From the NCBI GenBank assembly GCA_002699585.1, contig PABP01000038.1, forward strand, positions 310,001 to 374,000: 64,000 nucleotides of DNA, given 5' to 3'. Origin of the DNA: Anaerolineaceae bacterium. Lineage in GTDB: Bacteria > Chloroflexota > Anaerolineae > Aggregatilineales > Phototrophicaceae. Below, piece after piece: positions 1 to 64,000 of this stretch. The position numbers and the translations under genes are program-made. Numbering within the stretch: the stretch's first letter is position 1; every line of letters begins with the position of its first letter. The notes under the pieces are model-generated. The model did no database searches. It was given only the letters and a program-made list of their open reading frames with translations, and was not told the DNA's origin.

Positions 1-729
1 CGGCGGGATCGAATATGGCAGCGTTTCCAGAACCAGTTGGTTAGCCGTCACAATTGGATCAGGCTTGCCGGCATCAATCCACCAGCCATTGAGTACATAA
101 GGCGCAACCTTATTACCATCATCAATCAACACCTGGATGGCATCAGTGACTTCCAACTCGTTACGCCAAGACGGCTTGATGCGGCTGATAGCATCCCAGA
201 TGGAGGAACGGAACAGGTAGACGCCAGCAATAGCCAGGTTTGACGGTGGGTCTTTCGGTTTTTCCACAACGCCTTTGATAAGGCCATCTTCCAACACGGC
301 GATACCAAAGCGGGTCGGATCGGGCACTTCGCCAAGGGCGACTTGCGCTTCATAGTCGCTGGCCTCGAAGCCCGTGAGCATGTCTTTCATCTTGTCCTGG
401 AAGATGACATCACCCAGGAACACGACGAAGTTGCTATCGCCGATAAAGTCTTTGCAGAGGCTGATCGCATGGGCCAGGCCGTTGCGCTCTTCCTGAGCGA
501 TATAGCTAATATTAACGCCCAGATCAGAACCATCACCCAACATATCGCAGATGGGCGAATCCATGTCATTGACAACGACGCCGATTTCGGTCAGGTTGGC
601 ATCTTTCAGCACGTCAATGGCATATTCGATCAGGCGTTTGTTGGCAACGGGAACGAGCGGTTTGGGCATGGTCAATGTGACTGGGCGCAGGCGTGTGCCC
701 ATCCCAGCGGCAAGAATGATTGCTTTCAT
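1..729 (-). CDS. Nucleotide-sugar pyrophosphorylase (RmlA-like), 3' end outside window
   Basis: A sugar-1-phosphate nucleotidyltransferase, probably glucose-1-phosphate thymidylyltransferase or UTP-glucose-1-phosphate uridylyltransferase, which makes activated sugars for envelope polysaccharide. The frame is open from ATG at 727-729 to the window edge (243 codons) and so is truncated by the window, not by mutation. Seen: the N-terminal nucleotide-binding signature MKAIILAAGMGTRLRP, then KPLVPVANKRLIEYAI, a metal-binding FLGDVIF segment, EKPKDPPSN and GWWIDAGKPD. These are typical of the long RmlA form that usually has a C-terminal left-handed beta-helix, which would lie outside. AAGGACAACG upstream is a good ribosome binding site. 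The exact nucleotide and sugar cannot be decided from this part. Confidence 0.9.
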   Translation of the reverse strand, partial: MKAIILAAGMGTRLRPVTLTMPKPLVPVANKRLIEYAIDVLKDANLTEIGVVVNDMDSPICDMLGDGSDLGVNISYIAQEERNGLAHAISLCKDFIGDSNFVVFLGDVIFQDKMKDMLTGFEASDYEAQVALGEVPDPTRFGIAVLEDGLIKGVVEKPKDPPSNLAIAGVYLFRSSIWDAISRIKPSWRNELEVTDAIQVLIDDGNKVAPYVLNGWWIDAGKPDPIVTANQLVLETLPYSIPP

Positions 730-761
730 TCGTTGTCCTTCCGTAGATTGCTAATGAATTG

Positions 762-790
762 ATTATATAGTGAATAATGTGACCGATGAA
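762..790 (-). promoter_or_regulatory. Candidate promoter of the RmlA-like gene
   Basis: On the minus strand a perfect TATAAT (762-767) stands 33 bp upstream of the start codon. At 17-bp spacing the -35 position reads TTCATC (785-790), a weak match. The -10 is convincing, the -35 is not. Confidence 0.5.
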
Positions 791-960
791 CAAAATTAGT
801 CGGATAAATGCAGATTATGATGGTTTTCTTGCGTATCAATACCCATCTGTTAAGTAGCAGAACATGTTATGGATTATACAAAGGCCACCTATCATTTTCC
901 TTGCAAGGGGGCATATAGGCCGTCTACCACTGAGGTTGCCTATGTGTGCAACCGATTGCT

Positions 961-1992
961 TTAGATAAGGCCATAGTAGAGCGGCGGGTTATCAGACAGC
1001 CGGACATCATCCAGATTGGCGATGCAAAGATAACCGCGATCATACAGGTATTCCACATAGGCCCCGGCCTGCTGCAAAGCAAGCAGGTGGTTAAAACCGT
1101 GTTTCTCCGGGTACATCACCTGCGTGATCTGGAAGATGGTCATGGGGTCACTGGACTTAGCAAGAATATCGATGACGCGCTGCTTCTTCTGGTGGATGCG
1201 GGTTTCCAGTTCATCAATGCGTTTGTGCATATCCGTGACGGGGTCTTCATGGCCACCCAAGACCAGACGAATGCCCTCAACCCGGCGCATTTTGTCGAGT
1301 GCCTCCAGATAGTGGCCCACACCCGTATAGTGCGTGATGCTTTCCGCAGCCAGGTGAGGCGCGGTCCGCGACAGGATGTGATCGGCACTGAGCAGGACAT
1401 CACCTAGCCGAATAGCGATCTGCCCGGAGCAGTGACCGGGTACATGGTAAATCTGCATGCCATCAACCTCGTCACCCTCTTCTAAGGTGAAGTCCACAGG
1501 CATCGAGCGCACATGCATCTTACTGAAACTATACATTTGCAACAGTTCAGGCAAGGCATCCTGGGGCACACCCGCTTCCTGAAGATAGATAGTCAGGTTT
1601 TTGGTAGCAATCAGCACCCGTTCGTCGTAATTGGTGAGGATACGCCTGTCCAGCGGATGAATACCAATTTGCGCACTACCTATGGCATCCATGATGTAAC
1701 CCAGGCCACCAAAGTGATCCACATGGCCATGCGTGATGATGACGCGCTCAATATCCGATGGCTGGAAGGCTTCGCCATATTCATCAGCTAACGAGGACAA
1801 GCCACTGAGAAGATCGTCTGTGCTGGTTTGATAGCCAGAACCCGTATCGACCAGGGTGGGAACCCCGGCCCCCAGCAACAGATAGGCATACCCGATAAAA
1901 CCAGGGAATACGTCCATCGGAATGCGATAGATACGCGCCCCAGTGCTGCTCTCGAAACGTTGAATTACAGGTCGTGTTTGCGTCATAATCAT
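961..1992 (-). CDS. MBL-fold metallohydrolase with C-terminal winged-helix-like domain
   Basis: A 343-residue metallo-beta-lactamase-fold hydrolase. The dinuclear zinc motif THGHVDHFGG (residues about 88-97) is intact, with further metal ligands in PGHCSGQ and SADH and a late GGHEDP. The last 80 residues (KKQRVIDILAKSS onward) resemble the winged-helix tail seen in LACTB2/GloB-like MBL proteins. No signal peptide, so cytoplasmic. The substrate cannot be told; thioesters, phosphodiesters and RNA are all hydrolysed by relatives. A second ATG two codons inside (1984-1986) is possible as start. The gene stands alone, 231 bp upstream of and co-directional with the RmlA-like gene, and divergent from the lipoprotein gene. 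Confidence 0.85.
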   Translation of the reverse strand: MIMTQTRPVIQRFESSTGARIYRIPMDVFPGFIGYAYLLLGAGVPTLVDTGSGYQTSTDDLLSGLSSLADEYGEAFQPSDIERVIITHGHVDHFGGLGYIMDAIGSAQIGIHPLDRRILTNYDERVLIATKNLTIYLQEAGVPQDALPELLQMYSFSKMHVRSMPVDFTLEEGDEVDGMQIYHVPGHCSGQIAIRLGDVLLSADHILSRTAPHLAAESITHYTGVGHYLEALDKMRRVEGIRLVLGGHEDPVTDMHKRIDELETRIHQKKQRVIDILAKSSDPMTIFQITQVMYPEKHGFNHLLALQQAGAYVEYLYDRGYLCIANLDDVRLSDNPPLYYGLI

Positions 1993-2226
1993 CTTTGTGG
2001 CAGTAACTAAACCCTATCTACTGTACACTTTTCCCGGGGGCAATTCCACAGCCTGTTTCATCTGCTCATGAACTGCTGATAGAGAACAACACGCCTATTA
2101 AGACACAGATTAAGCACGTCCTACGGTTGCCCTACGTGACAAAACCCATTGCGACACAGGCTATACGCTGGCGGCTTGCTCCACTAAAATCGGCCCTAAT
2201 GAATGGATTGTTGGATACTCGCCTAT

Positions 2227-3021
2227 ATGAATTTGATGCTCCTTACCCGACAAGCGCTGCTCCTGTTAACCATCGTGATCGGTGCGACTGTCATGAGTGC
2301 CTGTGTCCCCAATACTGCCGACCAAACCCTGGCAGCGGAATACTATCAAAGCGGCACGCTCATTGTGGATATGCGCATGACCGGCACAGTGCAGGTCGCC
2401 CGTATGCAGACGACGCTCGACTTCGCCAGCACCCGTGTCGCCTTCGCTGGCCAACAAAGCCGATCACTGCAATCGACGATGGTCGCGATGGGGTTTGATC
2501 AAAGTTCCATCGACCAGTTCCAGCAAGATGTAACCGGCGGCAGCGTCGTCCTGCCCTCGCCAACACCGAACGCAAATACGTCCAATTTCAGCGTGCAGCA
2601 GCCTACGGCCCAGGCACCCGCCCAGGCGCCAACGCCCCAGGCCGCAACCAATACGCCTGACCCGACTGCGCCCCGTATGGAAAATGTCGCCATTGCCGCC
2701 GATGTCGGTGACGACGACTGCGCGCTTGGTACGGCATCCCAGTTCACGATGGACAGCCAGATCGTCTATTTGACAGCACGCATCTTCAACACCCCGGCGA
2801 ACACGACCTTCACCGCGCGCTGGGTCCGGCCCGATGGTCAGGAACGCAGCTTCGACTGGACACCGGATTTTGCTATCGACAATAGCTGCATCTGGATGTA
2901 CATCGACCAGACGGACGAGCCTTTTGTTACAGGTGTCTGGAATGCAACTCTGAGCATAAATGGCAACATCACATCGGACGCACTCAGCTTCCGTATTGAT
3001 GATGTGATGGCAGATGGATAG
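2227..3021 (+). CDS. Putative lipoprotein, Pro/Thr-rich linker, unknown function
   Basis: Not a recognised family. From ATG 2227 the product has 264 residues; an in-frame ATG at 2203 is also possible but has no better ribosome site. The N-terminus has one Arg, a hydrophobic stretch and a lipobox-like MSAC with Cys26, which suggests export and lipidation. The chain then has a helical part, a Pro/Thr/Gln/Ala-rich linker (about residues 110-145), and a C-terminal beta-rich domain with two Cys (DDDC and NSCIW) that could form a disulfide. The C-terminal domain has the flavour of an Ig-like fold, with alternating hydrophobic strands. It is monocistronic, followed by the small gene at 3147. Membrane anchoring is inference from the lipobox only. 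Confidence 0.65.
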   Translation: MNLMLLTRQALLLLTIVIGATVMSACVPNTADQTLAAEYYQSGTLIVDMRMTGTVQVARMQTTLDFASTRVAFAGQQSRSLQSTMVAMGFDQSSIDQFQQDVTGGSVVLPSPTPNANTSNFSVQQPTAQAPAQAPTPQAATNTPDPTAPRMENVAIAADVGDDDCALGTASQFTMDSQIVYLTARIFNTPANTTFTARWVRPDGQERSFDWTPDFAIDNSCIWMYIDQTDEPFVTGVWNATLSINGNITSDALSFRIDDVMADG

Positions 3022-3146
3022 GCTAATTCCAATAAAAAATGGCACTAAATCGTAAGAAGTTGCGTATAATGTTTGTCAGCCCCAGGCGCTAGCCTGCGGA
3101 CGCAACAGGTGTGGTGATTCAAAATAGTTAGGTATGGAATAGACCG

Positions 3147-3539
3147 ATGGCAATCGTAACACGTTGGGACAACCGCGATAAAACGGCGATTTTGTTGGAG
3201 TTCGAGAGCGAATGGAACTGGGAAGACCTCGAACAGGCACTGCTAGATGCTGATGCCTATATCATCAGCGTGCCGCATCAGGTGGATATCATCATTGATG
3301 TCGAAGGCAGCGCGATCCCCAAAGACTTTATCAATGCCATCAAGCAACTGATACAGAGCAATGGCGATGATGCCCGTCACAACGAGGGGCATCGGATTGT
3401 TGTGGGGGCCAACAAAACCGTACGCACAATTTACAACACAGCCCAAAAGACTTTTGCCAAGCAACTCGATGGTCGTGAACTGCTGTTCGCTGCCGACCTG
3501 CGCGACGCGCGTGCGATCCTACGCAGCTTGCGAACGTAA
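3147..3539 (+). CDS. Conserved-looking small protein, SpoIIAA/STAS-like pattern
   Basis: A 130-residue soluble protein that I do not firmly recognise. The alternation of strands and helices (TAILLEFE, WEDLEQALLDADAYI, VDIIIDVEGSAIP, FINAIKQLI, HRIVVGANKTVRTIYNTA) resembles the small SpoIIAA-like/STAS fold, which in bacteria carries regulatory or lipid-binding roles. No catalytic motif is visible. There is no recognisable strong ribosome site (GGTATGGAATAGACC precedes the ATG). The stop codon lies inside the first copy of a 14-bp direct repeat (3528-3560). Neighbours give no functional hint. An alternative is an orphan family peculiar to this lineage. Confidence 0.55.
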   Translation: MAIVTRWDNRDKTAILLEFESEWNWEDLEQALLDADAYIISVPHQVDIIIDVEGSAIPKDFINAIKQLIQSNGDDARHNEGHRIVVGANKTVRTIYNTAQKTFAKQLDGRELLFAADLRDARAILRSLRT

Positions 3540-3560
3540 GCCTAGTTTGCGAACGTAAGC
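3528..3560 (+). repeat. Two tandem copies of a 14-bp near-palindrome at a gene end
   Basis: TTGCGAACGTAAGC occurs at 3528-3541 and again at 3547-3560 (19-bp period). The first copy encodes the last residues and stop of the gene at 3147. Each unit is close to self-complementary. Confidence 0.8.
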
Positions 3561-3641
3561 AGCAAATCCCCTACCCAAACGCATAATTGCTACCATCTGC
3601 GCCTAACCATAAGCGCAGTGGGATGCTATTTACCTGCCCAG

Positions 3642-3647
3642 TATAAT
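3642..3647 (+). promoter_or_regulatory. Candidate -10 box of the ABC exporter gene
   Basis: A perfect TATAAT sits 34 bp before ATG 3681. A longer reading frame beginning at 3618 would start upstream of this box, so the box argues for the 3681 start. No clear -35 at 17 bp. Confidence 0.45.
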
Positions 3648-3680
3648 GAGACTATCTCATTCACAAACTTAGGAAAAATT

Positions 3681-5633
3681 ATGGGTATGATGGGCGGCAG
3701 CGGATGGTGGAGTTATATCCGCAGCAACAATGACGACGAAAAGCCATTGGTATCGATGGCATTGATCCGCCGGGTGCTACCGTACGCGCGCCCTTATCGG
3801 CGGGAGATCATCGGCATGCTGGTGATGATCCTGATTACAACGGGCTTGGGCCTACTGAACCCGCTGATATTCCGCGATTTGATTGACAACGTATTGCTGG
3901 AAGAAGGCCCTAACTATGGCGATACCACCCGCTTGAACCTGCTGGCACTGGCTTTGGTGATAATCCCGATTGTGCGCGGCGTAATCTCAGTCATCCAGCG
4001 TAAATACAATGCGACCGTTGGCGAAGGCACAATCTATGATCTGCGAGTCGCCTTGTATACGCATTTACAGCGGATGTCGCTGCGCTTCTTCACCAATACC
4101 AAAACGGGCGAGTTGATGAGCCGCCTGAACAACGATGTGGTTGATGCCCAGCGCGCCATCAGCGACACCATCGTCAGTATTGTGACCAATTTCATCACCG
4201 TGGTAGCCACGCTGGCCGTCATGCTGACATTGGAATGGCGACTGACAATTCTCGGTGTACTAGTGCTGCCACTTTTCATCATCGTAGCGCGCCGGGTTGG
4301 CAATATCCTGCGCGAGGTCATCCGCGAGCAGATGCAGCACAACGCCAGTATGAACGCCATGATGAACGAAACGCTCAATATCAGCGGTGCGCTGCTCGTC
4401 AAGCTGTTCGGGCAAGCTAAGTCAGAAACAAGCCGCTTTAAGGAACGTGCAGAGGGTGTACGCGATTCTGGCATTGACCGCGCCGTTATCGGTAGCCAAT
4501 TCTTCATGCTCATCAGCCTTGTAAGCGTGATCGGCACAGCCATTGTGTACTGGGTAGGCGGTCATCTGGTGCTTGAAGGCGCATTTACCGTTGGTACCAT
4601 TGTCGCGTTTGGCAGTTACCTGACCCAGCTATACGGGCCGCTGCAATCGCTGACCAATGCCCCGGTCGATTTCGCCACCTCGATTGTCAGCTTTGAGCGC
4701 GTGTTTGAAATCATCGACCTGCCTTTGGAAATCGACGAAAAACCGGACGCCGTTCACATCAAGCGAACCGACGGCAATTTGACCTTCGACCATGTCACTT
4801 TCGCTTATGATAATGCCACCAGTAGCCTGAGCGCTGCCAAGCGCTTCTGGCAAGCAGAAGACGCCGGGGTTCTATCGGGCACTGTTGCCAATCAGCAAAA
4901 CAAATCCCAGGCGCGTGAAGTGGCTCTCAAGGATGTATCCTTTAAGATCAAGTCCGGGCAGTTAGCGGCACTGGTTGGCCCCAGTGGGGCCGGCAAGACC
5001 ACCCTCACCTACTTGATTCCGCGTCTATACGACCCGACAGACGGACGTATCACGCTGGATGGGCATGACCTACGCGACGTGACCCTGACGACGCTCTCCG
5101 ACAATATCGGTATGGTCACACAAGAAACCTACCTGTTCCATGATACGGTACGGGCCAACTTGCTGTATGCCAAGCCGGATGCCACCCAGGAAGAATTAGA
5201 AGCCGCCTGCAAAGCAGCCAACATTCAAGACTTCATCGCGGGGATGGGTAATGGCTACGATACGATTGTCGGGGAACGTGGCTATCGGCTCAGTGGCGGC
5301 GAAAAACAGCGCATTGCTATCGCCCGGGTCATACTCAAAGATCCTCGCATTCTGGTGCTGGATGAAGCGACTTCGCACCTCGACAGCCAGTCGGAAGCGC
5401 TGGTACAGGAGGCATTAGGACGTGTACAAGAGGGCCGAACCAGCATCGTCATCGCTCACCGCCTGAGCACCATCCTGGCCGCAGATCACATCCTGGTGAT
5501 GGATCGCGGTGAAATCGTGGAGCAAGGCACACATGCAGAATTGGTCGCTCAAGACGGCCTGTACAATCAACTGTACGAAACGCAGTTCCGGGGTGTGGAT
5601 GGCAGCATCGAAGAGCCACTCGCTGGAGACTAG
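3681..5633 (+). CDS. ABC exporter, fused permease and ATPase (MsbA/LmrA type)
   Basis: A 650-residue half-transporter working as a dimer to export lipids, drugs or peptides. The first ~330 residues carry six membrane segments of the type-I exporter fold (ALIRRVLPYARPYRR start, then TTGLGLLNPLIF, ISDTIVSIVTNFITVVA and IVYWVGGHLVL). The C-terminal nucleotide-binding domain has Walker A GPSGAGKTT, Q-loop MVTQETYLF, signature LSGGEKQR, Walker B ILVLDEATSHLD and the switch His in IVIAHRLST. Between FAYD and ALKDVSF is an extra ~35-residue segment (nt about 4810-4920) not usual for the family. Start chosen at ATG 3681, preceded by AGGAAAA. A convergent terminator follows. The substrate is unknown. 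Confidence 0.93.
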   Translation: MGMMGGSGWWSYIRSNNDDEKPLVSMALIRRVLPYARPYRREIIGMLVMILITTGLGLLNPLIFRDLIDNVLLEEGPNYGDTTRLNLLALALVIIPIVRGVISVIQRKYNATVGEGTIYDLRVALYTHLQRMSLRFFTNTKTGELMSRLNNDVVDAQRAISDTIVSIVTNFITVVATLAVMLTLEWRLTILGVLVLPLFIIVARRVGNILREVIREQMQHNASMNAMMNETLNISGALLVKLFGQAKSETSRFKERAEGVRDSGIDRAVIGSQFFMLISLVSVIGTAIVYWVGGHLVLEGAFTVGTIVAFGSYLTQLYGPLQSLTNAPVDFATSIVSFERVFEIIDLPLEIDEKPDAVHIKRTDGNLTFDHVTFAYDNATSSLSAAKRFWQAEDAGVLSGTVANQQNKSQAREVALKDVSFKIKSGQLAALVGPSGAGKTTLTYLIPRLYDPTDGRITLDGHDLRDVTLTTLSDNIGMVTQETYLFHDTVRANLLYAKPDATQEELEAACKAANIQDFIAGMGNGYDTIVGERGYRLSGGEKQRIAIARVILKDPRILVLDEATSHLDSQSEALVQEALGRVQEGRTSIVIAHRLSTILAADHILVMDRGEIVEQGTHAELVAQDGLYNQLYETQFRGVDGSIEEPLAGD

Positions 5634-5651
5634 ATTTACCTCATTAAATGC

Positions 5652-5683
5652 AAAAGGGACGCGACTTCGGTCACGTCCCTTTT
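5652..5683. terminator. Bidirectional rho-independent terminator with UUCG loop
   Basis: AAAAGGGACG (5652-5661) pairs with CGTCCCTTTT (5674-5683); inside, GAC-TTCG-GTC forms an extra stem with a stable tetraloop. T-runs on both sides serve the ABC gene (+) and the SH3 gene (-). Confidence 0.9.
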
Positions 5684-5704
5684 TGATTTGCTAACGCGGC
5701 AGGT

Positions 5705-6475
5705 TTAGTTCATCACCGGGATGATGGTGCTCGCCGGGTTACGCACGATACCAGCAATGGCCTGAATCCAGCCAGTGACCAACTCGCCATCAATGCAGGG
5801 TGCTTCTACATAATAGTAAGTGGCGCTGAGGTTGCGACCAAGAATTTCGTATTCCAGACCGCCCTGGGTCGTGCAAATGACCTCGCCCTCGGTTGAGAGT
5901 TCGTCATAGATGGGGTTACCCGTAAAACCAACGTACAGTGTTGGCGGCGTCATATCAGCTTCGGTTTCAATGACGGGCACGTCGGTGACATCACCACGCA
6001 ATGCGACCAGTTCGCCCCAAATCCAGCCGCGAACATCACCGACCTGCACGTACCACCAGGTCTGGATGTCATTCTGGCCCAGGATAACCAGTGGCGTGCT
6101 GCCGCGCACAACGGCCAGCCGTGTATAAGCGGGGCCAGGGCCACTGCGCAAATTGGCAAATGAGGTATTGACGATACCATAACCGGATTGCGCCTCTGCC
6201 AGCCCTTCCGGGTTACTGGGGATCGGCAGCAGGGTGTTTAGATCAGGCGAGGCAGCCCGCTCAATGAGTGCCAATTCACCGGCATCGGCATCACAATTGA
6301 GAACGATATTCTGGGGCGGCACATTGACGCTATCGCCTTCTAAAAAGATGGCTGCCAGTTCGCCCTGGTCGGTTGTTGTGACCAGGATACATTCCGTGCT
6401 GGCCTGCGCCTGCGCCACCACAGCCAGACTCAACAGCAGCACCATTGCGAAAAACAAGCCAATCAGTCTACGCAT
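5705..6475 (-). CDS. Secreted SH3-domain protein
   Basis: A 256-residue exported protein. Start taken at the ATG complementary to 6473-6475, which has AAGGATTCCTC upstream and gives a clean signal peptide (MRRLIGLFFAMVLLLSLAVV, cleavage after AQAQA); a longer frame to 6532 adds an implausible leader. Around residues 118-185 is an SH3b-like domain with the usual pattern GIVNTSFANLRSGPGPAYTR, then WWYVQVGDVRGWIWGELV. Such domains bind wall or other extracellular peptides. Cys pairs before and after (ECIL, NCDAD, VICTT, APCID) suggest disulfides in a second, unassigned C-terminal domain. Function is probably extracellular binding and no enzyme motif is seen. Confidence 0.8.
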   Translation of the reverse strand: MRRLIGLFFAMVLLLSLAVVAQAQASTECILVTTTDQGELAAIFLEGDSVNVPPQNIVLNCDADAGELALIERAASPDLNTLLPIPSNPEGLAEAQSGYGIVNTSFANLRSGPGPAYTRLAVVRGSTPLVILGQNDIQTWWYVQVGDVRGWIWGELVALRGDVTDVPVIETEADMTPPTLYVGFTGNPIYDELSTEGEVICTTQGGLEYEILGRNLSATYYYVEAPCIDGELVTGWIQAIAGIVRNPASTIIPVMN

Positions 6476-6659
6476 GAGGAATCCTTCGTATGCAATCAGT
6501 AAGCTAAAATGAAAACTTGTGCCCTTTAGCATACCCTATTTTACCGGGCGCAGGCGTAATAAACCTCGAAAAAGCCCCCTAAAGCCCAAGTCGTCTTTTG
6601 CCCACACAGCGAATATGCTAGTCTAGAGAATACAAATCACCTTAGCTAGCGAGCCAGCT

Positions 6660-7322
6660 ATGCAGATCATTGCCATCCCCGACATCCATGCTAAAGCGGA
6701 AGACCTGCACGACATCGCAAAGCCTATCAGCGATGCCGATGTGATCCTGCTGCCCGGTGACATGACCAATGGTGGCAGCAGCAGTATCGAAGCCATGCAA
6801 GAGGTGCTCGATATTCTGAAGCCAATGAACGAGCATATCTACACCGTTCCGGGGAATATGGATACCGACGACCTGCTGGCTATGACCATCGAAAAGGGTA
6901 TCAATCTGCATCGGCAGCATATCGTAATGGATGACATCGCCTTCTGTGGACTGGGCGGTGCACTGCCTTTCTTCGGCAAGTTTGTCTTTTCTGAAGAAGA
7001 GCTAGCTCAATACCTGGAAGAGAGCATCGCCGGTTTACCGGAGGGCCTACCGCTGGTGTTGGTCAGCCATCAACCGCCCTATGGCACCGTCTGCGATCAA
7101 CTCGATAATGGGCAACATGTGGGCAGTCATGCTGTCCGCGCCTTCATTGAGCAGCATCAGCCACTGGTCTGCTTTTGTGGGCATATCCACAGTGGCGTCG
7201 GTAAGGATCGCATCGGCGAGAGCGTCATTTTGAATCCGGGCCGATTTAACGAATCACGCTGTTACGCGACAGCAACTATCGAACAGAGGCGACTTACGGA
7301 CGCCAATATTGTGCGAATATAA
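6660..7322 (+). CDS. Calcineurin-like metallophosphoesterase
   Basis: A 220-residue cytoplasmic phosphoesterase. All metal-binding motifs of the family are present: IPDIHA (Asp8, His10), LLPGDMTN (Asp), PGNMDTDD (Asn), VSHQPP (His) and CGHIHSG (two His). Length and motif spacing fit the small archaeal/bacterial YfcE-related group that hydrolyses phosphodiesters; the true substrate is not predictable. It is transcribed toward pth with a 58-bp gap containing a TATGAT box (7345-7350), so pth may also have its own promoter. Confidence 0.88.
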   Translation: MQIIAIPDIHAKAEDLHDIAKPISDADVILLPGDMTNGGSSSIEAMQEVLDILKPMNEHIYTVPGNMDTDDLLAMTIEKGINLHRQHIVMDDIAFCGLGGALPFFGKFVFSEEELAQYLEESIAGLPEGLPLVLVSHQPPYGTVCDQLDNGQHVGSHAVRAFIEQHQPLVCFCGHIHSGVGKDRIGESVILNPGRFNESRCYATATIEQRRLTDANIVRI

Positions 7323-7380
7323 CGTCTGATTAATGTAACCATGCTATGATGCGGCCCGTTAAACACATAGAGCAAATACC

Positions 7381-8418
7381 ATGAGCAATAAATATCTGAT
7401 CGTTGGCCTGGGCAACCCTGGGCGACAATATGAAAATACGCGCCATAACGTCGGCTTTTGGGTCGTCGCGGAACTGGCACGACGCCATAACCTGAGCAGC
7501 CCAACGAGCGAGCGCAAATCGTTCGTCATGGATGGCATGATTGGGGGCAAGCGTGTCATCGCCGCCCTGCCGCAGACCTACATGAACCTGAGCGGTGAAG
7601 CCGTCCGGGCACTGGTTGATTACTACAAGATTCCGATAGAGAACATCATCGTCATTCACGATGATTTGGATACGCCACTGGGTACGCTGCGTCTGCGGCA
7701 GACAGGTGGGCACGGTGGTCAAAATGGCATACGCAATATCATCCTGCACCTGGGCACCCAGGAATTCGCACGGGTGCGCTTCGGCATTGGTCGGCCAAAA
7801 GGGCGCATGGCCGCCCGTGATTATGTGCTGCAACCCTTTTACGATGATGACGCCATTTTGGCGGAGCAAGTCAGGGCCAAAGCGGCGGATGCCGTCGAAG
7901 CGTGGCTAAAGCATGGCATCGACACCGCCATGAGTATGTTCAATGGCGACATCAACGACACGCAAGCCAAGCCCAAAACCACGCCGGAAGAAGACCTCAA
8001 GCTGGTCCAACGTGCCCATGAACTCGCGCCAAATGACCCCAAGCCATTGGAGAAGATGGCCAAGGTTTACCGCCGCTTACGTCAGTTGGATGAAGCCGCT
8101 GAAACTTACTTACGGCTGGCGGATGTCCATGCACGGGCAGGCCGACCCCGACAGCAAATATCCGCATGGGAGCAAGCCGTGTCTATCCGGCCTGGGCTGG
8201 TCGATGTGCAGGCTAACATTGCCAAAGCACTTGAAACACAGGATAACAGCAAGCGAGCGGCTCAACGGTGGCTCAAGTTGGCATCCTATTACCAGGACAG
8301 TGGCGACCATGCCGAGGCACAGGCAGCGGTAGATGAAGCCCTGCGCGTGAATCCGCAGCATCCCAAGGCGCTTGACATGCAGGCCCACCTCGAACAGGTC
8401 ATGAATCCCGAATCCTGA
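7381..8418 (+). CDS. pth: Peptidyl-tRNA hydrolase fused to a TPR domain
   Basis: Cleaves peptidyl-tRNA released from stalled ribosomes. Residues 1-190 are a complete bacterial Pth: YLIVGLGNPG at the start, catalytic His22 in TRHNVG, Asn69 in YMNLSG, the HDDLD motif (93-97) and GGHGGQNGIR with Asn115. Normal Pth ends near residue 190. Here an in-frame extension of about 150 residues follows, made of TPR-like helices (ARELAPNDPK-type repeats, DEAAETYLRLADVHARAGR, EAQAAVDEALRVNPQHPKAL). No stop, start or frameshift separates the two parts. TPRs bind proteins, so the extension may tether Pth to the ribosome or a partner; this is inference. Confidence 0.93.
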   Translation: MSNKYLIVGLGNPGRQYENTRHNVGFWVVAELARRHNLSSPTSERKSFVMDGMIGGKRVIAALPQTYMNLSGEAVRALVDYYKIPIENIIVIHDDLDTPLGTLRLRQTGGHGGQNGIRNIILHLGTQEFARVRFGIGRPKGRMAARDYVLQPFYDDDAILAEQVRAKAADAVEAWLKHGIDTAMSMFNGDINDTQAKPKTTPEEDLKLVQRAHELAPNDPKPLEKMAKVYRRLRQLDEAAETYLRLADVHARAGRPRQQISAWEQAVSIRPGLVDVQANIAKALETQDNSKRAAQRWLKLASYYQDSGDHAEAQAAVDEALRVNPQHPKALDMQAHLEQVMNPES

Positions 8419-8427
8419 GGCCCAAAT

Positions 8428-8476
8428 CAGGCTCGTCACACACCACACTCCAAATTCCCAAGTCGTGACGAGCCTG
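8428..8476. repeat. 12-bp perfect inverted repeat upstream of mfd
   Basis: CAGGCTCGTCAC (8428-8439) and GTGACGAGCCTG (8465-8476) flank a 25-nt loop. The right arm lies inside the mfd promoter spacer. No T-run follows, so an operator is as likely as a terminator for pth. Confidence 0.7.
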
Positions 8477-8483
8477 CTATAAT
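8455..8483 (+). promoter_or_regulatory. Candidate mfd promoter
   Basis: TTCCCA (8455-8460), 17 bp, TATAAT (8478-8483), about 94 bp before the mfd start. Confidence 0.55.
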
Positions 8484-8576
8484 CGCTTCCGCACTTCCTC
8501 GACCATATAGCACAATTCAGTACAATAACACCACGTACCGGGCCACCACCTATTGGCATGCTCATCAGGGGACTTC

Positions 8577-11500
8577 ATGCGACTCACCGGTTTAATTGAC
8601 AACCTCAGACAAACCCAGGACTATCAATCGCTACTGGCCGAACTCCAGAAGAGCGACCGCCGCCATCGCCCGATTATCCGCAGTGCGCGGCCTTATGTCG
8701 TTGGCGCGCTAGCCCAGGATTGGCAGGGTCCGATCATCTACCTGACAGCTCGTGGCAAGCGCGTGCATACGGTCGCGGAGCAGTTGCCCGTGTGGCTTGA
8801 GGACGAGGCACGCATTCATCGCTATGCCGAGCCGACGCCCATGTTTTATGATCGACTGGCGTGGGATGCCGATGTCATCCGCGAACGACTGAATGCCCTG
8901 TACGCACTCATGGACGAGGACAGCGGCAGCGCACCGATTATTATTTCGTCGGCACGGGCTTTGATGCAGCGCACCCTGTCGCCGCACCTGTTCCGGCGGC
9001 ACAGCCATCAGATCGAAGTGGGCCAGCGCTATAAGATCGACGTATTGGTCCAGGACTGGCTGAATCATGGTTATGAACCGGTGACGATGGTCATCGAGCC
9101 GGGAACGTTTACACGGCGTGGCGGCCTGCTGGACATTTACCCCATTAACGCAACGTCCCCTGTGCGGCTCGACTTATTCGATGATGATCTGGATACTTTG
9201 CGCCACTTCGACCCAGCAACACAGCGCACGACCGAAAAAATCCGCAGCATCACGATACCGCCTGCCAGAGAAGCCCTGCCCCTGAATACGCCACCACTTG
9301 CTGGACACCTCGCAGACTGGTTCAATGGGCTGACGCAGAACAAAGACGATGTGCATACGGCTGTTCAGGATGCCGATGCGCTGGAACACGGCACAGCGTT
9401 CCCGTTTTTGGAGCATTACCTGCCCTATTTGTACGAGGCCCCTATCAGCCTGCTGGACTATGCTTCGCCGGATACGCTGCTGATCGTGGAGGACATCGAC
9501 GATCTGCGCGAGGAAATCATCGCACTGGCTGAAGGCGCAGAAGCCAATCGTGAGAGCAACATCGCCACGCAGCAAATCGCGCCCGATCATCCCGTGCCCT
9601 ATGTCGATTGGGAAACGATTGAAGCCGATATTGAGCGCCATCATGTGCTGCACCTGAGCATTACCTCATTAGCGGACCTCGACAATGTGGCAGTCAATGC
9701 GCGCTGGTTTATGCCCGGTGAGCGTTTCGGTGGCCAACTGCGCCATGCGCTGACGTATGTCACTGAAAAACGTGCAGCCAATGAAACGGTCATCGTCGTG
9801 TCACAGCAGATTGACCGCATTGTGGAGCTGTGGCAAGAGCAAAGCACGCAGTTCGCGCCTAAGCTGGCGTCGATCACAGAGCCGCTGCATAACGACAGCC
9901 TGATTTTCGTGTCTGGTTCTCTAACCGAGGGCTGGTCCGCGCCACATGGGGATATGCCGCTGCACCTACTGACTGACGCAGAAATATTCAACTGGTCGCG
10001 GCCAGAACCGCGCCGCCGGACAGCCGGCCATGCCAAACGCGGCAAACTGCCAGAGAGCGATTACAGCGCCTGGGAAAACGGCGATTATGTCGTGCATGTC
10101 GATTATGGCATCGGGCGCTTTGCCGGACTACGCACGCGCACCGTTGAAGGCAATGAGCGTGAGTATCTGCTGATTGAGTACGCAGGCACCGATTCACTAT
10201 TTGTGCCCATTCACCAGTCCGACCGTCTGACGCGCTTTGTCGGGCCAGATGAAGCGCCGCCGCGGCTGAATAAGCTCGGCAAATCGGATGTGTGGATCAA
10301 GGCCAAGTCCAAAGCCAAGCAAGCCGCAGAAGAAGAAGCCCGCGAACTGCTAGAAATATACGCGCGACGGGCCAGCAGCGGCGGCCATCATTTCCAGCCA
10401 GATACACCCTGGCAGCATGAGCTAGAGGCCAGCTTCCCCTTTGTCGAAACAGAAGATCAGGTGCGGGTGCTGCGCGAGATCAAGCGCGATATGGAAAGCC
10501 CCATGCCGATGGACCGCCTCGTATGCGGGGATGTCGGCTATGGCAAGACAGAAGTCGCTTTACGGGCGGCATTCAAGGCCGTCATGGATGGACGACAGGT
10601 AGCCATACTGGTGCCAACGACCGTGCTGGCGGAACAGCACTATCAGACGTTCAGCGAGCGCATGGCCCCCTTCCCACTAAAGGTAGAGAGCATTTCGCGC
10701 TTCCGCACCAAAGCGGAACAGGCCAAGATCATTGATGATCTGGCCAGCGGCGAAGTCGACATCATCATCGGCACCCATCGCCTGCTGAGTAAAGACGTGG
10801 CCTTCCATGACCTGGGTCTGATCGTCATCGACGAAGAGCAGCGTTTTGGCGTCAAGCACAAAGAGCACTTTAAGAAGCTGCGTTCGGAAGTCGATATTCT
10901 GACGCTGACCGCTACCCCGATTCCACGCACCCTGTATATGAGCTTATCCGGTGTGCGCGACATCAGCATGATCCAGACGCCGCCGGAAGAACGCCTACCC
11001 GTCATTACGCATGTGGGGCCGTTCGACCCCAAGCTGACGCGGCAGGCTATTTTGCGGGAATTAGATCGGGGTGGGCAGGTATTCATCATCCATAACCGGG
11101 TACGCAGCATCCAAACGACGAAAGAGCGCTTCCAGGAGATTGTGCCGGAAGCCAGTATCGTTGTGGCGCACGGCCAGATGAACGGCCCCATGCTGGAAGG
11201 CGTCATCAGTGCTTTTACCAAGGGCGAGTATGACATCCTGCTAGCGACGAGCATCATCGAAAATGGCATCGACATGCCCAACGTCAACACGCTGATTGTG
11301 GACCGCGCCGAGTGGTTCGGCATGTCGCAGTTGTACCAGATTCGTGGACGCGTCGGACGAGGGGCACAACAAGCGTATGCCTATATGTTCCATGCGGGTG
11401 GCAATCGCCTGACGGAAGAAGCCAAGTTCCGGCTAGAGACAATGGCGGAACACGCTCAGCTTGGGTCCGGCTTCCAGATTGCGGTGCGCGATTTAGAACT

Positions 11501-12092
11501 GCGCGGTGCAGGAGACATCCTCAGCACCAACCAGACAGGCCACGTCGCCAGCGTCGGCTTGCAACTCTATACGCAACTGCTGCAACAGGCCGTCAAGCGG
11601 TTGAAGGGTGAGGAAGACACAGGCGCCAAGCCCAGCTACGACCAGGAGCGCATTATCATCGACCTGCCGCTGCCGACCTATATCCCCAACGATTGGATCG
11701 ACGAGATGGCGCTGCGCTTGCAACTCTATCGGCGTATCGGCAGCCTGCAAACCGAAGCGGATGTCGAAATGATGGCGTTGGAACTGGAAGATCGTTTTGG
11801 CAAACTGCCGAGGGCGGTACGCGGTTTGCTGTATCAGATCCGCGTTAAGCTGCTGGCCCAGACCATCAACGCGACGTCGGTCATCAAGCCAAGGCAGCAT
11901 ATCTTGATTAAGCTGCCCTGGTTAGCCGCAGTGGATCGTGATGCCCTGGCGCACTCTCTGGGTGACGATGTCGAAGTGTCGCGCACGGCTGTCGAACTGG
12001 CCCATATCCCGGAACTATGGCAGGAACGTCTGCTTGAAATTCTGGAAGCCTTGCAGGAAGGCCTGCCGGAGCATATCGGCAGCAAGATTTAA
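8577..12092 (+). CDS. mfd: Transcription-repair coupling factor
   Basis: A 1171-residue ATP-dependent DNA translocase that removes RNA polymerase stalled at lesions and recruits UvrA; length is standard. Seen in order: UvrB-homology N-terminal modules (first ~330 residues, including QVGQRYKIDVL-like and GGLLDIYP), the RNA polymerase-interacting domain around 500-570 (NGDYVVHVDYGIGRFAGL), helicase Walker A GDVGYGKTEVA near 650, the DEEQ box near 752, TATPIPRTL, motif VI region QIRGRVGRG, the relay QLGSGFQIAVRDLELRGAGDIL, and a C-terminal TRCF domain. ATG 8577 has AGGGGAC upstream and is preferred to a TTG 24 bp earlier. Ends 3 bp from the convergent deacylase gene. Confidence 0.97.
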   Translation: MRLTGLIDNLRQTQDYQSLLAELQKSDRRHRPIIRSARPYVVGALAQDWQGPIIYLTARGKRVHTVAEQLPVWLEDEARIHRYAEPTPMFYDRLAWDADVIRERLNALYALMDEDSGSAPIIISSARALMQRTLSPHLFRRHSHQIEVGQRYKIDVLVQDWLNHGYEPVTMVIEPGTFTRRGGLLDIYPINATSPVRLDLFDDDLDTLRHFDPATQRTTEKIRSITIPPAREALPLNTPPLAGHLADWFNGLTQNKDDVHTAVQDADALEHGTAFPFLEHYLPYLYEAPISLLDYASPDTLLIVEDIDDLREEIIALAEGAEANRESNIATQQIAPDHPVPYVDWETIEADIERHHVLHLSITSLADLDNVAVNARWFMPGERFGGQLRHALTYVTEKRAANETVIVVSQQIDRIVELWQEQSTQFAPKLASITEPLHNDSLIFVSGSLTEGWSAPHGDMPLHLLTDAEIFNWSRPEPRRRTAGHAKRGKLPESDYSAWENGDYVVHVDYGIGRFAGLRTRTVEGNEREYLLIEYAGTDSLFVPIHQSDRLTRFVGPDEAPPRLNKLGKSDVWIKAKSKAKQAAEEEARELLEIYARRASSGGHHFQPDTPWQHELEASFPFVETEDQVRVLREIKRDMESPMPMDRLVCGDVGYGKTEVALRAAFKAVMDGRQVAILVPTTVLAEQHYQTFSERMAPFPLKVESISRFRTKAEQAKIIDDLASGEVDIIIGTHRLLSKDVAFHDLGLIVIDEEQRFGVKHKEHFKKLRSEVDILTLTATPIPRTLYMSLSGVRDISMIQTPPEERLPVITHVGPFDPKLTRQAILRELDRGGQVFIIHNRVRSIQTTKERFQEIVPEASIVVAHGQMNGPMLEGVISAFTKGEYDILLATSIIENGIDMPNVNTLIVDRAEWFGMSQLYQIRGRVGRGAQQAYAYMFHAGGNRLTEEAKFRLETMAEHAQLGSGFQIAVRDLELRGAGDILSTNQTGHVASVGLQLYTQLLQQAVKRLKGEEDTGAKPSYDQERIIIDLPLPTYIPNDWIDEMALRLQLYRRIGSLQTEADVEMMALELEDRFGKLPRAVRGLLYQIRVKLLAQTINATSVIKPRQHILIKLPWLAAVDRDALAHSLGDDVEVSRTAVELAHIPELWQERLLEILEALQEGLPEHIGSKI

Positions 12093-12095
12093 AAA

Positions 12096-12578
12096 CTACT
12101 CTTTGGCGACATCTGCCCAGGTGCCCTCAGTCAGGGCAACAAGCTGGTCGATGGACATGCCAAAATTGTGATTGGCTGACCCCGCCGCCGCATAGATGGT
12201 GTCGTAACGCTTGAGCAACATATCCAGATAAATGGGGATGTCCGGCGTGCGATGGCCAACTGGCGGCACACCACCGGGTGCATACCCATAAATGTCGATG
12301 CACTGGTCCGGTTTGGCCAATTTCACTTTTTTACGACCGACTTCAAACATCGTGGCAATTTTGCGGTCATCGACCTGTTGATCGCCGCTGGCTACCACCA
12401 GTATGGGATTGCCATTAACGATCATGCAGATGCTCTTGGCAATCTGGCCTACTTCACAGCCGATGGCTGCCGCGGCCAACTCACTGGTTGCCGTTGATTC
12501 CGTAAATTCCTGTACATGTAGCCCCAAATTAGCCGATTCGATGACTGTGCGCACATGGTCAGGCGTCAATGGTTGCAT
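12096..12578 (-). CDS. YbaK/EbsC-type aminoacyl-tRNA deacylase
   Basis: A 160-residue trans-editing protein of the YbaK/ProX superfamily that hydrolyses misacylated tRNA. Start at the ATG complementary to 12576-12578; a longer frame to 12680 would run into the divergent gene. Seen: TATSELAAAAIGCEVGQIAKSI, where the invariant Lys lies, LVVASGDQQVD, then APGGVPPVGH and the late AAGSANHNFGMS, all typical of the family. Which tRNA it edits (Cys-tRNAPro, Ala-tRNAPro or another) cannot be told. It is divergent from the macrodomain gene with 57 bp between starts, so they may share a control region. Confidence 0.88.
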   Translation of the reverse strand: MQPLTPDHVRTVIESANLGLHVQEFTESTATSELAAAAIGCEVGQIAKSICMIVNGNPILVVASGDQQVDDRKIATMFEVGRKKVKLAKPDQCIDIYGYAPGGVPPVGHRTPDIPIYLDMLLKRYDTIYAAAGSANHNFGMSIDQLVALTEGTWADVAKE

Positions 12579-12635
12579 AAAAAGTTCGCTCCAGCGGATA
12601 ATGAGAGTAAGAAAAACAATCATGAGAGTATAGCC

Positions 12636-13193
12636 ATGACCTGTTATCAGATCAACCAGACGCGGCTGGAAATTGTGCAAGGGGATATCACGAACCAGGC
12701 AGTAGATGCCATCGTTAACGCGGCCAATACGTCGCTTTTAGGGGGTGGTGGCGTCGATGGTGCGATCCATCGGGCGGCAGGGCCGGAGTTACTGGAAGAA
12801 TGCCAAACGCTGCATGGCTGCAAAACAGGTGAAGCAAAAATCACCAGGGGCTATCATCTGCCAGCGAAACACGTTATTCATGCGGTGGGTCCAATCTATG
12901 GCACACAGGATGCCCCGGTTTTGCTGGCCAGTGCTTATAGCAACAGTCTACAGATCGCGGGGGAGCATCACCTGGCATCTGTGGCCTTCCCGGCGATCAG
13001 CACAGGCATTTACGGCTACCCTATGCGCGAAGCAGCCCGCATATCGTTGCGGGCTGTCCTCACCTATCTGGAAAATCATACGACGATCAAGATCGTTCGC
13101 TTTATTTTGTTTACCAGTGAAGCAAACGCTATTTATCGGGAAGAACTTGAATCAATCGCTGCAAAAAACGATGCGATCAATCCCTGCGAATAA
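12636..13193 (+). CDS. Macrodomain protein, ADP-ribosyl/O-acetyl-ADP-ribose hydrolase type
   Basis: A 185-residue stand-alone macrodomain of the YmdB/MacroD class that removes ADP-ribose from proteins or deacetylates O-acetyl-ADP-ribose. The class signature is visible: GDITNQAVDAIVNAANTSLLGGGGVDGAIH, with the Asn and the GGGVDGAIH loop intact, then GEAKITRGYHLPAKHVIHAVGP and FPAISTGIYGYP. Start at ATG 12636 gives the normal family N-terminus (MTCYQINQTRLEIVQGD). The pairing with a tRNA-editing enzyme on the opposite strand has no known logic. No ADP-ribosyltransferase is seen nearby. Confidence 0.93.
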   Translation: MTCYQINQTRLEIVQGDITNQAVDAIVNAANTSLLGGGGVDGAIHRAAGPELLEECQTLHGCKTGEAKITRGYHLPAKHVIHAVGPIYGTQDAPVLLASAYSNSLQIAGEHHLASVAFPAISTGIYGYPMREAARISLRAVLTYLENHTTIKIVRFILFTSEANAIYREELESIAAKNDAINPCE

Positions 13194-13229
13194 GCCAACT
13201 GGTAGTCACGCGGCAACTGATAAGCAGTA

Positions 13230-13673
13230 TTAGTCAGCGTCCAGCGTCTGGATAACATCGAGCACTTCCTGGAAGATATCAAATTCTTCCGGGGAGAAGT
13301 GGCTGGCAATGCGCGTATCGATCTTCTCGGCCACACGGAGGATGTCTTCACGGCAAGCAACACCACGGGCTGTCAGGTAGATACGGACAGCGCGGCGGTC
13401 GCCGGGGTCCGGGCGGCGCTCAATAAGGCCCTTTTCCTGTAGTTTATCCAGGTTAGGGGTAAACGACGTGGCGGCACGCCCTACAGCCCGTGCCAATTCG
13501 CTGGCATGCTGGCCATCCTGCTCAAGCAGAGCACGCATCACATACCACTCTATAACTGTCAAACCCAGGGGGCGTACTGCCCGCCGGAAGATCTGATCTG
13601 CATTACGCAAGGCGATGTCCAGATTACACCAGACTGAGCCATCGAACCGGAGCATTTTCTTTTTTTCCATCAT
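13230..13673 (-). CDS. MarR-family transcriptional regulator
   Basis: A 147-residue winged-helix DNA-binding protein. Seen: LTVIEWYVMRALLEQDGQHASELARAVGRAATSFTPNLDKLQEKGLIERRPDPGDRRAVRIYLT, the recognition helix and the DxRxxxxxLT wing of the family. MarR proteins normally act as dimers that repress their own and a neighbouring gene until a small ligand binds. The likely regulated neighbour is the DMT transporter upstream, or the gene itself. An inverted repeat, ATCTCAA/TTGAGAT (13715-13748), overlaps the putative -35 region 42-75 bp upstream and is a candidate operator. The ligand is unknown. Confidence 0.9.
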   Translation of the reverse strand: MMEKKKMLRFDGSVWCNLDIALRNADQIFRRAVRPLGLTVIEWYVMRALLEQDGQHASELARAVGRAATSFTPNLDKLQEKGLIERRPDPGDRRAVRIYLTARGVACREDILRVAEKIDTRIASHFSPEEFDIFQEVLDVIQTLDAD

Positions 13674-13691
13674 TGTTCAATACCTATGTGC

Positions 13692-13721
13692 ATTTAACTC
13701 ACTGGTAACTATCCATCTCAA
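13692..13721 (-). promoter_or_regulatory. Candidate marR-type promoter
   Basis: On the minus strand TTGAGA (13716-13721), 18 bp, TTAAAT (13692-13697), ending 18 bp before the start codon. The -35 is part of the inverted repeat. Confidence 0.4.
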
Positions 13722-13748
13722 TTCCATATGTTGATATAGAGTTGAGAT
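13715..13748. promoter_or_regulatory. Candidate MarR operator (inverted repeat)
   Basis: ATCTCAA (13715-13721) and TTGAGAT (13742-13748), centres 27 bp apart, in AT-rich DNA. Spacing is wider than usual for MarR sites, so this is tentative. Confidence 0.35.
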
Positions 13749-13806
13749 AATTCATTTAACTATATATATTTTACTCATAAATCAATGGAAAAGAGTTAAG
13801 AGATAA

Positions 13807-13843
13807 CAAAACATAACGTCCTATCGTAGACGAATATGTTTTG
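13807..13843. repeat. 9-bp inverted repeat downstream of the DMT gene
   Basis: CAAAACATA (13807-13815) and TATGTTTTG (13835-13843). It could fold as a weak terminator after the transporter gene or belong to the regulator's control region. The surrounding 224 bp hold no gene. Confidence 0.45.
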
Positions 13844-13897
13844 GAAGAAGTTATGACTTTGGAGAACCAGCTGTAATAAGGGTTCCGAAACAGCGAT

Positions 13898-14797
13898 TTA
13901 TGCGAGGGGCTGCGGCGTTCGCTTACGGCGTGCAGGGGCGATTTGCAGGAGGAGCACACCGCTCACGATGGCGGCTGCGCCCAGCCATTGCACGGGCAAT
14001 ATCGCCTCACCCAGGACGACCAGAGCGACAACCATCGCCAGCAACGGTTCAACAGAGCTAACAATACTGGCTGGCGTCGGCCCAACCATCTTGATGCCCA
14101 GGTTCATAGTGAAAATAGGCAACACAGTCGATATGGTTGCCATCGCCAGCAGATAAGCAAAAGTGGTTAGGTTCGTGGGCATTCGCAAACCCTGGAACGG
14201 AAGGAACAGCAGTAAAACGAGCAGCGTTCCCGTGATGATATACGTCGAACCAGAAATCGCCTGCCCCTTTAAGAGGCCCTCCGCGACGATAAAATACAGC
14301 GCAACAAAAAACGCGTTGATGAACGCAAAAAGCACGCCCACCCCATCGCTGCCACTGAAGGAGAAATCCGGCACCGTGAGCGCCACACCAATTAACGTCA
14401 GGACGAGCGAAACCCAGGCAGTAGTCGTCAGACGGCGACCCAGAAAAACAGTCATCACAGCGACCATCGCTGGATATGTAAAGAATAAGACAACGAAGGT
14501 ACTCGCTGGGGTACGCTCCAGGCCCACGAAGGCCGCCAGAGCAGCTAGCGCGTACAGTGTGCCGCTCAAAAGCAGCTTCATGCGCTCTACATTGGTGCGG
14601 TTAGCTTGACGGGCCGGAGGCCAGAATTGCAGCAAAATCCATACGATTGGGGTCGCCAACAAGAAACGCCACAGCGCGATGTCATAAGGCTGGAAATCCG
14701 ATACAGCGTAAATACTGCGCGTCAAGGTGGGTAAGAAAGCGAAGCCGCCTGCTGAAGCCAAAATCATCAAATAACCAAAGCGCTGTGTATTTGCCAT
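13898..14797 (-). CDS. EamA/DMT-family transporter
   Basis: An inner-membrane protein of about 299 residues with ten predicted helices in two EamA repeats, the usual size for drug/metabolite transporters. Seen: an N-terminal FGYLMILASAGGFAFLPTLTR and RFLLATPIVWILL, then ALAALAAFVGLERTPASTFVVLFFTYP typical of the first repeat, and NLGIKMVGPTPASIVSSVEPLLAMVVALVVLGE, the hallmark end of the second. Start at the ATG complementary to 14795-14797 with GGGGT upstream; an ATG four codons earlier is possible. The upstream DNA contains the nuo terminator, so the gene needs its own promoter. Substrate unknown; likely under the adjacent MarR regulator. Confidence 0.88.
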   Translation of the reverse strand: MANTQRFGYLMILASAGGFAFLPTLTRSIYAVSDFQPYDIALWRFLLATPIVWILLQFWPPARQANRTNVERMKLLLSGTLYALAALAAFVGLERTPASTFVVLFFTYPAMVAVMTVFLGRRLTTTAWVSLVLTLIGVALTVPDFSFSGSDGVGVLFAFINAFFVALYFIVAEGLLKGQAISGSTYIITGTLLVLLLFLPFQGLRMPTNLTTFAYLLAMATISTVLPIFTMNLGIKMVGPTPASIVSSVEPLLAMVVALVVLGEAILPVQWLGAAAIVSGVLLLQIAPARRKRTPQPLA

Positions 14798-14809
14798 CAG
14801 GTACCCCAT

Positions 14810-14844
14810 TAAGCAAAACCGGGGCCACACTGTTGTGGCCCCGG
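14810..14844 (-). terminator. Rho-independent terminator of the nuo operon
   Basis: CCGGGGCCACA (14819-14829) pairs perfectly with TGTGGCCCCGG (14834-14844) around a 4-nt loop. Read on the minus strand it is followed by TTTTGCTT, 25 bp after the nuoN stop. Confidence 0.92.
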
Positions 14845-14868
14845 CTCAGATTTAAAAAGTGGATGTAG

Positions 14869-16425
14869 CTAGACGAGAGAGACCATGTTCACCAGGTTAG
14901 TAACCAGCGGCACCGCAATACCGACGATGAGTACGCCAGCCATGGAGGCGTAGACTGCGTAGCGAACAGGTGCGGTTTCCCCAACAGCGGGAGAGCCTTC
15001 GTCCTCAGTTAGCAAGAACATGTTGACGATCACGCGCACATAGTAGAAAGCGCTGATTACGCTGGTGAGTACGCCAATAATCGTCAATGGAATCAAGCCT
15101 GCCTGGACTGCGGCACTAAAGACCAGCCACTTGCCCATAAAGCCAGCCGTCAACGGGATGCCCGTCAGGCTGAACATGAACAGGGCCATCGCCAGCGCCA
15201 GCATCGGGCGGCTGTTGTAGAGGCCATTGAAGTCGCTCAGTTCCGTGCCCGTACCGTCGTTGTTTTCCAACGCCAGGACCACGGCGAATGCCCCTAGATT
15301 CGTGAAGGCATAAGCCAGCAGGTAAACCAAACCTGCTTGTGCAGCGGTATTCGCGATATCAGGAACCAGCCCCGCCGAACCGACAGCGGCCACAGCCATC
15401 AGGATATAACCTGCATGGGCAATCGACGAGTAGGCTAGCATACGCTTGATATTCGTCTGCGATAGCGCGACAAAATTACCAAGAATGAGCGTCACAGCTG
15501 CAATCACCTGGATCGTGCCCTGCCATGCCGCCGGGTCCACACCTGCGTCAAGCGTCAGACCAGACAAGCCGACGATCATCAGGCGGAAGAGCGCCGCGAA
15601 GCCCCCCACCTTAGCCGCCACACTCATGTAAGCGGTAATGGGCGTCGGAGCACCTTCGTAGACATCAGGCGTCCACATATGGAACGGTACGGCTGCGATT
15701 TTGAATCCCAGGCCAACCAATGACAGCGCGGCACCAATCAGCAGCAGGAGCGCGCCGGAGTTCTCGGCTGAGCTTTCCAGAATGGGGCCAACGGCAGCGA
15801 AGATCTCGCGCAGGTTGGTCGTGCCCGTCGCACCGAAAAGCAGCGCGGAGCCATACACCAGGAAGGCGCTGGAGAACGCACCGAGTATGAAGTACTTCAT
15901 ACCGCTTTCTTCGCTTTTCAAAACGAAGGTTGCATCGCGGTCGTCTGTATACGTCACACGGAAAGCGGACAGGATATACAGCGGAATACTCAGCAGTTCC
16001 AGACCGATGAAGATAACGATCAGATCGTTGGCCCCGACCATGAACATGGCACCAGTGGCGCTCAGCAGCAGCAGAATATAGTACTCACCATGATTGGTTT
16101 CTGTACGCCGCAGATAGTCGGTACTCAGTAACACACTGATGAAAGCCGTGATCAGAACTACGATATTGAGAAAGCCTGTGAACGCATCGGCAACGAACAT
16201 GCCACCGAACGTACTGGTCTGCTCCGGGTTATAGGTAAAGAGATTTATCAAGAAGCTGATGCCAATGCCGACCAGAGCCAGAATCGGGGTCCAGTGTTTG
16301 CGATTGGCGGGTAAAAACACATCAATGACCAACAGAAACATCGTGCCAAAGGCCAGCGCAATGGCCGGTAAGGCAATCCAGATGTTGTAGTCCGTCAAAG
16401 TCTGTAGCGTCGGTGACTCAAACAT
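14869..16425 (-). CDS. nuoN: NADH-quinone oxidoreductase subunit N
   Basis: One of the three antiporter-like proton-pumping subunits in the membrane arm of complex I. At 518 residues, it shows about 14 helices. Conserved stretches seen: LLLSATGAMFMVGANDLIVIFIGLELLSIPLYIL with the key Glu of helix 5, IAAVPFHMWTPDVYEGAPTPITAYMSVAAKVGGFA with the channel Lys, and NIKRMLAYSSIAHAGYILM. Start ATG is preceded by CAGAGGAGACGCA, a strong site. Last gene of the operon, 30 bp after nuoM, followed by the terminator. Confidence 0.97.
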   Translation of the reverse strand: MFESPTLQTLTDYNIWIALPAIALAFGTMFLLVIDVFLPANRKHWTPILALVGIGISFLINLFTYNPEQTSTFGGMFVADAFTGFLNIVVLITAFISVLLSTDYLRRTETNHGEYYILLLLSATGAMFMVGANDLIVIFIGLELLSIPLYILSAFRVTYTDDRDATFVLKSEESGMKYFILGAFSSAFLVYGSALLFGATGTTNLREIFAAVGPILESSAENSGALLLLIGAALSLVGLGFKIAAVPFHMWTPDVYEGAPTPITAYMSVAAKVGGFAALFRLMIVGLSGLTLDAGVDPAAWQGTIQVIAAVTLILGNFVALSQTNIKRMLAYSSIAHAGYILMAVAAVGSAGLVPDIANTAAQAGLVYLLAYAFTNLGAFAVVLALENNDGTGTELSDFNGLYNSRPMLALAMALFMFSLTGIPLTAGFMGKWLVFSAAVQAGLIPLTIIGVLTSVISAFYYVRVIVNMFLLTEDEGSPAVGETAPVRYAVYASMAGVLIVGIAVPLVTNLVNMVSLV

Positions 16426-16455
16426 TGCGTCTCCTCTGTAACCTCGTCAGCACGA

Positions 16456-18114
16456 TTATTCAGCGGCTTCGCTGGTTACTGGCTCGCCGACGTAGGCAAA
16501 TTCCGCGTTGGTTTCTACCGGGTTCGCTTCTACAACTTCCGTCTGGGATGATTCCACATGGGCAACCAGCTCATTGGTGCTGGCGTTCATCACGTCGAAG
16601 AAACCACCCGGCTGTACACCGATCCAGAAGATCAGAACGATGATCGGGACCAGGACGGCCACTTCGTTCCACTTCAGGTTCAGGCTGAACGTACCCGCGT
16701 CTTCACCATGCGGCACTTTAAGTTCGCCCATGAAGACGTGCTGGAACATTGACAGAATATAGACAGCCGCCATGATGACGCCGAGCGTCGCAAACAGCGT
16801 GAAGAAGAAACCCAGATAGGTGCTGCCAAGCGACCCAAGCAGAATCGTGAACTCACCGATAAAGCCGTTCAGACCCGGCAAACCCATACTACTCAGGGAA
16901 ATAATCAAGGCCACAGCGCCAAATGCCGGAGCAATCCGCCAGATACCGCCGTAGGCTTCCATCGCTTTGGTGTGGTAACGCTCGTACATGATACCGACAA
17001 CAAGGAAGAGGCCGCCGGTGCTGATACCGTGATTGACCATCTGCAAAGTGGCACCCTGGATACCCTGGCTATTGAGGGCGAAGATGCCGACCACAACAAA
17101 GCCAAGGTGGCTGATGGACGTATAAGCAACAAGCTTCTTGACGTCCGTCTGGGCATAACTCACCCAGGCACCGTAGATGATGCCGATCACACCCAGCGCC
17201 GCGATGAACCCTGCATACTGAACGCTCTGTTCCGGGAACATCGACAGGTTAAAGCGCACCAGGCCATAGGTACCCATCTTCAGTAGGACACCCGCCAGGA
17301 TGACGGAACCCGTGGTTGGCGCCTGCACGTGAGCATCCGGCAACCAACTATGGAATGGGAAGATCGGCACTTTGATGGCAAATGCGACAAAGAAGCCGAA
17401 GAACAGGAGCGCGCCTGTTACATCACTTGCAGAAGCCGCACCAGACCATTCATTCCAGATATTGGGATTAGCCTGTACCTGGGCGATGATATCCGGCAGC
17501 AAGAAAGTGCCGGTGACGTTCGCCACATAGAGGATGGCAATCAGCATCAGGATCGAGCCGGCCATCGTATACAGGAAGAACTTAACCGCTGCATAAACGC
17601 GGCGTTCCGCACCCCAGATACCGATCAAGAAGTACATCGGCACCAGTGTAACTTCCCAGAACACGTAGAAGATAATCAAGTCCTGGATAAAGAATACGCC
17701 GAGCATGGCCCATTCCAGCAGCAGCAAGAAGCCGTAGTAAAGCTTCTGGCGGCCACGTTCTTCCAGCACATGCATGCTGAAGGACGCGAGCACAGCAATC
17801 GGCATAACGAATGTCGTCAGGAGGACCAGCAGCATACTCAGGCCATCGACACCCACATAGTAAGTGGAGACGATATTGTTCCCACCTACCTGGATATCAA
17901 GCCATTGCCACTGATGCACCATCTGCAAACCAGCGACGCTGGTGTCAAAGTTAGCCCACATTACCAAAGAAGCGAGGAATGTGAGAATTGTAAAACCAAA
18001 GGTCGTCCACTTAATGTTTTCGACCTGGGTTTTTCCGTTAAAAAACAACAGGACCGTCAGCCCGATTAAAGGCAAGAAGAGGACGGCTGTCGTTAGCAAA
18101 CCTGCGTTTTCCAT
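16456..18114 (-). CDS. nuoM: NADH-quinone oxidoreductase subunit M
   Basis: Antiporter-like proton-pumping membrane subunit of complex I, 552 residues. Seen: FIQDLIIFYVFWEVTLVPMYFLIGIWG with the conserved helix-5 Glu, AFAIKVPIFPFHSWLPDAHVQAPTTGSVILAGVLLKMGTYGL with the two channel Lys, and DVKKLVAYTSISHLGFVVVG. The C-terminal tail after the last helix (about 35 residues rich in Glu, Val and Asn) is longer than in E. coli and has no assigned role. AAGGAGAT upstream is a strong ribosome site. It lies 16 bp after nuoL. Confidence 0.97.
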   Translation of the reverse strand: MENAGLLTTAVLFLPLIGLTVLLFFNGKTQVENIKWTTFGFTILTFLASLVMWANFDTSVAGLQMVHQWQWLDIQVGGNNIVSTYYVGVDGLSMLLVLLTTFVMPIAVLASFSMHVLEERGRQKLYYGFLLLLEWAMLGVFFIQDLIIFYVFWEVTLVPMYFLIGIWGAERRVYAAVKFFLYTMAGSILMLIAILYVANVTGTFLLPDIIAQVQANPNIWNEWSGAASASDVTGALLFFGFFVAFAIKVPIFPFHSWLPDAHVQAPTTGSVILAGVLLKMGTYGLVRFNLSMFPEQSVQYAGFIAALGVIGIIYGAWVSYAQTDVKKLVAYTSISHLGFVVVGIFALNSQGIQGATLQMVNHGISTGGLFLVVGIMYERYHTKAMEAYGGIWRIAPAFGAVALIISLSSMGLPGLNGFIGEFTILLGSLGSTYLGFFFTLFATLGVIMAAVYILSMFQHVFMGELKVPHGEDAGTFSLNLKWNEVAVLVPIIVLIFWIGVQPGGFFDVMNASTNELVAHVESSQTEVVEANPVETNAEFAYVGEPVTSEAAE

Positions 18115-18130
18115 GTTCGCTTCTATCTCC

Positions 18131-20809
18131 TTATGAGCCAGTCGGAATCAGCGGGAGCACCATAAGTACAATCACCGCTACAACACCCAGTAAAAGCACC
18201 ACTGCATACGTCCGCACATACCCCGTTTGAACCGTGCGGAAGCGACCGCTGAAGTAATTCACCAGACGGCCAATACCATTTACCGCGCCATCAATCAAAC
18301 CGATATCAAGCGGGTTTGCCAACAGACCGGATATGGCATCATAACCGCGTTTGATGACTTTATCGTGTACATAGTCGTGCCAGAACGACCAGTCAATGAC
18401 ATTGGCCAGGAAGGCCGCCACACGCTGGTACGGACGCACGACAGTCGTAAAGTAGAAATCATCCCAATACAGGCGACGTTCGGCAGCGGCAAAAAGCTGC
18501 GAGGTCGAAGGCTGGTCCTGCAATGGGTCGCGCCCATCTTCAGCACCATGTTCACCGCGAACGGCTTTATTGCCAGCGTAGATCGAATGCGCCACAAAGA
18601 TTGCCAGGAAGGCGAACAATGTCGCGATACCTGCAACCAACCAATTGAAGCTGAGGACATGCCCAGTTGTCACCGAGGGGATGCTCGCTTCTAGGAAGTG
18701 CGAGAATTCATGTTCTTTATAGAACAGCGTGAACGGCCAAGCGCCACCCGGTACGTTAATCAGGCCGATGAAGGTCGCACCAATGGCCAGAATGACAAGC
18801 GGGACCGTCATGGTCGCGACGCTCTCCGGTGCGTGGGCAGCAGCGTCACTGCGTGGATCGCCGAAGAAGACCATCTGAATCTGGCGCCACATGTAGAATG
18901 CAGTAAAGGCAGCGGCGATAAGCAGGATAAAGAACACCAGGAAGCCTGCCAGTTGATCGAGCGGATGGGTACTTTCAGAACCGTGTACCAGGGCATCCAG
19001 CAAGATTTCGTCTTTTGACCAGAAACCCGCGAAGATCGGCAAACCAGACAGGGCAAAGGTACCAATCAGGTACGTGATGAACGTAATCGGCATGCGACTA
19101 CGCAGCCCACCCATGTTCCGCATATCCTGCGGATCGAAGGGGTGTTCATGATCATCGTGATGCTCATCATGGCCGCTATGCTCATGGACATGGTGATGGC
19201 CATGTTCAACACCGTGAATGACGGAGCCGCTACCGAGGAACAGGAGCGCCTTAAAGACGGCGTGTGTCGCCAGATGGAAAATCGCGGCAACGTAAGCACC
19301 CACGCCGACAGCCGCCACCATAAAGCCAAGCTGGGACACTGTCGAGAAGGCCAGGACGCGCTTGATGTCCCATTGGCCCATCGCGATAATACCTGCCATC
19401 AGGGCCGTTGATGCGCCGATGATCGCAATCAGGAAGCGCCCTTCTGGGGAGAAGGCCAGGAACCCGTTGCTACGGACCAGCAGATAAACACCTGCGGTCA
19501 CCATCGTCGCCGCATGCATGAGCGCGCTAACCGGGGTCGGGCCAGCCATCGCGTCTGGCAACCAGACGAACAACGGAATCTGTGCCGATTTACCCGTCGC
19601 ACCCAACAGCAAGAAGAAAATAATCAAGAACAGCATCACGGAAATATCCGTGCTAAAGGGGCCAAAGTCGACTTCACGACCGCGCATGATGGCATTGCCA
19701 TTGGCGTCAAGGTTCCAGACGACTTCTTCGCCTTCGTCAAGGTTAGCGAGGGTTGATAGCTGATTGAAGACACCCATCTGCCCAGGTAAGAAGTTCGCGT
19801 TGGTCATTTCCTCAACGCTCATATGCGCTTCGCCATGTTCACCTTCAGCGGCATGCGCATCGGCATCTTCAGCATGGTCAGCTTCAGCTTCTGAGTGTTC
19901 GGTATCGGCAGTACCTTCTTCAGCGTGGTCCGCTTCACCGCCGCCTTCGGTATCCTGTACCAGGACGATACCAGCGTTGGCGTCACCCTCTTCGGAGTGT
20001 TCACCTTCTTCAGTCGCTTCGCCATGGTCCGCTTCGCCAGCAGCAAATGCGTTGACCGCTTCCATATCACATTCGCCATGCTCAGCCTGCTCTTCGCTGA
20101 TGACATGTGCGTGTTCCAGTACATAACACGTATTAGCGACTTCGCCAGGGCTGTAATAATTCAGTGTGCCAAAGGTCCAGAAGATGAGGATCGACGCCAT
20201 GATGATGCCGAAGTCACCCACACGGTTGGCGATCATCGCCTTACGGCCTGCGTCACTGTTCTTCCAACCGACGGGGCCGGACTTATCCCACCAGAAGCCG
20301 ATGAGCAAGTAAGACATCAAACCGACGCCTTCCCAACCCACAAACATCATCAGGAAGTTATTGCCCGTCACCAGGATCAACATGAACATCATGAACATAT
20401 TGAGGAAGGCGAAGAAGCGACCGTACTTAGGATCGCCGTGCATGTAACCTATGGAGTAGATGTGGATCAGGCTGCCGACACCCGTCACCACCAACAGCAT
20501 GACCGCCGAGATGGTATCTACACGGAACTGCCAGGGAATATCGACATGGAAACCCGCCTCACTGCCGACGCGAACCCAGCCATCGAACAGGGCAACGGGG
20601 TCAATCACCATCCCTGTGACGACTGCGGGATCACTGAGATAAGCAAAAATCATCACAGAGAAGATGAACGCGAGGACCGATGCCGTCACGCCGACGAGGC
20701 CCGATATGCGCTCACCGAGTTTGTGCCCCAAAACCAGGTTAATCAACGCCCCGATTGCGGGAACGAGGACCACCAGGGGGATCAAGTTTGCATAAGAATC
20801 CATGTGCAT
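18131..20809 (-). CDS. nuoL: NADH-quinone oxidoreductase subunit L with large acidic insertion
   Basis: The distal proton-pumping subunit with the lateral helix, here 892 residues against about 610-650 usual. Core motifs are intact: WEGVGLMSYLLIGFWW, GATGKSAQIPLFVWLPDAMAGPTPVSALMHAATM, DIKRVLAFSTVSQLGFM and FHLATHAVFKALLFL. Residues about 218-386 are an insertion between helices 6 and 7, with a core (241-330) dominated by Glu, Asp, Ala and His. A second loop (535-557) holds about 11 His among Asp and Glu. By the positive-inside rule the first is on the outer face, the second probably cytoplasmic. Either of two ATGs (20809 or 20803) may start. The additions probably lengthen loops without breaking the proton path. 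Confidence 0.96.
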   Translation of the reverse strand: MHMDSYANLIPLVVLVPAIGALINLVLGHKLGERISGLVGVTASVLAFIFSVMIFAYLSDPAVVTGMVIDPVALFDGWVRVGSEAGFHVDIPWQFRVDTISAVMLLVVTGVGSLIHIYSIGYMHGDPKYGRFFAFLNMFMMFMLILVTGNNFLMMFVGWEGVGLMSYLLIGFWWDKSGPVGWKNSDAGRKAMIANRVGDFGIIMASILIFWTFGTLNYYSPGEVANTCYVLEHAHVISEEQAEHGECDMEAVNAFAAGEADHGEATEEGEHSEEGDANAGIVLVQDTEGGGEADHAEEGTADTEHSEAEADHAEDADAHAAEGEHGEAHMSVEEMTNANFLPGQMGVFNQLSTLANLDEGEEVVWNLDANGNAIMRGREVDFGPFSTDISVMLFLIIFFLLLGATGKSAQIPLFVWLPDAMAGPTPVSALMHAATMVTAGVYLLVRSNGFLAFSPEGRFLIAIIGASTALMAGIIAMGQWDIKRVLAFSTVSQLGFMVAAVGVGAYVAAIFHLATHAVFKALLFLGSGSVIHGVEHGHHHVHEHSGHDEHHDDHEHPFDPQDMRNMGGLRSRMPITFITYLIGTFALSGLPIFAGFWSKDEILLDALVHGSESTHPLDQLAGFLVFFILLIAAAFTAFYMWRQIQMVFFGDPRSDAAAHAPESVATMTVPLVILAIGATFIGLINVPGGAWPFTLFYKEHEFSHFLEASIPSVTTGHVLSFNWLVAGIATLFAFLAIFVAHSIYAGNKAVRGEHGAEDGRDPLQDQPSTSQLFAAAERRLYWDDFYFTTVVRPYQRVAAFLANVIDWSFWHDYVHDKVIKRGYDAISGLLANPLDIGLIDGAVNGIGRLVNYFSGRFRTVQTGYVRTYAVVLLLGVVAVIVLMVLPLIPTGS

Positions 20810-20885
20810 AATCGTGATGCGCCTTTTCCGTTCAGGAAGTGCTTGCTAAAGCCTTCATCAATACCTAGCTGCCAACGACAGCCGA

Positions 20886-21197
20886 CTAACCTTCCATTTG
20901 ATGTAGATCGTCGATATTGATGCTGCGTTTGCTCTTAAAAATCGCCACGATCAGGGCCAAGCCGACAGCAACTTCCGCAGCGGCGACCGTCATGACGAAG
21001 AATACAAAGATGTGCCCGTTCAAGCTGTTCCACTGGCGCGCAAAAGCCACCAGCGCCAAGTTAGCTGAGTTCAGCATCAGCTCAACAGACATGAATACAA
21101 GAATCGCGTTCTTGCGGAGTAACACACCCAGCGCCCCCAACACAAACAAAACCAGGCTGAGGACGAAGAAAAACTCTGTCGGTACTACAAAATCCAT
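20886..21197 (-). CDS. nuoK: NADH-quinone oxidoreductase subunit K
   Basis: Small membrane subunit (103 residues, three helices) that carries part of the proton channel between the quinone site and the antiporter subunits. Seen: FFVLSLVLFVLGALGVLLRKNAILVFMSVELMLNSANLALVAF with the conserved Glu in MSVELMLN, then VFFVMTVAAAEVAVGLALIVAIF with the second conserved Glu. Length and motifs are canonical. Ribosome site GGAGAAGCCCGA. It lies 39 bp after nuoJ. Confidence 0.97.
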   Translation of the reverse strand: MDFVVPTEFFFVLSLVLFVLGALGVLLRKNAILVFMSVELMLNSANLALVAFARQWNSLNGHIFVFFVMTVAAAEVAVGLALIVAIFKSKRSINIDDLHQMEG

Positions 21198-21236
21198 TCG
21201 GGCTTCTCCTACTTAAGACGTCAGTCTAAAACGACC

Positions 21237-22691
21237 TCAGTCGCCTGATTCCGGTTGATCCAGCCGAGGCACATCGACATACACATCGGTGCCGGTTTGC
21301 TGGCTAATGACATTAACAAGGGGCCGGCTCACACGGCGGCGGACCGCACGGCGGCGTTTTTGCTCCGGCGATAGACCTGCCGGGCGCGACATGACAATCA
21401 CACCAACCAATGCCACCAGCAGCAAGAAACCAACCATATTGACTGGCAACAGATAGTCCGTGAACAGGATTTGACCAATAGCCAGCGGGCTACCGAAACC
21501 AGCTAGCGTTTCAATCAACAGCACAGTCTGGTCGCTGTCGAGAAGAGTCGGACGCGGTTGGGCATCAGCCGTGGTCGGCTCGGTGGCGATGACAAACGTC
21601 TGCTCAGTCGCGGTCGAAATCGGATAGCCTGTAAGCCGCATAACAACGCTATCTTGAATGCTGCCCTGTGGGTCATTGGGCTGGATATAGCTATCGAAGT
21701 TGGTCATATCGACCACAGCCAGGTTGTAATCTTCCCCTTCGGGATAGGTCACAACGACTGGCTCGCCGCCATAGGTCAGGTTATCCGCAATGACCCGGTC
21801 AGCAATGACAATTTCGCGCTGAGCAACCAGTGGATCTTCTTCACTGGCACGCTCTGCGTAAACCACGTTGCCTTCTTCGTCACGGACATCGCGCTCAACC
21901 ACAGTGACACGCTGATCCGCGCCAAGGTCCACCAATGCCAGCGTCCGTTCCTGATCATAAGCGTTGAACGCAACAATACGTCCCTCGTCATCAGGTGTGT
22001 TGACGAATTCATTGGGCAACAAAGCGACATCCGGGAATGAACCCGTGTTGGTATCCAGGGTACCATATGCCAGTACGCTAAAGACATCGCCCGCTTCCAG
22101 ACTGATGGTCGGACTCATCGAAGGCGGCATCAGGGCTGTGTTACCCTCAGCCTGGGCCAGCATCACGCTATATTCACCTGCCGGAACCTCTATAAAGTCC
22201 GAGGCTTCGCCAAATGCCAGGTCTTCAATGACCAGTGGCTCTTCCAGGCTATCGCCTGTCAGCGTAACGTTAAGGTTGTCCAGGTTGGCACCGTGGACGA
22301 TGCGCACCTGTGGCAAACCTGGCTGCCCTTCTGGCAAGACCAAACCGCCGCCAATGACCATCGGAACAGCGATAGCAGCGATAAATGCAATCGCCAGCGC
22401 AGTCGCTGTACCCGTTAGCCAGCGAAAACGACGATCCGTATCCGTCGTTTGCTCAGCACCGAGCAACATAATAACGAAGAGAAACAGCACCATAATGGCG
22501 CCGGTATAGACGACAATCTGTACCATGCCGATGAACGGAGCATCCAGCATGAGGAACAGCATGGCGACGCAGCCAAAATTGCCAATCAAGAACAGCGCAC
22601 TATGTACAGCATTCTCACTGAGCAACATGCCCACAGCGAACAATACTGCCAGCCCGCCTATCGCCAAGAAAAAAGCGAGTTCAAGTCCCAT
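21237..22691 (-). CDS. nuoJ: NADH-quinone oxidoreductase subunit J with DUF4397-like insertion
   Basis: Membrane subunit (ND6 homologue) whose third helix takes part in coupling. Usual length is 165-210; this one is 484. Residues 1-116 hold four helices with the conserved MVQIVVYTGAIMVLFLFVIML pi-bulge segment, and residues 405-434 the last helix (LLFTDYLLP-like ILFTDYLLPVNMVGF). Between them, residues about 118-392 form a soluble insertion. Its first part (128-212) matches the DUF4397 pattern: VRIVHGANLDNLNVTLTG, LAFGEASDFIEVPAGEYSV, then SLEAGDVFSVLAYGTL. The rest may hold a second beta domain. The Arg-rich C-terminal tail should be cytoplasmic, which puts the insertion outside. Frame is continuous throughout. 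Confidence 0.95.
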   Translation of the reverse strand: MGLELAFFLAIGGLAVLFAVGMLLSENAVHSALFLIGNFGCVAMLFLMLDAPFIGMVQIVVYTGAIMVLFLFVIMLLGAEQTTDTDRRFRWLTGTATALAIAFIAAIAVPMVIGGGLVLPEGQPGLPQVRIVHGANLDNLNVTLTGDSLEEPLVIEDLAFGEASDFIEVPAGEYSVMLAQAEGNTALMPPSMSPTISLEAGDVFSVLAYGTLDTNTGSFPDVALLPNEFVNTPDDEGRIVAFNAYDQERTLALVDLGADQRVTVVERDVRDEEGNVVYAERASEEDPLVAQREIVIADRVIADNLTYGGEPVVVTYPEGEDYNLAVVDMTNFDSYIQPNDPQGSIQDSVVMRLTGYPISTATEQTFVIATEPTTADAQPRPTLLDSDQTVLLIETLAGFGSPLAIGQILFTDYLLPVNMVGFLLLVALVGVIVMSRPAGLSPEQKRRRAVRRRVSRPLVNVISQQTGTDVYVDVPRLDQPESGD

Positions 22692-22742
22692 TGGCTTGTC
22701 CTAATCGAGATCAATAAAGAACGTGTGAAGTTTAACACAATG

Positions 22743-22769
22743 CGCGCCGGCTTCAAAGGCTCCGGCGCG
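22743..22769. repeat. 8-bp GC-rich hairpin between nuoI and nuoJ
   Basis: CGCGCCGG (22743-22750) and CCGGCGCG (22762-22769) in the 113-bp nuoI-nuoJ gap. No T-run follows on the minus strand, so it is more likely an mRNA stability or partial attenuation element than a terminator. Confidence 0.6.
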
Positions 22770-22804
22770 ACTTTCCAGACGATACCCAATAGCGAATGTC
22801 TGCA

Positions 22805-23299
<495 letters not shown>

Positions 23300-23362
23300 A
23301 TCGTTCCCTCGACACCTCTCTATAAAACAAGCCAGTCAGCACTGGCTTGCAAGACTTTCATG

Positions 23363-24859
23363 TTAGTCCCCAGCAGGCTCTACCGGTTCGATTGCCAATT
23401 CATCAGAAGTGGGGGCTTCGCCACCGGCACTCCCCAATCCTTCCAGCAATGTCAGCAGCGCCTTCACCATCAGGAACGGCACTGCAATCAGGCCGCCGAT
23501 CAGGTTGAGCAGAACCCAACCGATACTGCGTGGTTCGCCTGTGACAACCGGATCGTTCATCAAGTCAACCGGATCCTGGGCTGTATCAGCATCCTGGTTT
23601 TCACCACGGAGGAACAGGAAGCCGCCAACAACGATAACCACGAAGAAGATCAAAGAGACAATGCCATATGCTGTCGAGCTTTGCGTTTCTTCGCCAAGAA
23701 CAACGGCAATCGATGTCCAGGCGACGGCCACCAGCGACAGCGGCAGCAGGACCTTCCAGCCAAGGGCCATCAGGCGGTCGTAGCGAATACGCGGTAGGGT
23801 CGCACGCACCCAGATGAACAGCGACAGGGCGATGAACACTTTCAGGATTAAGAACAGCGGGCCAAGTATGGGCACATTATCGACCGGGATAATGTGATAC
23901 CCACCAAAGAACATGGAAACGGCGATGACGCTAACAGCGATCATGCCGACATATTCGGCCATCATGAACATAGCGAACTTCATGCCACTATATTCGGTCA
24001 TGTAACCCGCAGTGAGTTCCTGCTCGGCTTCCGTCAGGTCAAAGGGCGCACGGCTGACTTCCGCGAAGAGGGTCAATACAAGAATGCCCGCCGCCAACGG
24101 GTTCTGGAAGACAAACCACTGCCAGATATTGCGCTGGGCATCAACAATGTCACCCAGGCTCATGCTGCCAGCGATAATGACCGGAACGGCCATTGCCAAA
24201 CCCAGGCTCAGTTCATAACTAATCATCTGGGCGCTGGCACGCAAACCACCAATCGTGGCGTATTTGTTGTTACTACCCCACCCGGCCAGGACCATACCGT
24301 AGGTAGCCAAACTGGTGACACCCAGCAGATAGAGCACACCCACGTTGATATCGGCCACAGCCAGCGGCACCTGATACCAGTTGCCATCGAACCAGGGCAC
24401 CAGAATATCGGGGCCAAATGGAATGACCGCGACGATGATGAGGACTGGCACCACCTTCAGAACGGGAGCAAGGTAGTAAACCACTTTGTCAACCTGGTCA
24501 GGAATGACGTCTTCTTTGAAGATCAGCTTGATCGCATCTGCCAGGGGCTGCAACAGACCGGCTGGGCCTGTCCGGTTGGGACCGACGCGATGTTGAATCC
24601 AGGCCAGCAGCTTACGTTCCCACAGCGTGGTATAAGCGAAGCCGGTCAGAATGACCACGACGAGGATCAAGCTGTAGATAATCGGATAGATTGTGCTGCA
24701 GCCGGAACTCGTGCTGCATTTGATGACAGCACCCGGATCAATCGCATTCGGATCGAACATTGTGGTCACCAGGCTGATGGTCACCAAGAGGCCACCTACC
24801 AGCACCGCAGCCAAAAGGATAAGGCCACCAATAATCCATACAAAACGCGGAATTCTCAT
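23363..24859 (-). CDS. nuoH: NADH-quinone oxidoreductase subunit H, extended at both ends
   Basis: Membrane subunit that forms the quinone chamber with NuoB/NuoD. It has 498 residues, against 320-350 usual. Core motifs seen: [64 protein letters not shown], and [25 protein letters not shown]. Additions: an N-terminal hydrophobic helix (about 7-33) followed by a loop with two Cys (Cys48, Cys54), before the usual first helix; and a C-terminal tail with a hydrophilic stretch (418-444), a further hydrophobic segment (446-468) and an acidic end. Catalytic and channel residues look normal. Confidence 0.96.
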
Positions 24860-24913
24860 TATTGCTCCACCTAATTGCTCAGCAAAGACATGGCGTTAGA
24901 GCGATCCAATAAT

Positions 24914-27457
24914 CTACGCCAAGACGGGTTGCGCGATTTTGCTCAAGGTTACGACAGTTGGGACGATGGGCGTTGGTTCGTCCGTCAGGTGCTGCGGCAG
25001 CAATGCCACACCAGCCGGGACATCGCCGACGGTTGCGCGAACACGTACAGCGCCACCTTCAAAACTCACTTCAACCAGATCGCCATCAACAAGGCCGAGA
25101 TCATCTGCATCGCTGCTGCTCAGGGTTACATAGGGAACAGCTACGCGCGCATGCACCAATCCGCTCGGCATAAAGGCATTGCTACGATTATAAAGCTCGG
25201 TAATCGGCAAAGCGATCAATTCGCCTTTACTGGCTTTAGTCGCTTTCACGCTGGCGACTTTGCCCGCCTTGACCTTACCACTATCGGCTGCGCTCGGAAT
25301 TTGAATGCCGAGGCCACCGCGATTCTGGTAAGCCGTACCGCCATAATACAGGTCGTCGCCGCCAATTTCAGGGAATTGGCGCGTGACCTGACTCAAGTTC
25401 TTGTAACGCATCTCGGCGAAAACGTCCACGTTTTTGGTAATTTCCAACATGACCGCCGCCGCTGACAGTTTCGCCCGACCCTGACCCAGTTTCTCTCGAA
25501 TGGTGGTCAGAATCTTCCAGGCGGGGACCGCTTCACCCAATGGACCCTGCGCTGTGTAGAAGCGCTGGACGCGGCGTTCGCCATTGACGAAGGTGCCATC
25601 ACGCTCGGCAAAGCTCTGGATGGGCAGCACGATAGAGGCATAGCTCGTCGTGCGGTCTGGGAACAGGCTGAGGGTAATGACTGTATCGACTTTGCTCAAC
25701 CATTCGGTAGCAGTCGGATCGTCTTCGGCAGGTTCTGCCTGGGCAACGATCAGGACTTTTGGCGGGTTGGCCACGATGTCCTGTGTCACTTCCGGCGTAT
25801 AGCCAAGATAATGCAGCCCCATGCCATTCGGACCAGGGATAGGCGACATCAAGCCGTTATTCGCTTTGCCGACATGGTCAGTTTCGATCAGCAGGTTGGC
25901 GCAGGCTTGCATCAGCGCCTTGTTGCCGTCGAGGTCCAGGCCATCGGCACCCGCAACAACAACCAGGTTGGTCGCATCGGCCAGACGGTCGTAGACATCT
26001 TTGTTGCTGGATTTCAGGTCGCTGATAGCGGCAGCCGCTTCACCGGGGGCATAACGCACCGCCGCACCTTCAACGGGCTTATCGTTACGCTGGGTATCCA
26101 GCGCGAATTCTTCCATACGGGTCGGGCGCGCATTAGCCACAACCAGATAAGCACCACGATCCTGGGCACGCTTGAGGCGCAGCCGCCAGATCGGGACTTC
26201 TTCTTCGAGGTCAGAGGCGACGACAAGAATGGCATCGCCCGCGCCGAGTTCCTTCAGGTTCGTATCCTGGCCAACACCGACCTCAGCAACCAGATCGGCC
26301 CCGCCGTGGGTTGGCGGCCATGCACCGAGACGGCTGCCGCCCAGGCCCTCAACGAGCTGACGCAGTTCCCACAAATCTTCGTTGGAAATCGCGCCACCAG
26401 CGATGGCTGCTACATCACCACTAGCCCCTTCGAGGGCGGTCACAGCGGCTTTGTAAGCATCATTCCAGGATTGATCGGTCAATTTATCGCCAAAGCTGAC
26501 CATCGGCTCTACCAGACGATCTAGGCTGCGGGTGAAGTGATGACCAAAGCGGGTTTTATCACTAATCCAAAGTTCGTTGACGTATTCGTTCTGGCGCGGC
26601 ATCACGCGCTTAATCATGGCGCGTCCACCGAAGTCACGGTCGAGGCGCATGCTCAGGCTGATGTTTTCGCCAGCGGCATCCCAGGGACTAATGCTCGGAA
26701 TTTCCGTCATTTCCCAGGGACGGGCACCAAAGCGGAAGTCAGCCGTGGTCAGGGCACCAACCGGGCAAATATCGGTGGTGTTGCCGCTGAAGTAGGTATC
26801 GAAGCCAGGGTCGCTGCTGGTGATGATCTGTAGGCGACGACCACGCTCATGGAAGCCAAGAACAGCATCGCCAACCAACTCATCCTGGAAGCGCACGCAG
26901 CGCGCACACTGGATGCAGCGTTCACGGTCGAGGAAAATCAAATCACCCAGTGGGACATGCTTCTGGAGGTGCATTTTGTCGCTGTAGATCATACGCGACT
27001 CTTGCGGACCATGCTCCATTGTCAGGTTCTGCAACGGGCATTCACCGCCTTTGTCGCAGATGGGGCAATCGAGCGGGTGGCTGGTCAGCAAAAATTCCAG
27101 CACATTTTCGCGCGTTTCATCAACCGCTTCTGTGTTGGTGCGCACGACCATGCCGTCACTGGCTGTTTGGGTACAGGCCGTCTGCAATTTGGGGAACCAG
27201 CGAACAGTCGGTTCGCCATTGTCATCGAGCACGACATCGCCCGTTTCACGGTCGCGCATGATGGAGCCAAGCTCCACGAGACACATGCGGCACATGCCAA
27301 CTGGTTCTAGCTTAGGATGGTAGCAGAATACCGGGATGTCATTATCCGCATACCACTTCGCCAGGTCGACAAGGTTCGCACCGGCAGGCACCTGATATTC
27401 TTTATCGTCAATTTTGACTGTGACGAGCTTCGTGTCGTCTTTAACGGGTATGGCCAT
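24914..27457 (-). CDS. nuoG: NADH-quinone oxidoreductase subunit G
   Basis: Largest peripheral subunit, 847 residues, an iron-sulfur wire with a molybdopterin-oxidoreductase-like C-terminus. N-terminal 2Fe-2S site: Cys45, Cys56, Cys59, Cys95. The His/Cys 4Fe-4S site is His127, Cys131, Cys134, Cys140 (SHPLDCPICDKGGECPLQN). A further 4Fe-4S site is Cys181, Cys184, Cys187, Cys231. The extra N7 cluster motif of E. coli and Thermus was not noticed. The C-terminal ~120 residues end in an aspartate-decarboxylase-like barrel (AVPYVTLSSSDADDLGLVDGDLVEV). Starts 85 bp after the TPR gene, with a possible internal promoter in the gap. Confidence 0.96.
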   Translation of the reverse strand: MAIPVKDDTKLVTVKIDDKEYQVPAGANLVDLAKWYADNDIPVFCYHPKLEPVGMCRMCLVELGSIMRDRETGDVVLDDNGEPTVRWFPKLQTACTQTASDGMVVRTNTEAVDETRENVLEFLLTSHPLDCPICDKGGECPLQNLTMEHGPQESRMIYSDKMHLQKHVPLGDLIFLDRERCIQCARCVRFQDELVGDAVLGFHERGRRLQIITSSDPGFDTYFSGNTTDICPVGALTTADFRFGARPWEMTEIPSISPWDAAGENISLSMRLDRDFGGRAMIKRVMPRQNEYVNELWISDKTRFGHHFTRSLDRLVEPMVSFGDKLTDQSWNDAYKAAVTALEGASGDVAAIAGGAISNEDLWELRQLVEGLGGSRLGAWPPTHGGADLVAEVGVGQDTNLKELGAGDAILVVASDLEEEVPIWRLRLKRAQDRGAYLVVANARPTRMEEFALDTQRNDKPVEGAAVRYAPGEAAAAISDLKSSNKDVYDRLADATNLVVVAGADGLDLDGNKALMQACANLLIETDHVGKANNGLMSPIPGPNGMGLHYLGYTPEVTQDIVANPPKVLIVAQAEPAEDDPTATEWLSKVDTVITLSLFPDRTTSYASIVLPIQSFAERDGTFVNGERRVQRFYTAQGPLGEAVPAWKILTTIREKLGQGRAKLSAAAVMLEITKNVDVFAEMRYKNLSQVTRQFPEIGGDDLYYGGTAYQNRGGLGIQIPSAADSGKVKAGKVASVKATKASKGELIALPITELYNRSNAFMPSGLVHARVAVPYVTLSSSDADDLGLVDGDLVEVSFEGGAVRVRATVGDVPAGVALLPQHLTDEPTPIVPTVVTLSKIAQPVLA

Positions 27458-27477
27458 TGACTACCCCTTTATAGCAC

Positions 27478-27504
27478 ACCATAAACTGGACACTATTGTG
27501 TCAA
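27478..27504 (-). promoter_or_regulatory. Possible internal promoter before nuoG
   Basis: A perfect TTGACA (27499-27504, minus strand) with TATGGT (27478-27483) at a short 15-bp spacing. It overlaps a small inverted repeat GACAC-TATT-GTGTC (27489-27502). Confidence 0.3.
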
Positions 27505-27542
27505 ATCTTCACTTATTTTGCGATAGCCGAGACATGATTGTC

Positions 27543-27998
27543 TTACCTATCGCCATCAATACGAACAATATGCTTGTTTGCCAACCCCAGTAGGGCGCGG
27601 TCGCGCATCGTCTGCGCAACAAGACCCCACCTGGCGGAGTGAATCAAATCATCTGTCAGCGAAATTGCTCGCTCAAAATCCGCCTTCGCCAGGTGGTATT
27701 GCTTCTGCTTCAGGTATAGCTCCCCGCGCAGCACATACGCCGATGGTGCTTCGGGGTCGTGACGAATCGACTGGCTCAAGGCCTGGAGCTTTTGTTCGCT
27801 CGGCGCACTCAGGCCAATCCAATTGGCCAACCGCGCCAGCGGTCCTGTCCGTCGCTTTGCCACCCCATTGTCACGCGCCTGGATGATGTCGTCTTCGATA
27901 TAGTCATCGTCTAAACGGGCATCATCTACGACGTTGTCTTCAGAATTTTCTTCTTGAAACACATCGTCCGCTGACAACGGGTTTTCAGTGTGCGTCAT
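27543..27998 (-). CDS. Acidic TPR protein inside the nuo operon
   Basis: Not a standard complex I subunit. The 151-residue product has a very acidic first ~40 residues (many Asp and Glu), a short basic stretch (KRRTGPLARLANW), and then one or two TPR-like helix pairs (LQALSQSIRHDPEAPSAYVLRGELYLKQKQYHLAKADFERAISL-type, residues about 70-115). No signal peptide or membrane segment, so cytoplasmic. It starts only 3 nt after the nuoF stop (TAG, TGC, ATG), so it is translated with nuoF, and nuoG follows 85 bp later. The position between two NADH-module genes suggests an assembly or accessory factor of that module. The function is inference. Confidence 0.8.
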   Translation of the reverse strand: MTHTENPLSADDVFQEENSEDNVVDDARLDDDYIEDDIIQARDNGVAKRRTGPLARLANWIGLSAPSEQKLQALSQSIRHDPEAPSAYVLRGELYLKQKQYHLAKADFERAISLTDDLIHSARWGLVAQTMRDRALLGLANKHIVRIDGDR

Positions 27999-28001
27999 GC
28001 A

Positions 28002-29291
28002 CTAGTCTCCGGCGACGGCCATTTCGGTATCGCCCTGGACATGCTTCGCAAAATCATCCGGGAACTGCTTGATGGTATGGATGATCGGATTTGCAGCAAA
28101 GTCACCCAAGGCGCACAAGGTTGCGCCCTGCATGTTATTGGCCACATTGGCGATTAGCTCAACGTCTTTCGGCGTACCTTCGCCAGCCATAATGCGGTCG
28201 ATGACTTTATCCAGCCAATAGGTGCCTTCGCGGCAGGGCGTACACTTACCACAGCTTTCATGCTTGAAGAACTTGGTCACTTTGCTGGCGACCCAGGTGA
28301 TATCGACTGTGTCGTCCATGATAATCAGCGACGCCGAGCCGATAATTGTGCCGAGCTTGGCCGTATCTTCATAGCTCATGCGCGTATCAAGCACTTCGTC
28401 TGTCAGCGGCACAATTGGGCCAGAGCCACCAGAAGGCAACATGGCCTTAAAGCTCGTGCCCTCGTTGCGTGGGCCGCCGCAGATGTCATACAACAACTCA
28501 CGGAAAGTCGTGGTAAATGGCAGTTCAAAGACGCCTGGATTTTTGACGTGGCCACTGACGCAATACAGCTTGGTGCCACTGCTCTGTTCCGTGCCGATGG
28601 CTTTGTAGGCATCCGCACCGTTGTTGATAATCCAGGGGACGTTGGCCAGGGTTTCGACGTTGTTGACAACCGTCGGCTCCTTGTAGAGACCACCGCCTTT
28701 ATTGGCCGGGAATGGCGGGCGTACACGCGGCTGCCCCAGCAGCCCTTCCAGGCTGTTGAGTAGGGCTGTTTCTTCACCACAGATGTAAGCGCCAGCGCCC
28801 AGGTGCGTGTAGACTTCGCAGTCCCAACCACTGTCTTGGATATTTTCGCCGATGAAGCCGGCTTCACGGGCGGCAGCAATGCGCTCGTCGAGGTCATGGG
28901 CAACATCCCAGAACTCGCCACGCAGGTAGATATAAACCGCTTTCGCACCAATCGCGTAGGCGGCAATCAATGCGCCCTCGATCAGTTGGTGCGGGTTGGT
29001 TTCCATAATCAGGCGGTCTTTGAAGGTACCGGTTTCACTTTCGTCAGCATTGACGCAGACGTATTTGATCGGCTCATTCTTAGGGATGAAGCTCCACTTA
29101 ATACCCGCCGGGAAGCCCGCACCACCGCGTCCGCGTAGGTTAGAGGCCTTCACCACGTTGATGACTTCATCGCGCCCCATTTCCAGGGATTTCTTGAGGG
29201 CTTCGTAACCACCATTTTCAACATAAACATCGAAGTCACGAATATTTTCGACGTCGTTGGCTCTCAGAATAATGTTAGGTGTATCGCTCAT
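28002..29291 (-). CDS. nuoF: NADH-quinone oxidoreductase subunit F
   Basis: NADH-binding flavoprotein subunit, 429 residues. FMN/NADH loop LRGRGGAGFPAGIKW (about 52-66), VCVNADESETGTFKDR, the GAGAYICGEETALLNSLEG NADH site, and the N3 4Fe-4S motif ESCGKCTPCREGT with the fourth Cys in GATLCALGDF. All are intact, so NADH is the expected electron donor. Follows nuoE by about 41 bp. Confidence 0.98.
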   Translation of the reverse strand: MSDTPNIILRANDVENIRDFDVYVENGGYEALKKSLEMGRDEVINVVKASNLRGRGGAGFPAGIKWSFIPKNEPIKYVCVNADESETGTFKDRLIMETNPHQLIEGALIAAYAIGAKAVYIYLRGEFWDVAHDLDERIAAAREAGFIGENIQDSGWDCEVYTHLGAGAYICGEETALLNSLEGLLGQPRVRPPFPANKGGGLYKEPTVVNNVETLANVPWIINNGADAYKAIGTEQSSGTKLYCVSGHVKNPGVFELPFTTTFRELLYDICGGPRNEGTSFKAMLPSGGSGPIVPLTDEVLDTRMSYEDTAKLGTIIGSASLIIMDDTVDITWVASKVTKFFKHESCGKCTPCREGTYWLDKVIDRIMAGEGTPKDVELIANVANNMQGATLCALGDFAANPIIHTIKQFPDDFAKHVQGDTEMAVAGD

Positions 29292-29332
29292 CAGTTCCCT
29301 ACTTTTGTCTTTAGCTACTGATTCGCTAGCTA

Positions 29333-29830
29333 TTATTTCGCATCGAGTTCGGCCTGGTATTCGGCACGCTTCTCTTCGACCCAGGCTTTCATCTTATCCA
29401 TATCCAGGTCTTCCATAAAATGGAAATTGCATTGCAGCATGGGCGCTTTATCGCAAGCTGCCAGGCACATGACGTGCTCGACGGTGAACAGACCATCTTC
29501 GGTCGTACCGCCTTCCTCTACACCAAGGTAGTCTTTCAACGCCTTGTGGAATTCATCAGCCCCGTTGAGCGCACAGGCCAGGTCCGTGCAGACCTGCAAC
29601 CAGTACTTGCCTTTGGGCTTTTCTGAATACATTGTGTAGAAACCGGCGATCGAACGAACCTGCGTCGGGTCAAGGTCAAGGATTTCTGCGACCTCATCGA
29701 CGCCCTGGTCATTCACGTAACCGTATTCTTCCTGGGCAATATACAGAAGCGGCATGACCGCGCTGCGCGAATCTGGATATTTGCTCAGGTGAAGTTGAAT
29801 ACGATCGTTGTACTTCTCTTTCAGTGCCAT
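29333..29830 (-). CDS. nuoE: NADH-quinone oxidoreductase subunit E
   Basis: Thioredoxin-like 2Fe-2S subunit (cluster N1a), 165 residues. The four ligands are Cys81, Cys86, Cys122 and Cys126 (CTDLAC and CLAAC). The N-terminal helical bundle includes MPLLYIAQEEYGYV and VRSIAGFYTMYSEKPKG, typical of the family. Between the two Cys pairs is a slightly longer acidic loop. Follows nuoD by 35 bp. Confidence 0.98.
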   Translation of the reverse strand: MALKEKYNDRIQLHLSKYPDSRSAVMPLLYIAQEEYGYVNDQGVDEVAEILDLDPTQVRSIAGFYTMYSEKPKGKYWLQVCTDLACALNGADEFHKALKDYLGVEEGGTTEDGLFTVEHVMCLAACDKAPMLQCNFHFMEDLDMDKMKAWVEEKRAEYQAELDAK

Positions 29831-29865
29831 GCTTGGTTTATCCTTCCATCACCCGATGGTGTTGG

Positions 29866-31128
29866 CTAGCGATCGCAATCGCCTAAAACAATATCGACAC
29901 TACCGATGATAGCAATCAAATCGGCGATCATGTGCCCTTCTGCGATCATCGGCATTGCTGCGATATGCATGAATGACGGCGTTTTGAAGTGTACACGGCG
30001 CGGACGTGTCTCGCCTGTACCATGCAGATAGCAGCTAATCTCGCCGCGTGGGCTTTCCACAGCAGCGAAAACTTCCTCATCAGGGGCATCAAAGCCCTGC
30101 GTCCATAGCTTAAAGTGGTGGATGACCGCTTCCATACTCTGGCCCAGCGCACTACGCGGCGGCGGTACGAACTTGCGGTTCTCGCTGCGGAACGGCCCTG
30201 TCGGTTCCAGGCGATCAATACCCTGTTTGATGATGCTCAAGCTCTGGCGCAATTCAGCCAGACGGACCATAAAGCGATCATAAACGTCGCCATGCTCGCC
30301 AAGCGGCACATCAAAGTCAAAGGTTTCATAGCCACTGTAGGGGGACGACTTGCGAATATCCCAGTTAACGCCGCTGCCACGTAATGACGGGCCGCTAACG
30401 CCCCAGGCAAGGCCCAGGTCCGGCTCAATGACGCCAACGCCATGCGTACGGTCAATCCAGATCGGATTTTTGACCAGCAGCGCTTCGTAGTCATCGACTT
30501 TTGGCGGGAAGTAATCAATGAATTCATTGACTGCGTCGTGGAAGCCATCCGGCAGGTCGCGCCAGACGCCACCCGGACGGAAGTAGCTGCCCATCATGCG
30601 CTGGCCACTGACCATCTCAAAGATACGCAAAATCTTCTCGCGTTCACGGAAGCAATAAAGGAAGACGCTCATCGCGCCCATATCAAGCGCCTGAGTCCCC
30701 AACCACACCATGTGGCTGGCAATACGCGACAGTTCCAACAGAACCACGCGAATGGTCTGGGCGCGCTCTGGCACGTCGAGGCCAATCATTTTTTCGATAG
30801 CCATACAAAAGACCATGTTATTGGACATCGGTGACAGATAGTCCATACGATCTGTCAGCGGGACACCCTTTTCATAGGTCTTGTCTTCGATATTCTTCTC
30901 GATGCCGGTGTGTAAGAAGCCAACATCGGGTAAAACGGTGACGAGTTCTTCACCGTCGAGTTCTAACAGCAGCCGGAGCACACCATGTGTACTCGGATGA
31001 TGGGGGCCCATGTTGAGCAACATGGTTTCGCCTGTGATGGCACGCTCCGTCACCAAGCCTTTTAGCTGGTTAAGATCGCCTTCCCAGGTCGCCTTGACTG
31101 CTTGATCTCCAACTTGTTCAATCGCCAT
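29866..31128 (-). CDS. nuoD: NADH-quinone oxidoreductase subunit D
   Basis: The 49-kDa-type subunit lining the quinone site, 420 residues. Seen: the quinone-site motif MLLNMGPHHPSTHGVLRLLLELDGE-like with His residues 42, 43 and 47, DVGFLHTGIEKNIE, DRMDYLSPMSNN, FRPGGV, and the C-terminal VDIVLGDCDR that contacts NuoB. The usual NuoC and NuoD genes are separate here, not fused. Follows nuoC by 34 bp. Confidence 0.98.
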   Translation of the reverse strand: MAIEQVGDQAVKATWEGDLNQLKGLVTERAITGETMLLNMGPHHPSTHGVLRLLLELDGEELVTVLPDVGFLHTGIEKNIEDKTYEKGVPLTDRMDYLSPMSNNMVFCMAIEKMIGLDVPERAQTIRVVLLELSRIASHMVWLGTQALDMGAMSVFLYCFREREKILRIFEMVSGQRMMGSYFRPGGVWRDLPDGFHDAVNEFIDYFPPKVDDYEALLVKNPIWIDRTHGVGVIEPDLGLAWGVSGPSLRGSGVNWDIRKSSPYSGYETFDFDVPLGEHGDVYDRFMVRLAELRQSLSIIKQGIDRLEPTGPFRSENRKFVPPPRSALGQSMEAVIHHFKLWTQGFDAPDEEVFAAVESPRGEISCYLHGTGETRPRRVHFKTPSFMHIAAMPMIAEGHMIADLIAIIGSVDIVLGDCDR

Positions 31129-31162
31129 AACCCACTTACTCCAACACCCTCATCGCCAGCAA

Positions 31163-31735
31163 TTAGTCTTTGGCCAACGGTTTGTGGCTAATGATTTCTT
31201 CAACATTAAAGGAGAACTGTACGGTCTCTTTGCCCATCGGGTAATCGCGACGCAGCGGATGTCCATCCCAATCTTCCGGCATCATCAAGCGGCGCTTGTC
31301 GGGATGTCCATCGAACTGGATACCCATCAAGTCCGCGATTTCGCGCTCCAGCCAGTTGGCTGCCGGCCACAAGCCGACAATCGTCGGCACAACCGGGTCT
31401 TCTTCCATTGCGAAGACTTTGACGCGCAGACGGCGATTATAGAGCATCGAATAGATATGGTACGCCACACCAAAACGCTCAGGACGATAGTTACGCTCAT
31501 CCTGGCCATCATAGGCATCGCCATAATCGTTGGGATAATAATCGACCGAGCTGATGTCTGAGAGATAGTTGTAGATCAGGCCGGGGGTACTGCGCAGAAA
31601 TTGAATGACCTCAACGATGCGCTCTGTTGTAACGACGATCGTGGTTTCATCACGGAACGTCTTCACATGCAGTACATCATCGCCAAACTGCTCTTCTACC
31701 GCTTCTACAGGATCAATTGGGGGTGCGATCTGCAT
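31163..31735 (-). CDS. nuoC: NADH-quinone oxidoreductase subunit C
   Basis: The 30-kDa-type peripheral subunit, 190 residues, which scaffolds the quinone-reducing module. Seen: the family signature ANWLEREIADLMGIQFDGHPDKRRLMMPEDWDGHPLRRDYP. Upstream is a 143-bp gap to nuoB that holds an imperfect hairpin (31822-31852). No extra domain. Confidence 0.97.
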   Translation of the reverse strand: MQIAPPIDPVEAVEEQFGDDVLHVKTFRDETTIVVTTERIVEVIQFLRSTPGLIYNYLSDISSVDYYPNDYGDAYDGQDERNYRPERFGVAYHIYSMLYNRRLRVKVFAMEEDPVVPTIVGLWPAANWLEREIADLMGIQFDGHPDKRRLMMPEDWDGHPLRRDYPMGKETVQFSFNVEEIISHKPLAKD

Positions 31736-31821
31736 AAAACTCTCAACCTAATCTTCGTACAAATTCTCGTACAAACGCTTGTTAATTACGACTGTCTGAC
31801 GTTGATAACACTGATTTGATA

Positions 31822-31852
31822 GCATCGGACAAACAGGCAGCCTGCCCGATGC
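31822..31852. repeat. Hairpin in the nuoB-nuoC gap
   Basis: GCATCGG (31822-31828) pairs with CCGATGC (31846-31852), with an inner CAGG/CCTG stem. No T-run; likely an intra-operon RNA structure. Confidence 0.5.
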
Positions 31853-31878
31853 GCAAAACCCACAGACGAACCCAGGGG

Positions 31879-32364
31879 CTAGCTTGCCCAATCCTGGATA
31901 CGTTCGCCTTTGATCTTCTCATGCAGGGTCATAACACCGTGTATCAACTGCTCCGGGCGCGGCGGGCAACCGGCGACGTAGACATCGACCGGGATAATCT
32001 CGTCAACACCCTGAACAATGGCATAGTTATTGTAGACGCCACCGCATGACGCGCAGTCGCCCATGCTGATGACCCACTTGGGGTCTGACATCTGATCGTA
32101 AAGCTGGCGCACAACAGGTGCCATCTTACGTGTGACACGACCCGCGACAATCATCAGGTCAGCCTGACGGGGCGTGGCACGGTTGAGTTCCATACCAAAA
32201 CGTGACATATCATAATCTGATGCCTGCGTGGACATCATCTCAATAGCACAACAGGCCAAACCGAAGAGCAATGGCCACATTGCCCCGGTACGACCCCAGT
32301 TTACAGCATCCTCAAGCGTCGTGGTGACGACGCCCAAATTGCCCAGTTTGGAGCTTACTCCCAT
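31879..32364 (-). CDS. nuoB: NADH-quinone oxidoreductase subunit B
   Basis: Carries the terminal cluster N2 that reduces quinone. 161 residues from the ATG complementary to 32362-32364, which overlaps the nuoA stop by 10 nt (translational coupling). The four Cys ligands are visible: the tandem pair in [11 protein letters not shown], one in MGDCASCGG, and one in AGCPPRPE. Also [18 protein letters not shown]. The segment after ACCAIEMM is a little different from E. coli but all ligands are kept. Confidence 0.98.
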
Positions 32365-32714
32365 TCCAAGGCACCTTTCTTCCACTCATATATGAAGCCA
32401 ACGACAAGGATCAAGGTAAACACGCCCATCACAATCAAGCCGTAAACGCCAAGATCGCGCATAGCAACGGCCCAGGGCATGAAGAATATGACTTCTACAT
32501 CGAATATAATGAAGAGTACCGCCACCAAATAGAATTTGACGGGCATCCGGCGCGTGCCGGGGCCAATTGGCTTCATGCCACTTTCATATGGCGCGTTTTT
32601 TCTAAAAGATGGGTTATGCGGGCCAAAAACCCGCGAAATCATCAAAATTATGACGCCGATAATCAGCGCAATGATAATCAATACGCCGATGGGCGCAAAC
32701 GCCTGCAAAGTCAT
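32355..32714 (-). CDS. nuoA: NADH-quinone oxidoreductase subunit A
   Basis: First gene of the operon; a 119-residue, three-helix membrane subunit near the quinone entrance. Seen: the family block [45 protein letters not shown], with the conserved Glu of PYESG and the FDVE motif. The C-terminus overlaps nuoB. Start ATG complementary to 32712-32714. Confidence 0.98.
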
Positions 32715-32764
32715 CTAGTTTTTCACTCCGTTTGTGATAATTGGAGCAATCCTCATCCAACAAA

Positions 32765-32793
32765 AGCTTAACATAGCGATATGAGTGCGTCAA
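32765..32793 (-). promoter_or_regulatory. Possible nuo operon promoter
   Basis: TTGACG (32788-32793, minus strand) with TAAGCT (32765-32770) at 17 bp. The -35 is good, the -10 poor. It lies 51-79 bp before nuoA. Confidence 0.3.
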
Positions 32794-32880
32794 GAAATAA
32801 TCAAGACAGACGCACCTACACTCATGTAAGATGAAACTCGCTCTTATCTGCCCGCTTAGGCCCCATCATTGTACCGTATT

Positions 32881-32910
32881 TTGACACCCCTGCCAGACAT
32901 TAGCTATGAC
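32881..32910 (+). promoter_or_regulatory. Candidate promoter of the phosphatase gene
   Basis: Perfect TTGACA (32881-32886), 18 bp, TATGAC (32905-32910). It implies a leader of about 155 nt before the start at 33072. Confidence 0.5.
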
Positions 32911-33071
32911 AAAATGGATTGGTCTGGTGCATTTGAGCGCGTCGAAACCCCATGCATGCAATAAGCATGACCCGCGTTACAGCGATAGCCTGATATATCG
33001 CTGCTTTTTTAGCTTCAAAAGCGCGCTACAATGTCATCCACGTTCAAGACCACAATCAGGAGAGAGCATTA

Positions 33072-33818
33072 ATGGCTTACCCGTTGACGATAGATGGTAC
33101 CTATAATGTCCGCGATTTGGGCGGCTTCCCGATAGAGAGCGGTGGCGTTACGCGCAAGCATGTGCTTGTGCGCGCGGGTAATCTCGACAAGCTGCCAACG
33201 GGTTCACAGAAGCAACTCGTTACGTATGGTCTTAAGACTGTCATTGATTTGCGCGACGAGTGGGAAATTAAAGACTATCCAAACGTTTTTGCGCAGTCGG
33301 AAACCGTAACCTATCTGAATTTACCACTGGTTGGCGAACAAACGATTGATAGTGACACCTGGCAAATATGGAAAGATAAAGCCGCCCAACTGCATGACAT
33401 CTACATCGGTTATCTGGAAAACTGCCAGCGTCAGATCGGCACCATTATCGGTGCGATTGCGGAAAACACGCCTACGACCATCATCCATTGCTATGCAGGC
33501 AAAGACCGAACAGGCATCATCACGGCATTGGTGCTGGCCGCTATGGGTGTTCCAGATGCCTATATCGCTGAAGACTATTCCCGGAGCCATGCCCAGATTA
33601 GCCACCTTATCGATACATGGCGCCAATATGCCATCGAAAACAACATCGATATGAAACAAATTGAGCGAGACGCGAGTTCCAACGCAGAAACGATACTAAA
33701 GACGCTGGCGCATGTTCGGGGTCAGTATGGCAGCATTGCAGACTATTTGGCCGCCTGCTCAATCACCGATGCCCATCTGGCAAGCATTCGGTCGCGCTTT
33801 GTGCAGGACGACGCCTAG
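33072..33818 (+). CDS. Tyrosine-protein phosphatase (Y_phosphatase3 type)
   Basis: A 248-residue protein phosphatase of the family that includes Mycobacterium PtpB. Seen: the N-terminal YNVRDLGGFPIESGGVTR and LVRAGNLDKL, then the active-site P-loop HCYAGKDRTG with nucleophile Cys140, Asp145 and Arg146. The Lys inside the loop (AGKDRTG) is the triple-specificity signature described for PtpB relatives, so phosphoinositide or phospho-Ser/Thr activity is possible. AGGAGAGAGC is a good ribosome site. It ends 4 bp inside the convergent hydrolase gene. Confidence 0.93.
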   Translation: MAYPLTIDGTYNVRDLGGFPIESGGVTRKHVLVRAGNLDKLPTGSQKQLVTYGLKTVIDLRDEWEIKDYPNVFAQSETVTYLNLPLVGEQTIDSDTWQIWKDKAAQLHDIYIGYLENCQRQIGTIIGAIAENTPTTIIHCYAGKDRTGIITALVLAAMGVPDAYIAEDYSRSHAQISHLIDTWRQYAIENNIDMKQIERDASSNAETILKTLAHVRGQYGSIADYLAACSITDAHLASIRSRFVQDDA

Positions 33819-34933
33819 CCAAACTGCTGCCCCTTCTTCTGTTGATGCATGGCCCGATTGTGTAGATCAATGATGTCTGTCACAACCATTTCCCTGTTCT
33901 GGGCATGTTGATAGGCATTCAGCGGCGTTTCCGAACCAATGCTAAACATATAGTGCGTACCCGGAACAACGTGTAAATTCGCCGCTGGGAATTCCAGCTT
34001 CATGAGCAGGTCCATCATATCGGTGAGGCCCACCAGCGGGTCACGGTGGCCGAGCATCACGCGCATGAGATGCCAATCATGGGCAATTTCATAGTTGTTG
34101 AGCCGCCCCATCGCCATGAAGGTCGCCCCGGTGATGCCGCGCGGCGTATCATGGTACTGTTGCCTGTGGATCTCTTTCACCATATCGCTGGCCCCGCTCG
34201 CCAGAGTGTTCACCACTTGAGGCTTGATGAAGCGCTCGACGACTTCTAGCACAGGCAAGCGCTGCAAAATGCCGATACCCAGCCCCAGGGTTGTATAGAA
34301 GATACGGTGACCTTCATCTTCCAGCAGCAGCGCTGGCGCCAGTGCAAAGCGCGTCACTTCCCCATAATTCCAGACCATCGGATTCAGATAAAAGAGCATC
34401 GCCCCGCCCATACTGTGGCCAATCAGGTTGATGACCTTCTGGCGTGTTTCGCCCGGTTGGCGGCGAATTCGCAGCAAATCAATCCAATCTTGTAACGCAT
34501 TCATGGCTGCTGGCGGATTGCACTGCTCCAGGCCGGGGGTACTGCTCTCGAACTGCGACAAACCAAATCCATTGTGGTCCACAGAGAAGGCCACCAGACG
34601 GCGATTCGACAAGACTGTCAAAGCCGGGAGTTCTTCCCAGATGCGCCAATTACCGGTCCAGCCATGCACAAAGATGGTATAGCCCTCGACATTGCTCAGG
34701 CGCTGGACGAGATACGCATCATCAATGTCGTAATCTTCCGGCCAGGTGATACGCCAATGGAAGTCGCGCAGACCATGTTTCTCTAAAAAAGATCGCGCCG
34801 CAGCACGGTCAATTTGATTGGTTTTGATCAAATGCGACAGATGGTAATCAGCGACCCAGGTATCAGCAACCTCACCTGGTCCACGCTGAGAATAATACTT
34901 CATCCATGCCAAATGTGTATTTTGAGGGGTCAT
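33815..34933 (-). CDS. Alpha/beta hydrolase
   Basis: A 372-residue hydrolase. Seen: oxyanion region TIFVHGWTGNWRIWEELPAL, nucleophile elbow GHSMGGAM, an Asp in the MLGHRDPLVGL segment and the late His in VPGTHYMFSI, giving a plausible Ser-Asp-His triad. About 75 N-terminal residues precede the fold and have a helical character. The ATG complementary to 34931-34933 is preferred; a TTG at 34978 would lie inside a TATAAT box (34970-34975). The stop overlaps the phosphatase stop region by 4 bp with no terminator between. Substrate unknown (ester, epoxide or lactone). Confidence 0.85.
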   Translation of the reverse strand: MTPQNTHLAWMKYYSQRGPGEVADTWVADYHLSHLIKTNQIDRAAARSFLEKHGLRDFHWRITWPEDYDIDDAYLVQRLSNVEGYTIFVHGWTGNWRIWEELPALTVLSNRRLVAFSVDHNGFGLSQFESSTPGLEQCNPPAAMNALQDWIDLLRIRRQPGETRQKVINLIGHSMGGAMLFYLNPMVWNYGEVTRFALAPALLLEDEGHRIFYTTLGLGIGILQRLPVLEVVERFIKPQVVNTLASGASDMVKEIHRQQYHDTPRGITGATFMAMGRLNNYEIAHDWHLMRVMLGHRDPLVGLTDMMDLLMKLEFPAANLHVVPGTHYMFSIGSETPLNAYQHAQNREMVVTDIIDLHNRAMHQQKKGQQFG

Positions 34934-34969
34934 GAGCTGCTCAAAAAGTCTAACTGGGCCTGTTTTTTT

Positions 34970-34975
34970 ATTATA
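34970..34975 (-). promoter_or_regulatory. Candidate -10 box of the hydrolase gene
   Basis: Perfect TATAAT on the minus strand, 37 bp before the chosen ATG. No good -35. Confidence 0.4.
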
Positions 34976-35064
34976 CAAGTTTATGACTTGAATGCTTGTT
35001 CAGCCCTAAAGATTAAGCAAATGTCAAAGTTGTTAAAATGGACGAACAATTGATAGTTAATATA

Positions 35065-35093
35065 TTGACCGTAATGAATTAACACATTATGCT
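35065..35093 (+). promoter_or_regulatory. Strong candidate promoter of the TadE-like module
   Basis: TTGACC (35065-35070), 17 bp, TATGCT (35088-35093) in AT-rich DNA, 57 bp before the start at 35150. Confidence 0.65.
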
Positions 35094-35149
35094 TTATTTA
35101 GATTGATCTCAGCTAAGAGACCTAATAGAAGCTACTTTGGAGGCACACA

Positions 35150-35884
35150 ATGAACGGGAAGCATTATTCATGGGAACGCGGACAGGCAATGATGGAATAT
35201 GCCGTTCTTTTCCCAATGGCCGTTGGTATTTTGATTTTGGCAGGGTCTATCGGTTACACCAATCGCATGATGTACACCGATATCGTCAACGCATTTGTTC
35301 AACCGGGTATCGAAGAAACGTGTGAGCCAATTGATGAAGGCCCGACGGTTGCCGATCTCGGGGATCATCGGGTTGAATTTTGCGGCGCTGTATACAATGA
35401 AGCATCCGACGTCACGACCATCACCTATTGCGTACAAAATGGTGGCGATCCTTCAATCAGTCACTGGGTACTCGGTGTAGACAGCAACTTCGCAAGTTCT
35501 ATCGTCAGCATTGGCAACACGCAAGGCACACATGAAGACTGGGAGTACGGATACGATCCAACAACCGAAGTAACAGGCCTCAAATTCGACACTGGTTATG
35601 AAAGCAGCGGTGGCGGTGGTGGCAATGATAAACCTAATCCTGGTCGTGGCCATGCCTCACTCCCGACGTCACGCGACATGACTGCCATGAAGAACCTCAA
35701 CCTGGGTAATATGAACCTCAATGAAGACATTTCGGACTACGATAGCACCGCACGCGACATCCTCATCATGGTAACTGGCCAGTGGGATGCCAATGAAGGT
35801 ACTGTCACCATCAAAGCAGGTGGAGAGACCTATTACAACACCATTCGCCTGCCAGTCCAGGTCACGGATAACTGCGAAGAGTAA
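35150..35884 (+). CDS. TadE-like surface protein with Cys-rich extracellular domain
   Basis: A 244-residue protein. The N-terminus WERGQAMMEYAVLFPMAVGILILAG matches the TadE/TadG pattern (GQ-x-x-x-E-x-A-x-x-x-P and a hydrophobic helix) of Flp-pilus minor pilins. Residues about 60-240 are an unusual extracellular domain. It has an ISHWVLGV-like segment, then WEYGYDPTTEVTGLKFD, a Gly/Asn/Pro-rich linker (GGGGGNDKPNPGRGH) and a final strand region ending in a Cys. I recall this ISHW...DPTTGVTG-type pattern from secreted bacterial proteins but cannot name a family. Five Cys in all may give disulfides. No tad ATPase or prepilin peptidase genes are nearby. GGAGG precedes the ATG. Confidence 0.7.
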   Translation: MNGKHYSWERGQAMMEYAVLFPMAVGILILAGSIGYTNRMMYTDIVNAFVQPGIEETCEPIDEGPTVADLGDHRVEFCGAVYNEASDVTTITYCVQNGGDPSISHWVLGVDSNFASSIVSIGNTQGTHEDWEYGYDPTTEVTGLKFDTGYESSGGGGGNDKPNPGRGHASLPTSRDMTAMKNLNLGNMNLNEDISDYDSTARDILIMVTGQWDANEGTVTIKAGGETYYNTIRLPVQVTDNCEE

Positions 35885-35925
35885 CCCGACTAAACCTGGT
35901 AGATACGGAACCCTAGGAGAGAAAA

Positions 35926-36714
35926 ATGGCACAGCGCGCTCAGAAGCAACAAGCCCTAAGATCAGCATTTGATACAGCTTATCGGGTCATCGATAGCAAA
36001 GACGACATAGAGGGGGCGGTGCAAACCGCCTTCTCTAACGAGAATGCCCGTAAGACAGGCTTAACCATAATGAGCTTTGGTGTCATTTTTCTCGCCATCG
36101 TGGTCTTTTTCGCAGCAGATGTCTTTGGCCGATTCATGTTGATTATGAATCTACCGCCTGCCGAAGTCCTGCTGGAAACGCCTTATGAGGTAACTGGCCT
36201 GAACATGGTTATCCCTGAGGATGGCGCACCACTCATCACACTGCCAGCACAAGGCTACACATATGTGGGCAACCAAACCAGCCTACCAGCGATTAACTGT
36301 CTGGGTAACGCCATGCCAACCGAGCAGGCCACACCGAATTGCGGCATCACGATCCCAGCTTTTGAATCAGAAGCGGCCATCATGACAAACTCAGATAACC
36401 AAATAGCCGCCATTGCAGTCGCAAACTATGAAAACCAGGCAGATGCTTACAACACATTCCGTGAGCTGTTTGAATACAGCCGAGCATACGGTCAAATTGG
36501 TAATTTTGTCATCGCACGTTCTCATGAAGCCCCGTTCTTCTTTAGCTTCCAGAATAACATTTTGAACTTTACGTGGATGTCAGATACCTGGATCTACACC
36601 GTATCGGCCCCTGAGCTAAACAGTATTGGGGAATTCATTGAGGCACTGCCGATGGTAGAGGCTGCGAGCACATTGGATGAAACATCATCAGGCCTCCAAA
36701 CAGACTTGCAGTAA
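35926..36714 (+). CDS. Single-pass membrane protein of unknown function
   Basis: Not recognised. The 262-residue product has a ~45-residue hydrophilic cytoplasmic head, one hydrophobic helix (about 46-75) and a ~185-residue outside domain with two Cys (NCLGN, NCGIT), suggesting a disulfide. The outside domain has a helix-strand alternation (AIAVANYENQADAYNTFRELFEYS, then NNILNFTWMSDTWIYTVSAP). It is 41 bp after the TadE-like gene with its own GGAGAG site, ahead of a strong shared terminator, so the two form a two-gene operon and may make a surface complex. Confidence 0.7.
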   Translation: MAQRAQKQQALRSAFDTAYRVIDSKDDIEGAVQTAFSNENARKTGLTIMSFGVIFLAIVVFFAADVFGRFMLIMNLPPAEVLLETPYEVTGLNMVIPEDGAPLITLPAQGYTYVGNQTSLPAINCLGNAMPTEQATPNCGITIPAFESEAAIMTNSDNQIAAIAVANYENQADAYNTFRELFEYSRAYGQIGNFVIARSHEAPFFFSFQNNILNFTWMSDTWIYTVSAPELNSIGEFIEALPMVEAASTLDETSSGLQTDLQ

Positions 36715-36736
36715 CCCGAACAAGTTCTCCACAAAA

Positions 36737-36766
36737 AAAAAGCGCCACTGCATCGTGGCGCTTTTT
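36737..36766. terminator. Bidirectional rho-independent terminator
   Basis: AAAAAGCGCCAC (36737-36748) pairs perfectly with GTGGCGCTTTTT (36755-36766) around a 6-nt loop; A- and T-runs serve both the TadE-like operon and the convergent Nudix gene. Confidence 0.93.
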
Positions 36767-36784
36767 GCTTACATGAACACATAT

Positions 36785-37756
36785 TTACCCAATCTTGAGC
36801 AGCATCATATCGTCGCGCTGGAAGCCTAGCTTAGCAAGGAAAGCGCGCGCCTGGTCATTGGCACGGCGGCTGTTCACCCACAGCGTGTTGAGATTGAGTT
36901 CAGCCGCCCGACGCATGACGCCTTCCAGCAGTTCTGCACCCACCCCCCGGCGCTGATAACGTGGCAATACAGCCATATCATTGAGGACGCCCGCCCCTTC
37001 TGTCAGACCACGAACAATCGACAGCCCCACACAGCCGACGATGATCGGCAGCGGATCACGAACTTCCGCGACGTAGACCTCAACCAAGGGGGATTCCAAC
37101 ACACGAATGCGTACTGCCGCCCACTCCTTATCGGTAAGTTGGCGATTGTGGGGAATTAACGCCAGCAACCCCAATATTTGGTCGATGTCATCGGCTTCGG
37201 CCAGCCGGATCTGAATATCCGGTGGTTGGCGTTTGGGAACCTTGCCGCCAACTTCGTCCAGCGTTTCTAGCCACTCCGCGATCATCTCCCGGTGGGTACG
37301 GAATGGCAACAGCGGTAGTTCCTCCGGCTGGAAGACACGCGCCTCCACAGCATCATCCCCGGCTAAGAGCTGGCCACCCACAGGCCGCATCCGGTAAAAG
37401 ATCATGATGCCACTAACAGGCGGGCCTTCCGGGAAGGAGTTAATCGCCGCCAACTCGATAATTTCTGTTTGTAAGCCGGTTTCTTCCAGCGCCTCGCGGA
37501 TGGCAGCTTCTTCCGCACTTTCGTCAGCTTCTACAAAGCCACTGGGCAGCGTCCATTCGCCTTCATGCGGAGCATGCCCGCGTTTAATCAAGACCACGCC
37601 CCCATCCATTTCTATCAACATGCCAACCCCAGGGACCGGGTTTACAAAATGGACATAGCCGCAGTTATCACAGGCGGGCCGCAGACGACCGCCCTCTTCG
37701 CGTTCAGTGAGGGTGTGGCCACAAATCGGACAATAGATAGGTTTTTTGGATGACAT
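36785..37756 (-). CDS. Nudix hydrolase fused to GNAT acetyltransferase
   Basis: A 323-residue two-domain enzyme. An N-terminal zinc ribbon (Cys9, Cys12, Cys29, Cys32) leads into a Nudix domain with an intact Nudix box (GFVEADESAEEAAIREALEE, then TGL). The zinc ribbon resembles NudC-like or ADP-ribose hydrolases with NADH-type substrates. After a ~35-residue linker, residues 181-323 form a GNAT domain with motif A (LPRYQRRGVGAELLEG). The frame is continuous. Start at the ATG complementary to 37754-37756, which begins the zinc ribbon. The two activities might act on one metabolite or one protein substrate; no evidence says which. Confidence 0.9.
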   Translation of the reverse strand: MSSKKPIYCPICGHTLTEREEGGRLRPACDNCGYVHFVNPVPGVGMLIEMDGGVVLIKRGHAPHEGEWTLPSGFVEADESAEEAAIREALEETGLQTEIIELAAINSFPEGPPVSGIMIFYRMRPVGGQLLAGDDAVEARVFQPEELPLLPFRTHREMIAEWLETLDEVGGKVPKRQPPDIQIRLAEADDIDQILGLLALIPHNRQLTDKEWAAVRIRVLESPLVEVYVAEVRDPLPIIVGCVGLSIVRGLTEGAGVLNDMAVLPRYQRRGVGAELLEGVMRRAAELNLNTLWVNSRRANDQARAFLAKLGFQRDDMMLLKIG

Positions 37757-37846
37757 AGTAGGCCATTCTAAGTAAGTGCAGTCATCGGATAACAAGTAAC
37801 AATACAGTATACAGACTAACAGATGGATTGAGGCGAGTGAATCAAC

Positions 37847-37887
37847 AAAAAAGCCCACCGACCCCGAATATCAGCCAGTGGGCTTTT
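37847..37887 (-). terminator. Rho-independent terminator of the sigma gene
   Basis: AAAAGCCCAC (37849-37858) and GTGGGCTTTT (37878-37887), 19-nt loop; on the minus strand it is followed by a T-run, 23 bp after the stop. Confidence 0.85.
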
Positions 37888-37909
37888 ATAAAGCAACTTC
37901 GCGCAAATA

Positions 37910-39517
37910 CTACATTTCCAAGTAGTCACGCAGTTGGCGACTACGGGTTGGGTGGCGCAGCTTACGCAGGGCTTTGGCTTCGATCTGGCGAATACGCTCA
38001 CGGGTCACGCCAAAGTGCTTGCCAACTTCTTCCAGCGTATGGTCCTGGCCATCGACTAAGCCAAAGCGCATTTGCAGCACTTCACGCTCACGGTCGCTGA
38101 GGACATCCAACGCATTGCGGATTTGCTCTTTGAGGAGTTGCTTGCTGGCGGCATCCACTGGCCCCGGCAAATTCTCATCGGGGATGAAGTCACCCAGTTG
38201 GCTGCTGTCTTCCTGACCAATAGGCATATCCAGGCTCATTGGCTCCTGGCTAATGCGCATGATCTTACGTACCTTCTGGGCAGCCCGACGCAGCTTACGC
38301 TGCAAACTGGGGTCCAGATGCATGCCCTTGTCGCGCAGCATCTTGATCGCATCGCGCTCTTCATCAGACAGGAAGTCCATTTCCAGGGCAATTTGCTCCG
38401 CGCTGGGTTCCGCACCGAGCTTTTGCAGCAGTTCGCGCTGGGTGCGCATCAAGCGGTTGATGGTTTCGACCATGTGTACTGGAATACGAATGGTACGGGC
38501 CTGGTCCGCAATGGCGCGGCTGATAGCCTGACGAATCCACCAAGTGGCGTAGGTGCTGAACTTAAAGCCCTTGGTGTGGTCAAACTTCGCGACCGCCCGC
38601 AGTAGACCAATGTTGCCTTCCTGGATCAAATCGAGGAAGCTGATGCCACGTCCCATATACCGCTTGGCCACGCTCACCACCAGACGCAGGTTGGCCCGCG
38701 TCAGGTTTTCTGCGGCCATTTCCGCACGCAGTTCGACCTGTTCCAGGGTGTAACGCGCTTCTTCTTCCGGGTCGTCTTCGTCTTCTTCTAACCAGGCGGT
38801 GAAGGTTTCCAAGCCAGGGACTTCGCCGTTCTTGCGCAAGTGGCCGCGCAGTTGCAATTGCTGGGCAACCGGCAATAGGAACAAGGCATGGATGACATTG
38901 AAGACCTGCCCCGCGTACTCTGTCCATTCTTCATCACGACCCCATTCGCGCTGACGGAAATACGTGCGAATGGAAGACGTGGTGTCCTCGTCCCAGTTTT
39001 CATTAATCTGCATGGTTTCATCGATGAAGTCGCGCAGATTAGGGGGATCAACGCCTAACTCAGCAGCCTTTGCTTCTGTTTCCTGCCAATTATTGCGCAA
39101 ATATTGGTAGGCGTGGCGCAGGGTATCGAGCGCGCTGGGCAGCGTATGCTCGCCATCCGGCCCAAGTCGATCAAGGCTGGCCAGTTCATCTATCAAATCC
39201 TGTACCAGACGCTCAGACGCGATCTGGGCGCTCAACCACATCTCGCGGTTCGTATCCAACAGCGGGACCTGACCAATTTCCTTGAGGTACATCCGCACAG
39301 GATCATCCGCGATGGCGACGATAGAGATCTCGTCTTCGCCATCGTCGTCTTCGTCGTAATCATCATCTAGATCTTCGTCGGCGAAGTCTTCATCCATGGG
39401 TTCATCAACGTAATCCTGGGATACCTGCTTAAGCTTATCTAGCAGCGCATCACCGAGATCGTCGTCATCGTCGCTTTCGAACGCATTTATTGCATCTCTG
39501 ATATCTTCGTTCGTCAT
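37910..39517 (-). CDS. rpoD: Primary RNA polymerase sigma factor (sigma-70, SigA/RpoD)
   Basis: Housekeeping sigma factor, 535 residues. Seen: an acidic N-terminal part (about 10-60, mostly Asp and Glu), region 1.2 ([16 protein letters not shown]), a ~130-residue non-conserved region, region 2 ([30 protein letters not shown], then [15 protein letters not shown] for -10 recognition), region 3, and region 4 with the helix-turn-helix ([28 protein letters not shown]). TTG at 39523 is possible, but the ATG complementary to 39515-39517 is preferred. Preceded by dnaG on the same strand, the classic macromolecular synthesis arrangement. Confidence 0.97.
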
Positions 39518-39663
39518 AACCAACCCATACTGTTCTTATTAGGGTAAACGTCCACATTATGTGACCGTTGCGTTGGTAGCATACAGGATATTGCCGTGTT
39601 CTGCTATGCAAATGTGTCTTGCACATGTCTTACGCAAACTCTACAGCCATCCGAGTATGCTAG

Positions 39664-41805
39664 CTAGTGCTGTTTTGGTGTAATTGCCTCTGTTAGCCGA
39701 TGTGATGCCATATTCAACAACATACACTGGGCTCCATGTTCGCGCGCAGCCTGCTTATCGCGGTTGCGCTCCGCTTCCGTGACCAAAAATAAGATTTCCT
39801 CCCGTTCTCGCTGAACGCGATGACGCCGGACCTGCAAAATACGCTTGACGACGTCCTCATCTACGTTGATACCGGGCAATGATTGACGTTTGAAGCTCCC
39901 CCATATCTGGACGTGTTCCCCGGCAAAACGCCCACCAATTTGATGTTGAAGCGTATCGACTTCTGTCAATAGCATCTGCGTTAGCTCCGGTAAAAGCGCG
40001 TCATCGAGGTGTTGACGCACATAGTCGATAGGTTCCATCTCATCTTGCATGAGCGCCGACAGCAGTAAATTGAGGATCACACGATAGTCACTCTGGCTAA
40101 AATCATCGCTAGAAATATCACCAAGCGGTCCATCGATCAACTCACTGCGCTCGTGGGCCAGTTCGCGCAGCCGCCGATTCGCCTGGAACAGCAAATCAGG
40201 ATTGAGCAGCAGCATGCGTAAGCAGTGGGCCTCGGCAGCGCGGCTGGTGTGGCGGCTGGTCAGACGTGCTGGCATCGGCGATGGTTTGGCTACTGCGGGT
40301 GTGCCCGGTTCGCCATCGACCCCCGGCAAAAAAGCTCGATCATCATCTGGATCATAGGGCGCATCATTGTCTTCGAAAAACAGCGGCGGCTCGTAACTGC
40401 TGGCAGCATCATCCTGGGCCATAGGCGGCTGCTGATCCGGCGTAGATGGCGCGGGTTTACGCTGTTCCCGCTGTTTGGCCGCCTTGCGCAGTTCCGCCGC
40501 CCAATCCATCAAATCCTGCTCACTGATGTGCAGACGCAGCGCCAGCTTCTGCAAGTTCTCCTGAGTATAAAGATTGTTCTCGCTGGCAGACAGGATAGGC
40601 AACACGCGCTCAGCCACACGCTGACGGGCTTGCAAACTCGCATCCTGCCCCAATTCGGCAGTTTCCAGGTCGATGACAAAATCCGCAACCGGGCGAGCAG
40701 CATCGACGATTTGCGGCCACTGTTCAGGCGTCTCGCGCAGGAAGTCATCGGGGTCTTTGCCATTGGTGATCTGCATCACGCGGATATCGACCGACAGCTT
40801 GCCCGTATAATCCGCTTGCAGGGCCTGACGAGCGACTTCCAAGCTGCGGCGGGTCGCATTTTGGCCAGCGGCGTCAGCATCCAGCGCCATCACGATCTGC
40901 GAGGCATAACGCGGCACAATCAGCTTGAGCTGCGACTCGGTCATGGCCGTGCCCATCTGGGCGACCACATTGTAGTAACCCGCCTGGTGGGCCTGAATAA
41001 CGTCCATGTAGCCTTCAACGATGACGGCTGTCTCGCTCTGCCGGATGGCATCTTTAGCGACATCCAGGCCAAATAGCAAATGGCTCTTGTCGAAGACCTC
41101 CGACTGCGGCGAGTTGAGGTACTTGGGATTGTCGTCCGGGTCCAGGGCACGCGCCCCAAAGCCGACAATACGTCCGCGATCATCACGGATGGGGATCATC
41201 AGGCGATTACGGAAGCGATCATACACCCGCCCACGATCATTCTGGCTGGCCAAACCCGCCGCCAGAATGTCCTCATTGTCATAGCCAAGTTGAGTCAGCG
41301 CGTTCATCATATTCTGCCAGCCAGCCGGAGCATAACCGATCTGGTAGCGCTCAATGGTTTCGTCCGTGAAACCACGTTTCTCACGCGTATAAGCATAAGC
41401 GCTCTCGGCAGCCTCATCTTCACGGCTGAGCAAGTGCTGATGATAAAAATCCGCTGCTGTTTGCAGCATGGCCCGTAAACGCTCGACCTGCTCCGCTTGC
41501 TGCTGCTGCTCCGGCGTCTGCTTGGTGACCTGGACGCCTGCTTGGCGGCCCAATTCATGCAGCGCTTCTGTAAATGACCAGTTATTCTGCTTCATGGCGA
41601 AGCTGAAAATATCGCCACCTTCGGCACAGGCCCCAAAACAGCGCCAGGACTGTGTATCGGGATTGACGACAAACGAAGGGGTTTTCTCAGAATGGAATGG
41701 GCAGCAGGCTTTATAATACCGCCCAGCCTTCTTAAGCTGGGGAACGTATTGGGATACGTATTGGACGATATCCAACCGTGCTTTGATTTGCTCGGTAACT
41801 GACAT
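39664..41805 (-). CDS. dnaG: DNA primase
   Basis: Makes RNA primers at the replication fork; 713 residues, slightly long. The N-terminal zinc domain has CPFHSEKTPSF and RCFGACAEGGD: ligands Cys35, His38, Cys56, Cys60, with CxxxC where most primases have CxxC. The TOPRIM core follows: MIPIRDDRGRIVGFGARAL, VIVEGYMDVIQAHQAG and MALDADAAGQNATRR with the acidic metal site. The C-terminal third has a Pro/Asp-rich linker and a helicase-binding-like helical domain. Start at the ATG complementary to 41803-41805; a longer frame would run over a -10 box. It lies between glyQS and rpoD. Confidence 0.96.
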   Translation of the reverse strand: MSVTEQIKARLDIVQYVSQYVPQLKKAGRYYKACCPFHSEKTPSFVVNPDTQSWRCFGACAEGGDIFSFAMKQNNWSFTEALHELGRQAGVQVTKQTPEQQQQAEQVERLRAMLQTAADFYHQHLLSREDEAAESAYAYTREKRGFTDETIERYQIGYAPAGWQNMMNALTQLGYDNEDILAAGLASQNDRGRVYDRFRNRLMIPIRDDRGRIVGFGARALDPDDNPKYLNSPQSEVFDKSHLLFGLDVAKDAIRQSETAVIVEGYMDVIQAHQAGYYNVVAQMGTAMTESQLKLIVPRYASQIVMALDADAAGQNATRRSLEVARQALQADYTGKLSVDIRVMQITNGKDPDDFLRETPEQWPQIVDAARPVADFVIDLETAELGQDASLQARQRVAERVLPILSASENNLYTQENLQKLALRLHISEQDLMDWAAELRKAAKQREQRKPAPSTPDQQPPMAQDDAASSYEPPLFFEDNDAPYDPDDDRAFLPGVDGEPGTPAVAKPSPMPARLTSRHTSRAAEAHCLRMLLLNPDLLFQANRRLRELAHERSELIDGPLGDISSDDFSQSDYRVILNLLLSALMQDEMEPIDYVRQHLDDALLPELTQMLLTEVDTLQHQIGGRFAGEHVQIWGSFKRQSLPGINVDEDVVKRILQVRRHRVQREREEILFLVTEAERNRDKQAAREHGAQCMLLNMASHRLTEAITPKQH

Positions 41806-41835
41806 GAAAGATGTGGCCTCGACTCCCGTCATTTC

Positions 41836-41865
41836 ATTATAAGGGGGCATCGCACGATGCTGCAA
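41836..41865 (-). promoter_or_regulatory. Candidate dnaG promoter with palindrome in the spacer
   Basis: On the minus strand TTGCAG (41860-41865), 18 bp, TATAAT (41836-41841). The spacer contains a 14-bp palindrome, GCATCG-CA-CGATGC (41847-41860). The box lies 31 bp before the start codon. Confidence 0.55.
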
Positions 41866-41930
41866 TTGAGAAATGCCGATTCAACTCAATTTTTACAAAA
41901 CACCTATACTCTGCAAATTATCCATAAATC

Positions 41931-41961
41931 AAAAAGGGGCTTACCCATCGGCAAACCCCTC
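41931..41961 (-). terminator. Rho-independent terminator of glyQS
   Basis: On the minus strand AGGGGTTTGCC-GATG-GGTAAGCCCCT, an 11-bp stem with wobbles, then TTTTTGATTT. Confidence 0.85.
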
Positions 41962-41982
41962 TACAGTCTAAACAGCAGCGAA

Positions 41983-44900
41983 TTAGAAACCGACTAATTC
42001 ACTCAGATCGGCACGGCCCCGGGCCATCCGGCTGATGCTTTGCAGCAAGCCCAGGCGATTCTGGCGCAGCTTTTCGTCTTCTGCATTGACCAGCACCGTA
42101 TCAAAGAACTGCTGAATAGCGGGCACAACCGGCTCAAATGCGGTCAGGAAGCCATCGACGTTGGCATCCTCACCCATTGCCGCTTTAGCAGCTTGTACGG
42201 CCTCATAAAGGGCTTTTTCGGCGTCTTCTTCCAGAACAGCGGCATCGACCTTGAAGGTCTGGTCCTCTGAGCGGGTGATACGCACACAGCGGGCGAAGTT
42301 ATCGAGCAGTGTTGGCCAGTTTTCTTTCTGGACCCACTCGCTCAACTGCTGCACGCCAACATACGCACGATAAGGATTGTTGCCCTGCTGGGCCAGTACC
42401 GCGTTGATGACATCACGGGCAGAACCCAATTCTTCTTCCAGCCAGCTATCCAGGCGACCCCGGATGAACTCCAACAATTGGCTGATGACGACAGGCGTCA
42501 CCTCAATCGGCTGCGACGGCGCGACCAGTTCAATGGCATCGCGCAGATTGACGTCGATTTGCTTGGCAATCAAGATTTGCACGATGCCCAATGCCGCACG
42601 ACGCAGGCCGTAAGGGTCAGAGGTTGAGCGCGGGGCGAGTCCGGCGGCGAACAGCCCCACTAGACTATCGAGTTTATCGGCTACAGCCAGGATCGTGCCT
42701 GCTGTACTGGCCGGGACCGCATCCCCAGCATAACGCGGCTGCCAATGCTCAAAGATGGCATCGGCTACTTCCAGCGGATAATCCTGCAACTTGGCGTATT
42801 CACGGCCCATCGTACCCTGGAGCGAGGTCATTTCCACGACCATCTGCGTACCCAGGTCAGCTTTAGCGATATGCGCGGCACGCTGGGCAATACCTGTTGC
42901 CGTCGTATCGGCATCCAGCAGCTTGCCCACGGATTCGACCGTACTGACGATGCGCTCGTTCTTGTCGCGCATACTTCCCAGGTGTTCCTGGAAGGTCAGT
43001 GTGCTCAGGCGCTCCAAATAGTCTTTAAGCGGCTTCTTGATGTCCTGATTGTAGAAATAATCGGCATCGGAGAAACGCGCCCTCAACACATGTTCATTAC
43101 CATGAATGACCTTGTCGAGGTGCTCAGCATCACCGTTGCGTACCGCGATGAAATACGGCAGCAGCTTGCCCTTTGTATCTTCCACCGGGAAGTAACGTTG
43201 GTGCTTGCGCATGACCATCACCAGCACTTCTCGTGGGAGCGCCAGATATTTTTCCTCGAAGGTACCGCGCAACGCGACGGGTGCTTCCACGAGGTTGGTG
43301 ACTTCATCGAGCAAGCCGGGATCATCGGGAATGGTGCCATTGACTTCATCGGCCAAGACTTTGATCTGCTTGGCGATTTCTTCACGGCGGGCTTCACGAT
43401 TGAGGATAATGCCCTGTTCGCTCAGTTTTTCAGCGTACTCTGCCGGATTGGTCACATCGAGTATCGGTGAGCCATAAGGACGCAGGCCGCGCGTCGATTG
43501 ACCAGAGACAACCCCCGCATAGGTGAAGGGAATGGCAATATCACCGAACATGGCCAGCAGCCAGCGCACAGGCCGCGAGAAAGCGATGCCTGTTTCGTTC
43601 CAGCGCATGGCCTTGCCAAATTTGATACCAGCGATCAATTTGGGCAGGGCTTCTTGCAAGACCTGGGTCGCAGGCAGTCCTTCATTGTGGACGACAGCGG
43701 TCACGTACTGGCCACCGTCAATATCCTGAACTTTCAAATCGGCCACATCTACGCCACGGCCACGTGCAAAGCCCTGTGCGGCTTTGGTCGGGTTGCCATC
43801 GGCATCGTAGGCGCGTTCCGCTGGTGGCCCCTTAGCCACGAATTCTTCGTCTGTCTGTCGCGCTGCCAGATTCTTCGCACGGACCACAATACGGCGCGGG
43901 GTGGCATCAATCGATACACCCTCATGACTCAGGCGCAAGTCATCCAGCAAAGACGGAACGGCTGCATCAAGCTGCTGCAAGACATCATCGACATCATTGG
44001 CAGGCAGTTCTTCCACACCAATTTCCAGCAAAAATTCGGCTGGTTTGGTTGGGGCGACGGGTTCCTCCGGCGTATATTCCGGCAAGCTCACGCCCCACTT
44101 GGATGCCATGCTCATCAACGGATAACCAAGCTTCTCCCGATTTTCCGCATAAGCATGGGCGACGGTGCGCGTCATGTCGCGCATACGGCGGAAGTAGCTG
44201 GCACGTTCGGTCACACCAATCGCGCCACGCGTATCCAGCACATTGAACAGGTGGCTGCACTTGAGCACATAGTCATAGGCGCTGATGAGGGCATCGCCTT
44301 CCAGCGCACGCGAGTATTCGCGTTCGTAGGTGTCGTAGATTTGCTTGAGGGCTTCGACATCGGCCACATCAAAGAAGTAGCGGCAGTGCTCAACTTCTTC
44401 CTGGTACATGATGTCATGGTAAGTGATGCCATCCATCCAGTCGATTTCCCAGGCGCTGTTTTTGTTCTGCAACGCCAGCACGATGCGCTCGATACCATAG
44501 GTAATTTCGACCGACACCGGATCAAGTTCCATACCGCCTGCCTGCTGGAAGTACGTGAACTGGGTGATTTCCTGACCATCCAGCCAGACTTCCCAACCCA
44601 GGCCCCAGGCCCCTAACGCCGGCGATTCCCAGTTGTCTTCCACGAAGCGAATATCGTGTTCGCGCGGGTTGATGCCAAGCGCCTCAAGCGACTTGAGATA
44701 CAGTTCCTGGGGATTACCGGGGTCCGGCTTGAGGATAACCTGGTATTGGTAGTATTTCTGCATACGGTTGGGATTGTCACCATAGCGGCCATCATCCGGG
44801 CGCACGCTGGGTTCGACATACGCCACGCGCCAGGGTTCTGGACCCAGCACACGCAGCAAAGTCGCCGGGTTACCGGTACCCGCGCCAACCTGTACATTAT

Positions 44901-44985
44901 AGGGTTCCCAGATCACGCAGCCCTGCGCGCTCCAGTATTCATGTAATTTGAGGATCACCTGCTGAAAGTTCAGGGGTTGCGACAT
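41983..44985 (-). CDS. glyQS: Glycyl-tRNA synthetase, alpha and beta subunits fused
   Basis: Charges tRNAGly. The 1000-residue product joins both subunits of the bacterial alpha2-beta2 enzyme in one chain. Alpha part (about 1-300): [77 protein letters not shown], the usual GlyQ motifs. Beta part (about 315-1000): [15 protein letters not shown] at its start, then [11 protein letters not shown], [32 protein letters not shown], the HD-like [14 protein letters not shown], and an anticodon-binding tail. A frame from an upstream ATG (45027) is possible but adds 14 residues that do not fit. No T-box was found upstream. Confidence 0.96.
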
Positions 44986-44989
44986 AGCA

Positions 44990-45007
44990 AAATTGTCCTG
45001 ACAATTT
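44990..45007. repeat. 8-bp palindrome just upstream of glyQS
   Basis: AAATTGTC-CT-GACAATTT, immediately before the start codon on the minus strand. It could be an operator or a translation-control hairpin. Confidence 0.55.
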
Positions 45008-45196
45008 ATCGCGGTCAAGCAGTTCATTGAGTAGCGGAAGCGCTATTATAGAAAAGGAGTCGGTCATTGACGAGGGCGCAAGCAGCGTACACACTAGATA
45101 GATGTCATGATCGCTGGGTATCCTACCGTGAAATACGGGTGTAATGGGGCATCAGCGCAACAAAACACATGACACCATACCCAGAACGAGGCAGCC

Positions 45197-45973
45197 ATGA
45201 GCTGGGATTATATCTTCGTCGTCGATTTAGACGGCCATGAAAATGCGTCCGAGCGCTTGATACAGATCATCGAAGCCATCAGTCAGGCGGATGTTTTTGG
45301 CGCATCACTCCCTGTGAAGCTAGAAGTCATCAATGCGGAAAGCCAGGTCAGCGACTTCAACCTGGGCCAGCGCGGTAAAATCAAGGACGCTATGTCGGTG
45401 TTCCAGCGCGTGGCCGACAGCCACTATCACGAGGATATACGCTTCGTCGTTACCTATCAACTGCCGCTGTATGTGCAACTCTGGGAAGATGACCTCCCTC
45501 ATAAAGAGAAAAACTATCGCCAGTTCATCATTGAAGGCTTCCGTGACTTCGGTGTGCCGACGAATATTTACTACAATGCAGGTGATGCCCGTCATTATCG
45601 GGCAGGGCGCACACAACAGCTCAACCTGGGTTTGTTGATGAAGGAACTGCTATTCATGGCCCAGGTCATGCGAGCACGGACCCTGCGCGGATTGAATATC
45701 CACAACGATGTCGAGGCGCATCGCCATTCGATGGTCTTTCATCGCGTGTTGGATGGTTTCTTGCTGGACCTGTATACCATCACCGGGGAGCATCACGGTA
45801 TCACCGACAAAACGCGCGAAATCGCCCTGGATGCCATGTTCGACCCACGCGCCAACCTGCGCCTGGAAGAAACCGATGACTTGCCCATCCTCGTCAGCAA
45901 AGATGGCAGCACGGGCAATCTACGCACCTTTTATGAAATTCTGCTGCATCTGCTGCGCGAGCAAAACCGGTAG
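45197..45973 (+). CDS. Unknown soluble protein, 258 residues
   Basis: I do not recognise it. The product is cytoplasmic with no signal peptide or membrane helix, and a mixed alpha/beta pattern (WDYIFVVDLDGHE, RFVVTYQLPLYVQL, NIYYNAGDARHYRAGRTQ). The N-terminal aspartates (VVDLDG) and Asp/His groups (SHYHED, HRHSMVFHR, HHGITD) could bind metal, but no known catalytic motif is complete. Only CGAGGCAG precedes the ATG. It is followed by the phosphoribosyltransferase-like gene and two glycosyltransferases on the same strand with 9-158 bp gaps, so it may belong with them. A nuclease or nucleotide-binding role is only a guess. Confidence 0.6.
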   Translation: MSWDYIFVVDLDGHENASERLIQIIEAISQADVFGASLPVKLEVINAESQVSDFNLGQRGKIKDAMSVFQRVADSHYHEDIRFVVTYQLPLYVQLWEDDLPHKEKNYRQFIIEGFRDFGVPTNIYYNAGDARHYRAGRTQQLNLGLLMKELLFMAQVMRARTLRGLNIHNDVEAHRHSMVFHRVLDGFLLDLYTITGEHHGITDKTREIALDAMFDPRANLRLEETDDLPILVSKDGSTGNLRTFYEILLHLLREQNR

Positions 45974-46131
45974 GCGCGTATTCGCATGAATTGTTCGAGT
46001 AAATCAGTGGCACATGCCCAGGTGGACGGTACAATAGCTGATTGTTCCTCGTGCTTTATTCATGCGCCATTTTTCATGCGCCATGTATGTGCCCATCGTA
46101 CTGAGCCATTTAACTCATCTATGTATACATC

Positions 46132-46899
46132 ATGAGATACCCTATGGATGATGCCATGCCAAAAACGTATATTGACCAGATTAAAGCCCCGGAAGAACAA
46201 ACAGATGCTGATTTTTGGAAAAATCCTTTTGGTATAGAGGTTGAATACGACGATTTGCGATTTTTATATATACCGGATCACGTCAGCACCTATATTTCGA
46301 CGCAGGTCGCGCGGAAAGTCTACCGTTACCAGATTAATCATATTTCTACAAAAGAGCAGATCACGCATGCTGTCATGATTACGATGGGTGGGCTGCTCCC
46401 CGGCGTGCAATTGCACGATCATCTGGCGTGGACGCTCAACAAAAATATCCCGCCGATTGACTTCGGCACGATGGGCGTCAAGTATTACGCGGGTCCTGGC
46501 CAACCACTGGACGAACCCAGAATCATCCATGCGCTATCAATCGATGTCAAAGACAAGGTTGTCGGCGTGGTGGAAGACCTGGTTGACCTGGGCGGGACGG
46601 CCAATTTCGTCGCCAACTATCTGCTGGAACAGGGCGCGAAGAAGATCGTGTTGATTGCCCCATTCCTCAAGTCCAAAGGCGATATTCAGCACATATCCGA
46701 GGTGATTTCCTATGGGTACGTGCCCAAAGACACATGGATCATCACCCCGCGCGAAAAGGTGGAAACACTGGTGAAGCGTGTCCCCTACTGGCGCGACCGC
46801 GGTGCGACACTGTCGACGTGCGAAGACAACCTGATCCGCATTGGTTATCCGCGCTACCTGATCGATATCTATCTGCGTCCGACCTACGAACGCGGCTAA
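46132..46899 (+). CDS. Phosphoribosyltransferase-like protein
   Basis: A 255-residue protein with the type-I PRTase signature VVGVVEDLVDLGGTA (residues about 143-157), the loop that binds PRPP, and an upstream MGGLLPGVQLHDHLAW region like the PPi loop and hood of hypoxanthine-type enzymes. It is longer than HGPRT (about 180) and has an N-terminal extension (about 60 residues) and a C-terminal part rich in aromatic and Arg residues. Which base or sugar it uses is unknown; relatives also act as regulators or salvage enzymes. Three in-frame ATGs (46132, 46144, 46153) could start it. It ends 9 bp before the first glycosyltransferase. Confidence 0.75.
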   Translation: MRYPMDDAMPKTYIDQIKAPEEQTDADFWKNPFGIEVEYDDLRFLYIPDHVSTYISTQVARKVYRYQINHISTKEQITHAVMITMGGLLPGVQLHDHLAWTLNKNIPPIDFGTMGVKYYAGPGQPLDEPRIIHALSIDVKDKVVGVVEDLVDLGGTANFVANYLLEQGAKKIVLIAPFLKSKGDIQHISEVISYGYVPKDTWIITPREKVETLVKRVPYWRDRGATLSTCEDNLIRIGYPRYLIDIYLRPTYERG

Positions 46900-46908
46900 C
46901 CAGCGACC

Positions 46909-48111
46909 ATGCCCAAACTCATCTACCTGGGGGTGCTGCGCATCCCGACCGAAAAAGCACACGGCTTGCAAATCATGCAGAACTGCGAAGCCTTTGCCAA
47001 CACGGGGTACGATGTCGAGTTATGGGCGGCACGGCGCATCAATACGCCGGACATGCGCCAGATCAACGACCCTTTTGCGTTTTACGGCGTAGAGGCCAAT
47101 TTCAAGCTCAGGCGATTGCCCCTGCTAGATTTAATGCCATTGGCACGCGGGAACCTCAAGATTGAGCGCGTCTTTTTCTATATGCAGATTGTGTCCTATG
47201 TGCTGGTGATGCTCGTCACGATGCTGTTCACACGGGCCGATGTCTACTATTCGCGCGATGAAAACATCCTGTTCGCACTGAGCCTGATAAAACCCCGGCA
47301 CAAGCTGGCCTATGAGGTCCATACGCTGCGCCCATCAAAATGGGGGCGTTGGTTACAAGTACAGGCCGCCAAACGCAGCGGCGCGGTCATCCCGCTGACA
47401 GGTAAGTTACGCGATGATCTGGCTGATGACGGCATCACACCCGATAAAATGATGGTCGCACATGATGGTGTTCGTGTGAGCCGCTTCGAGGGTTTACCAG
47501 ACCGTATCCAGGCACGGCAGCAAATCGGCTGGCCGGAAGACGCTTATATCGTCGGGTATATGGGCCAACTCAAAACCATGAATATGGACAAGGGCGTAAG
47601 CCTGATCGTAAAGGCCATGACGCATATCCCAGATGGTTACATGGCCATCGTCGGCGGTCCAACCCAGGCCGCCGAACAACTCCGGCAGATGTGGATCGAC
47701 CTGGGCCAACCAGAGGACCATTTTCTGTATTCCGGGCAAGTTGCCCCCGATGATGTCCCCCTCTACTTACGCGCGTTCGATGTAGGCATGATGCCGCAAC
47801 CCTGGACGCCACACTTCGCCTATTACACATCGGCACTGAAGTTGTTTGAGTATATGGCCGCCGGTTGTACAGTCGTGGCATCGGACCTGCCATCGGCTAA
47901 AGAGGTGTTGCAACACGAACAAACGGCCCTGCTGTTCGCCCATGAGAATGTCGAGGCGCTGACGGTAGCTCTCTTGCGTTTGCATGATGACACACGCCTG
48001 CGTGATACGCTTGCAGACTACGCCTATACCGAAGTTATGGCACACTACACATGGGACGCCCGTGCAATCGCTATTCGCCAGCACATTGAGACACAGCAGA
48101 GATTGAAATAA
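46909..48111 (+). CDS. GT4-type glycosyltransferase
   Basis: A 400-residue GT-B fold enzyme that transfers sugars from nucleotide-sugar donors. N-terminal acceptor half: YLGVLRIPTEKAHGLQIMQNCEAFA with a Gly-rich loop and a membrane-associating hydrophobic segment (VSYVLVMLVTMLF, about 85-107). C-terminal donor half: IVGYMGQLKTMNMDKGVSLIVKAM, then SGQVAPDDVPLYLRAFDVGMMPQP, and ALKLFEYMAAGCTVVASDLPSAKEVL, where the Glu of the EX7E-like motif lies. The hydrophobic stretch suggests peripheral membrane association. It follows the PRTase by 9 bp and precedes the second GT by 28 bp. Confidence 0.88.
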   Translation: MPKLIYLGVLRIPTEKAHGLQIMQNCEAFANTGYDVELWAARRINTPDMRQINDPFAFYGVEANFKLRRLPLLDLMPLARGNLKIERVFFYMQIVSYVLVMLVTMLFTRADVYYSRDENILFALSLIKPRHKLAYEVHTLRPSKWGRWLQVQAAKRSGAVIPLTGKLRDDLADDGITPDKMMVAHDGVRVSRFEGLPDRIQARQQIGWPEDAYIVGYMGQLKTMNMDKGVSLIVKAMTHIPDGYMAIVGGPTQAAEQLRQMWIDLGQPEDHFLYSGQVAPDDVPLYLRAFDVGMMPQPWTPHFAYYTSALKLFEYMAAGCTVVASDLPSAKEVLQHEQTALLFAHENVEALTVALLRLHDDTRLRDTLADYAYTEVMAHYTWDARAIAIRQHIETQQRLK

Positions 48112-48139
48112 GTCCAATTGGGAAAGGGCTGACACACTG

Positions 48140-49402
48140 ATGCGCATCATGATTCTGAGTGACCGGATCCCGCCAGAGAACCGCGGTGGTGGTGGGCTCA
48201 TGGCGTGGCGCTTGGCGGTCGGGCTGCGCGACAGCGGCCATGATGTGCATGTCGTCGCGGCCACGGACCATATCCCCCGGACGCAACTGCGAGAGAGCAT
48301 CCCGACCTATCACATTCGCACCCGCTACCGTGAACGCTTTCGTCCGTATCTCTCGCTGTACAATCCGCAGGCCCTACCGGAATTGCGTAAGCTGTACAAG
48401 CGTATTCAGCCGGATGTGGTTAACGCACATAACATCCACAGTGATCTGTCCTACGCCAGTATCTCGACAGCCAGCCGAATGGGCTTCCCGACGGTATTCA
48501 CGTCACACGACGCCATGCCCTTCGCCTATAGCAAAATCGACTACTTCGTGCCGGAAAGCGGCTGTGAACCTATCTCACCACAGGACTATCGCCTACCACC
48601 GGGGCACAATCGCCGTACGGCACGACTGCGCTATAACCCGATCCGCAACATTGTCATCAGGCATATCCTGTTGCAGCATGCCGATAAATTGACCGCCCCC
48701 AGTCAGGCTCTGTGTGATGCCCATCAGGCCAATGACCTGCCCGGGTTTGAGCGCGTTCACAACGGCATCAATCCAATTACATTTTCAGCATCACAAAGCC
48801 AGGTCGAAGCACTGCGAAAGCGACTGGCGTTGGAGGGCAAAAAGGTCATCCTCTTCGCAGGCCGCCTGACGCGCCCCAAAGGGACCATCCAGCTATTGGA
48901 CGCACTGCAACAGGTGATCGCAGATGTACCGGAAGCGGTGGTGCTGGTGCTGTCATCCATCCCGATTGACCAGCAAATCACGGATAGCAAATACGACACC
49001 CTCAAAGCCAATCACCTGAAGTCCGGCGGTTGGTTGGATGGCTCTGAATTAGCAGCCGCCTTCCATCTAGCCGATCTGATCGTCTCGCCAAGCATCATTT
49101 TGGAGTCTTTTGGCATGGTCTTGATCGAAGCAATGGCTGCCCAAAAGCCCGTCATCGCTTCCTGCTATACAGGACCGACGGAAATTGTGGTGGATGGAGC
49201 AACGGGTTTTCTGATTAATCCGCATGATACGGCTATCTTCGCGGATAGGCTGAAAACGCTTCTGATGCAGCCTGACCTGCGCCAGAGCATGGGACAAGCA
49301 GGTCAAGAACGTCTGTTAGCGCACTTCACGCTCAGCCAGCAAGTCGACGCGATGGTGGATGTCTACGAGCAGGCTATCGCCCACAAGAAGCAAGGTCACT
49401 AA
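48140..49402 (+). CDS. GT4-type glycosyltransferase
   Basis: A 420-residue GT-B enzyme of the GT4 clan. N-terminal ILSDRIPPENRGGGGLMAWRLAVGLRDSGHDVHVVA with the acceptor loop, and VNAHNIHSDLSYASI. The C-terminal donor site has ILFAGRLTRPKGTIQLLDAL, then SPSIILESFGMVLIEAMAAQKPVIAS with the EX7E motif and GPTEIVVDGATGFLI. Likely partner of the preceding GT in one surface-glycan pathway; the sugar is unknown. The RmlA-like gene lies far away (>45 kb) but may supply donors. It ends 16 bp before a convergent unknown gene. Confidence 0.9.
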   Translation: MRIMILSDRIPPENRGGGGLMAWRLAVGLRDSGHDVHVVAATDHIPRTQLRESIPTYHIRTRYRERFRPYLSLYNPQALPELRKLYKRIQPDVVNAHNIHSDLSYASISTASRMGFPTVFTSHDAMPFAYSKIDYFVPESGCEPISPQDYRLPPGHNRRTARLRYNPIRNIVIRHILLQHADKLTAPSQALCDAHQANDLPGFERVHNGINPITFSASQSQVEALRKRLALEGKKVILFAGRLTRPKGTIQLLDALQQVIADVPEAVVLVLSSIPIDQQITDSKYDTLKANHLKSGGWLDGSELAAAFHLADLIVSPSIILESFGMVLIEAMAAQKPVIASCYTGPTEIVVDGATGFLINPHDTAIFADRLKTLLMQPDLRQSMGQAGQERLLAHFTLSQQVDAMVDVYEQAIAHKKQGH

Positions 49403-49417
49403 GTTAGCTGCAAAATA

Positions 49418-49924
49418 TTAACTGCCAAACCATCGATTGAAGATTCGCCCGATCCTAAGCATGAAGCTGGACCATAGGCTTTTTGCAGGCGCAGGCTGTT
49501 CCTGCTCTAGGGGTTTGGTGAGCGGTTCTAGATGAATGGGTTCATCAAGGACAGGTTGGTTGAGGAACGTGCGCACCTCATGCTCACGCGAGGACATACT
49601 TTCCGCCAGTATAGAGATTGCAATCGGTACAGTGAGCATCTGCACCAGGTCATCATCACTGAGATGAATCGTTTCCTGTAAATGCTGCTCACGAATCACA
49701 TGGTCAATAATTTCAAAAGTGAGCTGGGCACACAGCAGTTTCTGGCGTTCGTCGAGGTATTGATCCCAGATACGATAATCAAAGGGGCGTGGCAACTGGG
49801 ATAGCAACTCCGAGACTTGCGAAGACAGATCTGACATACCATACGTCAGGCCAAGGCGGCTGACGTCAAAATCATCACTTTCAATATGTTCTTCAAAAAG
49901 ATTGCGACGGTTCTTGTGAGGCAT
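49418..49924 (-). CDS. Unknown protein, 168 residues, possible C-terminal anchor
   Basis: Not recognised. Start taken at the ATG complementary to 49922-49924 with GGATGGG upstream; an ATG at 49945 is an alternative. The product is mostly helical (LTFEIIDHVIREQHLQETIHL, LTVPIAISILAESMSS), ends in a Pro/Glu-rich linker and a basic, aromatic tail (SSFMLRIGRIFNRWFGS) that could be an amphipathic membrane anchor. It is convergent with the glycosyltransferase and downstream of the rpoB terminator. No known domain. Confidence 0.5.
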   Translation of the reverse strand: MPHKNRRNLFEEHIESDDFDVSRLGLTYGMSDLSSQVSELLSQLPRPFDYRIWDQYLDERQKLLCAQLTFEIIDHVIREQHLQETIHLSDDDLVQMLTVPIAISILAESMSSREHEVRTFLNQPVLDEPIHLEPLTKPLEQEQPAPAKSLWSSFMLRIGRIFNRWFGS

Positions 49925-50049
49925 ACAAGCCCATCCAGAATCCATATACTTTGCTTCAAGTATACGAAAATGCCATTTGGCAAGCAATAAGTGGGATACC
50001 AATCCCTATTCAAAACCTTATTCGGGCACCGATTCAAATCATAATGCAA

Positions 50050-50083
50050 CAAAAAAGCAGGCACGATGATCGTGCCTGCTTTT
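50050..50083 (-). terminator. Rho-independent terminator of rpoB
   Basis: AAAAGCAGGCACGAT (50053-50067) and ATCGTGCCTGCTTTT (50069-50083) form a long stem, followed on the minus strand by a T-run. It ends rpoB 31 bp after its stop. Confidence 0.93.
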
Positions 50084-50113
50084 GCGTGTTTCGCTAAATT
50101 GGACGGCTAAAGC

Positions 50114-53100
50114 TTAGTCGCCACTTTCCGGCTCGGTATCGACTTCGCGAGCTTCCACCGCGCGGGCTTCAGGACGCTGTGATGCGCCACGGGCCAGACC
50201 CATCAAGCCTGTTTCCGGGCCTTGACGGCGGGACTGTTCTTCGTCCTTGCCGAAGCGAATCACATCACCAGATGTGGTGATGGCTTCGACTGATAGGCCG
50301 AGGCTTTGCAATTCCTTCACCAGAACGCGGAAGCTGGTTGGGATACCCGGTTCTTCGATGGGTTCGCCCTTCACGATGCTCTCGTAGGTCTTCACGCGGC
50401 CCTGGACATCGTCGGATTTGACGGTGAGCATTTCCTGAAGGGTATACGCTGCACCGTAGGCTTCCAGCGCCCACACTTCCATTTCACCGAAGCGCTGGCC
50501 ACCGAACTGGGCTTTACCACCCAAAGGCTGCTGCGTAACCAGGCTGTAGGGGCCTGTCGAACGCGCGTGGGCCTTATCTTCAACAAGGTGAGCCAGTTTG
50601 AGCATGTGCACAAAGCCAACTGCAACGTGATTGTCGAAGAGTTCACCAGAGCGACCATCGTACAGTTTGTGCTTACCGTACTGCGGCACTGGTTCGCCAG
50701 TTTCAAACATGACCTTATTGGCCAGTTCGTACAGGGTCTTATCGTCGGCATCTTCTGGGATGTCTACGGGTTCTGTCGCGTAGGCTTGGATCCACAGGCG
50801 CAATGACACGTTGACAGCCATCTGATCACGATGTTCACGTTCCGACAAGGTCATATTCGTGTTATCGAAGATGAGGATCTCATCGGGATCATAACCCAGT
50901 TCACGCAGCCACTCAGCCAGGACAACACGACGGGCATAGACATTCGATGCCATCAATTCCTGGGTATCGTAGTTGGTATCTTCGCCCAACCATGCATGGA
51001 TATAGTAGCGGCGAACTTCGTCATCATCTTGCAGCTCTTCGCTGTCGTAGTACTCGTTGATCCATTCCCAGGCACGCTCGGTGATGATCTTCCAGGCACG
51101 GTCCATCATCCAGGCACGGCCCATTTCAGCCTGAATTTCGAGTTCGTCAGCGCCATCGAACACCGGCGTTACCGCACGGAAGCCGAGGCGATCTGCTGCC
51201 CAACCCAGGTGAAGTTCCAATACCTGGCCGATGTTCATACGACCGGGAACACCCGTCGGGTTCAGGATGATTTCGACAGTACGACCATCGTCGAGATACG
51301 GCATGTCTTCGATCTTGACGACACGCGAGATGACACCCTTGTTACCGTGACGACCCGCCATCTTGTCACCCACTGTCAGCTTACGACGCTGAGCAATGCT
51401 GACGCGGACCATTTTTTCCACACCTGCGGACAGGTCGGGGTGCTCTTCACGAGTGAAGGTCTTGACATCGACAACCTTACCGCTTTCACCATGAGGCAAA
51501 CGCAGCGAGCTGTCTTTCACTTCACGGGCTTGCTCGCCGAAGATAGCGCGCAGCAGTTTTTCTTCCGGGCTGAGTTCTTTTTCGCCCTTCGGTGTGATCT
51601 TACCCACGAGAATATCGTGTGGGCCGACCTCAGCACCGATACGAACGATACCGAATTCATCCAGGTCCTTCAGCGCGTCTTCACCGACATTCGGGATGTC
51701 ATAGGTGATTTCTTCCGGGCCGAGCTTGGTATCACGGGCTTCCACTTCGTGCTTTTCGATGTGGATGCTAGTGAACTTGTCTTTGCGCAGCATATCTTCG
51801 CTGATGAGCAGTGCATCTTCGTAGTTACCACCATCCCAGCAGATGAAAGCAGCCAAGACGTCATGGCCAAGGGCGAGGTTACCATTGTGCGTGCTGGAGC
51901 TATCCGCCAGAACCTGGCCTTTTTCCACACGCTGGCCCTTGAGCACGACCGGCTTCTGGTCGATACAGGTGGATTGGTTGCTACGGTTGTATTTACGCAG
52001 TTGATAGCGACGTTCTTCGCCGTTGTCCTGGCGAACGATGATGCGGTCACCCTGGACGCTGATCACATCGCCGGGTTCTTCTGCGACCAATACCTGACCG
52101 CTGTCGATTGCGGCCTGATCTTCCATACCCGTGCTGACAATCGGAACGTCCGGGTTCAGCAGCGGAACAGCTTGACGCTGCATGTTGGAACCCATCAACG
52201 CACGGTTGGCGTCATCATGCTCTAGGAATGGAATCAGCGCGGCGCTAATACCCACAATCTGGCGCGGGGCGATGTCGATGTAATCGACCTGGTGAACGGG
52301 GACCACACGGAAACCCTGACGATAACGGCAGGACACACGGTTGGACACAAATTCACCCTGGTCATCGAGCAGACTGTTGGCCTGGGCGATGATGTAGTGG
52401 TCTTCTTCATCGGCATTCAGGTATTCAATTTCCGGTGTAACAAACGGAACAACCGGAACTTTGTCAATTTTGGCCTTCTTCAGCGCTTTGATTTCCGCTT
52501 CGCCGATGACGGTATCTTCTTCAAGGATGACATTGTCTTTGGCATCTTCGATATCATCACGGACGCGGCGACCGACAAGTCGCTCGTCATCCACGCTGAG
52601 GAACTTGACCACTTTACGATACGGCGTCTCGATGAAGCCGTATTCATTCACACGGGCGTACGAAGCCAAGCGACCAATCAGACCGATGTTCGGACCTTCA
52701 GGTGTTTCAATCGGGCAAATACGGCCATAGTGGCTATGGTGAACGTCACGGACATCGAAGCCAGCGCGCTCACGACGCAAACCGCCTGGGCCGAGGGCCG
52801 ACAGGGTACGCTTATGCGTCAGTTCCGCCAGCGGGTTGGTCTGTTCCATGAACTGTGACAACTGTGATGAGCCGAAGAACTCGCGAACAGAGGCCACAAT
52901 CGGGCGAATGTTCACCAGCGAGACAGGTGTCATATTGTCAATTTCACGGATGGACATGCGCTCTTTGACGACGCGTTCCATACGGCGCAGACCGACGCGC
53001 AGCTTGTTCATGATGAGTTCGCCAACTGTCTTCACACGGCGGTTGCCGAGGTGGTCAATGTCATCGCGGTTGGCTTTACCGGTGTTAATTTCGATCATAC

Positions 53101-54106
53101 GACGGACAACAGCGACAATATCGCCTTTTGTCACCGTACGAACACTACGCGGAATCTGGCTGTCCAGATTGAGGCGCTGGTTCAGCTTGTAACGACCGAC
53201 GCGTTCCAAGTCATAACGGCGCTGGTCGAATAGTTGACTGTAGAGATATTCGCGCGCGTTGTCGAGCGTTGGCGGGTCGCCAGGGCGCATCTTACGATAG
53301 AACTCAATCAAGGCTGCTTCGGCCACGGTCTGGTTCTTCTTCAGGTCCCAGACAGGCTCGTTCTTGATGGAGCTTTCAATATAGGGGTGGTTCTCATCGT
53401 CGTCGATGTCAGAGAACAACGCCATGATTTCTTCGGACTCACCCGTCTTAATTGGGCTGAGATCATCCGGCAGATCATCCTCGACAGCGGCCAGTGCGCG
53501 CAACAGCACGGTCACAGGCATGGTACGTTTACGATTGAACTTGATCGTCAGGTAGTCGTTCTTCTTAGTTTCAAATTCCATCCAGGCGCCACGATCTGGA
53601 ATCAACTTGGCGTTGGACAGCAGACGACCTGTGGTACGGTCTTCGTCAGCGTCGAAATAGACACCTGGGGAGCGAATCAACTGGCTGACGACCACACGCT
53701 CGGACCCATTAACAATGAAGGTACCTTTGTCGGTCATCAGCGGGAAATCGCCCAGGAAGATGTCGCTGACGGTTACTTGATCCCCTTCTTCGCGGTTCAC
53801 CAGTGCCACGCGCACATACAGCGGAGCCGCGTAGGACATATCGCGCTCGATGCATTGTTCCTGGCTGTACTTGGGTTCCTCAAACCAATATTTGAGGCCA
53901 AACTGCTCGGCTTCTGGGATATTACCGGGGAAGTAGAGTTTAAGATTGCCGTTGAAGCTTTCGATGGGGTTGATTTCGTCGAAAAGTTCGACCAAACCCT
54001 CACGAATGAACCATTCAAAGGCGCTCGATTGAATTTCAATTAGTGACGGAAGCTGTTCCGTATCTGGCACACGGGCATAGTTCTTTACATTATAGTAGTC
54101 ACTCAA
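50114..54106 (-). CDS. rpoB: RNA polymerase beta subunit
   Basis: A 1330-residue beta subunit. Seen: [51 protein letters not shown], the rifampicin region (in E. coli terms, Glu at 516, His526 and Ser531 kept, Thr at 529), then [51 protein letters not shown], the [24 protein letters not shown] clamp end and a C-terminal tail of acidic residues. The start codon is TTG, with AGAGGAG 7 nt upstream. The gene is alone: a terminator follows 31 bp later, with no rpoC and no ribosomal-protein genes beside it. Confidence 0.98.
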
Positions 54107-54137
54107 AGCGCCGCTCCTCTACGTGATAGACTCGCCG

Positions 54138-54177
54138 AAAACGAGAAAAACCAGTCAACCGCTAGAGATGGCTGGTT
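54138..54177 (-). promoter_or_regulatory. Attenuator-like hairpin before rpoB
   Basis: On the minus strand AACCAG and CTGGTT (54149-54177) flank an 17-nt loop and are followed by TTTTTCTCGTTTT. A competing CAACC/GGTTG pairing uses the same bases. It ends about 32 bp before the rpoB start. Confidence 0.4.
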
Positions 54178-54355
54178 GCGGGAAAAATATGTCGTTGTAG
54201 CCGTATCGTTTTAGACATGGACGACCAAAACTGAACAGTGGAGAATTCTGTGATGTGTCAGTATACCGAAGCAGGGGCTAAAAGTCAAGAGACACGCAAA
54301 GAGAGTCCGCGCCTCCGAGGAATTGCCAAAATCGTAGCATATTCAGGCTCGTTTG

Positions 54356-54478
54356 GCAAATATCCCAAGCGAAATTTGGGAAAAATCTTAAGCCTTTGGG
54401 ATAACCTTAATCCTTTTGCTTGAACAGTTAATGAGCATTAACTGTTCTGCCAGGTTATCCCAAATTTGACATATTTGC
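54356..54478. repeat. 123-bp nested inverted-repeat element
   Basis: Outer ends GCAAATAT (54356-54363) and ATATTTGC (54471-54478); then AAATTTGGGA-type arms; then a perfect 13-bp pair TTTGGGATAACCT (54395-54407) / AGGTTATCCCAAA (54452-54464); then an 11-bp stem GAACAGTTAAT (54422-54432) / ATTAACTGTTC (54437-54447) with loop GAGC. It directly abuts the stop codon of the anti-sigma-like gene. Confidence 0.85.
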
Positions 54479-54480
54479 AA

Positions 54481-54870
54481 TTAATGCAGTACAGCAGGCT
54501 CATCATCGGGGTTTAATGCGACTTTGCGCATATTCCCCATGAACCAATTGTAGACAATCAGCACGAAGCCCCCCACGATGGTCAGAACCGCCGCGAGCTG
54601 CACACGGGTCGGCAGCGGACGTAAGCGCACGCGCACCCCTATTGGTCGCTTTAGCAGTTCGTTACGCAGTTGACGCTTGAAGGCTGGACGCGGCTGGACT
54701 TCTACAAGCGTGTCGTGCAAGCTATCGATAATCGGCAGCCAGTTGGCGACGTCGTCATCATTCAGGTCATAGCGCCCCATGATTTGATCCAAGGTCCCAT
54801 CATGACGAATAACGGCATCTGTCAGCGTTGAAACAAGGTCTTGAACGTGTTGCTCGTGTGTCGTGTTCAT
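54481..54870 (-). CDS. Putative membrane anti-sigma factor
   Basis: A 129-residue protein with a helical, mostly soluble first ~85 residues (no HxxxCxxC zinc motif) and one C-terminal membrane helix (about 93-114, VQLAAVLTIVGGFVLIVYNW). It starts 5 nt after the sigma gene's stop, so the two are translationally coupled. That coupling and the layout (soluble domain then one helix) fit a non-zinc anti-sigma factor that holds the ECF sigma at the membrane. The segment EVQPRPAFKRQLRNELL before the helix looks like similar actinobacterial/Chloroflexota partners. The identity rests on context; the sensed signal is unknown. Confidence 0.6.
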   Translation of the reverse strand: MNTTHEQHVQDLVSTLTDAVIRHDGTLDQIMGRYDLNDDDVANWLPIIDSLHDTLVEVQPRPAFKRQLRNELLKRPIGVRVRLRPLPTRVQLAAVLTIVGGFVLIVYNWFMGNMRKVALNPDDEPAVLH

Positions 54871-54875
54871 CCGGG

Positions 54876-55511
54876 CTACCCTCTACCGTGCTTACGTGCC
54901 GTGCTATCCGCATCTGGCTTGGCCATCGTGTTCTTCATATCTTGCATCTGGATTTCATCGCGCAGGGCGATCAACGTCCTATGATAGAGCGACTTAATCG
55001 CGCCCTCGGTGCGGTTCATGATTTCGCCAATTTCAGCATTGGACTTCTGGTGAATGAATTTGAGCAAAATAAGCTGCTGACGCTCTGCTGGCAGACGGCC
55101 AATGGCTTTCATGAGCGTTTCCTGCTCATCAGATGCTTCCGCCTGTCTATCGGGCGCTTCCGAGCGCAGGGTGTGGGCGACATAGTCATCTAGCGGGATG
55201 ATTTTGCGCCGACCATGATCGCGATGGAAATTGGCAACCAGATTGTGGGCAATGCGATACAGCCACGCCTGGAAGGGCACGCCTTTATCGACGTAATTTT
55301 CAATATGCCCCATAGCGCGGTAGAAAACGCGCGCAGTGAGGTCTTCAGCATCCTGTTGGTTGCCCGTGCGATAGTAAATGTAGTTATAAATCTTGGTTAC
55401 GTATCGCTCGTATAACTCACCAAAGGCTTCTTTATCTTCTTTCGCCAGTGCGATGAGTTCATTATCGCTCATTTTGGCGAGCGGTTTTTGCTTACGCCCA
55501 AATAACCCCAT
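54876..55511 (-). CDS. ECF-type sigma factor
   Basis: A 211-residue group-IV sigma factor. Region 2: ALAKEDKEAFGELYERYVTKIYNYIYYRTGNQQDAEDLTARVFYRAM; region 4: AIGRLPAERQQLILLKFIHQKSNAEIGEIMNRTEGAIKSLYHRTLIALRDEI, with the helix-turn-helix. No region 1 or 3, as expected for ECF factors. A ~25-residue tail follows region 4. The N-terminal MGLFGRKQKPLAKMSDNEL is a short extension. Together with the following gene this is a sigma/anti-sigma pair. It is preceded by a 14-bp hairpin (55575-55616). Target promoters are not predictable here. Confidence 0.93.
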   Translation of the reverse strand: MGLFGRKQKPLAKMSDNELIALAKEDKEAFGELYERYVTKIYNYIYYRTGNQQDAEDLTARVFYRAMGHIENYVDKGVPFQAWLYRIAHNLVANFHRDHGRRKIIPLDDYVAHTLRSEAPDRQAEASDEQETLMKAIGRLPAERQQLILLKFIHQKSNAEIGEIMNRTEGAIKSLYHRTLIALRDEIQMQDMKNTMAKPDADSTARKHGRG

Positions 55512-55574
55512 AGGTCATTCCTGTGTCACTCTTGATCTGTCACTCTTGATCCACACGCCTATAACAACACACGC

Positions 55575-55616
55575 AATCCGGGCAGGTTACGCATAGCACA
55601 CCAACCTGCCCGGATT
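55575..55616. repeat. 14-bp perfect inverted repeat, SWIM/sigma gap
   Basis: AATCCGGGCAGGTT (55575-55588) and AACCTGCCCGGATT (55603-55616), 14-nt loop. It can end transcription of the SWIM gene or act as a control site for the ECF sigma gene. Confidence 0.75.
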
Positions 55617-55643
55617 CATTTACTACATTTTTATTTAGCCGCA

Positions 55644-56003
55644 TTACGCGGCACGGCTGGTGATCCAAATGCCATCGTTGCCAAACGGGCCTTCCAAATA
55701 GAAGCGCTTGTGCTTCTGCCGTTCGGCCTCTTGCTCGGTTAACCAGAAGCTGAGTTTACGGCCTTTGAGATCGGCCATATGCTGCAATGCGGCGATAACA
55801 TGCGTACACGCCACCCCATTATACGTCGCCCAACGGCAGGTACAGCGCGCATGGACACGATGGTTGTGGTCGAACTGAATCGTGACCACATGGTTTGCCA
55901 TTGGATTGGTCACACTTTCCACAATATAGGTGTCTTTATTGATCCGGCGCGACCTCAGATGACGACTTTTTTTCTGTAAGGATTTGATATGTATCGGTTT
56001 CAT
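55644..56003 (-). CDS. SWIM zinc-finger protein
   Basis: A 120-residue stand-alone SWIM domain. Zinc ligands are Cys54, Cys56, Cys66 and His68 (CTCRWATYNGVACTHV), the CxCx9CxH pattern of the family, which binds DNA or protein in helicases and recombination proteins. Flanking basic N-terminus (KSLQKKSRHLRSRRINK) could bind nucleic acid. SWIM domains are usually fused to enzymes; here none is attached. Start at the ATG complementary to 56001-56003 with AGGCGTAGG upstream. A -10 box (56040-56045) sits just upstream. Confidence 0.85.
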   Translation of the reverse strand: MKPIHIKSLQKKSRHLRSRRINKDTYIVESVTNPMANHVVTIQFDHNHRVHARCTCRWATYNGVACTHVIAALQHMADLKGRKLSFWLTEQEAERQKHKRFYLEGPFGNDGIWITSRAA

Positions 56004-56039
56004 CCTACGCCTCACTTTTCGTGATTCTGCAACACTTAT

Positions 56040-56045
56040 ATTATA
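56040..56045 (-). promoter_or_regulatory. Candidate -10 box of the SWIM gene
   Basis: Perfect TATAAT on the minus strand, 37 bp before the chosen start. Confidence 0.4.
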
Positions 56046-56074
56046 CATTTGTTCTATCAGAATTGCATCGAAAT

Positions 56075-56098
56075 ATACCCCCCAACCTATAGGGGTAT
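56075..56098. repeat. 7-bp inverted repeat in the SWIM/sortase divergent region
   Basis: ATACCCC (56075-56081) and GGGGTAT (56092-56098). It lies between the two divergent genes; possible operator. Confidence 0.4.
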
Positions 56099-56172
56099 TT
56101 GCCTTTTTGGCAGTTATGAGGAGGTGTAGTAGCAAGTTGAAATGTTGATGAGCATGGATGGCAACTAGCCGT

Positions 56173-56178
56173 TATAAT
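56173..56178 (+). promoter_or_regulatory. Candidate -10 box of the sortase gene
   Basis: Perfect TATAAT 80 bp before the sortase ATG at 56258. A frame from 56177 would start inside it, so the later ATG is chosen. Confidence 0.4.
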
Positions 56179-56257
56179 GAAGTCAAATACACCAGCGTCA
56201 CCAAACAACCATTGGACACCAAACCATACACCATGCAGTGCTTTATCGGGGAGCAAC

Positions 56258-56965
56258 ATGTACAGGCGTAGTCATGGGAGCATCACATCACTAGTCACGA
56301 TTATTATCATCGGCGTCGTAGCTGGTATCTTATTCGTCACATTTGATAGCCAGCAACCAGGTGCACCCGATACCTCATCCGACGCTGCAATCAGCGCACA
56401 GATTACGCCAACCCTCCCTCAACAGCCGACACTAGCACCCAGCCTGCCACCAACGGAAGGCGCCGCCGAAGCACCTGTCAGCGATGTGGCAGAAACTGTC
56501 GCCCAGGAAACAGGCGCCAATATCCTCCTGCCGGAAATTCCCGAAGGCACCTCATTGTTTATCCCTAGCGCGGGGATATATGCGCCCATTGTGCAGGCCT
56601 ACCTAGATGGCAATAGTTGGGATGTCAGCCGCCTGGGCACAAATGTGGGTCATCTGGAAGGGACCGCGTGGTTTACTGAGCCGGGTAATGTGGTCCTGAG
56701 CGGGCATGTCGAGCTAGCCGATGGCCGCCAGGGCGTCTTCTCTAACCTGAACGATTTGCAGGTCAACGACATTATCGTGCTCAACAGCAACAATCAGGAA
56801 CGGCGCTACGTCATCACCAGCATCAGCAGCACGACGCCTGATGACCTAGAACCCGTGATGCCCTCCCCAGAAGACCGTCTGACGCTCATCACATGCGGCA
56901 ACTATGACTTCTTCCAGGATAGCTACCTCGAACGCTTGATTGTCGTCGCTGCACCGATCAGCTAG
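56258..56965 (+). CDS. Sortase
   Basis: A 235-residue transpeptidase that anchors proteins or joins pilins at the cell surface. Signal-anchor helix at residues 11-29 (SLVTIIIIGVVAGILFVTF), then a ~70-residue Pro/Thr/Glu/Ala-rich linker, then the sortase fold. Catalytic triad residues are His150 (VVLSGHVE), Cys213 (LTLITCGNYDF) and Arg226 (SYLERLIVV). Start at ATG 56258 with GGGGAG upstream. No LPxTG substrate was found in the window. Class is not decided; the TLxTC-type motif and size fit the D/E classes. Its presence fits a single-membrane envelope. Confidence 0.9.
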   Translation: MYRRSHGSITSLVTIIIIGVVAGILFVTFDSQQPGAPDTSSDAAISAQITPTLPQQPTLAPSLPPTEGAAEAPVSDVAETVAQETGANILLPEIPEGTSLFIPSAGIYAPIVQAYLDGNSWDVSRLGTNVGHLEGTAWFTEPGNVVLSGHVELADGRQGVFSNLNDLQVNDIIVLNSNNQERRYVITSISSTTPDDLEPVMPSPEDRLTLITCGNYDFFQDSYLERLIVVAAPIS

Positions 56966-56969
56966 AGCG

Positions 56970-57653
56970 ATGCTTCGTCGTATCTCGCAAGGCCTCACGA
57001 AAATGGCAACACGATTGCTTGATTTTGTCATTCAACGCCTTTGGTACGTGCTGCCCCATCGTCGCATTCAAATTAGCCTGAGTCCGGCAATGTGTATGCA
57101 CCTCTTGCAGCAGACAGCCCAACCCAGCGTCCGCCGCCTGGAACTGCGTAGTTTGTTCGTCCAGGGGCGGCGTTATGACATCGAACCCCGAAAACAATAC
57201 AGCTTCCGTATGACGACGACCCGCAAAATGGAAGGCTATATTCAGCGGCGGATTGTGCCATCAGCGGTCGTGACAGGCTTATTCACGGAAGATAATCAGC
57301 AAAGTACGCTTTTGCTGTCAGCACGGATGCGCCTACGCCACATCGTCGAAGCCATCGCATGGCCGACATTTTTCGCCTCGCTCATCATCTATATGCCCTG
57401 GGACCCGTTCCTCGTCGGCGGGTTGGTCATCACGCTATATGTTTCCGCGTGGATGGGCCATCGTTACCATGCCGCACTGGAAGCCCACGCCATGATGATC
57501 TTCATTCGCAAGGTGCTAGCCGAGCATGTGCAATCCGAGCCACCGCTGCTGGCCAATGATCGCGGTGATATCATCTATGACAATCAGGCCAAGCTAATGC
57601 AAACATGGGAACAACTCTACGAAGAAAAGCTACATTCCGCGGATACGGCATAG
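56970..57653 (+). CDS. Unknown membrane protein following the sortase
   Basis: Not recognised. 227 residues from ATG 56970 (4 bp after the sortase stop, weak AGAG site), a frame reaching back into sortase being rejected. A basic N-terminal half of about 120 residues, with beta-like pattern and few hydrophobics, is followed by two close membrane helices (about 128-170) and a C-terminal helical tail. The 4-bp spacing indicates co-translation with the sortase, so it may be a partner or a regulator of surface anchoring; inference only. It is convergent with alanine dehydrogenase. Confidence 0.6.
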   Translation: MLRRISQGLTKMATRLLDFVIQRLWYVLPHRRIQISLSPAMCMHLLQQTAQPSVRRLELRSLFVQGRRYDIEPRKQYSFRMTTTRKMEGYIQRRIVPSAVVTGLFTEDNQQSTLLLSARMRLRHIVEAIAWPTFFASLIIYMPWDPFLVGGLVITLYVSAWMGHRYHAALEAHAMMIFIRKVLAEHVQSEPPLLANDRGDIIYDNQAKLMQTWEQLYEEKLHSADTA

Positions 57654-57658
57654 CGGAA

Positions 57659-57688
57659 TAAAAAAGGCGCGACCGTAACAGCCACGCC
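57659..57688 (-). terminator. Rho-independent terminator of ald
   Basis: On the minus strand GGCGTG pairs with CGCGCC (57666-57688, one G-U), followed by TTTTTTATT, about 27 bp after the ald stop. Confidence 0.65.
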
Positions 57689-57714
57689 CTTCATGTTCAG
57701 GAGAGTAGGAATAA

Positions 57715-58845
57715 TTAGATCGTCACCATACTTTTCAGCGCATTTTCCGGTGATGTGTATTTCATGTCGAAGGCTTGCGCGACGGCCTGGTAAGTGAGAT
57801 GTCCGCCATAGGTATTCAGGCCCTTCAGCAGGCCGGGGTCCGCATGCAGCGCTGGGATGAGGCCCTTGTCGGCGATACGCAACATATAACGCAGGGTCGC
57901 ATTGGACAGCGCCAGACTGGACGTCCGCGGAACGGCACCGGGCATATTGGCGACACCATAATGCAGCACGCCATCGACCATAAAGGTTGGGTCGCTGTGT
58001 GTGGTCGGATGCGTGGTTTCGATGCATCCACCCTGATCAACAGCCACATCAACAATGACGCTGTTGCGCGGCATGGTCTTGAGCATCTCGCGCGTAATCA
58101 ATTTTGGTGCCCGCGCCCCAGCAATCAACACGCTGCCGATGACGGCATCTGACGTACGAATGACATCGGCAATATTGGCCGAGTTGGAATACAGGGTACT
58201 GAAGTTCCCCGGCATCACTTCATCCAGGTAACGTAACCGTTCCAGGTTGATGTCCAGCAGGGTGACCTGTGCGCCCATACCGAGCGCAATACGGGCGGCG
58301 TTGGTACCGACAGTACCGCCGCCCAGAATAGCCACCTGGGCCGGACGAACACCCGGAACGCCACCCATCAAGACGCCGCGACCATTTTCGTGTTTGGTCA
58401 AATAATGGGCGACGACCTGCGAAGCCATGCGTCCGGCGACCTCGCTCATGGGTTCCAGCAAGGGCAAGCGACCCTCGTCATCTTCGACTGTTTCGTAGGC
58501 CACACCAGCAACGCCGCTATCGCACATCGCTTTTGTCAGGGATTCTTCCGCTGCGAGGTGCAAATAGGTAAATAGAATCAGATCAGCCCGGAGAAAACCG
58601 TATTCACTGGGTTGAGGTTCTTTGACTTTGATGACCATCTCAGCGTCGCGCCACAGCCTATCGACCTCAGCGTAGATACTGGCCCCCGCATCGACATATT
58701 CACTATCGTCAAAGCTGCTGCCCGCACCGGCCCCAGCCTGCACCAACACCCGATGACCATGCCGGACCAATTCGCCGACGCCATCAGGCGGCAATGCAAC
58801 GCGATATTCGTCTTTTTTAACTTCTTTGGGGATGGCAATAATCAT
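57715..58845 (-). CDS. ald: Alanine dehydrogenase
   Basis: Reversible NAD-dependent oxidation of L-alanine to pyruvate and ammonia; 376 residues, as usual. Seen: MIIAIPKEVKKDEYRVALPPDGV with the substrate Arg, GAGAGSSFDDSEY, VIKVKEPQPSEY with catalytic Lys, FTYLHLAAE with catalytic His, the NAD fold AILGGGTVGTNAARIALGMGAQVTLLDIN, and VIVDVAVDQGGCIETTHPT with the catalytic Asp. Start at the ATG complementary to 58843-58845. The gene stands alone with its own terminator; a TACAAT -10 is visible upstream without a clear -35. Confidence 0.96.
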   Translation of the reverse strand: MIIAIPKEVKKDEYRVALPPDGVGELVRHGHRVLVQAGAGAGSSFDDSEYVDAGASIYAEVDRLWRDAEMVIKVKEPQPSEYGFLRADLILFTYLHLAAEESLTKAMCDSGVAGVAYETVEDDEGRLPLLEPMSEVAGRMASQVVAHYLTKHENGRGVLMGGVPGVRPAQVAILGGGTVGTNAARIALGMGAQVTLLDINLERLRYLDEVMPGNFSTLYSNSANIADVIRTSDAVIGSVLIAGARAPKLITREMLKTMPRNSVIVDVAVDQGGCIETTHPTTHSDPTFMVDGVLHYGVANMPGAVPRTSSLALSNATLRYMLRIADKGLIPALHADPGLLKGLNTYGGHLTYQAVAQAFDMKYTSPENALKSMVTI

Positions 58846-59200
58846 GACTAAACTCTTTTCTATAAACAAGCCACTGATGAGCTATTGTACAGTATGCTGC
58901 ATAAAATGGGGATTAATGTTGGCAAACTGCACAGGTAGCCCATTCAATCGCTAGAAATCTGTAAAAATGACCGACTGGTATCCGCAAAAGCACGCCATAA
59001 GCCATCAAATTGCAGTATGATAGGATTTGTAAAAGCATACCTTTGCTTATTGCCTTTACTATAAATTGAAGTGTGCCCCTGGTCGCCTTACAATCATCAT
59101 GTCCATTGGGGACGCATTTCAGGTAATAACGAACAGCTATCATCAACAAATGATTTCCGGGCAGTGACAAACGCAAACCGCCCGGTGCTAGGACGACACG
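58846..59200. other. 355-bp divergent intergenic region (ald / sua5)
   Basis: No gene, RNA or clear repeat. Contains TACAAT toward ald and TATAAA (59060-59065) toward the sua5 gene, without convincing -35 elements. Confidence 0.5.
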
Positions 59201-60259
59201 ATGCCCTACGTGGCAGATACCTTTATTGCCCAAATTGATACAGATTCCGGTTCGCCGGAGACCATTGCCCTGGCTGGCGACATCATTCGTCAGGGCGGCC
59301 TGGTCGCATTCCCGACGGAAACAGTCTATGGGTTGGGTGCGAACGCCTTTGATGAGGCGGCTATCAACCGGATTTTTGAGGCCAAGCAACGGCCAGCCAA
59401 TGACCCGATCATCGTGCATATCGCCATACCGGAAAACATCTTTGCCGTTGCGCGCGATGTCCCCGACGTCGCGGCTACCCTGGCCCAGATCTTCTGGCCT
59501 GGCCCGCTGACGTTGATTCTGAAAAAGAACGACGCCATACCAGGGAACGTCACAGCCAACCGCGACACGGTCGCGGTACGCATCCCGAACCACCCGGTCG
59601 CGCTCAGTTTGCTGCGGACAGCAGGCGTGCCCATCGGGGCGCCCAGTGCCAACCGCTTCAGTCGCCCTAGCCCGACCCGTGCTGAGCATGTGCTCAATGA
59701 TTTAGCGGGCAGCGTCGACGTGGTACTGGACAGCGGCAACACCCCTATCGGCGTAGAATCAACCATCATCGACCTGACATCACCCAGGCCGCGCTTGCTG
59801 CGCCCCGGCGGCACATCCCTGGAAGCCCTGCGCGAGCATCTGCCGGATATTGACTATCAACCGCAGTACATCGCGGATAATCAGAGTGCCCCGGCCCCAG
59901 GGTCGCTGCTAAAGCATTATGCTCCCCAGGCAGCGGTCACATTATATGAAGGTGAACGGCGCGCCACCATTGCGCGTATGCACGAGGTCGCTAGCGAACA
60001 AATCGCCAAGGGCCAAAAAGTCGGCTTGCTGCTGAGTGACGCGGACATCGGCCACTTTGAAGACCTGCACGTCGAAATCGCCACCCTGGGTGACAGCGAA
60101 AGCACCTCAGCGGCACGGCTCTATCAAGCGCTACGCGAGCTAGACACAACGGGTGCCGATGTCATTCTGGCGCGCGCACCTCGCAGTACAGGCCTCGGTC
60201 TGGCCATCCGTGATCGGCTCATACGGGCTGCGGAAGGTCGCCTCGTCACAGTCGAATAA
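59201..60259 (+). CDS. L-threonylcarbamoyladenylate synthase (Sua5 type)
   Basis: Makes threonylcarbamoyl-AMP from threonine, bicarbonate and ATP for the t6A37 tRNA modification. 352 residues, the two-domain Sua5 form. N-terminal YrdC/TsaC domain (about 1-215): LVAFPTETVYGLGANAFDE, KQRPANDPIIVHI, FWPGPLTLIL, VAVRIPNHPVAL, GAPSANRFSRPSPT and VESTIIDL. The linker APGSLLKHYAP leads to the C-terminal Sua5 domain (about 235-352). No ribosome site is strong (GCTAGGACGACACG). t6A partners TsaB/D/E are not in the window. Downstream is the LuxR-type gene. Confidence 0.95.
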   Translation: MPYVADTFIAQIDTDSGSPETIALAGDIIRQGGLVAFPTETVYGLGANAFDEAAINRIFEAKQRPANDPIIVHIAIPENIFAVARDVPDVAATLAQIFWPGPLTLILKKNDAIPGNVTANRDTVAVRIPNHPVALSLLRTAGVPIGAPSANRFSRPSPTRAEHVLNDLAGSVDVVLDSGNTPIGVESTIIDLTSPRPRLLRPGGTSLEALREHLPDIDYQPQYIADNQSAPAPGSLLKHYAPQAAVTLYEGERRATIARMHEVASEQIAKGQKVGLLLSDADIGHFEDLHVEIATLGDSESTSAARLYQALRELDTTGADVILARAPRSTGLGLAIRDRLIRAAEGRLVTVE

Positions 60260-60343
60260 GCACAGCAATTTAAAGAAACTTACGCGATTCCGACATTTAG
60301 CGCGTACCCTAGCCAGACGATCCACTTACGCTCAGGCTTTGCC

Positions 60344-60976
60344 ATGCTGCGCATCCTCGTCATCGCTGATGACTTACTGGCCCGCACCGGCCTCACATCG
60401 TTACTAGAAACGGTCAGCGACTATACCGTCGTTGGGCAGGTTAGCGGCGGCCCGCAACTGGTCGATGATGTTGAAATTTACGAGCCGGATGTCCTGCTCT
60501 ATGATTTGGGTTGGACACCCCAAAATGCCCTCGTTACCTTAACTGCTCTGGGTGATCTGGAACTGCCCTTACTCGCCCTCATTCCTACAGAGCAAGACCT
60601 CAGCCTGGTCATGAGCGCCGTCGCCACCTATATCAACATTGGCGTTATCCTACGAGACAGCAGCAGCGAGGTGCTCACCAGCGCCCTATCGGCTGTAGCC
60701 AGCGGCCTGACCGTGCTCGATAGCACATTTGCCTTAAGCGGCCTGGGTGATACGAACCTGAGTGTGCCATCTCTCAATGAAGACCTGACCTCCCGCGAAG
60801 ATGACGTGCTGCAACTATTGGCGAAAGGCATGACCAATAAAGCCATTGCCCACGCCCTGGGCATCACCGACCATACTGTCAAGTTCCATGTGAATGCCAT
60901 CATGGGCAAACTCAGTGCCCAGAGCCGGACAGAAGCGGTCGTCCAGGCCGCGCGTTCCGGGCTAATTAAGCTGTAG
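60344..60976 (+). CDS. LuxR/NarL-type response regulator with atypical receiver
   Basis: A 210-residue transcription factor. C-terminal GerE/LuxR helix-turn-helix: LTSREDDVLQLLAKGMTNKAIAHALGITDHTVKFHVNAIMGKLSAQSRTEAVVQAARSGLI, complete. N-terminal receiver (about 1-120): acidic pair Asp9/Asp10 and candidate phospho-acceptor Asp54 (LLYDLGW) are kept, Thr82 is plausible, but the invariant Lys is Arg104 (GVILRDSS). No histidine kinase is encoded nearby. So either an orphan regulator phosphorylated elsewhere or a receiver controlled without phosphorylation. A likely target is the downstream protease pair, by position only. Confidence 0.88.
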   Translation: MLRILVIADDLLARTGLTSLLETVSDYTVVGQVSGGPQLVDDVEIYEPDVLLYDLGWTPQNALVTLTALGDLELPLLALIPTEQDLSLVMSAVATYINIGVILRDSSSEVLTSALSAVASGLTVLDSTFALSGLGDTNLSVPSLNEDLTSREDDVLQLLAKGMTNKAIAHALGITDHTVKFHVNAIMGKLSAQSRTEAVVQAARSGLIKL

Positions 60977-60997
60977 GGAGCGGCCAACCACTCCCTA
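60974..60997 (+). repeat. 7-bp hairpin overlapping the regulator stop codon
   Basis: TAGGGAG (60974-60980) and CTCCCTA (60991-60997), 10-nt loop, no T-run. Weak terminator at best. Confidence 0.4.
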
Positions 60998-61096
60998 GAC
61001 CTACCCATTGGTTTAGGCTGTCCCTGCCCGTTGGGGTCGTGCCCGGATACAGCCGCCTGTGGCAAGATAGGTTCATCCAATTTGAAAGGATGAAAC

Positions 61097-62155
61097 ATGG
61101 TACAAATTTTAGAAGATCTTTCTAACGCGATGGCTACTACGGTCGAGCAGCTTGCTCCCGCCATCGTCACCGTCGATGCTCGGCGTCGCCTGCCCGCAAC
61201 AGGCGTGATCCACAGCGCTGATGGCATCATCGTAACCGCCCACCACATCGTCGAACGCGACGAAAGCATTTCTATCATCACCCAGGATGGCAAGCGCCAC
61301 GATGCAACCCTCGTAGGCCGCGACCCACGCAATGATCTGGCTGTGCTGCGCGTCAATGCCAGCAACCTGACCAGCGTCACCTGGGGCGCGGAAGATGACC
61401 TCAAAGTGGGCAACCTTGTGCTGGCCCTGGGTAAACCGGGCGATCAAGTCCAGGCGACCCTGGGCGTCGTCAGTGCGCTCGTCGAGGGCAATCCCTCGCG
61501 GGAAAAACGCAAAAATGGCGAGGATTGGCGTGAACGGCGTCGGGAACGGCGCGGTCGTGGTCGGCGCGGTATGCACGGGCCTGACCATGAGCATCACGAG
61601 GGTCATGGACATGGTGACCCACGTCACGAGTTCCGTCATGAAATGCGTCGGATGCGCCGCCGCATGATGGGCATGGCCCTGGCCGATGGTCATATCGCCA
61701 CCGATGTGGTGATGTACCCTGGCTTCAGCGGTGGCCCACTGGTCAGTGGCGACGGCAAAGTCTACGGCATCAACACCAGCGGTTTTGGTCGCGGCGTCAG
61801 CCTGAGCGTGCCCGTCAAAACTATCGACAGCACCATCAGCACCTTGTTGGCTCATGGCCGCATGCGTCAGGGCTTCCTGGGTGTGGGCGTACAGCCCGTG
61901 CGCCTGCCGGAAGGCCTGGTCGAAGATCAGGAAACGGGGCTGTTGGTCGTATCTGTCGATCAGGATAGCCCGGCTGGGCAAGCGGGTATCATCGTCGGTG
62001 ACATCATCGTCACGCTCGACGAAGAATCGGTTTCCCAGGTGGATGAACTGCTCAGCTTGCTAACGGGCGACCGTGTCGGCCAGGAACTGCCGATTGAGAT
62101 CGTGCGCGGCGGCGAAATGCGCGACATGACCGTCACCATCGCTGAGCGCGTCTAA
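61097..62155 (+). CDS. Trypsin-like serine protease with PDZ domain, no signal peptide
   Basis: HtrA/Do-type chymotrypsin fold of 352 residues. Catalytic residues are His50 (VTAHHIVE), Asp80 (RNDLAVL) and Ser211 (PGFSGGPL). PDZ domain from about 258 (FLGVGVQP, DSPAGQAGIIVGDIIVTLDEE). Between strands of the protease (residues about 135-192) is an unusual insertion: first Arg/Glu-rich, then His-rich (HEHHEGHGHGD-like), then Arg/Met-rich. There is no signal peptide or membrane helix, unlike most HtrA proteins, so a cytoplasmic location is expected. AAAGGATGAAAC precedes the ATG. A terminator follows, then the related protease at 62265. Confidence 0.9.
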   Translation: MVQILEDLSNAMATTVEQLAPAIVTVDARRRLPATGVIHSADGIIVTAHHIVERDESISIITQDGKRHDATLVGRDPRNDLAVLRVNASNLTSVTWGAEDDLKVGNLVLALGKPGDQVQATLGVVSALVEGNPSREKRKNGEDWRERRRERRGRGRRGMHGPDHEHHEGHGHGDPRHEFRHEMRRMRRRMMGMALADGHIATDVVMYPGFSGGPLVSGDGKVYGINTSGFGRGVSLSVPVKTIDSTISTLLAHGRMRQGFLGVGVQPVRLPEGLVEDQETGLLVVSVDQDSPAGQAGIIVGDIIVTLDEESVSQVDELLSLLTGDRVGQELPIEIVRGGEMRDMTVTIAERV

Positions 62156-62183
62156 CTTCAATTCGAATTCTCCTTCCAACAAC

Positions 62184-62213
62184 AGGGCGTGTCGCAAGAT
62201 GCGCCCCCTTTTT
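62184..62213 (+). terminator. Rho-independent terminator between the two proteases
   Basis: GGGCGTGT (62185-62192) and ATGCGCCC (62199-62206), with G-U pairs, followed by CCTTTTTCTC. Confidence 0.7.
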
Positions 62214-62264
62214 CTCTATCTGAAATCTCTATCTTCCAGCTGTCATTGTGAAAAGGACGTTCTT

Positions 62265-62924
62265 ATGACACGTATCTGGCAGCAAATCAATCAAGCTCAG
62301 GCGGCTTTAGTCGAGCAAGTGGGCCAAAGCGTGGTCCGTATTTACAGCGGTGACGATGGCATCGGCGCGGGCATGGTCTGGCAGGCAGATGGCATCATCG
62401 TGACCAATGCGCACGTCGTCGCCGACCGCAATGGGTTGCGGCAAAATCTGGCGGTGGAACTGCGCGACGGGGCGTTATTTGACGCCCAGGTGCTGGGCTA
62501 TGACTTGCGCGGTGATGTGGCTGTGCTGCACATCGATGAGAACAATCTAGCCCCTGTCAGCGCAAAATATGATGTTCAACTACAACCGGGCCAATACGTC
62601 ATGGCGCTTGGTCACCCCTGGGGGATGGTCGATGCCGTTACGGGCGGCGTGGTCATCGGCACGGGGAACAATCTGCCGGAGTTACGCGACCACCGTAATT
62701 GGATCGCGCTCGATCTCAAGATGCGACCCGGCCACAGCGGCGGACCGCTGTTCAATGCCTTTGGTCAGATTGTGGGTATGAACACCATGATCCAGGGACC
62801 GGAAGTGAGTTTCGCTATCCCGGCTGGTGTCATCCAGAGCTATGTGGACGATGTGCTCACGCAGGGCGTACCGGATACGCAGGCCGCCTCATATCAACCA
62901 GATGACGATGTGACGCTGGTCTAA
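62265..62924 (+). CDS. Trypsin-like serine protease, no PDZ, no signal peptide
   Basis: A 219-residue chymotrypsin-fold protease. Catalytic residues are His50 (VTNAHVVA), Asp84 (RGDVAVL) and Ser158 (GHSGGPL). It resembles the preceding gene without the PDZ domain and without the charged insertion, so the two probably came from a duplication. Start at ATG 62265, 5 nt after AAAAGGACG; a longer frame from 62199 begins inside the terminator. No export signal. It ends at a strong terminator. Substrates unknown. Confidence 0.88.
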   Translation: MTRIWQQINQAQAALVEQVGQSVVRIYSGDDGIGAGMVWQADGIIVTNAHVVADRNGLRQNLAVELRDGALFDAQVLGYDLRGDVAVLHIDENNLAPVSAKYDVQLQPGQYVMALGHPWGMVDAVTGGVVIGTGNNLPELRDHRNWIALDLKMRPGHSGGPLFNAFGQIVGMNTMIQGPEVSFAIPAGVIQSYVDDVLTQGVPDTQAASYQPDDDVTLV

Positions 62925-62944
62925 GCCGTATCGTATGGAAATAG

Positions 62945-62980
62945 AAAAGGCGCACCCGGTTGGATGCGCCTTTTTTGTTG
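62945..62980. terminator. Bidirectional rho-independent terminator
   Basis: AAAAGGCGCA (62945-62954) and TGCGCCTTTT (62965-62974) with a T-run on the plus strand, between the protease and the convergent MBL gene. Confidence 0.88.
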
Positions 62981-62986
62981 CTTTTT

Positions 62987-63928
62987 TTAGAAGGCGACCG
63001 GGACCCACTGGTAGCCTTCACCTTGCCGCGCAACGTACCCCAGGCCAGGGAACGGGAAATGATAGCCCATTGTCTGCAGTTTCTCAGTCGCAGCCCGGTC
63101 GAGCAAGGCTTGACGCGATTCCACAGCCAATGCAGGGTCAGTATCGAACCGGGCATGCCAGGTCGGGTTGGGTAGCGTGGCGTAAGCGTTCAAGGCAGCA
63201 TCGACCACATGCAGCAGTTGGGCATCGCCGGATGATATATGGAACGACATATGCCCCGGCGTGTGTCCCGGTGTATAGACGGCCTGTACACCGGGGATGA
63301 TTTCCGCATCAGCAGCGTAGAAGGCAATCTGGTCATTATCGAGTGCAGGTTGAATCGCCGCCTGCGCGGAACCGACGACATTGCTAGCGGCAGTCTGCAT
63401 ATAGTCGTATTCTGGCTGCGGGAAATGCACCAGCGCGTTGGGGTACGTCAAAGCGCCGCCTGATAACAAGCCGCCGACATGGTCGCCGTGATAGTGCGAA
63501 ATCAATACATCGGTGACATTTTCCGTGCCGATGCCAAGGTCATTGATCGTGCGTGCAAGGCGCGCACCTGTGCCCGTATCGAATACGGCGACCGTATCGC
63601 CACTGAGCATGATGAGGTTAAGTACGGCGGTATTGACGCTGTTATTGGGGGTTAAAACATGGAGGTTATCAAAAAAAGCGATGACATCCTCGGCGGGCTG
63701 ATTGCTGCCGAAGATGGTAGCATCAAGCTGAAAAGCTGTGTCACTGACGACGATGAGGTCGGCATCACCGAGCTTGAAGCGATAATAGACATTGTTGCTG
63801 GCATCGGTTGCACTGATCTGGGCATGGGCAATTCCGGGTGCGACCTGTAGCAAGCCTGCCCCCAGCGCAGCCAACCCCGCCCCACGCAACCATTCTCGGC
63901 GCGTTATTCCAACAGATTGATGGCTCAT
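62987..63928 (-). CDS. Tat-exported MBL-fold hydrolase
   Basis: A 313-residue exported metallo-beta-lactamase-fold enzyme. The N-terminus GITRREWLRGAGLAALGAGLL is a twin-arginine signal, with cleavage near AHAQ, so it is folded before export and probably loads metal in the cytoplasm. The metal motif is ISHYHGDHVGG, with later ligands in YTPGHTPGHMSFH and HVVDAALN. The group resembles lactonase-like or beta-lactamase-like MBLs; no class can be assigned. AAGGAGAG precedes the ATG. Upstream is a 9-bp inverted repeat (63946-63969). Whether it is a resistance enzyme is not supported. Confidence 0.9.
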   Translation of the reverse strand: MSHQSVGITRREWLRGAGLAALGAGLLQVAPGIAHAQISATDASNNVYYRFKLGDADLIVVSDTAFQLDATIFGSNQPAEDVIAFFDNLHVLTPNNSVNTAVLNLIMLSGDTVAVFDTGTGARLARTINDLGIGTENVTDVLISHYHGDHVGGLLSGGALTYPNALVHFPQPEYDYMQTAASNVVGSAQAAIQPALDNDQIAFYAADAEIIPGVQAVYTPGHTPGHMSFHISSGDAQLLHVVDAALNAYATLPNPTWHARFDTDPALAVESRQALLDRAATEKLQTMGYHFPFPGLGYVARQGEGYQWVPVAF

Positions 63929-63945
63929 ACACGTCTCTCCTTCTG

Positions 63946-63969
63946 CATACAGTCATCTTCGACTGTATG
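63946..63969. promoter_or_regulatory. 9-bp inverted repeat upstream of the Tat-MBL gene
   Basis: CATACAGTC (63946-63954) and GACTGTATG (63961-63969), 6-nt loop, 18 bp before the start codon and overlapping the likely promoter/leader. Candidate repressor site or leader hairpin. Confidence 0.5.
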
Positions 63970-64000
63970 AGCAAGATATTGCGGAGTTGTAAATTCTAGA

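Follow-up and report, generated by a model that had tools for sequence, protein, structure and literature searches.

The window, a stretch of 64,000 nucleotides from an Anaerolineaceae bacterium, carries a nuo cluster in which nuoJ lies beside nuoK, nuoI, nuoH and nuoL, an order that is kept in those long-NuoJ loci that cover these genes. Pfam identifies the immediate neighbours of nuoJ as a 4Fe-4S protein at the nuoI position on one side and Oxidored_q2 (NuoK) on the other. The NuoJ encoded here has an ordinary core, to which about 280 residues are added between TM4 and TM5 (Table 1). Its Oxidored_q3 match (122.3 bits against a cut-off of 33.2) is best over residues 18-109, and the helices of the predicted structure span residues 2-24, 28-49, 53-85, 87-112 and 402-435. 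Full-length NCBIfam models of subunit J reach at best 123.3 bits, below their cut-off of 192, and match in two stretches, a pattern to be expected when the match is interrupted by an insertion. An initial annotation of this DNA had proposed a large in-frame insertion between otherwise ordinary NuoJ helices, and the 484-residue frame, with its Oxidored_q3 core and a DUF4397 domain within, bears this out. The insertion had been placed at residues 118-392; its presence and its start hold, and its end lies nearer residue 398.

Table 1. Features of the nuo cluster in the window (all coordinates are window positions)
Feature	Coordinates	Strand	Basis
nuoJ, 484 aa	21237..22691	-	Pfam: Oxidored_q3, 122.3 bits; DUF4397, 37.8 bits
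NuoJ inserted stretch, residues 118-398	21498..22340	-	Alignments with long relatives; absent from short NuoJ of families f2, f5 and f6
Lobe 1, DUF4397, residues 128-244	21960..22310	-	Pfam, over cut-off; genome-wide search; strands of the model
Lobe 2, diverged DUF4397-like beta-sandwich (predicted), residues ~245-395 (first strand from ~236)	21507..21959	-	Strands of the model; profile match to lobe 1
NuoL residues 221-346, acidic/His-rich insert before the GKSAQ helix	19772..20149	-	Alignment with outgroups; family lengths
NuoH residues 1-39, extra N-terminal segment resembling one transmembrane helix (by eye)	24743..24859	-	Alignment; family lengths
NuoH residues 425-498, C-terminal extension	23366..23587	-	Alignment; family lengths

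Judged from its sequence, the window protein is a NuoJ into which a DUF4397 module has been inserted, which gives a known enzyme a new domain architecture. Searches of open-licence papers, in which absence is no proof, brought up no description of this NuoJ insertion among the hits listed, and none of the open-licence papers on DUF4397 concerns complex I as far as the beginnings of their abstracts show. In long NuoJ, the tail that follows TM5 (residues ~438-484; 21237-21380, reverse strand) contains a conserved motif of the RR-x-VSRPL type. The ND6 subunit of Paracoccus is described with a 33-residue tail that reaches the hydrophilic domain (PMC11522691).

The first half of the insertion belongs to DUF4397, the family that the initial annotation had named for residues 128-212. 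Pfam places the family above its cut-off (37.8 against 30.6 bits), with an extent that reaches residue 244. When the genome was searched in all six frames, DUF4397 gave 14 matches, 13 of them over the cut-off, and the stretch of lobe 1 scored 41.8 bits. DUF4397 and Oxidored_q3 are both found at E<=0.01 in all 30 NuoJ of alignment A1 (loci L009-L038, the window included), which were the best-scoring loci and are therefore no random sample. Pfam reports a single DUF4397 stretch in the window NuoJ and none over lobe 2. Comparison with hhalign nevertheless aligned lobe 2 with lobe 1 at a probability of 87.7 (61 columns, 7% identity), as against 0.1 for either lobe compared with the NuoJ core. The second half of the insertion hence looks like a diverged second DUF4397-like lobe. 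Both lobes are present in all 49 aligned long NuoJ.

Of six other DUF4397 proteins encoded by the same genome, four also carry Fasciclin, one SH3_3 and one neither (Pfam); their N termini, judged by eye, resemble export signals. The profile of lobe 1 matches all six of these distinct proteins and that of lobe 2 matches five, weakly. In the L001 and L002 proteins the two profiles hit adjacent stretches, ordered as in NuoJ. These profiles were run on frames from own-genome loci already found by DUF4397, a small and chosen set. We infer that the lobes derive from a surface-protein cassette.

AlphaFold2 models were obtained for the window NuoJ (mdc944ba1012d) and for the NuoJ of locus L047 (m84f83fbd413b), which are 36% identical to each other. 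Both were built on the same 20 aligned proteins, with NuoJ modelled alone. The insertion is predicted to fold as two immunoglobulin-like beta-sandwich lobes, so that the beta-sandwich anticipated by the initial annotation appears in both models. The window model has a mean pLDDT of 72.6 and a pTM of 0.58. Ten-residue means of pLDDT are 85-93 over residues 131-180 and 201-250 (61 at 181-190) and 90-93 over 301-330 and 351-370; they are 50-73 over 261-300, middling (about 50-82) in the helices that flank the insertion and near 45-50 in the tail. The L047 model shows the same two lobes with a mean pLDDT of 73.0.

The best solved match of both models is the extracellular domain of the mammalian transporter PepT2 (5a9h), with Z 15.2 and rmsd 2.9 over 182 of 189 residues for the window model and Z 16.1 and rmsd 2.8 over 177 of 189 residues for L047. 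Foldseek lists PepT1 in its first row for the window model (E 2.7e-9). The next fold matches are HGSNAT chains, over lobe 2 (Z up to 10.9 for the window model and 12.6 for L047), and the C-terminal domain of AlgF matches the L047 model with Z 10.7 over 89 residues. At the level of sequence, a profile of the insertion alone, searched against PDB sequences, found no PepT chain at E<=10, and the alginate protein AlgF appeared in that search at a non-significant E of 0.062. A profile of the whole NuoJ did reach PepT2 at E 0.0014, through profile positions 68-241, which take in membrane-helix columns. A sequence relation of the lobes to PepT is unsupported for these reasons, and the NuoJ lobes, though alike in fold, are not filed in the PepT group. 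Given that the modelled tandem DUF4397 lobes and the PepT1/PepT2 domain are alike in fold and in lobe arrangement, a remote relation is possible. Right about the DUF4397 insertion, the initial annotation had not recognized that there is a second lobe, that the fold resembles the PepT domain or that the NuoL loop, described below, is lengthened.

The insertion is predicted to lie on the outer side of the membrane. The topology of Escherichia coli NuoJ is listed as N-out/C-in (PMC4604451), which with five helices puts the TM4-TM5 loop outside. In the window the insertion contains 50 Asp/Glu against 11 Lys/Arg and TM5 is followed by a tail rich in Lys/Arg; acidic residues outnumber basic ones in the insertion of all 49 aligned long NuoJ. 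The listed topology and this charge pattern agree with the outer placement first proposed from the basic C-terminal tail. Cysteines in the insertion number zero in 35 sequences, two in 13 and four in one, and are never odd, many of the sequences being close relatives. Even counts are expected of a part lying outside, where disulfides would form.

The long NuoJ is widespread in the order. The window NuoJ found a match in 60 of 61 genomes (its own and 60 relatives), the frame of the main match being mostly 405-519 aa in families f1, f3, f4, f7 and f8 and about 157-241 aa in f2, f5 and f6. Among the matches listed, many of the 61 genomes encode, besides the main match, a short NuoJ of about 180 aa. 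So does that of the window, where a second nuo cluster (L136, C23:327500-346500) includes a NuoJ of 182 aa and a NuoL whose loop is short, at 24 residues; the two clusters allow an internal comparison within one cell. Alignment A1, searched against 154 genomes of the order, matched through the insertion in 130, counted by hand as matches that start at model position <=6 and end at >=389 of 423. In five others the insertion is in pieces or runs up to a contig end (G056, G058, G312, G313 and G314). Nine genomes, all of f2, f5 or f6, have a short NuoJ (G037, G040, G041, G044, G047, G050, G060, G384 and G387), three are ambiguous (G010, G305 and G328) and seven gave no match at E<=1e-20 (G002, G007, G018, G048, G055, G385 and G386). 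None of the five long-NuoJ families is without the insertion as a whole family. Moreover, a same-genus genome assembled as a single contig (G001) has a long NuoJ that is 77% identical to that of the window. An assembly error, which the initial annotation had named as one outcome that would overturn its claim, is ruled out by this genome and by the 130 relatives that share the insertion.

No long NuoJ was seen outside the order in samples of the class and the phylum. In the class sample (249 genomes), all 15 listed genomes of the order, the window's own included, have frames of at least 410 aa, every listed match in other orders is confined to residues 1-133, and 12 genomes have no match. In the phylum sample (400 genomes), which is less sensitive because at most four candidates were scored per genome, two genomes matched A1 at E<=1e-60, namely the window's own and one of its family. 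In genome_contigs, where a single-protein scan gave no match, 479 stretches encode a NuoJ relative, and the best 80 of these were analysed. Among these 80, a long NuoJ is present in 19 (L039-L056 and L098), all titled Chloroflexota, and a short one, which counted from the selected start codon has 169-189 aa, in 29 (L057-L085), likewise titled Chloroflexota. The other 32 have open frames of 172-347 aa and are mostly of other phyla by title. Two giant frames outside the order, G096 (736 aa) and G265 (684 aa), were rejected as candidates; each holds an ordinary short NuoJ preceded by extra residues that by eye resemble non-coding or out-of-frame sequence. Further longer open frames outside the order, going by frame length alone, include G071 (340), G260 (300) and L118 (347).

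A tree of 40 sequences, made by a quick method from the core columns of NuoM, I, K, H and L with NuoJ left out, groups all 20 rows with a long NuoJ together as a single clade (SH-aLRT 100). Its sister consists of three rows of f5/f6, and two rows of f2 branch deeper. Since the long-NuoJ rows form one clade, the simplest reading is that the insertion was gained once, in the ancestor of the five families, and then kept. Going by the counts, loss might also account for the pattern.

The insertion changes far more quickly than the core. The NuoJ of the window and that of the same-genus relative are 91% identical over residues 1-112 and 71% over 118-392. When 48 other long NuoJ are compared with that of the window, identity has a median of 60% for the core and 26% for the insertion. 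The insertion varies in length from 212 to 294 residues, and few of its positions are conserved. Fast divergence and few conserved positions fit a loosely constrained part as well as they fit a docking arm. They would suit, as would the single origin by descent, a passenger: a surface-protein cassette that landed in an outer loop tolerant of insertions and has been inherited since while doing little or nothing. Against this, both lobes persist in 49 of 49 rows, no long family is without the insertion (single genomes being ambiguous or unmatched), and in the same-genus pair dN of the insertion is low relative to dS (LWL85, 0.21 and 2.46, with dS saturated and NG86 giving no value). We regard it as quite unlikely that the lobes are such a passenger.

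Two further subunits of this complex I, NuoL and NuoH, carry additions as well. The NuoL insert is of low complexity and missing from all eight aligned outgroup rows with a short NuoJ. The region corresponding to window residues 221-387 has 167 residues in the window, among them 43 Asp/Glu, 11 His and 2 Lys/Arg. It has 89-158 in eight other long rows (f1 or of unnamed family), 60-73 in four rows of f3, f4, f7 and f8, and 49-69 in five rows of f2, f5 and f6. The second NuoL copy of the window's genome has 24 residues there, and five outgroup rows have 9-11. Among the long rows this loop is both His-rich and strongly acidic; one f2 row, with 4 Asp/Glu and no His, differs. As f2, f5 and f6 have a longer NuoL loop without NuoJ lobes, the loop predates the insertion and the two have separate origins. 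From the topology of NuoL we take the insert to lie in the TMH6-7 loop. The TMH6-7 loop of Paracoccus ND5 is described as periplasmic (PMC11522691). The NuoL insert is probably on the same outer side as the NuoJ lobes, where, as a guess, it perhaps buffers metal or protons. In NuoH, the extra N-terminal hydrophobic segment is seen in f1-type rows and the C-terminal extension, with a conserved DDPIVTGERR-like stretch, in these and in f4 and f8 rows; the NuoH lengths are perhaps overlong because starts were set at the first Met. The NuoH of the f3 row looks odd.

The nuo cluster also encodes a 151-aa protein (27543-27998, reverse strand) with weak, below-cut-off matches to TPR-type families. Of the 19 long-NuoJ loci from genome_contigs, 17 encode a relative of it, the exceptions L045 and L047 being short contigs; further relatives occur in L124, L129, L130, L133 and L135. 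It may be an assembly factor or accessory subunit.

The additions to three subunits could act together as a brace, the lobes, the NuoL loop and the NuoH extensions giving the membrane arm internal support at its outer face, for which hairpins and extensions of core subunits in other complexes I are a precedent. That NuoL and NuoH are lengthened too and that the lobe pair is kept in 49 of 49 rows argue for such a brace. A tight internal interface would not be expected to diverge so much faster than the core, however, and the NuoL loop, already long in f2, f5 and f6 without NuoJ lobes, shares no joint origin with them. Overall, a brace seems somewhat unlikely.

Our main reading, which we hold at a probability of about 0.45, is that a two-lobed outer DUF4397 module on NuoJ was gained once and serves as a docking arm. 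The anatomy of the module is close to certain and its docking role tentative; for the lobes we prefer docking, then a brace, then a passenger. As a docking arm, the lobes would hold complex I to an outer partner, which could be a wall or surface polymer, an exported protein or another respiratory complex. They would take no part in pumping, just as the PepT1/PepT2 domain binds trypsin without being needed for transport. Indeed, the PepT extracellular domain is described as functionally independent and as binding trypsin, and in PepT2 the Km for Gly-Sar is unchanged when the domain is swapped or deleted (PMC4597091). The same result weighs against lobes that regulate coupling by holding TM4-TM5 and so limiting the movements of NuoJ. 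This role would be in keeping with their location in NuoJ, since part of TMH3 of the equivalent mammalian subunit is reported to rotate (PMC8357420), but nothing here links the lobes to TM3, and we consider it very improbable.

If the lobes are a docking arm, complex I might be tied into the envelope, with adhesion-type lobes of NuoJ anchoring or clustering the pump at the wall or at a partner complex, perhaps helped by the acidic, His-rich NuoL loop. We rate this envelope tie as rather unlikely. Were it true, the respiratory chain would be positioned from outside by its own core subunits and not by accessory proteins. NuoJ is a core subunit near the coupling machinery; that it carries a folded module of ~30 kDa through most of an order implies that the outer face of complex I can be re-equipped by domain insertion. 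Docking of bacterial complex I to the envelope or to a partner complex thereby becomes testable.

The window NuoJ can be set beside four known systems. It shares the core helices, the gene order and the Pfam match with canonical NuoJ/ND6 (Oxidored_q3; E. coli 3rko_J and Thermus 4he8_J), and NuoJ/ND6 chains are the top matches of its whole-protein profile among PDB sequences. The matched chains, of 161-252 residues, are without the ~280-residue addition between TM4 and TM5. With the DUF4397 (PF14344) surface proteins of its own genome it has in common a lobe 1 that scores over the cut-off and a lobe pair that is equally ordered in two of them. Those proteins look exported and five of six carry Fasciclin or SH3_3, whereas the NuoJ pair sits inside a membrane subunit. 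The extracellular domain of PepT1 and PepT2 (5a9h and 5a9d) likewise consists of two immunoglobulin-like lobes in the outer loop of a transport protein; it differs in its host protein and, with identities of 11-14%, in sequence, and trypsin binding is not expected of NuoJ. Finally, Paracoccus complex I is described as having additions to core subunits on its periplasmic side (PMC11522691), namely the TMH6-7 hairpins of ND4 and ND5 and the TMH14-15 insertion of ND5. These too are outer additions, and the NuoL insert by our reading lies in a matching loop, but they are hairpins and disordered stretches located elsewhere, whereas the window NuoJ is predicted to carry two folded lobes.
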